Source of the DNA: a virus
IMG/VR virus record: IMGVR_UViG_3300025914_000045
Location: 1 to 25,663 of that record
Length of the DNA stretch: 25,663 bases
Reading direction: 5' to 3' (one strand)
The position numbers and the translations under genes were made by a program. Below the pieces are notes generated by a model. The model made no database searches. It was not told the origin of the DNA and saw only the letters and a list, made by a program, of their open reading frames with translations. Shown here in pieces: positions 1-25,663 of the stretch. Position 1 is the first letter of the stretch, and every line of letters starts with the position of its first letter.

Positions 1-547
1 GGACCCGCGTCAGCGCCTGCGCAGCGTTACCGCTCAGCGTCATCGTGTGCGGTAGCGTTGCGCCGATACCAGCAATGTTCGCCGTCGCGGTGAAGTTGGC
101 CGCGTTCCCCAGGCCTACGCCCATTGCTGTCGCAGCTTGTTGCAAGATGAAGCCAATCTGTGTGCCCTTCGCATAGCAGGCATTGATACGCCCCTCGCGG
201 TGGGCGCGGCCCCCATCGTCGCCGCTCAGGACTGTTTTCCAGCCCGTGCGGTCGCGCTGCGATCCTACTTCGCGTAAGTCGCCGCTGAAAATCACCGACG
301 TGTTATCGATATAGCCTGCTTCGACTTGCACAGGGATACCGACGATCTTGGACGACGTAGCGCCCTGCGGCCGGTTGCGCTTCAAGAGCTGCGCGCGATG
401 ATCGTCGTTAAGGTTCCACACCGTCAATACGCACTTATTAGGTTCCGCTTTAATCGTCGCAGTCGCACGAAATTCGATGTCCAGCGATGACACGTCAAGC
501 GTATCAACTTGGACTTTCCAACTACGGCGAAACAGCGCGTCGCTCAC
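1..547 (-). CDS. Baseplate hub-like tail protein (partial, cut by window edge)
   Basis: An open frame of 182 codons runs from a GTG at 547 to the left edge without a stop. It begins MSDALFRRSWKVQVD and continues through 'VWNLNDDHRAQLLKR', 'VEAGYIDN' and 'IFSGDLREVGSQRDRTGW', a beta-rich pattern seen in N-terminal domains of gp27-like hub proteins of contractile tails. The GTG overlaps the TGA of the upstream gene (GTGA), and a GAGG lies about 8 bases before it. It follows the tape measure and Dit-like genes, which is where hub genes usually lie. The C-terminus is outside the window, so the full length and any lysozyme domain cannot be judged. The hub assignment rests on pattern and position and is moderate. 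Confidence 0.7.
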   Translation of the reverse strand, partial: MSDALFRRSWKVQVDTLDVSSLDIEFRATATIKAEPNKCVLTVWNLNDDHRAQLLKRNRPQGATSSKIVGIPVQVEAGYIDNTSVIFSGDLREVGSQRDRTGWKTVLSGDDGGRAHREGRINACYAKGTQIGFILQQAATAMGVGLGNAANFTATANIAGIGATLPHTMTLSGNAAQALTRV

Positions 548-918
548 GCAAACGCCTCAGGATTAGCGAACACGTCATCGTCGCTGGTAATGTACGTCAG
601 TGGATAGTTGCCGTTCAAATCTGACGGCACGCTGAGATCCAAGTTGGTTCCTGCTAAATCGGAGACTTGTAGTAGCCCCTTTGGCAAGCGAGGATCTTTG
701 AATTTGCGTAGTAGGTCAACGCCGCACACGAGGCGGATGAAGAGCGCGATCGGATTTTCATCCTGATCGTAGATATTCAGATAATAGCAATTCTCGCGCT
801 TGCTCCAAATGAATCGGAACAGGTAGATAAAATCCTCGAGTTGGACGGATTGATCCCACTTCAAAACGCTGCCGTCTGACAGAGAAAAATCCGTCTCAGC
901 GTCAATTATGATTACCAA
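544..918 (-). CDS. Small tail/baseplate protein (DUF6983-like)
   Basis: A 124-residue protein is read if translation starts at TTG 918. GGGGTGG lies just upstream, and the start overlaps the end of the Dit-like gene. The sequence starts VIIIDAETDFSLSDG and contains 'YLFRFIWSKRENCYYLNIYDQDENPIALFIRLV', an alternating beta pattern. It ends in acidic and polar residues. Small proteins of this kind lie between the Dit-like and hub genes in Bcep-type myoviruses, and the family is annotated only as a phage protein. Its likely role is in the baseplate or tail tip, inferred from position. A longer reading to 1053 would lie largely inside the neighbouring gene and is rejected. Confidence 0.7.
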   Translation of the reverse strand: MVIIIDAETDFSLSDGSVLKWDQSVQLEDFIYLFRFIWSKRENCYYLNIYDQDENPIALFIRLVCGVDLLRKFKDPRLPKGLLQVSDLAGTNLDLSVPSDLNGNYPLTYITSDDDVFANPEAFA

Positions 919-1591
919 GGTCCACCCCGAATAAGCCTTTGAGGATTGCGTGCGCGACGGTTTGCCGCACCTTCGCCGTCGTCGCGGCATCCGCCTCTTT
1001 GCCGGATTTGGCACCGCGATGCCTGGGCGCGATCTTCGCGGGCAGCGCAGCAACCGTCTGCGTCGTCACGAAGTTGATGTGTTGCAGGTCCATCGTGAAG
1101 CGCAGCACGTTTCCATTCTGCGCGTTGCGCGGCACAACGAAGCTGGTGCAAGCCATGTCCTCATACGTCGCTAACGTCGTGGTGACTGTGAAGACGCCTG
1201 CACTTTGGATCGCGTTGGCCAAATCGCCGAACACTGCTTTCACGCGGTCAAAGAACGCATCGAATTTAAACGCCGCGTAAGAGACTTTTTTCCCGCCCAC
1301 CATGCGCGACACGGTTTGTACGCTGCCCGTGACTCCGTTCATGTAACTCGACACGCCGCCGATTGGTGTGTTGCTCACGATGCCTTCAATCGTGAGCCGT
1401 TGCGGAATGGGCCGGATGTGATCGGTGATGTCCGCGCCCGTCTCCACTTGATGCAACGTGACTTCGGCCGTCGTGGTGTGCTGCTCATTGATCGACGCAT
1501 CCAAGATGAGCTGTCCGACGCCAGGGTCTTGCCCGCCAGTCGCGGGTAGCTGCCACGTCATCACCACGCGCTGAGGCTGCTTGGCGCTCAC
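902..1591 (-). CDS. Dit-like baseplate/tail protein
   Basis: The 229-residue product starts at GTG 1591, which overlaps the tape measure stop (GTGA). It carries 'VEVTLH'-type beta strands in the first 70 residues: 'ASINEQHTTTAEVTLHQVE', then 'DHIRPIPQRLTIEGIVSNTP'. This matches the N-terminal domain of Dit-like phage tail proteins, which form the hub ring to which baseplate parts attach. The middle part has 'TTLATYEDMACTSFVVPR', and the C-terminus is Ala/Lys-rich and ends with a predicted helix. It lies directly after the tape measure gene, the usual place. I am fairly sure of the family but cannot define further domains. Confidence 0.75.
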   Translation of the reverse strand: MSAKQPQRVVMTWQLPATGGQDPGVGQLILDASINEQHTTTAEVTLHQVETGADITDHIRPIPQRLTIEGIVSNTPIGGVSSYMNGVTGSVQTVSRMVGGKKVSYAAFKFDAFFDRVKAVFGDLANAIQSAGVFTVTTTLATYEDMACTSFVVPRNAQNGNVLRFTMDLQHINFVTTQTVAALPAKIAPRHRGAKSGKEADAATTAKVRQTVAHAILKGLFGVDLGNHN

Positions 1592-3210
1592 TGTTCCACC
1601 GCCTTACGCTGCCGCGTCGCGAGCGCTGCGCGGTTGCGTTCTTTGAGTACCTTGTGAACAGCTTGCCCCGCGCGCTCGCCTGCGATGCGGCCTAGTTTCT
1701 CCTCATCCATCCCAGGCGCGGGGTTGACTGTCATCGTCACCAGTGGCCCGCCCACATCCGCCCCCTGCGCAGCGAAGTCGAAGGGGGCCGGCGCAGAGGG
1801 GCCAAACTCGGACGGGATGCCCGGCCCGACGCGCGGCAGCGTGTTGGTGGGCCGCAGCTCTTTGGCGCGCGCCTGAATCAGCGCGTACATTTCATCGCGC
1901 GACACACCCGCGGGCACCTCTGTGACGCCCTCCCAAGGCTTGCCCACGGCCGCAGCGTTGACTTTCGCCTGTGCTTGCTTCTCCACGCTGGCGTTGGTTG
2001 CGTCGCTCCCAATCGCGCCGCCAACGACTTTCTTTGCAAAGGCGTATTCCTTCTCGCGGATACCAGCGGTCCAATTGGAAAACTGCGCAAGCTTGTCGCC
2101 GATGTCTCCCCACCGTTCCACGATGAATTTGAAAAAGCCCCACGTCTTTTCCACCCATGGCCACATTTCGCGGAAGGCTTCCGTAACGCCCTCCCACGCA
2201 CGCTTGATATCTTTGACCACCTCGACGTGTGCATCTTTGCCAAAGATGCGATCGATGACGTCTCCGATCACGCTCTCATCACCGGTGAGCAAACCGACGA
2301 AGTCTTCAATGATGAGGATCAACGCAGCGATGGCTGCGGTGATGAGCAGGATCGGCGCGTTGGCGATGGCCATCGAAATGGCAAACGCTGTCGCTGCCGC
2401 TGCCAGTGCGCCGAAGGCTACTTCAAGAATGTGGCTGTTCTCTGCGGTTTCCTTCATCCACTTCGCGGCGCGCGTGAGGTAATCCACGAGCTTGGAAAGC
2501 AGCGGCAACAGCTTGATGAGCACGACGTTTTTAAACGCCGTCATGACGAGGTTCAACCGCGCTTGTTGTATCTGAAACTGCGCGCCCGCCTGAATAGCTT
2601 GTTGCGTGTAGCCGCCACCTAGTTCCTTGTACTGCGCCACAAGCTCAGCAAAACCCGCGCTGCCTTCTTTCAAGAAAGGTAGGAGTGCGCGCCCCTCGCG
2701 TCCGAAGATCTCCGTTGCAATGGCCGCTTGTTTGCTCGCGTCCGTCTGCTTTTGGATGCCATCGGCGACGGCCAAAAATAGATCGTCGGCGTTCTTATAT
2801 TCATTCTTGAGCTGCCCTGTAGTGATGCCCAGTGCAGCAAACGCTTTCGTCTGTGAGGCGCTGCCTTGGATGGCCTCTTGTTGCATCACTTGCATGCGGC
2901 CCATCAGATGGAGCAAGCGATCCGCGTCGTCGCCCATGGCGCGACTAGCAAACTGGAATTCCTGCACGCGATCAGTTGTGAGTCCGAGCGCGTTGGCAGT
3001 GTCATCCAAGCGGTCAAGCAATTCCGCCTGAGCGTTTGCAAATTCGTAGATCTCTTTGATGGCGAAGGCTGCGGCGATGCCTTCAGCGACGCGCTGCACT
3101 TTCCCTAGGAATTTGTCGAGTTGGTTTTCGCCCTTCTCTAACTCTTTGGTGTCGACGCCAAAGCCAAAGACGGCAAGCAACTCGCGAATCGCGCCACTGT
3201 CATTTGCCAT
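1588..3210 (-). CDS. Tail tape measure protein
   Basis: This 540-residue protein follows the frameshifted tail chaperone gene, the standard position of the tape measure. The N-terminal half (to about residue 215) is helical and rich in Gln, Glu and Ala, with 'AQAELLDRLDDTANALGL' and 'ATEIFGREGRALLPFL', a sequence type common in tape measures. A strongly hydrophobic stretch at about 225-310 ('LAAAATAFAISMAIANAPI', 'AAIAALILIIEDFVGLL') fits the membrane-interacting segment of these proteins. The C-terminus is Ala/Arg-rich. The start at ATG 3210 has AGGAGC about 10 bases upstream and overlaps the end of the chaperone -1 frame. The protein is short for the family, which predicts a short tail. It is used inside the assembling tail tube. 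Confidence 0.9.
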   Translation of the reverse strand: MANDSGAIRELLAVFGFGVDTKELEKGENQLDKFLGKVQRVAEGIAAAFAIKEIYEFANAQAELLDRLDDTANALGLTTDRVQEFQFASRAMGDDADRLLHLMGRMQVMQQEAIQGSASQTKAFAALGITTGQLKNEYKNADDLFLAVADGIQKQTDASKQAAIATEIFGREGRALLPFLKEGSAGFAELVAQYKELGGGYTQQAIQAGAQFQIQQARLNLVMTAFKNVVLIKLLPLLSKLVDYLTRAAKWMKETAENSHILEVAFGALAAAATAFAISMAIANAPILLITAAIAALILIIEDFVGLLTGDESVIGDVIDRIFGKDAHVEVVKDIKRAWEGVTEAFREMWPWVEKTWGFFKFIVERWGDIGDKLAQFSNWTAGIREKEYAFAKKVVGGAIGSDATNASVEKQAQAKVNAAAVGKPWEGVTEVPAGVSRDEMYALIQARAKELRPTNTLPRVGPGIPSEFGPSAPAPFDFAAQGADVGGPLVTMTVNPAPGMDEEKLGRIAGERAGQAVHKVLKERNRAALATRQRKAVEQ

Positions 3211-3867
3211 CGTCGGGCCGCTCCTGATCTTGCTCGATCGCGTCTAAGACGTCGTGCGCCTCGCAAAGCTGATCGAACGTCATCCCATCGGCTTCACGAG
3301 GCGACACACTGCCATGCATCGCCGCGTGAACTATGATTCGCCACTTGAAATTGATCCAGGGATCGAGGCTGGCGACGGCACTTCGCTTTCTTCCGTCGTC
3401 TCCGTCTCCTCCGCTGCGGCCATGCGCGCGCTGACTTCGGAGGTGATGCCAGAAAAAAAACTGGCGAAATTCACCTCAACGCAGAAGATGAGCCAACGGA
3501 GAAAAGGCATGTACCGTTGATTAAAGTGGACGTTGCGATCAGCGTCTTTGAGAAGCGAACACCATTTCGCGTCGTCGTTGAGGTAGCTACTCTGCGCACC
3601 AAATGCCTTTGCAAACGCGACCAGGTCATCCGTCTGCAACGTCGAAGGCAGCACGGACATGAGGCCCGCGCCCATGGCCACGAGTTGTTTTTTCTTCTCC
3701 GCGGCCGTCGTTGCTTTGCCCCCATCGCCCGCGCGCAGCGTAGCGGCCAACGCTGGCGCGGCGATGTCCATCAAGCGTTTGAGAATGGGCAACCCCTGAG
3801 CGAAACCGAGCGGCACCGTGCGATAGGTGACGCCATCAATTTCGCGCTCCGAAAACGGACTTTCCAT
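3200..3867 (-). CDS. Tail assembly chaperone, long form made by -1 frameshift (G-T type)
   Basis: Reading begins at ATG 3867 in the same frame as the short form, then shifts back one base at T TTT TTT (3454-3460) and continues to TGA at 3200-3202. It gives about 222 residues: 138 before and 84 after the shift. The -1 frame has no stop over the whole overlap. It ends with 'WRIIVHAAMHG' and 'EAHDVLDAIEQDQERPDD', a helical tail similar in style to the T-like extensions of tail chaperones. The extension ends at the first codons of the tape measure gene, which it is thought to help load. The frameshift is inferred from sequence and known for this gene class, and has not been measured here. Confidence 0.75.
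3331..3867 (-). CDS. Tail assembly chaperone, short form (G-like)
   Basis: The 178-residue zero-frame product starts MESPFSEREIDGVTYRT and has a mainly helical middle ('GLPILKRLMDIAAPALAATL', 'LVAFAKAFGAQSS'). It ends with an acidic Ser/Glu-rich tail ending GES. Gene position between tail tube and tape measure, length and acidic tail fit the G-type tail assembly chaperone. These proteins are needed for tail assembly but are absent from the finished virion. The ATG overlaps the tube stop codon (TAATG), and a GGAGG is about 11 bases upstream. The start is shared with the frameshifted long form. The usual molar excess of the short form would follow from inefficient slipping. Confidence 0.8.
   Translation of the reverse strand: MESPFSEREIDGVTYRTVPLGFAQGLPILKRLMDIAAPALAATLRAGDGGKATTAAEKKKQLVAMGAGLMSVLPSTLQTDDLVAFAKAFGAQSSYLNDDAKWCSLLKDADRNVHFNQRYMPFLRWLIFCVEVNFASFFSGITSEVSARMAAAEETETTEESEVPSPASIPGSISSGES
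3454..3460 (-). promoter_or_regulatory. Slippery heptamer for -1 programmed frameshift
   Basis: On the minus strand the zero-frame codons are GCC AGT TTT TTT TCT GGC. The heptamer T TTT TTT fits the X XXY YYZ rule in the correct frame, and an eighth T follows. The -1 frame opened here stays free of stops down to 3200. This is the expected arrangement for tail chaperone genes. Confidence 0.75.
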
Positions 3868-4298
3868 TAGTTACCGGCCTCCTCACGGTCGCCATTGGCG
3901 ACGTGGATTTCCCATTCGCGCGACTTCGCCGTGCGGTCCATCGACGCGGGCGGGATCTCCACAACCCAGCTCTCAGCGCCGAAAGCGATGCTGCCGCCAA
4001 GCGTGTCTTCCATCTGAAATTCGAACGTGATACCGGCGGGATCGTTCGCGTCGTCGTTGTGTAGCGACGTCAGCACGGGATTGCTCTGCGACGTCTGAAG
4101 CAGCTTGATCACCACCTTCAAGCGCTTATCACTCGTTTTGGAGCGCGCCACTTCACCGTCAGTGCCGACCACCTCATCAAAGGTGGGCGTCATCTGTTCC
4201 ACGGTGATGAATTCGCCGTCAGCGAAGCCTTGAATAGCCACGCCACCGCAAGTGATAGACACCTGATCCGGGTTATATTTCGCCAAACGAGGGGGCAT
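3867..4298 (-). CDS. Tail tube protein (DUF3277-type)
   Basis: The product is 143 residues when started at ATG 4298, which has GGAGGT 8 bases upstream. The open frame continues upstream to 4352, but that part overlaps the sheath gene. It begins MPPRLAKYNPDQVSITCGG, followed by 'GFADGEFITVEQ', 'FDEVVGTDGEVARSKTSDKR' and 'LKVVIKLLQTSQSNPVL'. This is the characteristic pattern of DUF3277 tail tube proteins of Bcep-like myoviruses. The fold is expected to be the beta barrel that stacks as hexamers to make the inner tube. It follows the sheath gene directly, as in most contractile-tail modules. Confidence 0.88.
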   Translation of the reverse strand: MPPRLAKYNPDQVSITCGGVAIQGFADGEFITVEQMTPTFDEVVGTDGEVARSKTSDKRLKVVIKLLQTSQSNPVLTSLHNDDANDPAGITFEFQMEDTLGGSIAFGAESWVVEIPPASMDRTAKSREWEIHVANGDREEAGN

Positions 4299-4311
4299 CG
4301 GAAAACCTCCG

Positions 4312-5661
4312 TTACAGACTGATGTTGCCGCGGATGATGACGGTCTGCACACCGCCCGCGGAGTAGGCCACGAAATTCAGACCGCGCATGATGCGGTTCT
4401 TTTTGTCCGTTGCAGTGGCCGACTTGGGATCGGGCACGTTCACCACAGGTTGCTGATCCACGTCATCACTCAAAAAGCCTGACGTGGTGAACGCCTGCAA
4501 GCTGGCGCGGACCTGTCCCGCCATGGCGCTGTAGCCCTTTCGCGTGCGCGGGATGCGCTTGCCCGCCTGCGCAGCCGCTTGCATTGCGGCGAAGATCCGC
4601 AACTGGATATCGCGCGTCAGCGCATCAATACCGCGCTGAATATCGATGAAGAGGCCCGAGGCGGCAAGCCCCGTCAGCGTCACGTTTTCGCCGAACACGC
4701 CCGACGCGTAGACGTTGCCGTTATTCGACACCGCGCCCTCGAGACTCGTAGCGGCGCTGATCTGATTCGGCGTGAGCGCATCAGCGGCGACCGCGGCCAA
4801 GTTGACGTAGGCCCACGTGTCGCTGCCCGCGTCGTTGACGAAACGGTTCGCCATGAGTGCGGTAGCACCGTAGTTGATCGGCGTACCGCTGTACTGCCCG
4901 TACGTGCGATTGTAGGCGCTGTTCTTGAACGTGTTGAAAATACCCTGACCCAGCGTCAAATTGTCGGTGTCCGCCGTCGTATACGCGTGCAGGCGCTTGT
5001 TGCTCTCCACCCACGTCGCGATATCGGTGATGTTGGCGACGCTCAGCCACGCGCCGCTCACGCCATAGAAATCACTGTCCACGAGGGCAGCGGCGGCAAG
5101 GTCAGCACTGGGCGTCGCAGAGGGCGTCACGTCGTGGTACACACCACCGTTCATGGCGGAGGGGTACCAAATGGCGCCCGAGGCGTTGACGGTGATATTG
5201 ACCTGTGTGTTGTCCACGCCGTCAACGACAAGCGTCAAGCCGCTAACGACGATCGCAGCAAGCGCCGTAGCAACCTGCGCCGCGGTCTGAGCGACGATCG
5301 TGAGCGTGATAGGATGCGCCACGCCACTCGGATCCGTCAGCGTGAGGCCCACGACGCTGCCCGGAACGGGGCTCGCGTTCACCTTGAAATGGTGAACCTG
5401 CGCCACGCTCGTGGTGCCACGAATGATCTTGAATTTGTTGATGTGTGGATTTTGCGCCGCGCCCGCAGCCGCCATCAGATACAACGGATCGTTCACCGTA
5501 AAGCCATCGGTGAGCATGTCCGCCGGATCGAAGTAGGTGCGAATGCGATCCAGCCAGTGAGTGTGATATCCGATGTACGCGGGCGTATCCGTGCCCGGCA
5601 AGCTCGGCGCGTTGAGACTCGCCGAAATGCTGACATCGACAATCAGATCAGCGATTGCCAT
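4312..5661 (-). CDS. Contractile tail sheath protein (DUF3383-type)
   Basis: This 449-residue protein starts at ATG 5661 with AGGAG 9 bases upstream. The N-terminus 'MAIADLIVDVSISASLNAPS' and the long Thr/Val/Ala-rich middle fit the DUF3383 family. The motifs 'FKIIRGTTSVAQVHHF' and 'GIFNTFKNSAYNRTYGQYSG' and the C-terminal 'YSAMAGQVRASLQAF' and 'VNVPDPKSATATDKKNR' support this. DUF3383 proteins act as tail sheaths in Bcep1-like phages. Presence of a sheath makes the virion a myovirus. A Thr/Ala-rich insertion domain at about residues 110-200 is probably surface exposed. The placement between neck genes and the tube gene agrees with this call. Confidence 0.9.
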   Translation of the reverse strand: MAIADLIVDVSISASLNAPSLPGTDTPAYIGYHTHWLDRIRTYFDPADMLTDGFTVNDPLYLMAAAGAAQNPHINKFKIIRGTTSVAQVHHFKVNASPVPGSVVGLTLTDPSGVAHPITLTIVAQTAAQVATALAAIVVSGLTLVVDGVDNTQVNITVNASGAIWYPSAMNGGVYHDVTPSATPSADLAAAALVDSDFYGVSGAWLSVANITDIATWVESNKRLHAYTTADTDNLTLGQGIFNTFKNSAYNRTYGQYSGTPINYGATALMANRFVNDAGSDTWAYVNLAAVAADALTPNQISAATSLEGAVSNNGNVYASGVFGENVTLTGLAASGLFIDIQRGIDALTRDIQLRIFAAMQAAAQAGKRIPRTRKGYSAMAGQVRASLQAFTTSGFLSDDVDQQPVVNVPDPKSATATDKKNRIMRGLNFVAYSAGGVQTVIIRGNISL

Positions 5662-5665
5662 TTAT

Positions 5666-6271
5666 TTACTCCTCTTTCACGTCGAAGTTGACCGCGATGG
5701 GCGTGCCGCCATCGGGTGTAACGGTGCCGCTGCCAATGACTTCGCCGATCCAACCGCCCGCATCCGGCGTAGTATCGATATCGTTATCCGCAGTGAGACA
5801 GAAGAAATCTGCCACATAGCGGTTTATCAATCGTCCTTCCTTGTCACGATAGGGAACGCGCTTTGTTCCACTCCAATCACTGATCGCGTACCACGGGGTA
5901 AGCTCTTCGATCGAAGTGGTGCGGCCCAGTCGCGTTTTTAGATTCTCGAGAATCAACTGCGCGCTGCGCTTGTCGCCGATATCTTCCACGATGCTTTCGA
6001 CGGCAACTGTCAACGTGAACGTGCGTGGGCCGCACACGATCACGGTGACGTCGTTGGTTACTCCGCCCACGGTGCCCGCTGCGCTGTCGTCTTGCCGCTC
6101 TTCGTCTTGCCCAATCGTGTTGCCCAGCGTGATCGTCAATTCCGCGTGCGGATCTTGCGTCCACGTGCCTCCCTCGGCCTCATCGCTCCATCGCACTTGC
6201 GCGAGCGTGAGGCCCATGAGCCGCGCGAAGAGCGGCGTGGAGGCGCGCTTGATTCCAGCCCAGTCGATCAC
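5666..6271 (-). CDS. Neck / tail terminator-like protein
   Basis: The likely product is 201 residues from GTG 6271, which overlaps the previous stop as GTGA. The frame is open further upstream to 6310, inside the preceding gene. The start reads IDWAGIKRASTPLFARLMG, followed by 'VRWSDEAEGGTWTQDP', then beta strands 'VTVIVCGPRTFTLTVAVES' and 'SAQLILENLKTRLGR'. This layout resembles the neck or tail-completion proteins that lie immediately before the sheath gene in Bcep-type phages (the LIC_12616 / gp12-like group). The expected role is to cap the tail or join it to the head. No enzymatic motif is visible. Confidence 0.65.
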   Translation of the reverse strand: MIDWAGIKRASTPLFARLMGLTLAQVRWSDEAEGGTWTQDPHAELTITLGNTIGQDEERQDDSAAGTVGGVTNDVTVIVCGPRTFTLTVAVESIVEDIGDKRSAQLILENLKTRLGRTTSIEELTPWYAISDWSGTKRVPYRDKEGRLINRYVADFFCLTADNDIDTTPDAGGWIGEVIGSGTVTPDGGTPIAVNFDVKEE

Positions 6272-6813
6272 ATCGTCACCGTTTTGCCGTCCACTTCGGC
6301 GCGGATGCACGCCACAATTTGCCCGATGGCGAAGAGGGGCGGATCTTCGCTGAGGCCCATCCGCTTGCGCTGACGCTTCGTGCTGTCCGCCAACGGCGCT
6401 AGCCCAGCCTCGCTAGTCGTGATCCATGCGCGCATTTCATAAGCCCATCGCGTGGCCAACAGCTCCACGGCGGTGGTGTCCCCGCGCATTTCCGCCTGCA
6501 TCGCTGCTTTCATCTGCTTGCGGTTGCGCTCCGTGTTGCGGTCAAACCACGTGCGAAACCACGAGCGCATGGGAACGCCTGCGCCGTACTCGTGCGCGAG
6601 CGCGACATAAGCCACCGTCGCCTCGCCCTCTTCGCCCGTGTACTTGATGATCTTCTGCGCGCCGTCCGCTTCATTGATACCGACGCGGACATCATGTTGC
6701 TTCACGCGTTTCGCTTGCTCCGTGAGTTTCGCCTTGACACGGGCCATCATGCGATCGTTTACAAAATACGCCGCATTGACGGTTACCTTAGCTGGCGACT
6801 TCCCACGGCTCAC
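6268..6813 (-). CDS. Neck protein, HK97 gp10 / virion morphogenesis-like
   Basis: The 181-residue product starts at GTG 6813, overlapping the previous TGA. It is basic, with 'HDVRVGINEADGAQ' and then 'VAYVALAHEYGAGVPMRSWFRTWFDRN'. The signature of an ahEyG-(n)-PmRsWFR motif is typical of HK97 gp10-like and 'virion morphogenesis' neck proteins that sit between connector and tail terminator. The C-terminal part 'LAPLADSTKRQRKRMG' is also typical ('pL..sT...R...G'). It lies in the correct slot between the DUF4054 connector and the tail-completion gene. Confidence 0.75.
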   Translation of the reverse strand: MSRGKSPAKVTVNAAYFVNDRMMARVKAKLTEQAKRVKQHDVRVGINEADGAQKIIKYTGEEGEATVAYVALAHEYGAGVPMRSWFRTWFDRNTERNRKQMKAAMQAEMRGDTTAVELLATRWAYEMRAWITTSEAGLAPLADSTKRQRKRMGLSEDPPLFAIGQIVACIRAEVDGKTVTM

Positions 6814-7091
6814 GTGACGCGCGCTCCGCTGGACACGATGAGTTGCACGCGGCGCAAATCAGCGTCGTAGTTGGTTTGCCCCGCTGCGTTGGCTAGGTTC
6901 ATCTTGCGGCCCCACGGTGTGAGCGCGAGGAAACGGGCAGCGTAGAGGAACGTGCCCTCTTGTTGCCATTTCCCCCACGGGCACAGCGGTGTGTATTGCT
7001 GCGCCTGCGTCAGCTTCGCCGTGATCAACACCGTCCCCGCGTCTTTGAATTCGGGGAACAGCGTCAAGAAAGTGGCCGCGTCGATCGCCAT
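6810..7091 (-). CDS. Head-tail connector protein (DUF4054-type)
   Basis: A 93-residue protein is read from ATG 7091; the frame is open to 7136, but the upstream part lies inside the neighbouring gene. The start 'MAIDAATFLTLFPEFKDA' is the hallmark of DUF4054 and of the helical head-completion proteins ('F...FPEF'). Later parts 'QAQQYTPLCPWGKWQQEGTF' and 'YAARFLALTPWGRKM' also fit: helices packed around a ring adaptor. Such proteins bind below the portal and close the head for tail joining. The gene is flanked by capsid genes on one side and by the gp10-like neck gene on the other. Confidence 0.8.
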   Translation of the reverse strand: MAIDAATFLTLFPEFKDAGTVLITAKLTQAQQYTPLCPWGKWQQEGTFLYAARFLALTPWGRKMNLANAAGQTNYDADLRRVQLIVSSGARVT

Positions 7092-7092
7092 G

Positions 7093-7578
7093 TTACTTGC
7101 CCAGCGGCGGTAGCCCGCGGCGCGGCTTGCTCGCATTCGCGGCGCTCACCGCCGCAATGCGCGCTTCCAGCTTGGCGGCGACGGCCGGGCGCGTCTCCGT
7201 CTTACGCCACGCGGTCAACAGCGTGACGTTCTCTTCGCCCTCCACGACGGTAAGCGCCGTGGCTTCGTTGAGACGGTCGAGCGGATCGATTTCCAGCTCA
7301 TCGCCCTGCGCGCCTTCGCTGATCGACAGCCAGCCCTTACGCAACCACGTGTTGACTTGGCTGTTCCCCTTCACCTTGTCCCAATAGCCGCGGTCAACGG
7401 CGGTCGCCTGGGGGCGCCCATCCTTCTCACGCGGGGCACTGGGCGGGATCGGCTTGCCGTCGTTGAGGCAGACGGCAGCCATGCCCGTGGGGCCTTCCAC
7501 TCGCTTCATGGTGTCGGGCAAGTGGAAGATCCGCGGCTGATTGTTGGTGATGAAAATAATATCCTTCTGAGCATTCAT
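7093..7578 (-). CDS. Hypothetical virion protein of the head module
   Basis: The 161-residue product begins MNAQKDIIFITNNQPRIFHL and ends Pro/Gly-rich (SKPRRGLPPLGK). A short beta-rich front precedes 'WDKVKGNSQVNTWLRKGWLS' and a helical Ala/Glu-rich C-terminal half. AGGGGA lies about 8 bases before the ATG. Proteins of this look ('W....k....v..wl..g.l') often lie between the major capsid and connector genes, but I cannot name the family. A structural or head-completion role is inferred only from position. Confidence 0.65.
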   Translation of the reverse strand: MNAQKDIIFITNNQPRIFHLPDTMKRVEGPTGMAAVCLNDGKPIPPSAPREKDGRPQATAVDRGYWDKVKGNSQVNTWLRKGWLSISEGAQGDELEIDPLDRLNEATALTVVEGEENVTLLTAWRKTETRPAVAAKLEARIAAVSAANASKPRRGLPPLGK

Positions 7579-7597
7579 TTTGTTTTCCCCTATCCCC

Positions 7598-8113
7598 TTA
7601 GTAGCTCGGATACCACTTCGTAGTGGTCGGATCGAAACACATCGTGAGCACCTTGTTTTGCACCACAGTCGTCGCGAGCGCGATATTACCGGACGTCAAA
7701 GTAGCGCCCGGCGTCGCGTTATCGAAGATCATGTTGATGCAGCCCGAGCGCCCGCCGAATGGCGAGTTGATCGTGGCGATCTGCACAGTGCCCGTGACGT
7801 GGAAGGTGTTGCCGCCCGTCGGCGCGCTGATCGTCGCCGCCGACGCAACGGCCGTCGGCAACGTGGGCGGCCCAACGTCGAGCAAGCCGCCCACGTCAAG
7901 CGAACGCGTGCCCGAGTTGTAGACGGCGCCGTCGAGGAAATTGAGATACAGGATCGACGGCACCTTGCGGAAGTACCCAACGCCCGTCCCGAAGGATTTG
8001 ACGTCGAGAAGCATAACCGGGCTGGTCACTGCCGCATACGCGGCGCGCGCGCCCATGAGGCACGCGACCGCGATGAGGAGCGCAACCGCCGTATTTCGTG
8101 CGTAGCGCTTCAT
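7598..8113 (-). CDS. Exported beta-structured protein with signal peptide, in head module
   Basis: The 171-residue product has a clear Sec signal peptide: the positively charged MKRYARN, the hydrophobic core AVALLIAVACLMG and a cleavage-type 'AAYA|AVT' at about residue 27. The mature part is Thr/Gly/Asn-rich and predicted beta. It contains 'GGNTFHVTGTVQIATI', followed by a Cys pair (GCINMIF and LTMCFD) that could form a disulfide, and ends WYPSY. The 'FHVTGT..I..I' pattern is often seen near the C-termini of phage fibre and head-decoration proteins. Start ATG 8113 follows the previous stop without a gap, with GGGAG upstream. Export is odd for a gene lying next to the capsid gene; function unknown. 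Confidence 0.8.
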   Translation of the reverse strand: MKRYARNTAVALLIAVACLMGARAAYAAVTSPVMLLDVKSFGTGVGYFRKVPSILYLNFLDGAVYNSGTRSLDVGGLLDVGPPTLPTAVASAATISAPTGGNTFHVTGTVQIATINSPFGGRSGCINMIFDNATPGATLTSGNIALATTVVQNKVLTMCFDPTTTKWYPSY

Positions 8114-8416
8114 TTACTTTTCTCCCTTCTGTTCCGTCAGCGCAGGAAGCGGCGGCAGCTTGGTCACCTGCAACTGCCCTTCCGCCTCGCGCTTTTCGCC
8201 ACCGTCATCTTCGGCGGGGGCCTCGTGGATCTCGTCGGTGACGTCCACGAGTTTCCCCGCCTCCACCCACATTTCGACGGTGGGATTTTCCAGCGCCGCG
8301 AACCACCGCCCTTCGCTAACCGGAGTCACGCCCGGCAACAGCGTGACTTCCGGCATACGACGCGCGGGCGGCAAGTGAATCGCCGCCGTGTGCGCATTCT
8401 TGATCAGCTTGAACAT
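8114..8416 (-). CDS. Small hypothetical protein next to major capsid gene
   Basis: The 100-residue protein MFKLIKNAHTAAIHLPPARR has a middle part 'VTLLPGVTPVSEGRWFAALENP', typical of small head-module proteins that follow capsid genes. After it comes an acidic, Glu/Lys-rich low-complexity tail. Its ATG overlaps the TAA of the capsid gene (TAATG), so the two are likely translated together. I do not recognise a named family. It may be a small virion component or assembly factor. Confidence 0.65.
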   Translation of the reverse strand: MFKLIKNAHTAAIHLPPARRMPEVTLLPGVTPVSEGRWFAALENPTVEMWVEAGKLVDVTDEIHEAPAEDDGGEKREAEGQLQVTKLPPLPALTEQKGEK

Positions 8417-9540
8417 TACGACGAGCCATCCATGTAAACCGCCGACAGCGGGTAGTAAAACACCACGCCGCCAATGCGCGCATGGCAGGGGATTTCGTAC
8501 TGCATCCCTTCCAACTGCGGCGCGAATTGCTCAAACTCCTGGGGAATCTCGAGAGTGAGCGCATTCTCGTCGCGACGATACACGACGATGCGGCCACCCG
8601 TACCGCCCGCATTCTGATTCGTCAGCTTGGACCACTGATCGATATTCTTGCAGTACGGGTTGTTTTCCAGAAACGACCGCATCGCGGTCTTATCCACAAG
8701 CGCCGAATAGGGCGTCTGCGAGAAGATCGCGAATTCGTTGATCGGCAGAATCGCCGTGTCAGCGACTTCGACACCGTTGGACTGCGTGATCACCTTGCCG
8801 AACGCAGCGTTCATGTCGCCGATCATGTCGAGCGCGGTGGCCGTCGCCCAAGCGCCCGTGGGGGCTGCCATCACCGGGACGCTGCCATTGTTGATGATGC
8901 CGGTGAAGCCCGCTTCCGTGAGGCCCACGGCGGCGATGTCATCAATGCGCGCCTCGATCACGCGGCGCGCGGCAGCCGCACGCTTGTAATCGAGCTGGCC
9001 ACCGCCCTGCGGCGCGGCCATCGCCACGCGGCGCATGTCCTGAATCGTGTAGGTGTACTTCGCGCCCAGGCTCTTGATGTTGGTGATCACTTCGGTCTTG
9101 AACACGTCGACCGATTCGAAATCGGTCGCATAGTTCGCGATCACCTTCGCCATGCCGACGAGATCCCACGACCAGAACGACCACTGCTCCGCGCCCGGCG
9201 GGACTTCATGCGAGACGGGCAGGAAGTCGCGCGCGCGGAACATGGTGTACTTGACGTCGAAGGTGCGCGCCTTGATGTAGAGGAGCTGGCGCGTAATGAA
9301 CGCCGTCTCGCCCGCATCGAAGCGGCGCCCGTCGGCGCGACGGCCGATCTTGCCGTGGCGGATTTGATCCTCCACGAAAGCAGCCGTCTCCTGATAATCC
9401 GCATCTTCGGTATCGATGCGAAAGTTTTTGAACGAAGGAAAGCGACCGCTCGTGACGCTATCGTCACGATACGCGCGCCCACCGCCAAAGGATCCAAGAT
9501 CCTCGTAACGGTCCATCAGAATTCGTGCGAGGCGATTCAT
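8416..9540 (-). CDS. Major capsid protein (DUF2184-type)
   Basis: The 374-residue product starts at ATG 9540 with GGAGGT six bases upstream, overlapping the previous TAA. A longer reading from 9591 is not needed. Diagnostic stretches include 'DYQETAAFVEDQIRHGKI', 'AETAFITRQL'-like text, 'DVKYTMFRARDFLPVSHEVP', 'AEQWSFWSWD', 'ITNIKSLGAKYTYTIQDMRR' and 'IPCHARIGGVVFYYPLSAVY'. These fit the DUF2184 capsid family with the HK97 fold. It follows the protease/scaffold gene and a small coat-associated gene, as expected. It forms the icosahedral shell. Confidence 0.92.
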   Translation of the reverse strand: MNRLARILMDRYEDLGSFGGGRAYRDDSVTSGRFPSFKNFRIDTEDADYQETAAFVEDQIRHGKIGRRADGRRFDAGETAFITRQLLYIKARTFDVKYTMFRARDFLPVSHEVPPGAEQWSFWSWDLVGMAKVIANYATDFESVDVFKTEVITNIKSLGAKYTYTIQDMRRVAMAAPQGGGQLDYKRAAAARRVIEARIDDIAAVGLTEAGFTGIINNGSVPVMAAPTGAWATATALDMIGDMNAAFGKVITQSNGVEVADTAILPINEFAIFSQTPYSALVDKTAMRSFLENNPYCKNIDQWSKLTNQNAGGTGGRIVVYRRDENALTLEIPQEFEQFAPQLEGMQYEIPCHARIGGVVFYYPLSAVYMDGSS

Positions 9541-10103
9541 TACCACACCTCCATGAGCGCCAAGCCAGGCGCAGAGAGCGTCATCAACCAACGGCCGTGC
9601 GGGAATTTGACCTTACCCGTGCCCGCGCCGAAACCAAACTGACCCAGCGGATTGTTCGTTTGGGCAGTGGTGTACACGTAGACGTCGCCGTACTGCGTCG
9701 GCGCCTCCGCGGCGAACACCCACAGCTCACCCTTACGCAGCATCGGAACGTCCATCTTGTCCAGGTACGTTCCATAGGAGAACGTGCCTTGAGACGCAGT
9801 GCCGATGTTGTCCAACTGCCCGCGCGACGTGTCGAGGATCGGGATGCCCTCAAACACGCTGTCGATCATCGGGTCAGCCACAAGGCCCGCGGGAAGCGCC
9901 TTGATCGTGCCCGCCTGCCCGCTGCCCGGCGTTGACACGAGCGGAGCGGGAACGCTCTCACTCTGCGCGCCTGGGGCCACGAGCAAGCCAATCCCAACGG
10001 CGCCTTCCGCAACCTTCGAAAAGATGCGGGTGCCGTCGGTCCATCGAACCATACCCGCCAATGCGGCGGGCGGGTTATTCGCGTAGCTAGTCTGCTGTCC
10101 CAT
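9540..10103 (-). CDS. Head decoration / cement-like protein
   Basis: The 187-residue product starts MGQQTSYANNPPAALAGM with GGAGG 8 bases upstream. It is Gly/Ala/Pro-rich and beta-like, with 'VGIGLLVAPGAQSESVP', 'GIPILDTSRGQLDN', 'KGELWVFAAEAPTQYGDVYVY' and 'GQFGFGAGTGKVKFPHGRW'. The pattern resembles 'structural cement protein' (Gp24-like) annotations found just before DUF2184 capsid genes in related phages. It probably coats or stabilises the capsid. The assignment is by pattern and position. Confidence 0.7.
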   Translation of the reverse strand: MGQQTSYANNPPAALAGMVRWTDGTRIFSKVAEGAVGIGLLVAPGAQSESVPAPLVSTPGSGQAGTIKALPAGLVADPMIDSVFEGIPILDTSRGQLDNIGTASQGTFSYGTYLDKMDVPMLRKGELWVFAAEAPTQYGDVYVYTTAQTNNPLGQFGFGAGTGKVKFPHGRWLMTLSAPGLALMEVW

Positions 10104-10121
10104 CGTTTTTCCCTCCGCGCC

Positions 10122-10808
10122 TTAGCGCATCGTTTCCAACATCGAACCCTGCACGGCCGGATAGCCGTCGATTTCCCGATTCGGATTGCTCTTGCTCATC
10201 GCGAGCGGGCGACGGTGGCGCTCCTCTTCGGAGGCATCGCGGCGCGAGCGATAGTGATCCATCGTCGGTTGCTTGCCGTCGTCGCGCGTGAAGCCCTCGG
10301 GCGGCTTGCGGAGGTGGGCCGGAACACGGCCACCCTGCACGCGGTTGTTTTCGTCGAGGCGCAGCCCCTGGCCATCCTTGCGCGTGGCGGTGTCGGGCTG
10401 CGCGGGGATCGCGCGAAACAACCCGTCGAGATAATCCTTCGACTTGCCGTCAAGCTTGATCTCCGTGTGATGCGCCTTGATCGCCAACAGCTTGATCGCG
10501 GGCACGCTGAGGCCATCCAGCTTCGTGTCCTTCGGTAGCACAACGCGCGCCCGGCGGATCACCGCGTCGCGAACCTGCACGGCGCGATCGAGGCGCTGCG
10601 GCGAATTGGCGACGGCCAGTTGCTTCTTGAGCTTCTCGGTTTCCACCGTTGCAGCGTCGGCACGTGCCTTAGCCTGATCGCGTTCCTTGATGAGCTGCGC
10701 GCGAGTGGCGGCGGCATCCTTGCGCGCCTTGTCTCGACGGGTAACCGCCGCCTTGTGGGCGTCGGTGCCCACTTCGTACTTGGTACCGCCGATCACTTCG
10801 ATTTCCAT
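10122..10808 (-). CDS. Nested scaffold protein from internal in-frame start
   Basis: Inside the protease gene, ATG 10808 is preceded by AGAGGAG (spacing about 6-7), a better ribosome site than that of the parent gene. The 228-residue product begins MEIEVIGGTKYEVGTDAHK and then forms a coiled coil. This start lies exactly at the border of the two domains. It resembles the lambda C/Nu3 pair, in which the scaffold is translated from an internal start. Expression is inferred. Confidence 0.65.
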   Translation of the reverse strand: MEIEVIGGTKYEVGTDAHKAAVTRRDKARKDAAATRAQLIKERDQAKARADAATVETEKLKKQLAVANSPQRLDRAVQVRDAVIRRARVVLPKDTKLDGLSVPAIKLLAIKAHHTEIKLDGKSKDYLDGLFRAIPAQPDTATRKDGQGLRLDENNRVQGGRVPAHLRKPPEGFTRDDGKQPTMDHYRSRRDASEEERHRRPLAMSKSNPNREIDGYPAVQGSMLETMR

Positions 10809-11378
10809 GTTTCGCTCCTCTTTGTCCCGTCGTTGGTTACCCTTCGAATCGAGTCGCAAACGGACTTCCGGCCCGGCCCGACCATCCGGGACAAGCGCCA
10901 CGTGGTTGTAACGAATATTGCGTTGAATGCGATCGTAGCGCTCGCCGTCGGGCGCAACGCCCGCCGTCTCATCCACGTCGCAGTTGTAGCCGCAGCTCAA
11001 TTCACGCGTGCCGTTGCGAATCGCGTCCACCGCTTCCTGTGCCTGCCAAACGGTACGCGCGGCAATCTTGTCGCCATCCTGCTTCACCGTGCCGCTCTCC
11101 ACGTGCCCCATGTTGTGCTTGCGATGCATCTTGGGGGTCATGGGATCGGTAGGGTGAAGGTGCGTGAGCGGCGCGTTGGGAAGCGTCGCGAGGCTATCCG
11201 CGTTGAAAACCTCTTCGGGCGGGCGATACTCGCGGATGACAGTGCCGTCATCCTGCACGTAATCGAAAACACCCGTACGCGTCAGAAAAGCGGGGATGCT
11301 GAATCCACCTTGCGGCGTGATGGTAACTTCCCCGAGTGAGCCAACATCGAAGCGGGTACGCCCTTTGATAACGCCCAT
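10122..11378 (-). CDS. Prohead protease fused to scaffold (DUF2213-type)
   Basis: This 418-residue protein has an N-terminal DUF2213-like domain (residues 1 to about 180). Typical pieces are 'EVTITPQGGFSIPAFLTRTGVFDYV', 'EEVFNADSLATLPNAPLTHLHP', 'ELSCGYNCDVDET' and 'RNIRYNHVALVPDGRAGPEVRL'. It is the head maturation protease of these phages. From about residue 191 on, the protein changes to a long charged coiled coil ('KARADAATVETEKLKKQLA'), followed by a Arg/Asp-rich tail, as in scaffold proteins. An internal start at 10808 would release the scaffold alone. The gene lies just upstream of the decoration and capsid genes. The start has little Shine-Dalgarno signal. Confidence 0.85.
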   Translation of the reverse strand: MGVIKGRTRFDVGSLGEVTITPQGGFSIPAFLTRTGVFDYVQDDGTVIREYRPPEEVFNADSLATLPNAPLTHLHPTDPMTPKMHRKHNMGHVESGTVKQDGDKIAARTVWQAQEAVDAIRNGTRELSCGYNCDVDETAGVAPDGERYDRIQRNIRYNHVALVPDGRAGPEVRLRLDSKGNQRRDKEERNMEIEVIGGTKYEVGTDAHKAAVTRRDKARKDAAATRAQLIKERDQAKARADAATVETEKLKKQLAVANSPQRLDRAVQVRDAVIRRARVVLPKDTKLDGLSVPAIKLLAIKAHHTEIKLDGKSKDYLDGLFRAIPAQPDTATRKDGQGLRLDENNRVQGGRVPAHLRKPPEGFTRDDGKQPTMDHYRSRRDASEEERHRRPLAMSKSNPNREIDGYPAVQGSMLETMR

Positions 11379-11461
11379 TTAATGGACTATGAGAGCAGAT
11401 TTTTTGAATGGCTGCAAGGGGTTGGCCGGGATACGGCGAATTACCTAGTAGCTGCGATCGG

Positions 11462-12337
11462 TTATTCGCTGTCGTCTTCTCCTGCGCCGAAGGCAGATTC
11501 TATGGCAGGGACGGCGATGCAACGGCAATTGTAATCGTCGCCCGGGTGATCGTCTTCCCCGTTGCTGGACTTGTCCGCCTTCAGTGGGGGATCATCCCAT
11601 TCATAAATTTCGTCGGGATCGTCCAATTCAGCGTGCTCGGGGCGCACGCTACCGTCGCGGCGGGACAGCCAATGATACCCCGTAACGCCGGCTTGTTTCT
11701 GCGTCGCCTGATTCATATCAGCGAACGTGTTACCGAAGAGTAACCGAACGCTCGTTTGCAATTGGCTCTCTGCGCCGTCGAGTGCCCCGTCGAGTAGCGT
11801 GCTGAGCGCCTCGCGCGTGCGATCCTCTTCGGCCACCGATTCCCATTCGGCAAACGCTTGGCTGACGCGCTTTGTGGCCTCCACTGGGTAATCCTCGAGA
11901 ATCGACACCAACCCGTCAACGAAGCCGTACGTTTGTTCGCTCAGGTCCACTTCTAGGTCGCGCGCCTGCACGCCCAAGCTTTCCGCGACCTGCGCGTGGA
12001 CGTTCTTCGCCATGTCGTGCGCGAGCGGTGTCACCGTTGAGCGCAACTCTTTGCGAGCCACCGTGCGCGCACGCGGGGCGTCTGTGCGCGCATTGCGATG
12101 GAGCCATGCGACTTTCAGGTGCGGGTTGTGCGCGCGCGCGACCGCAGCGACGATGAGCCGCAGCCTCGCTTCGATGCCTACCGGATGCTTGGGTGCGCGG
12201 CGCCGCAGCTCTGCGCGCTTGGTTGCTTTACTCTTACGAGGCGCGCGTTTTCTGATGCGTTCGCCAACTTTGGCAATGCGCGCATGAGCATGTGCGGCGA
12301 ATGAATTGAACGGCGCCGTCTGACGTGGTTTTTCCAT
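11462..12337 (-). CDS. Minor head protein, MuF / SPP1 gp7-like
   Basis: The 291-residue product starts at ATG 12337 (AGGATAAGG upstream). The N-terminal half is very basic and helical, with 'HRNARTDAPRARTVARKELR'. The C-terminus carries the MuF signature 'YHWLSRRDGSVRPEHAELDD' (about 222-240) and ends 'GDDYNCRCIAVP' (about 267-277), the conserved Cys pair of this domain. Such proteins are minor capsid components that act near the portal and may be injected with DNA. It follows the portal by two genes, consistent with this role. No toxin domain is fused; the protein ends shortly after the domain. Confidence 0.85.
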   Translation of the reverse strand: MEKPRQTAPFNSFAAHAHARIAKVGERIRKRAPRKSKATKRAELRRRAPKHPVGIEARLRLIVAAVARAHNPHLKVAWLHRNARTDAPRARTVARKELRSTVTPLAHDMAKNVHAQVAESLGVQARDLEVDLSEQTYGFVDGLVSILEDYPVEATKRVSQAFAEWESVAEEDRTREALSTLLDGALDGAESQLQTSVRLLFGNTFADMNQATQKQAGVTGYHWLSRRDGSVRPEHAELDDPDEIYEWDDPPLKADKSSNGEDDHPGDDYNCRCIAVPAIESAFGAGEDDSE

Positions 12338-12400
12338 GCGCCTTATCCTGTTTCACACGGCGGCGAACGTTTTCACATGGCTCGAATGGAAGCGCTTTGT

Positions 12401-13111
12401 TCATGCGTAGTGGTATCCAAATTCAGCGCGCACCGACGCAGACGCGGTGTTGCCCGGCGTAGCATAGAGCTGCACGCGCGCCGGACCCTGCACGACAGCG
12501 ATGGGCGTACCCGGCCCGAGCGAACGCGTGCCCGCGAGCCCCTGCGCGGCAAGGGTGGACGTCAACGCCTTGTCTGCCACGTTCGCCAGCGGATACGCCG
12601 TCGATCGCAGGTTGAATTGCGTCTGCACCGTGGCCACTTCCAAGCTGTCAACCTGCACGTCATCCACGAAGAGGCGGCGCCCGCTAGGCACGTACGCGTG
12701 CCCGATATATGAGCGTCGATCACCAGCGGCGAGTGCAACGATTGCCGTGCCCGTGCCGTCGGCGGAGGGGTAGAGGCTGATCGCGCCCGCTGCCACGGCG
12801 CCACTGCCCGCGGTGAGCGCCTCGATTTTGTCGATCAGGCGGATGGCGTTCGCGGCATCGATTTGCACCGCAGTCGTGCCATTGAGCGTTGCAGTGTACG
12901 TGAACGGGCCTGCGATGCTGCCATCCGCGGCCAACGTGTAGTACGTCACCTTGACGGTGCGCACGCCCGTGCCCGCAGCGGCATCGTTGGCCGATGCGCT
13001 CTTGACGCTGAGCGGGGAGGCCACCGACGGCTCATTGTAGGTGGCGGCATTGACGGGCACCTCAGTGCCCGCGGTGAAGGCGGCTGCATTGTATCCAAAC
13101 GCGCGCGGCAT
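12401..13111 (-). CDS. Hypothetical beta-rich virion protein
   Basis: The 236-residue product starts MPRAFGYNAAAFTAGTEVP, with AAGGA 9 bases upstream. It is very Ala/Thr/Val-rich with few charged residues, for example 'VKVTYYTLAADGSIAGPFTY', 'GSGAVAAGAISLYPSADGTG', 'RRLFVDDVQVDSLEVATVQ' and 'PGTPIAVVQGPARVQLYATP'. Compositions like this are usual for capsid decoration or neck-associated proteins. It sits between the MuF and portal genes. I do not recognise a named family. Confidence 0.7.
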   Translation of the reverse strand: MPRAFGYNAAAFTAGTEVPVNAATYNEPSVASPLSVKSASANDAAAGTGVRTVKVTYYTLAADGSIAGPFTYTATLNGTTAVQIDAANAIRLIDKIEALTAGSGAVAAGAISLYPSADGTGTAIVALAAGDRRSYIGHAYVPSGRRLFVDDVQVDSLEVATVQTQFNLRSTAYPLANVADKALTSTLAAQGLAGTRSLGPGTPIAVVQGPARVQLYATPGNTASASVRAEFGYHYA

Positions 13112-13116
13112 GCTTT

Positions 13117-13449
13117 TTATCCTTTCGCAGAGGTTGGGTTAGCGCGGCGTTCACGTGCCGCTTTCTTTTCGTACTTGGCTGCGATCTTTTCGTGTCCCTC
13201 AGCTAGCGCTGTATTCCCTCGGCTGCGTTCAATATTAGCGATGGCTTGATGATATTCGGCGTGGTGCGCGTTGGTGTTGCCTTTGAGCGACACCATTTGC
13301 ACGTTGCCGCTACTCGCTGCGCCTTCGCTTCCACTGCTGCCACCATTGCCCTCACCGAATTTGCCGTCTTTGTCGCGCGGATGATCGCTTTCGTTCCAAT
13401 CATCCATGCGCTCCGATTCATCAAGCAGCGTTTCGTCATCGTCAATCAT
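13117..13449 (-). CDS. Small acidic/basic protein with HPRDKDGKF motif
   Basis: A 110-residue product is read from ATG 13449, which overlaps the portal stop (TGATG) with GGAG upstream. The N-terminus is acidic (MIDDDETLLDESERMDDW), followed by 'NESDHPRDKDGKFGEGNGG'. This is a motif that commonly occurs in phage proteins near portal and MuF genes, often fused to a larger domain. A Ser/Gly linker leads to a helical basic tail 'IANIERSRGNTALAEGHEKIAAKY'. Here the motif occurs in a stand-alone small protein. Function is unknown; a virion or DNA-associated role is plausible. Confidence 0.65.
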   Translation of the reverse strand: MIDDDETLLDESERMDDWNESDHPRDKDGKFGEGNGGSSGSEGAASSGNVQMVSLKGNTNAHHAEYHQAIANIERSRGNTALAEGHEKIAAKYEKKAARERRANPTSAKG

Positions 13450-15074
13450 CACGTCTCCGTCACGCGCGGCGGCACAGGTTCGGCCGAATTCTGCGCCGTC
13501 TGCTGTTCAGCAGCGATACCCGGCGTAGGCGCAGGATCCTCGGCTGCGGCTTGCGCGTTGCCGGCTTCTGTCTCCATCGTCTGGAGACTCGTGGCCATGA
13601 TGCGTTTGCGGCTGTCGCTGTCGATCTTCGTCTCGAGGCTGTACTTGCCGCCGCCAAAGCGCGACAGCGCGGCCTCTTCGGGCGTCACCATGCCACTGGT
13701 GATGTTTTGCGTATCCGCCTGCGCCTGCGCCAAGTGCATCTGCGCCTCCTCCGTGGCGGTGAGCTGCCACAGCGGCGGGAAAACGATCGACCAGTCCTCG
13801 GGGTTATCGAAACCCTGTGCGACCGCTTCAATGTACAGGTAAGTCTCGATCTGCGGGCGGATGCCTTGCGTTTGCGTCGCTTTGATCGTGTCATACCACC
13901 AACGGATGTTGCCGTCGGCAGCGTTGCCAGCGTTCAAGCCACCGGGCGACTCACCGAAGAGGATTTGCTTAGGCATGCGCGCGGCGCCCGCAACGCGTGT
14001 GTACGTCTGATCGAGCATGTCAGGGATGCCATCGAACGGAGTTGCCACGCGCTCGAATTCCTCCGCATCGCCGCTTTGATCGCCTGCGTCGAGGAGGATC
14101 GCGCGGAACGTGCTACGGATCATGTCCATGAATTGGAAGCGACTCAGCATCGTTTCTTGATCCGAGTCGATCATCTGAATCAGACCGCGGATCTTGAAAA
14201 CCGCTTGCGAAGCATCGCTGAGGAGCGTGGCGGCTGACTGCCAATTGTCGTTGAACAATTGCAACGCGCGGTAGCATTTCTGCAACACGCTGTAGTCGGT
14301 GCCCTGATTGGCCAGGCGCAGGCGCTTTGACGTCAACTCCCCGCCAAAGCGAATCATACGCGACTCATGAATCAGTAGCACTTGGCTCGTGTTGAAAATG
14401 TCGTACGGCGCGCCCACGTAGACGGCAACGGGTTGGCACAGGTAAATCGCCACGTCGCCGAATTTCGGCGCGAGCATATCCGCGTACCAACGCCACGGAG
14501 TCAAGTCGCGCTTGTCAAAGACGGTGAGCGTTTCAACGTTCTTCACGTTGTCGCGGTCGAGCGGCTCCCATGGGTCGCGCCCGTCATCCACTACCATGAA
14601 GATGCTGCCCAAGCCGTAGAGGCGACCCCACGTCATGGCTTCGCGCGCCTTTTGCGCGAGCCCGTTTTCGTCGACGCGCTTCTGTAGAATGTTGGCTTGC
14701 TCTTGCACCGTGCCACTCTGCTTTTTCATCGCAGCTTGGGCGACGGTGCGGAGATCATCCGCCTTCGGATTGGGGTTCTTTTTCAGGAAGTCGTTAACCT
14801 CCGCTTGCGCGGATTTTGAGATCACCATGAAGCCTTCACGGAAAGCTTCGTCGGGGACAGCAGAGACGATGCGCGCGGCAACGTCGTCGCTGTGGTACAT
14901 GGCTTCAAGCTCAAGCGGAGAGATAATCGGGTCCAAGACGGGGCGCGTATACGTCGTCTTGTCGCGGCCCCCCGCGAGCCCCGTCATTGCATTCATCCAA
15001 CCGTCAACGCGCGTGCGGAATTTGGCCATCGCATCGGCGCCACCAATCGCTAACTTTTTCGCCCACGAGGCCAT
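13449..15074 (-). CDS. Portal protein (DUF1073-type)
   Basis: The 541-residue product starts at ATG 15074 with GGAGG six bases upstream, overlapping the terminase stop. Recognisable stretches are 'SPLELEAMYHSDDVAARIVSAVPDEAF' (about 55-80), 'RLYGLGSIFMVVDDGRDPWEPL', 'VYVGAPYDIFNTSQVLLIHESRMIRF' and 'RMPKQILFGESPGGLNAGNAADGNIRWWYD' (shown in the middle to C-terminal part). This is the pattern of the DUF1073 portal family, also annotated as the 'Acb1 family' portal-like group. It forms the ring through which DNA is packaged. The C-terminus is Gln/Ala-rich. It lies right after the large terminase. Confidence 0.92.
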   Translation of the reverse strand: MASWAKKLAIGGADAMAKFRTRVDGWMNAMTGLAGGRDKTTYTRPVLDPIISPLELEAMYHSDDVAARIVSAVPDEAFREGFMVISKSAQAEVNDFLKKNPNPKADDLRTVAQAAMKKQSGTVQEQANILQKRVDENGLAQKAREAMTWGRLYGLGSIFMVVDDGRDPWEPLDRDNVKNVETLTVFDKRDLTPWRWYADMLAPKFGDVAIYLCQPVAVYVGAPYDIFNTSQVLLIHESRMIRFGGELTSKRLRLANQGTDYSVLQKCYRALQLFNDNWQSAATLLSDASQAVFKIRGLIQMIDSDQETMLSRFQFMDMIRSTFRAILLDAGDQSGDAEEFERVATPFDGIPDMLDQTYTRVAGAARMPKQILFGESPGGLNAGNAADGNIRWWYDTIKATQTQGIRPQIETYLYIEAVAQGFDNPEDWSIVFPPLWQLTATEEAQMHLAQAQADTQNITSGMVTPEEAALSRFGGGKYSLETKIDSDSRKRIMATSLQTMETEAGNAQAAAEDPAPTPGIAAEQQTAQNSAEPVPPRVTET

Positions 15075-16675
15075 CAATTCCTCCGCATACCTAGAACCGA
15101 GTATATCTCACCGGACTTGACTTTCGCCATCGCTTTTGCATACCGCGGGCCCATGTTGTCGTGCAGGTAAATCAGCGCCTGCGTCATCGCGTCCACGTCA
15201 TCGTCGTGCCGCGCGAAGGGGAAGCCGCACAGCTCCTCAATCATGTCTTCCACCCACGCATACGTGAGCTTTGTTCCGTCGGGCAATTCAAATTCAGCAT
15301 CCGCGGCCGGCAGCACTACGTCACGCGATTCCGCCAATGGGCTGACGGCGTTCGCGCGTGCGACCTTGCCGCCTTCGGGATCCACCATGATGATGCCGGG
15401 CAGCTTGCCGCGTAGCACTTGCTCCACCGCTGTGCCGTTGGCTTTGTCCTCTATGAGCTTGGCGCGCGCCTTTGGCCATCGCTTGGCGAGCGCGAGCAAG
15501 CACGCGACGGTGCCCGGTAACCCTAGCTTGTCGTGGATGCGATCGATCAAATAGTACTTGCTATCCCAACCCAGCGCCCACACGTGAATGGCCACGTAGT
15601 CAGCGCTCTTCGTGTCTTTGAATGAGCAGTCAGCGGAGATAGCGAGCGCGAGGATCCTCGACGGCAGTGTCTTCCACCGCTGCGAAAACCATTCGCGCTT
15701 GAAGATATTTCCTTCACCCGGTGACGGCCGCTGTTGCAACTGCGCGGCTGCCACTTGGCTGCCCATTTCACGTTCTAGGAATGCGACCGACGTTTCATCG
15801 AATCGCGTAGGCACAAGCAGCTCCCCTTCGACGGTGCGCCGATCGCCGCCCCATTTCGTTTTGCACGCGCGCTCAGCCTCGAATCGCATGGGGAAGCAAA
15901 GCACCGTCCACGCGCCCACATTCTTGTCCTCTTCAAGAATGCGGCCCACGAGATCCAACTCGTGGAGGCGCTGCATAATGATCACGCGCGTGAATTTTTT
16001 GGGGTTGTTTTGGCGGCTGGCCATGGTGCCACGCCACCACTGCCACGTGCGTTCAAGCGCTGCGGCGGCTGTCTCAGGGTCACCGCTCACATCCTTCGGC
16101 TTCGTCGGATCGTCGATTACCTGTCGCTCAGCGTGCCAGCCCGTGCCTTTGCCTGCGACAGTGACAGAGACGCGGCGCCCGCCCTTCGATGTGCTGTACA
16201 CGCTCTGCGTCGTCTGATCGTCTTTGCTGTCGGCGATCGTAACGCCCTTGCCCCATCGATCTTGAAACCATCCGCTGCGAATGAGCTTGCGACAGCGGAG
16301 CGCATCGCGATGCATTAGATCTTGATCGAACGTGGCAAACATCCATTTCGTTTTCGGTTTGATGATCCATTCCCAAACCGGCCACAAAACGCTCACGATG
16401 GTGGATTTAGTGCAACCGGGGGGAACGGCGATGATGAGACGTGAGATCTCACCGTTGGTGACCGCTTCAAGGTGCTTGCAGATCTCCTCCATGTGCCACG
16501 AGGGCACGAGATCATCAGGCTCGACGATGTGCCACGCAAGTTGGACGAATTGCCACAAGCCGCCGCGCTTCACCAGCTCGACGTCAAGGGCAATGTCGTT
16601 GTCGGTGGCTTTGTAGACGGCTGCGTCTGAGGCGAGGAGTTGCACGGGCGGGGCGACTAAGGTGACCGATACCAA
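15074..16675 (-). CDS. Large terminase subunit
   Basis: This 533-residue protein is the packaging motor. The ATPase half has Walker A 'VPPGCTKST' (84-92), Walker B 'QVIDDP' (185-190) and a coupling region 'IIMQRLHELDL' (232-242). The nuclease half shows 'ISADCSFKDTKSADY' (346-360), 'IEDKANG' (408-414) and 'HDDDVDA' (490-496), the acidic metal-binding residues of the RNase H fold. Walker A has Cys at a position more often held by other residues. The only start matching the N-terminus is TTG 16675, with no good ribosome site. It overlaps the preceding small gene. Family and function are certain; the exact start is not. Confidence 0.93.
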   Translation of the reverse strand: MVSVTLVAPPVQLLASDAAVYKATDNDIALDVELVKRGGLWQFVQLAWHIVEPDDLVPSWHMEEICKHLEAVTNGEISRLIIAVPPGCTKSTIVSVLWPVWEWIIKPKTKWMFATFDQDLMHRDALRCRKLIRSGWFQDRWGKGVTIADSKDDQTTQSVYSTSKGGRRVSVTVAGKGTGWHAERQVIDDPTKPKDVSGDPETAAAALERTWQWWRGTMASRQNNPKKFTRVIIMQRLHELDLVGRILEEDKNVGAWTVLCFPMRFEAERACKTKWGGDRRTVEGELLVPTRFDETSVAFLEREMGSQVAAAQLQQRPSPGEGNIFKREWFSQRWKTLPSRILALAISADCSFKDTKSADYVAIHVWALGWDSKYYLIDRIHDKLGLPGTVACLLALAKRWPKARAKLIEDKANGTAVEQVLRGKLPGIIMVDPEGGKVARANAVSPLAESRDVVLPAADAEFELPDGTKLTYAWVEDMIEELCGFPFARHDDDVDAMTQALIYLHDNMGPRYAKAMAKVKSGEIYSVLGMRRN

Positions 16676-16842
16676 ATAGGCGGCGCAAGCGGCCCGTTCG
16701 GAAACGGTGGATCTCCGACGTACGGCGCGGGCAAATGCACAGGTGAGCCCAACAGTGTCGGTAACAGCATCAGTAACGTGGTGCTATCCGCTTCCAACTC
16801 GATCACGGTGCCGTCGGGCCGCGTGAGCTTGCACTTACACAT
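16657..16842 (-). CDS. Small hypothetical protein upstream of terminase
   Basis: The 61-residue product begins MCKCKLTRPDGTVIELEADS with a helical middle 'TLLMLLPTLLGS' and a Pro-rich end. The ATG overlaps the previous TAA (TAATG), with AGAGGA upstream, and the end overlaps the terminase start by 19 bases. The overlaps and Shine-Dalgarno site favour a real gene. The front could form two short beta strands. No family recognised. Confidence 0.55.
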   Translation of the reverse strand: MCKCKLTRPDGTVIELEADSTTLLMLLPTLLGSPVHLPAPYVGDPPFPNGPLAPPIWYRSP

Positions 16843-17387
16843 TAGTCCTCTTCCGCCTCTTCGTCGTCGCTCTCATCAAAGGCCTCGTGCTCCTCTTCGG
16901 TGAGCATGGACTCCTCAAGCGTGTCAGGGTCGTTACTGGCGGCGCCCGGAAGCGTGCCCGGATGCGAGCGCACAGCGTCGTCGCTCGGGGGCGCTTGCGC
17001 CGTGGGATAGTTAGCGCCGTCCGCCTCCGATTCGTCGAGTAACATTTCGTCGCTGTCTTCCTTGCCAAAATTCATTTCCGCCCCTCCGTCATCGTGTTCA
17101 CCGATGGGCAACCGCTCTTCAGTTGCCAGCTCATAATCATCGCCTTCGCCGTTGCCCGCCTTCGCGCCTGCCGACACATACGGCGTGCCGTCGTTGTTAC
17201 CGCTGCGGCTGAACAGCTCACACGCGGCATCCAACACGTCTTTGTTCATTGCGTCATGCGGGGTGTAGCCTTCGGATTGCATCCAATTCGCGAGCGCGAA
17301 TGGATTCGAGATTTCGCTGTGGCCCTTCATGGCCTCAACGGTGCCTTCCCAACCGGCTGGTGCGGAGTCAATTCGCTGATCGGCCAT
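16842..17387 (-). CDS. Acidic hypothetical protein
   Basis: The 181-residue product starts MADQRIDSAPAGWEGTVEA with GGAG 8 bases before the ATG. It is strongly acidic. The first third, 'NPFALANWMQSEGYTPHDAMNK', looks folded and resembles short phage helical domains. The rest is Asp/Glu-rich low complexity, with 'DEMLLDESEADG' and a final run of acidic residues. The 'LLDESE' phrase also occurs in the small protein at 13117-13449. It is the first gene downstream of a motif-bearing promoter at 17417-17435, so it may begin the packaging operon. Function is unknown; DNA mimicry or assembly are only ideas. Confidence 0.65.
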   Translation of the reverse strand: MADQRIDSAPAGWEGTVEAMKGHSEISNPFALANWMQSEGYTPHDAMNKDVLDAACELFSRSGNNDGTPYVSAGAKAGNGEGDDYELATEERLPIGEHDDGGAEMNFGKEDSDEMLLDESEADGANYPTAQAPPSDDAVRSHPGTLPGAASNDPDTLEESMLTEEEHEAFDESDDEEAEED

Positions 17388-17416
17388 TATGCGCTCCTAC
17401 CCACTAGCGCAGCATA

Positions 17417-17435
17417 ACCGATCGTAATTGTCAAG
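17417..17435 (-). promoter_or_regulatory. Promoter -35 TTGACA with ACCGATCG operator
   Basis: On the minus strand a perfect TTGACA (17429-17434) overlaps the TGA stop of the upstream gene. Twelve bases on lies the plus-strand motif ACCGATCGTAATT (17417-17429). It is upstream of the gene starting at 17387. The expected -10 is weak, so activation may be needed, or start elsewhere. Confidence 0.5.
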
Positions 17436-17736
17436 AATTGGGCGTAGAGCGCGGATGAAACCCCACGAAAGTGGGGATCGAGTTGTGCCGATTCTCGAGA
17501 AACATGCGGAACATTTCAAGCATGGTGGGATCGAGCAACTCAGGAACGGGATTCATGGGATCGCTCATGATGGCCGCAGCGATGAGCAACAGCGAACAAA
17601 CCACCACACCCTGCTTTTTTCCTTTGAACGTGGCTTCGAGCGGCGTTTCCAGCTCCTGAATCAACGCCTCCATTTGCCCCTTGATCGACTGATAAATCGC
17701 AACCGCTTTCTTTCGCTCCACGCTTTCATCGCTCAT
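17431..17736 (-). CDS. Hypothetical helical protein with one membrane-like segment
   Basis: The 101-residue product MSDESVERKKAVAIYQSIKG has an amphipathic helix front followed by 'GVVVCSLLLIAAAIMSDP' at about 43-60, hydrophobic enough to be a membrane segment. The C-terminal part 'MLEMFRMFLENRHNSIPTF' is helical. The ATG overlaps the previous TGA. Its stop TGA is part of the TTGACA of the next promoter. A holin-like role is conceivable for a small protein with one hydrophobic segment, but nothing else supports it. Confidence 0.6.
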   Translation of the reverse strand: MSDESVERKKAVAIYQSIKGQMEALIQELETPLEATFKGKKQGVVVCSLLLIAAAIMSDPMNPVPELLDPTMLEMFRMFLENRHNSIPTFVGFHPRSTPNS

Positions 17737-18182
17737 CGCTTGGCCCCTTTGTTGATTTGTTTCCGCAAGCGGAAATAGCCTCGATCGAACGCTTCCCCGA
17801 TTTGATCCTGTGTCGGTTTCTTTTTCTTCCCCACCTTGATGCGCTCGCGCGTGTCGGCCACGAGTCCCTGATACATCGTGCGGATTGCACAGATGACGTA
17901 TCCGGGGCCGCCGCCCACAGGCACGATGTCAGCTTGCGGCCATGGCGGAGGGGGCCGCAGCGCACCGTCAGCGCTCACCGCTTTGAGCACGTCAAGAATA
18001 CCCGCACGGCGGCAGATTTCGGTTGCCGCTGAGCGCAGCCGTTGATAGCTCGGGTCGTTGGAATTGCGCGCGCCGTCGAGCGCCTTCCCAAGCTCAGCAA
18101 TGGCGAAGTGATCCACCACTGCCATCAACTCAGGGTCTTTTTCATAATCGTCGTCAGTGGGCACGATTTCAGCAACCTCCAT
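17733..18182 (-). CDS. Hypothetical protein
   Basis: A product of about 149 residues is read from ATG 18182 (MEVAEIVPTDDDYEKD). GTG 18164 is an alternative start, with GGAGG 11 bases upstream of it. The frame is open further to 18401, but that would cover the lipoprotein gene. The N-terminal part is helical ('MAVVDHFAIAELGKALDGAR', 'RSAATEICRRAGILDVLKAV'), then Pro-rich 'RPPPPWPQADIVPVGGG'. It ends in a basic stretch 'VGKKKKPTQDQIGEAFDRGYFRLRKQ'. It overlaps the lipoprotein gene before it by 14 bases, suggesting coupled translation. No family recognised. Confidence 0.6.
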   Translation of the reverse strand: MEVAEIVPTDDDYEKDPELMAVVDHFAIAELGKALDGARNSNDPSYQRLRSAATEICRRAGILDVLKAVSADGALRPPPPWPQADIVPVGGGPGYVICAIRTMYQGLVADTRERIKVGKKKKPTQDQIGEAFDRGYFRLRKQINKGAKR

Positions 18183-18441
18183 CGGTGAAATAACACGCGG
18201 GCACGCAATTGTGATCCACGTGGCCGGGGCCGAACGCGAGACAGTACCAACCCGCCGGGCACACGAAATTGACACCGCAGAGCTGCCCGCAGTGGCCATC
18301 GTCGGCGCACGCTTCACCGCTTGGGCAGCCACCGCCATCGTTGCACAGCGAAGGCGGACGCACGGCAGTGGGCGCCACATGCAACGGCTGAGGCACGCCA
18401 CAGGCGGCGAGGAGCAAGGCGAGGATCGCGATCGTCTTCAT
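18169..18441 (-). CDS. Small Cys-rich lipoprotein
   Basis: The 90-residue product has a lipoprotein signal: MKTIAILALLLAAC with lipobox LAAC (Cys about residue 14). The mature part is Pro-rich at first, then has many Cys residues: 'CNDGGGCPSGEACADDGHCG', 'CGVNFVCPAGWYC', 'NCVPACYFTDGGC'. The spacing suggests a small disulfide-bonded domain of the type common in lipoproteins of Myxococcota. The ATG overlaps the previous stop (ATGA), with GGGAG upstream. It would be anchored in the outer or inner membrane of the host. A role in superinfection exclusion or host surface change is possible but unproven. Confidence 0.8.
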   Translation of the reverse strand: MKTIAILALLLAACGVPQPLHVAPTAVRPPSLCNDGGGCPSGEACADDGHCGQLCGVNFVCPAGWYCLAFGPGHVDHNCVPACYFTDGGC

Positions 18442-18827
18442 GGGGTCTCTCCCTTTGTTTTCTCGTCAAGCGCGGTGAGGGCAGAGCACAGTGTGTTGTA
18501 GCGCTGGACGTCGCTGCTCTTGTCTCCTGGCGCTACGGTCAGCTTGTCTCGAAACTCCGAGGCCGCTTTCGCCACCGCCTCCAGCAGCGGCACGCGCTCG
18601 GCGATGGCGCGGCCGGCGTAGCCATTGAGTGCGCCGATAGCTGCACGCATCCGATCCGTAAATTCGTCGACAAACATCGTCCCGAATTTGCCATCCACCA
18701 TGCGCTGTAGCACCGCGCGCATCGCCGCCGCCTCGGCCTGCGTGCGGGCCAATTCCGATTCCAATTGTTCGATTCTCTCGATATGTTCAGAAAGAACTGC
18801 CGCAGCGTCGGTCATATCGATCTTCAT
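18438..18827 (-). CDS. Helical coiled-coil protein
   Basis: The 129-residue product MKIDMTDAAAVLSEHIERIEQ has GGAGG seven bases upstream. A coiled coil runs from about 12 to 45 ('IERIEQLESELARTQAEAAA'), followed by 'MVDGKFGTMFVDEFTDRMRAAI' and a second helical part ending 'TALDEKTKGETP'. Many phages carry such small helical proteins near the early genes. It lies between the lipoprotein gene and the larger coiled-coil gene. No family recognised. Confidence 0.6.
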   Translation of the reverse strand: MKIDMTDAAAVLSEHIERIEQLESELARTQAEAAAMRAVLQRMVDGKFGTMFVDEFTDRMRAAIGALNGYAGRAIAERVPLLEAVAKAASEFRDKLTVAPGDKSSDVQRYNTLCSALTALDEKTKGETP

Positions 18828-18842
18828 CGTTTGCCCTCCTCA

Positions 18843-19790
18843 TCACCCGCCCCCGCTCCGCGCGTCGACCTTGGCGATCGCCACGCACAAGCGGCGCAAC
18901 ACCTTGCCCTCGCCCGGCCACGTCGGGCCTCCGAGTGAAAACACGTCGCGGACGTCCTTCGCAGCCGCTTCCAGCTCCTCGCGCTCCTCCTGCTGCGCCC
19001 GCCACGCGTCGCGCCGTCGACACGGGTCGCACCACTGGTCGCGCGTTAGCGTCGAGTTGGTGCCGTCGCACGGGTAGTCGAATCCGTTCGTGCACTCCTC
19101 GACGGCGGCTGATTCGGGGTCGGCGATGATGGCATCCATACGCCCCTTCGCGCACGCTTCTATGTGCCCGCCTTCTTCGCTGCAGGCAGAAGTGCAGCAC
19201 ACGTCACCGTCGGCGAGCGCCCGGCGAATCTCCGCGACCGCGCGGCCGAGGAGGGCCTCTTGTTCGGCTATGACTTGGTCGGCACCGTAGCGCATTCCCT
19301 GCCAGTAATCGCGGTCATGCGCTACTTCGGCTAACTTCTCCTCCGCCACCTCCACCCGCTTCCCCAGTCGCGCGTTCTCCTCGCGCAGTTGGTGCAGCTG
19401 TTCAATATGGCTGACGAGCAACGTTGTGCTGCGGTCCATGTTACGGACTCCTTGCAACGTTACCTCCGCCGTCTCCGCCCGCTTGACCGCGGCTGCTAAC
19501 TCGGCATCTTCCAACGCCAGCTTGTGCGCTGCATTGCCAGCAATCTTGCGCGCCTCATCCAGCTCCGCCCGCGCCTGCCCCAATTCGGCCAGCGCGGCAT
19601 CACGTTCTTCGCGCGCGTTCAAACGGCCATTAACTACGGCGTCCCGTTCCGCGCGCGCTGCGGTCAAATCCTCTTGCAACTTTTCGATTTGCTTCCCCGC
19701 GGCCAACAACTCCGCTTGCGCCTTGCGCGCGCAGTCTTTCCAAAAGCGATTGTCTGCTACGATTTCCTTGAATGCTGTGATGATCCCCAT
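18843..19790 (-). CDS. Long coiled-coil protein with Cys clusters
   Basis: The 315-residue product starts at ATG 19790 with GGAGG six bases upstream and is led by the promoter at 19810-19840. Residues about 20-185 form long coiled coils, rich in Ala, Glu and Arg. After that come Cys clusters 'VCCTSACSEEGGHIEAC' (about 197-213) and 'ECTNGFDYPCDG' with 'WCDPCRRR' (about 230-258), which could bind zinc. A helical tail follows. The Cys groups are uncommon in a phage coiled-coil protein. It does not match a family I can name. Its own promoter suggests early or regulated expression. Confidence 0.65.
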   Translation of the reverse strand: MGIITAFKEIVADNRFWKDCARKAQAELLAAGKQIEKLQEDLTAARAERDAVVNGRLNAREERDAALAELGQARAELDEARKIAGNAAHKLALEDAELAAAVKRAETAEVTLQGVRNMDRSTTLLVSHIEQLHQLREENARLGKRVEVAEEKLAEVAHDRDYWQGMRYGADQVIAEQEALLGRAVAEIRRALADGDVCCTSACSEEGGHIEACAKGRMDAIIADPESAAVEECTNGFDYPCDGTNSTLTRDQWCDPCRRRDAWRAQQEEREELEAAAKDVRDVFSLGGPTWPGEGKVLRRLCVAIAKVDARSGGG

Positions 19791-19809
19791 GTAGCGCCTC
19801 CGACCTGTG

Positions 19810-19840
19810 AAACTAGCACGCCCCGATCGATTTCGTCAAG
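19810..19840 (-). promoter_or_regulatory. Promoter with embedded GATCG operator
   Basis: On the minus strand -35 TTGACG (19834-19839) overlaps the stop of the lipoprotein gene. An 18-base spacer leads to -10 TAGTTT (19810-19815). The spacer holds the motif CCCGATCGATTTCGTCAAG (19822-19840 including the -35). It drives the gene starting at 19790. Confidence 0.65.
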
Positions 19841-20225
19841 GCGAGTACGTACACGAGGTAGCGGCCCCACAGGTCGTGCAAGTCGTCTTGAATGGCTTGC
19901 CGTCGCTGTCGGTGCCCTCCGCCACCATCACTTTGCAGCACACAGCGTTAACGCATGCGCCGTGGTAGCTCTCTTGAATCAGCGCGAACGTGTCAGGCAA
20001 TGCGCAGCAATCGGACGTCGCCGCGCACGTCTCACCCAATGCGCTGCACATGGCAGGCGCGCACCCGGTGAACACGCCGTCTCTGTCATACTGCGGAGTA
20101 CCCCCACTACCGTCAATGAGGCACGTGGGCACGCAATCGCCTGCGTTGGCTCGCGTCTCACCGGACGGGCAAGAGGCGCCTCCACAGCCCGCGAGGGTCA
20201 ATGCAAATAAGATGACAGCACGCAT
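19836..20225 (-). CDS. Second Cys-rich lipoprotein
   Basis: The 129-residue product has MRAVILFALTLAGC, with lipobox LAGC at the Cys of residue 14. The mature part contains about 16 Cys, with 'SCPSGETRANAGDCVPTC', 'CAPAMCSALGETCAATSDCC' and 'CTTCGAATSC'. The 'CPSGE' phrase is shared with the lipoprotein at 18169-18441. GGAGG lies 8 bases before the ATG, inside the end of the upstream gene. The pattern suggests a disulfide-rich periplasmic or surface protein. Function is unknown; a role in changing the infected cell surface is only an idea. Confidence 0.8.
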   Translation of the reverse strand: MRAVILFALTLAGCGGASCPSGETRANAGDCVPTCLIDGSGGTPQYDRDGVFTGCAPAMCSALGETCAATSDCCALPDTFALIQESYHGACVNAVCCKVMVAEGTDSDGKPFKTTCTTCGAATSCTYSP

Positions 20226-20228
20226 TTT

Positions 20229-20468
20229 TCAGCCTCCCCCATTGAGTAGCGCCAACTTGATCCGCAGCGTCTCACGCACATTGGCCAACGCGGCGACCGT
20301 CTGCCCGCCCGACGCCTGCGTACGCATTTCCGATTGCACAGCGGCCAAGGCAGCGCCGAACGCGTCGATCTGCCCTGCCTTGTACGCGAGCGCCTTGACG
20401 CGTTCTTCGCGGTGTAGCTCCGTCTCAGCTTGCGTGATCGCGGCCCGTAGCTTTTCACGTGGTGACAT
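20229..20468 (-). CDS. Small helical protein
   Basis: The 79-residue product starts MSPREKLRAAITQAETELHR at ATG 20468, with AGGGGG seven bases upstream. It continues 'EERVKALAYKAGQIDAFGAALAAVQSEM', helical throughout, and ends LLNGGG. A longer start at 20519 overlaps the small gene upstream and is less likely. The pattern 'G..dAf..AL..v' fits a simple helical bundle. No family recognised. Confidence 0.6.
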   Translation of the reverse strand: MSPREKLRAAITQAETELHREERVKALAYKAGQIDAFGAALAAVQSEMRTQASGGQTVAALANVRETLRIKLALLNGGG

Positions 20469-20470
20469 GT

Positions 20471-20590
20471 TCAAGCCCCCTTGCGGTCGCGGATGCGGCT
20501 CGCGACGCTCATCAGCCATTCGCCGTTGCTGCGCCGGATGCGCACCAACACGTACTGAGACACGCGAATCTCAATCACCTCATCGCTCAT
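20471..20590 (-). CDS. 39-residue basic small protein
   Basis: The frame reads MSDEVIEIRVSQYVLVRIRRSNGEW and ends RIRDRKGA. The ATG overlaps the TGA of the upstream gene, and its TGA is two bases before the next ATG. AGGTG lies upstream. The position in a tight run of overlapping genes supports it despite its size. It has a short beta-like start and a basic end. Confidence 0.5.
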   Translation of the reverse strand: MSDEVIEIRVSQYVLVRIRRSNGEWLMSVASRIRDRKGA

Positions 20591-20799
20591 GGGTACACCT
20601 GTAGGTTGCGAATGCAAATGCTCACCTCCGTATCGATTGTGAGCGGAACAGCCTGCCCGCCGTCCCCGGCGAGCATTTCGATATCGAAGGCGTGGACGGT
20701 GCAGAGCGTGATGGAAAATCGGCTCTCACCGATGCCCAGCTCGCGCAACTTGCCCGCCTTGTGCTCGCCACCCATCTGACAGATCCAACACGCTTCCAT
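20587..20799 (-). CDS. 70-residue protein with an N-terminal Cys pair
   Basis: The product starts MEACWICQMGGEHKAGKL at ATG 20799, which overlaps the previous stop (TGATG). It continues 'RFSITLCTVHAFDIEMLAGDGG' and ends in 'TIDTEVSICIRNLQVYP'. A CxxC pair at residues 4-7 could be one half of a zinc site. A much longer upstream frame to 21135 is only a shadow of two other genes. No family recognised. Confidence 0.55.
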   Translation of the reverse strand: MEACWICQMGGEHKAGKLRELGIGESRFSITLCTVHAFDIEMLAGDGGQAVPLTIDTEVSICIRNLQVYP

Positions 20800-20978
20800 C
20801 AGGGCACCACCACGTAGCGCACAACGTTCGAAATCGTCTGCCGCAGCGTCCACGCCTCGCGTGCAATGTCGCGCGGCTCCATGGCGCCAATCTCTCGCGC
20901 CATGCGAAACATGTCCGCTTCCGACATCAACGCGGGATTCCCTGCGAGTGAAAACACAAGCTGCAATCGCGTTTCCAT
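20799..20978 (-). CDS. 59-residue small protein
   Basis: The frame METRLQLVFSLAGNPALMSE runs 59 codons to 'NVVRYVVVP'. GGAGG lies about nine bases before the ATG, and the ATG overlaps the previous TGA. The middle 'MFRMARE' and 'IAREAWTLRQTI' are helical. Overlaps on both sides and a strong ribosome site support it. Confidence 0.55.
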   Translation of the reverse strand: METRLQLVFSLAGNPALMSEADMFRMAREIGAMEPRDIAREAWTLRQTISNVVRYVVVP

Positions 20979-21148
20979 CAGTTGCCCCCTCCCCAGGTGG
21001 TGTTGCGAAACAGAATGACCGTCTCACCCTCGACGATGTACTCCGGTTCAAACTGTTCTTCAGTCTTGATGAGCGCGAGGCCATTGCGCTCCGTGGCCAT
21101 GAGGCCAACCGCTTCGTTTGCGCTCTTTTTTCCAACCGTCGTGCTCAT
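20978..21148 (-). CDS. 56-residue small protein (MSTTVG start)
   Basis: The frame starts MSTTVGKKSANEAVGLMATE and ends 'VILFRNTTWGGGN'. The ATG overlaps the TGA of the previous gene. Its end overlaps the next ATG by one base. The start ATGAGCACGACGG is shared with other early-gene starts (see findings). No family recognised. Confidence 0.55.
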   Translation of the reverse strand: MSTTVGKKSANEAVGLMATERNGLALIKTEEQFEPEYIVEGETVILFRNTTWGGGN

Positions 21149-21372
21149 GCCCACACCGAAAACGCGGCAACGATAGCGGCGCCAACCTCGCGAGCGCTCT
21201 TACGGAAGCAACGGGGGCACAAGGCGCCGCGCGTGTTGCTGACCGTCGACGCCTTACGCTTGCCGCAGAAAGTCGACGCCTTGCCAACCAAGCTGCGATG
21301 AAGATGCGTGCCCGTGACGCAACGAACGATTTGAATCTCGAAAGCCACCGTTTCCGTCTGCATCGTGCTCAT
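21145..21372 (-). CDS. Small zinc-finger-like protein
   Basis: The 75-residue product starts MSTMQTETVAFEIQIVRCVT. It carries two Cys pairs, 'TFCGKRKA' and 'ALCPRCFRK', about 18 residues apart, plus Cys18, fitting a small zinc-binding domain. The -10 hexamer of its promoter ends six bases before the ATG, so translation may start at or near the 5' end. Likely an early regulator or DNA/RNA-binding protein, by size and Cys pattern only. Confidence 0.65.
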   Translation of the reverse strand: MSTMQTETVAFEIQIVRCVTGTHLHRSLVGKASTFCGKRKASTVSNTRGALCPRCFRKSAREVGAAIVAAFSVWA

Positions 21373-21378
21373 GTTGTA

Positions 21379-21407
21379 AATCTAATCGGTCCCGATCGAT
21401 TTAGCAA
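21379..21407 (-). promoter_or_regulatory. Promoter with embedded operator, near-leaderless
   Basis: On the minus strand -35 TTGCTA (21402-21407) and -10 TAGATT (21379-21384) are separated by exactly 17 bases. The spacer holds ATCGATCGGGACCGAT. The ATG of the gene at 21372 is six bases past the -10. Confidence 0.7.
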
Positions 21408-21424
21408 GAGGAAAAATGCACGGC

Positions 21425-21438
21425 ACCGATCATTTTTT
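21425..21438 (-). promoter_or_regulatory. Distal operator copy ACCGATCATTTTTT
   Basis: A second copy of the motif lies upstream of the promoter at 21379-21407. Its ACCGATC begins exactly 34 bases from the first copy, the same spacing as in the pair at 22511 and 22545. It also overlaps the tail end of the gene upstream region. Confidence 0.55.
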
Positions 21439-21440
21439 AT

Positions 21441-21809
21441 TTACTTGTCATCATCGCCACTTGCAAGCGCTCGCCTACGCTGAGCGTTGCGAATGACATT
21501 GAGCGCTTGCAGCTCATCGTTGCTGAGCGCCTCCAATGGCGGCAATGGCGACGGGCCACCGTTCCCACCCTTCTGCGTCACCTCTGTGCGCTGCACAGGG
21601 ATGCCCAGCGTGTACGCCAACGCGACTTTCTGCGCGGCGAGTTGGGTTTGCTCATCTAGCCCATACTTCGCGAGCCCCACCAACGAACGCCAAACGCCCT
21701 CAGCGTCGATCAGCATCTTCATGCGGAGGCGCCCAAGCCGCTCCTGGAATTCTTCTTCGCTGATCGAGTCCAAGCGCTCATCTTCGAATTGCAACAGTTT
21801 GCCGCTCAT
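21441..21809 (-). CDS. Possible small terminase-like protein
   Basis: The 122-residue product starts MSGKLLQFEDERLDSISEEE. A helical middle, 'EGVWRSLVGLAKYGLDEQTQLAAQKVALAYTLGIP', is followed by 'VQRTEVTQKGGNGGPSPLPP' and a helical end 'LSNDELQALNVIRNAQRRR'. This pattern (repeat-like helices, 'vqrtEv', Gly/Pro break, then 'Ls.dEL..l') is often seen in small terminase subunits. The ATG directly follows a -10-like TAGAAT and a CGATCGATT motif. If correct, it lies unusually far (about 4.8 kb) from the large subunit. Confidence in function is low. Confidence 0.6.
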   Translation of the reverse strand: MSGKLLQFEDERLDSISEEEFQERLGRLRMKMLIDAEGVWRSLVGLAKYGLDEQTQLAAQKVALAYTLGIPVQRTEVTQKGGNGGPSPLPPLEALSNDELQALNVIRNAQRRRALASGDDDK

Positions 21810-21976
21810 GCGATCGATTCTACTGCGTTTTGGGGATGCGCGCTTGACAGAAAACGAACGGCGTGCGAGGCTTCCAAATTGACAGCCCGTTCCCCTGCGG
21901 GTGGCCTCCGAGTGGCCCCGTAGCGTTCCTCCCCAGGCGCTACGGGGCCTTTTTTATTCAGCGTCGTGCCCTCCAT
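21806..21976 (-). CDS. Doubtful 56-codon frame upstream of 21809 gene
   Basis: A frame starting MEGTTLNKKGPVAPGEERYG and ending NAVESIA overlaps the next ATG (ATGA). Its front repeats the GGAGGGCACGACG leader seen at 22467-22480. There is no ribosome site before ATG 21976, and the frame crosses a strong terminator hairpin and a promoter, which speaks against it. It may be a degraded copy of a duplicated leader. Confidence 0.25.
   Translation of the reverse strand: MEGTTLNKKGPVAPGEERYGATRRPPAGERAVNLEASHAVRFLSSAHPQNAVESIA
21811..21822 (-). promoter_or_regulatory. TAGAAT -10 hexamer with CGATCGATT
   Basis: On the minus strand TAGAAT (21817-21822) stands seven bases before the ATG at 21809, and CGATCGATT (21811-21819) overlaps it. 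A matching -35 hexamer at 17 bases is poor. The operator therefore sits at the -10 here, not in the middle of the spacer. Confidence 0.45.
21914..21955 (+). terminator. Intrinsic terminator on the plus strand
   Basis: A perfect 12-base-pair stem GGCCCCGTAGCG / CGCTACGGGGCC (21914-21925 and 21938-21949) with a 12-base loop is followed by six T (21950-21955). The T run lies only on the plus-strand side, so it stops rightward transcription, although no rightward gene is visible to the left of it. Confidence 0.75.
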
Positions 21977-21977
21977 C

Positions 21978-22002
21978 GCGCGCCCGTCGCACTCGGGCGC
22001 GC
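21978..22002. repeat. 9-bp GC-rich hairpin, gene junction
   Basis: GCGCGCCCG (21978-21986) and CGGGCGCGC (21994-22002) pair perfectly around a seven-base loop, 10 bases after the stop of the gene at 22012. Neither strand has a T run after it. It could be a processing or pausing structure. Confidence 0.5.
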
Positions 22003-22011
22003 TGTGCAGGG

Positions 22012-22332
22012 TTACGGGCGATAGTAGTTATCGCGGCAATAACCGCCGATCGTCTTGTCAGCGTGCGCCTTAGCGTACGCCTCCGCTTCGCCCGCGGTCG
22101 CGAACGTAGGCGCATCGGCCGGCGCTCCGATGCCCATTTCGCGCGCCATATCGAACGCGGGCGCGGTCCAGCTAGGTTCGTTCCACTTCGGCCGCTTGCC
22201 CTCGCCGCCTGCGATCATTGGAGCGGAACCGGAGCGATGAATGATCGGCAGAAACCGCGCGCCGTACTTCTGCGCGTAGACTTCCACGTGATGGTAGAAA
22301 TAGCCGTCGTAATAACTGAGACGCTTCATCAT
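22012..22332 (-). CDS. Hypothetical aromatic-rich protein
   Basis: The 106-residue product starts MMKRLSYYDGYFYHHVEVYA (ATG 22332). GGAGG lies about 9 bases upstream, and 22329 is a second possible start. It has a Tyr-rich front, 'YGARFLPIIHRSGSAPMIAGG', then 'KWNEPSWTAPAFDMAREMG' and 'AGEAEAYAKAHADKTIGGYC'. Upstream open frame to 22440 overlaps the small gene and is not needed. No family recognised. Confidence 0.65.
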   Translation of the reverse strand: MMKRLSYYDGYFYHHVEVYAQKYGARFLPIIHRSGSAPMIAGGEGKRPKWNEPSWTAPAFDMAREMGIGAPADAPTFATAGEAEAYAKAHADKTIGGYCRDNYYRP

Positions 22333-22352
22333 CGTCGTGTCCTCCATCGTGC

Positions 22353-22493
22353 TCACTTGCAGCGCTCCCAGGCCCAAACGGGCGCGTGTCCGCGAGCGAT
22401 GAAAATGAACGTCTCCACCCAGACCGCTTGCCACTGCCAACTACCAAAAATTTCATACGGCTTCGTCATCGTCGTGCCCTCCGTCGTGCTCAT
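22353..22493 (-). CDS. Small Trp-rich protein with two possible starts
   Basis: The frame of 46 codons reads MSTTEGTTMTKPYEIFGSWQ and ends 'ARGHAPVWAWERCK'. The first ATG (22493) is six bases beyond the -10 hexamer. The second (22469) has GGAGG ten bases upstream, giving 38 residues. Trp and aromatic content is high. The stop overlaps the GTG repeat of the leader of the next gene. A membrane-associated role is conceivable from 'WVETFIFIARG'. Confidence 0.5.
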   Translation of the reverse strand: MSTTEGTTMTKPYEIFGSWQWQAVWVETFIFIARGHAPVWAWERCK

Positions 22494-22499
22494 GAAACT

Positions 22500-22532
22500 A
22501 ATCTAACGCCACCGATCATTTTCGTCAACAAG
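22500..22532 (-). promoter_or_regulatory. Promoter with embedded operator, near-leaderless
   Basis: On the minus strand -35 TTGACG (22523-22528), 17-base spacer and -10 TAGATT (22500-22505) fit sigma70 well. The operator ACCGATCATTTTCGTCAACAAG overlaps the spacer and -35 (22511-22532). ATG 22493 is six bases from the -10. Confidence 0.75.
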
Positions 22533-22536
22533 AAAA

Positions 22537-22558
22537 CGATCGGTACCGATTATTTTTT
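22537..22558 (-). promoter_or_regulatory. Distal operator CGATCGGTACCGATTATTTT
   Basis: This copy is a palindromic form ATCGGTACCGAT (22539-22550). ACCGAT at 22545 is exactly 34 bases from the ACCGATC at 22511. It overlaps the stop region of the zinc-ribbon-like gene. Confidence 0.55.
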
Positions 22559-22759
22559 CTTCGCCCCCTCGCCTGGGCTGTCGCTGTCGTTCTGCTCTGC
22601 GTCGAAGACGCCCAGCCCCCTGCATCGCGGCGCTAGCAGGTCCCACGTGCGGCGACTCGCTGCGGGTATCACCACACCGCAGTGGCCACAACGCAGCCAA
22701 CGCGAGAGTGTTGCGGTTCCGCGGCCAACATACGGAAACCATTCATGTTCGGACTCCAT
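22550..22759 (-). CDS. Small zinc-ribbon-like protein
   Basis: The 69-residue product starts MESEHEWFPYVGRGTATLSR at ATG 22759, with AAGGA upstream. It has 'WLRCGHCGVVIPA' (CxxC) and one further Cys at 'APRCRG', then a Lys-rich end. The longer start at 22798 would run through the direct repeats and is less likely. It lies just downstream of the symmetric origin-like region and may be a small DNA-binding protein. Confidence 0.6.
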   Translation of the reverse strand: MESEHEWFPYVGRGTATLSRWLRCGHCGVVIPAASRRTWDLLAPRCRGLGVFDAEQNDSDSPGEGAKKK

Positions 22760-22770
22760 CAGCCTTCCTT

Positions 22771-22791
22771 GCCTGTGGGTTGCCTGTGGGT
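22771..22791. repeat. Tandem GCCTGTGGGT pair
   Basis: GCCTGTGGGT occurs at 22771-22780 and again at 22782-22791, 11 bases apart. CCTGTGGG appears once more at 22863. They stand at the left border of the origin-like region. Confidence 0.6.
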
Positions 22792-22798
22792 GGCACAT

Positions 22799-23164
22799 GT
22801 CCTACACCCAGGTGTGATTACAGGTACTTAGCTAATTTGATATTATCTAACCTATTGATCCACCTGTGGGACCTGGGGGATCTGGGGGTATTTTCTCAAG
22901 TTATAGCCACCTGAGCATGTTACTCCTACATGTAGTTATTGAATAATATCAAGTACTTAACCTCTACTTTATATCCTAACTATTTGATATTATTCAAGAC
23001 ACACATGTAGGAGTAACATCATATATACAACCCTGACCCCCGTTTTTGCCCCCAGTACCCCCAGGTATTTTCAATTTTTGAATTTAAAAATCGGGAATCA
23101 TTGAGGAAAAGTACCTGCGTGCAAAAAGCGCTTGCCCCCCGGCGACTCGAGTAGCCACCTAATT
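22799..23164. other. Non-coding symmetric region, candidate replication origin
   Basis: This 366-base stretch holds no plausible gene. It is AT-rich in its core, and nested inverted repeats share one centre near 22968. From inside out these are TTGAATAATATCAA (22939-22952) with TTGATATTATTCAA (22984-22997); TGTTACTCCTACATGT (22918-22933) with its complement (23003-23018); CCTGGGGG (22872-22879) with CCCCCAGG (23058-23065); and CAGGTAC (22821-22827) with GTACCTG (23111-23117). G-rich repeats at 22863, 22872 and 22881 keep a 9-base period. The primase-helicase gene ends 47 bases away. Origin, partition or regulatory hub are the options; origin is favoured. Confidence 0.6.
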
Positions 23165-25453
23165 TCAAAATACGTCGTACTGCCACTGCTTTTTGACACT
23201 TTGTCTAACGATTAGGCCATAGTAGGGGAAGTGATCGCCCTCCACCGTGTACACCTTGTTTTCCCGCAGGCGACGGCCGAAGGTAGAATTTGCAATTGGG
23301 CGCCTGCCCGCCTCCTCGCACCAACGCTTGAAGTAGGGGTAGATTTCTCGCATCGGCGTGCGCTCGCAATCGTCAATCTCGCAGCACTCCGCAAGAAAGC
23401 TTGCCACGCTATCCACTTCGACGCGCCACCCGCGCAACAGCTTGTGATGCGACGCAGGTAGGGTGAAGGCCCCGCGGGCTAGCAGACGGGACGCGCCAGC
23501 GACAGCCCAGGCGGCAATGCCAGCCATTTCGGAGGCCACCAACGACTCTTTGAGCGTGTCGTCACGCATCGGGTGCCCCATGGGGAACGTCCGATTCCAC
23601 TCGACGATGAGGAATCGCCGCCAAAAGGCGTTGGTGTGGTCTGCGGTGCCCGGTAGGCGATTGCAAGCGAAGAGGTGCCCTGCGATGGGGGCGTGTTGGA
23701 ACGGCCGCCCTGAGGGGTTGCGCGCATCCATTTCATCGCCCGAGATCACCGCTTTGAAGCTGTCACCGCTCACAATCTCTGCTTCGGGCAGCTCAGACAC
23801 CACGTTGAGGCGCACGCCAGCCAACGCGGCTTTATAATATTCCTTGCCCCAGTCCTGGGGCTTGATGCTTTGCCGCTGTTCTTTTGGAAATAGCTCAGAG
23901 GCAACGTGCGTGAAGACGCTTTTTCCATTTTCGCCCATCTGTCCGTACAGCACGAGCGCTTTCTGATACCGGGGGGCAATGCCAATTAAGCAGGCGCCTA
24001 GAAACTCCTGCAACAGATCGATCTTCTCTGCCGCGTCTTCATCCCCCTCGAAGCAAGCGGCCAAATACGTTCGCCACCGATCGCACCGCGCATCCGCGGC
24101 GTACGCGTGCGGTAGCCCCAGGTTCAAGCGATTCTCCGCATCGTGGGGAACGAACGCGGCGCCGTTGGGTGTAGCCATCAAGACGCCATTGGTGAACGCT
24201 ACGCCTGGGGGCGCCTCGCCGAAGAACCGTGCATCACCGCTCAGCGTCTTGGCCGCGGAAATGACGTTGTGGATATTTTTATGGTTGAGCCGCAACAATT
24301 TCTTGCCCACGCGCTTGCCAGCGTAGCGCGACACGATTTGGTACAGCTCATTGTCATCATAGCTCACCCACAAGCCCGACGCAGAATCGTAGCGCCATAG
24401 CTCATCTTGCGTACCCACGAGCGCCTCCTCATGGGTGCCAGCCAAATCCGTCAAAAGCCGCTGTGCTAACTCGATATCGTCGCCGCGAGTGAATGGCGCT
24501 GCATCCGACGCCCACCCACCGACTTTGTCTTTTAGTTCGGCCCAGCGGTTTACGTTGCCCCCACAGGAGTCATGCCAGCAACCCGCCCATATGCCTCCGC
24601 GCGACTGCACACGGATCATCAGTTTCTCGACGTGAGCAGGATTGAACGCGCAACGGCGCAATCGAAAGGTCACGTCGTTGATTTGGGTGTGGGGGACGGC
24701 CATCGCTGTAAGCCAGTAGCCAATTCGTTTGGCCGTCGCAATGGCCGAATCTGTAGCAGCTTCGCGGGGGGCAGACGACGACAGCGCAGGCTGTTGGATG
24801 AGCGCTGCGGGAAGCGGATGCGCCGCTAAAATCTCTTCGTACGTGTATTTTCGTTCGGGGTAGGCTTCAAGCAGCGTGACGCGCTCGGGGGCCACTCGCC
24901 GCCGTTTGCTGCACTTCGCGCACGTCTCATCAGGGCAGGGGCCATGCATGTTCCACGTGCCCGGCAAGCGCATTACACGATCGAGATTCACCATACTCTT
25001 GTCGGTGCCATAGAAGAGCGCGAGGTGGCGCTGTACGTCGCTCCATTTGTCAATCGATTGCCCGTCGGCAAGCAGCCAGTAATAATGCCGGTTGCGGTTG
25101 CTTTCGGATGACGCGACGACGATCGACGGTGGTAGCCGCGGGATGGGCGGCAACAAGCTGGTGCCGTCGTCGTCCACAAAGCAAGCGCGCACGCCGGTGA
25201 TCGCATGCTTGCCGCGCCTGCCTGCGTTGATCTGCACGTAGGCGGCGCGTTGTGCGGCGTTCAACTTGCCGATGATATCGGTGAGCTGCGGCAAGCTGCC
25301 GATATGCACACGGTTGTATTCTTTTCGTTTCTTGGCTGTGTCGTCGACAAACTGCAATACGAGGGCTGTGGCTTGCGATCCTGTAAGCGCGGTGATAAAG
25401 CGCTGCGCTTGCCGAAAGTCAAACGGATACTGCGGCAACATTGGCGCTAGCAT
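23165..25453 (-). CDS. Primase-helicase (AEP primase + SF3/D5-like helicase)
   Basis: The 762-residue product (start ATG 25453 preferred; ATG 25441 or the longer GTG 25513 are alternatives) has a primase front. It carries 'RACFVDDDG' (about 89-97) with acidic catalytic residues, 'HYYWLL' (123-128) and 'VMRLPGTWNM'. A Cys/His zinc region follows ('RRCAFNPAH', 'GCWHDSCGG', about 266-300). The helicase part has Walker A 'GQMGENGKS' (504-512), a Walker B-like 'VVSELPE' (551-557), 'ACNRLPGT' and 'FWRRFLIVEW' (arginine finger region). It primes and unwinds phage DNA. The GTG start would lie inside the promoter. Confidence 0.92.
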   Translation of the reverse strand: MLAPMLPQYPFDFRQAQRFITALTGSQATALVLQFVDDTAKKRKEYNRVHIGSLPQLTDIIGKLNAAQRAAYVQINAGRRGKHAITGVRACFVDDDGTSLLPPIPRLPPSIVVASSESNRNRHYYWLLADGQSIDKWSDVQRHLALFYGTDKSMVNLDRVMRLPGTWNMHGPCPDETCAKCSKRRRVAPERVTLLEAYPERKYTYEEILAAHPLPAALIQQPALSSSAPREAATDSAIATAKRIGYWLTAMAVPHTQINDVTFRLRRCAFNPAHVEKLMIRVQSRGGIWAGCWHDSCGGNVNRWAELKDKVGGWASDAAPFTRGDDIELAQRLLTDLAGTHEEALVGTQDELWRYDSASGLWVSYDDNELYQIVSRYAGKRVGKKLLRLNHKNIHNVISAAKTLSGDARFFGEAPPGVAFTNGVLMATPNGAAFVPHDAENRLNLGLPHAYAADARCDRWRTYLAACFEGDEDAAEKIDLLQEFLGACLIGIAPRYQKALVLYGQMGENGKSVFTHVASELFPKEQRQSIKPQDWGKEYYKAALAGVRLNVVSELPEAEIVSGDSFKAVISGDEMDARNPSGRPFQHAPIAGHLFACNRLPGTADHTNAFWRRFLIVEWNRTFPMGHPMRDDTLKESLVASEMAGIAAWAVAGASRLLARGAFTLPASHHKLLRGWRVEVDSVASFLAECCEIDDCERTPMREIYPYFKRWCEEAGRRPIANSTFGRRLRENKVYTVEGDHFPYYGLIVRQSVKKQWQYDVF

Positions 25454-25501
25454 TGATTCCCCATGGTATCCTCTTCTACTGCCACAGCTTGAGGGTGTGC
25501 A

Positions 25502-25531
25502 ATAACAAAACACACCGATCGATTTTTTACA
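25502..25531 (-). promoter_or_regulatory. Primase promoter with embedded operator
   Basis: On the minus strand TGTAAA (25526-25531) and TGTTAT (25502-25507), 18 bases apart, form a moderate promoter. ACCGATCGATTTTTT (25514-25528) starts exactly 12 bases before the -35, as at the other sites. It lies upstream of the primase gene. Confidence 0.55.
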
Positions 25532-25562
25532 CGTGCGGTCGCGGGCTTAGCGTGTTTGCAAG

Positions 25563-25570
25563 CGATCGAT
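25563..25570 (+). promoter_or_regulatory. CGATCGAT site in divergent region
   Basis: A further copy of CGATCGAT lies between the leftward primase promoter and the rightward promoter, 12 bases before the rightward -35. It could serve both genes. Confidence 0.4.
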
Positions 25571-25582
25571 ACTTAAAAGAAT

Positions 25583-25612
25583 TTGACACATGCAGCGACT
25601 GGGGAGCATAAC
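25583..25612 (+). promoter_or_regulatory. Rightward promoter TTGACA / CATAAC
   Basis: A perfect TTGACA (25583-25588) is 18 bases from CATAAC (25607-25612). It points at the gene beginning at 25634. Confidence 0.6.
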
Positions 25613-25633
25613 ACTGCGAGGGGAGACACGCCA

Positions 25634-25663
25634 ATGCCGAAAGATTCAGGGGATGGAAAGGCG
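25634..25663 (+). CDS. Start of a rightward gene (cut by window edge)
   Basis: ATG 25634 is preceded by GAGGGGAG with suitable spacing and by the promoter at 25583-25612. Only ten codons are visible (MPKDSGDGKA), so no function can be assigned. The divergent position next to operator sites fits a regulator, but this is inference. Confidence 0.55.
   Translation, partial: MPKDSGDGKA

Follow-up and report, generated by a model that had tools for sequence, protein, structure and literature searches.

The gene at 7598–8113 on the minus strand of the window, the 25,663-nucleotide viral sequence analysed here, is predicted to encode a head-module surface protein of the spike or decoration type that would be exported by the host Sec system and cut by signal peptidase after AYA. 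Taken as a whole, an exported, disulfide-bonded spike or decoration protein that joins virions at lysis is the best explanation of the data, and we hold it tentatively, belief and doubt being nearly in balance. Export and disulfide bonding are strongly indicated by the sequence and very probable, and the assignment to the spike or decoration type is moderately supported. The arrival on the virion at lysis is a bold inference, put forward with slightly more doubt than belief.

The gene, its leader and its surroundings

The window phage is a Pam3/E217-like contractile-tailed phage, E217 being taken from passages of its description (PMC10329688). The features discussed below are the following.

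7598–8113, minus strand: gene of the predicted exported spike- or decoration-like protein, 171 aa; the L001 relative is 87% identical and in the same place
8122–8126, minus strand: GGGAG ribosome binding site of this gene, 8 bases ahead of the ATG
8033–8113, minus strand: predicted signal peptide, residues 1–27, with an AYA↓A site (own scoring rule; conserved in L001)
7850–8032, minus strand: residues 28–88, low-confidence region (block pLDDT 46–64; dN/dS 0.095)
7601–7849, minus strand: predicted C-terminal beta domain (FHVTGT ... NIALA ... KWYPSY), residues 89–171 (block pLDDT 80–96; profile)
7739–7741, minus strand: Cys125 codon, first cysteine of the putative cross-strand pair, register (-6,-2)
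7637–7639, minus strand: Cys159 codon, second cysteine of the putative pair, register (-6,-2)
8114–8416, minus strand: 100-aa gene directly ahead of the target; no Pfam or PHROG match
8416–9591, minus strand: major capsid protein (PF09950, phrog_264; Pfam, PHROG)
9540–10103, minus strand: structural cement protein of the E217 gp24/Pam3 gp6 type (PF22758; Pfam, PHROG)
7093–7578, minus strand: next gene downstream of the target; weak PHROG matches only, counterparts in L006–L008 by eye

Downstream of the major capsid gene the target comes second; it belongs to the late head module and is encoded close to the coat gene. A portal gene and a DUF2213 maturation protease gene were also recognized in this neighbourhood (Pfam, PHROG); downstream come genes for a virion protein (phrog_302, with DUF4054 below cut-off) and for the tail sheath. 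The sequence-only reading had placed the gene between capsid genes: its neighbours are indeed head genes and it does follow the capsid gene, but the 100-aa gene intervenes and the target does not stand directly between two known capsid genes.

The reading frame, strand and coordinates first assigned to the gene are correct. The ATG lies at 8113, and the stop codon of the preceding gene (8114–8116) abuts it. The dN/dS between the target and L001 is 0.19 overall, with 0.245 in the leader and 0.243 in the C-terminal domain; because of the overall and leader values, the protein and its leader are, as judged from codon changes, under purifying selection. Since this ratio is low, the plus-strand open reading frame 7580–8437, which covers the gene, was read as its shadow. 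The target is absent from the list of the automatic gene caller, which probably took this longer plus-strand frame instead.

The leader and cleavage site read MKRYARNTAVALLIAVACLMGARAAYA↓AVTS, with cleavage predicted after residue 27 (own rule score 12.36). It shows a basic n-region, an uncharged hydrophobic core and an AxA site, as expected for Sec and signal peptidase I, and 24 of its 27 residues are identical in L001. The score was equalled or exceeded in 33 of 5000 shuffles of the target's own first 35 residues and by 4 of 718 same-strand neighbouring proteins. By this simple rule the signal peptide does not score poorly, and the classical signal peptide with an AYA site that had been noticed in the sequence is supported. 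The protein contains two cysteines, 125 and 159, plus Cys18 within the leader. A relaxed lipoprotein pattern fits Cys18 in both the target and L001; the strict lipobox [LVI][ASTVI][GAS]C does not fit the target leader.

L001, part of a 49-kb contig, was the only full-length relative returned by direct search, and it has the same leader and cysteines; the search otherwise gave only a fragment (L002), from a contig shared with L052. The closest capsid relative, L001/L004 (95% capsid identity), carries the target gene. In L005–L008 (75–87% capsid identity) a different protein of 127–128 aa follows the capsid gene, so the target gene is dispensable, as would be expected of a moron. This slot protein does not match the profile of the target's C-terminal domain in L005–L008, and in L005 (6812–7195) and L006 (7153–7539) it is leaderless.

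No Pfam or PHROG family was found for the target protein, fibre families of both collections included, and no significant PDB sequence (a single row at E 0.18 was set aside). Together with three relatives, it had no match among 50,697 phage records. The cement proteins E217 gp24 and Pam3 gp6 are likewise a head-module surface protein type and come from the same kind of phage. However, the window already has a cement gene of this family (9540–10103), whereas the target has a leader, no Pfam family and no match to PF22758. No comparable case was found in open-access literature on phage leader peptides, E217, Pa223, GP4 and VP1, seen mostly as titles, nor in passages on E217 (PMC10329688), phiCbK (PMC3556154) and rumen phages (PMC5723332).

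The C-terminal domain and its family

The AlphaFold model of the mature target has a mean pLDDT of 74.5 and seven strands. In blocks of ten residues, pLDDT is 80–96 from mature residue 61 onward and 46–64 before. The beta-rich domain with a FHVTGT pattern and a cysteine pair described from the sequence is therefore borne out by the seven predicted strands, FHVTGT lying at residues 104–109 and the cysteines at 125 and 159. Foldseek gave no match to this model at E 0.001 or better (best E 1.2e-3). The highest VIA Z values were 7.5 for 6o38, 7.0 for the Solidus tailspike, 5.4 for CBA120 TSP4, 5.1 for the Pa223 capsid spike, 4.9 for StcE and 4.6 for a T4 baseplate chain, all within the range that the tool calls "possibly common". 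Residues 195–290 of chain C of the Pa223 capsid spike (9ny6) resemble the C-terminal domain at a Foldseek probability of 0.84 and E 0.019, a weak match with 15% identity; the likeness to the N-terminal modules of the CBA120 TSP4 tailspike and to T4 baseplate chain 5iv5_AC (Z 4.6–5.4) is also weak. The comparison with phage fibre and decoration folds that the sequence-only reading had called for thus returned virion chains, the Pa223 capsid spike among them, but the matches are weak and the best one, 6o38, is a bacterial chaperone-substrate complex. It presumably contains the secreted protease CpaA.

IMG/VR was searched with three patterns built on two motifs, and genome contigs with one of these patterns. 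The resulting C-domain profile finds at least 204 open reading frames in at least 203 loci, counting the window's own copies and overlapping or near-identical stretches. The proteins that end in the domain differ widely: some are long and fibre- or spike-like, some are short, and one type has two domains and about 220–280 aa. Such proteins, those in the head slot included, occur with and without leaders. In L053, a tail fiber match (phrog_33904) covers the protein's own C-terminal family domain.

The two-domain protein sits directly or almost directly after the coat gene, and scaffold and portal genes precede the coat gene where the contig extends that far. The three representatives tested matched the P22 coat family PF11651, and one representative each matched scaffold phrog_8865, P22 portal PF16510 and head-closure Hc3 phrog_578. 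No match to the two-domain profile was seen for PBR31 orf023, for the L006 slot protein or for the two post-coat genes of L299. The target lacks the N-terminal domain of these P22-like forms. For the two-domain protein of L151, AlphaFold gave a pLDDT of 94.5 and a pTM of 0.87; its N-terminal domain resembles a VP1 phage capsid chain (Z 10.8), GP4 portal-tail complex chain 1 (10.6), the Chi tail tip and a phage tail tube (10.3 each) and the JBD30 baseplate (8.8). At the sequence level, the profile of the two-domain family also finds the minor tail protein of Chi (E 1e-6), and the leaderless L036 protein matches a tail fiber family (phrog_33320, E 2.9e-4). F1/V1 ATPase beta-barrels, which appeared from rank 10 on with Z of at most 8.1 for the L151 N-terminal domain, were discounted, this type of barrel being common. 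The gene on the opposite strand directly after the leaderless L069 member (11592–12032, minus strand) presumably encodes an HNH endonuclease, and the L069 cluster with this gene recurs at L148.

Leaders and cysteines beside the P22-type coat gene

Because automatic start picking misassigned members, the two-domain proteins were curated by hand into 39 leader and 12 leaderless forms. The sequences were visible during this choice, which was thus not blind. Exact duplicates were removed and some near-copies stay (e.g. L079/L131 and L029/L226); members cut at the 5' end with no visible leader and fibre-type proteins (e.g. L039, L070, L129, L145 and L171) were left out. An upstream coat protein of at least 200 aa was found in 36 of the 51 loci (26 leader, 10 leaderless). 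Four loci of the family lie in named genomes. L291 alone among them is a leader form; its contig, 4.8 kb long, belongs to a Nevskia soli record and says little about the host.

All 39 leader forms have a [AVSGLTI]x[AGS]↓Q cleavage site. In an alignment of which 8 leader and 10 leaderless rows were compared, their mature N-terminus falls on the initiator Met of the leaderless forms. An in-frame stop lies within 8 codons upstream of the start in 10 of the 12 leaderless forms; the exceptions are L069, with 29 upstream codons that include no start codon, and L154, with 64 that contain two GTG.

The number of mature cysteines is even in 39 of 39 leader forms (two in 9, four in 25, six in 3 and eight in 2); for L168 and L291 it is odd under our own rule, which cuts inside the leader, and even with the AxA↓Q site. 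Eleven of the 12 leaderless forms have no cysteine at all, and L076 has two, at other places. For the C-domain and linker counts, the leaderless L063 and L154 were excluded because they are truncated at the 3' end. Two linker columns are cysteine in 37 and 39 of the 39 leader forms versus none of 10 leaderless ones, and a stricter linker-pair pattern occurs in 33 of 39 versus 0 of 12. At least two C-domain cysteines are found in 29 of 39 leader forms and in none of the 10 full-length leaderless ones (p 2e-5, a value limited by the relatedness of family members to one another); the other 10 leader forms do not have two.

Cysteine positions were anchored on two conserved acidic residues in 35 proteins (L237 was not anchorable). 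The register is (-4,-4) in 19 and (-6,-2) in 7, the window protein and L001 being among the latter. The two registers add up to the same value, which is what residues opposite each other on neighbouring antiparallel strands would give. The remaining 9 proteins show other patterns, six of them with two cysteines up to the first strand, and L173 and L270 among the 9 look wrongly anchored. Either register is present in 21 of the 39 curated leader forms. The window protein shows the same coupling of leader and cysteines on an unrelated head type and is one further case.

The automatically called set consisted of 118 non-redundant members whose 5' end is present: 36 with a leader, including the window copy L003 and L001, and 82 without. 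At least two C-domain cysteines were present in 26 of 36 versus 8 of 82 (p 2e-11), on calls that contain errors: two leader calls stem from internal starts (L147, L148), as does that of L036, which is leaderless on reading, and at least eight of the "no leader" calls carry leaders on reading. L131, L133, L136, L143, L159, L189 and L266 are such misassigned members with C-domain cysteines, and L134 is one without. The leader rule picked out none of 59 coat, 49 scaffold and 37 portal proteins, and 28 of 718 neighbours at the picked start, some of which are fibre-like or family members; a looser rule, of the kind used for the automatic set, picked out 70 of 1217 genes. By automatic leader calls, cysteines per 1000 residues at leader and leaderless loci were 8.4 and 8.8 for coat, 5.7 and 6.5 for portal, 8.8 and 7.7 for the tail cluster, and 2.5 and 1.0 for scaffold proteins; the scaffold difference, which runs the same way as the target's, concerns few residues. 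Leader states cluster on a tree of 36 coat proteins, with about three changes; a sign test of the coupling would need more than these three independent contrasts.

Possible destination of the predicted exported protein

The heads of tailed phages are built in the cytoplasm, a reducing compartment. Because assembly takes place there, export of a head-module product had been called puzzling. Assuming that the host has a periplasm, the C-terminal domain would, once outside the cytoplasm, have two of its strands stapled by a Cys125–Cys159 disulfide. Since the capsid is assembled inside, the exported form would have to meet it at lysis, once the compartments are mixed. A P22-like coat-adjacent counterpart exists with and without a leader, which suggests that the target most likely ends on the virion; as the same two-domain protein occurs in both leader states, its job is probably unchanged. 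By description, the target can be likened to the phi29 head fibre gp8.5 and phage L Dec, dispensable head surface proteins with genes near the coat gene. Neither is known to be made with a leader.

The main rival view is that the protein is an exported moron acting at the host envelope, by superinfection block, receptor masking or glycan binding, its place among the capsid genes giving it only late and strong expression. This idea, already raised from the sequence, is a serious possibility, albeit a doubtful one. The leader and cysteine pattern would suit it, as would the varying content of the slot between relatives, the further cysteine-bearing leader genes in the same phage kinds, and the fold matches to the bacterial complex 6o38 and to StcE. 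However, leaderless two-domain forms hold the same coat-adjacent place in P22-like phages, where a surface moron without a leader would not be expected to work, and the C-terminal domain also terminates fibre- or spike-like proteins. The other earlier suggestion, a fibre-like domain captured by a signal peptide, holds insofar as a leader does precede a fibre-type beta domain; a chance capture is unsupported because leader and cysteine pairs recur in many phages.

It is improbable that the hydrophobic stretch, kept as an anchor, or lipidation of Cys18 ties the protein, or the assembling head, to the membrane: the relaxed lipoprotein pattern in the window and L001 would allow it, but the strict lipobox is unmatched, the AYA↓A site comes after Cys18, and an AxA↓Q-type site is found in every curated leader form of the P22 type. 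Still less probable is a virion protein that stays in the cytoplasm, its hydrophobic N-terminus being misleading, or translation from an internal start at Met34. Codon 34 is indeed ATG and the N-terminal half is modelled at low confidence; this reading is opposed by the Shine-Dalgarno sequence and abutting stop and start at the first ATG, by the purifying selection on the leader and by the cysteine coupling throughout the family.

Leaders also occur on other proteins of these phages. L294, which covers the L001 phage's fibre locus, encodes a 314-aa protein with a Sec-like leader (18271–19212, minus strand; DUF4082; tail fiber phrog_38058, E 2.5e-4) and a 519-aa protein (16712–18268, minus strand) whose leader ends in LIGC, a lipobox by eye; both genes stand after baseplate and fibre genes. 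Next to its family member, L076 encodes a large leader protein with many cysteines (9378–11006, plus strand; 543 aa within the available stretch) that matches the virion structural families phrog_23837 (E 5.7e-18) and phrog_4636, the latter of tail spikes (E 4e-11). Six other leader proteins compared alongside it had no fibre or structural match. Because of the L294 and L076 cases, leaders on virion-like proteins are not limited to the slot studied here, and such predicted leaders favour a virion role of the target.

More broadly, some environmental phages may send spike or fibre proteins through Sec, form their disulfides outside and coat cytoplasm-assembled particles at lysis, a generalization that we regard as possible yet questionable. 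If true, it would mean a two-compartment virion assembly line in unrelated tailed phages. The leaderless, nearly cysteine-free forms and the leader forms with even cysteines, in one gene slot, amount to a natural experiment and make it testable whether a surface is finished after export or a capsid operon arms the host surface. A leader with even cysteines is a sequence mark to look for elsewhere.

Several further leader proteins were noticed. L129 (2016–5186, plus strand) encodes one of 1057 aa with many cysteines that matches nothing, and L070 (from 6438, plus strand) one of 2004 aa, also with many cysteines. In L297, a 381-aa leader protein with six mature cysteines (13065–14207, minus strand) is encoded near a P22-like portal gene and weakly matches head-closure phrog_8040. 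Two small proteins of the window itself (18169–18441 and 19836–20225, both minus strand) are rich in cysteine, match nothing in Pfam or PHROG and have leaders that by eye resemble those of lipoproteins. A leader protein resembling the former by eye is encoded in L296 (2212–2544), and the latter has a 70%-identical counterpart (residues 56–129) in the L001 phage (L293).
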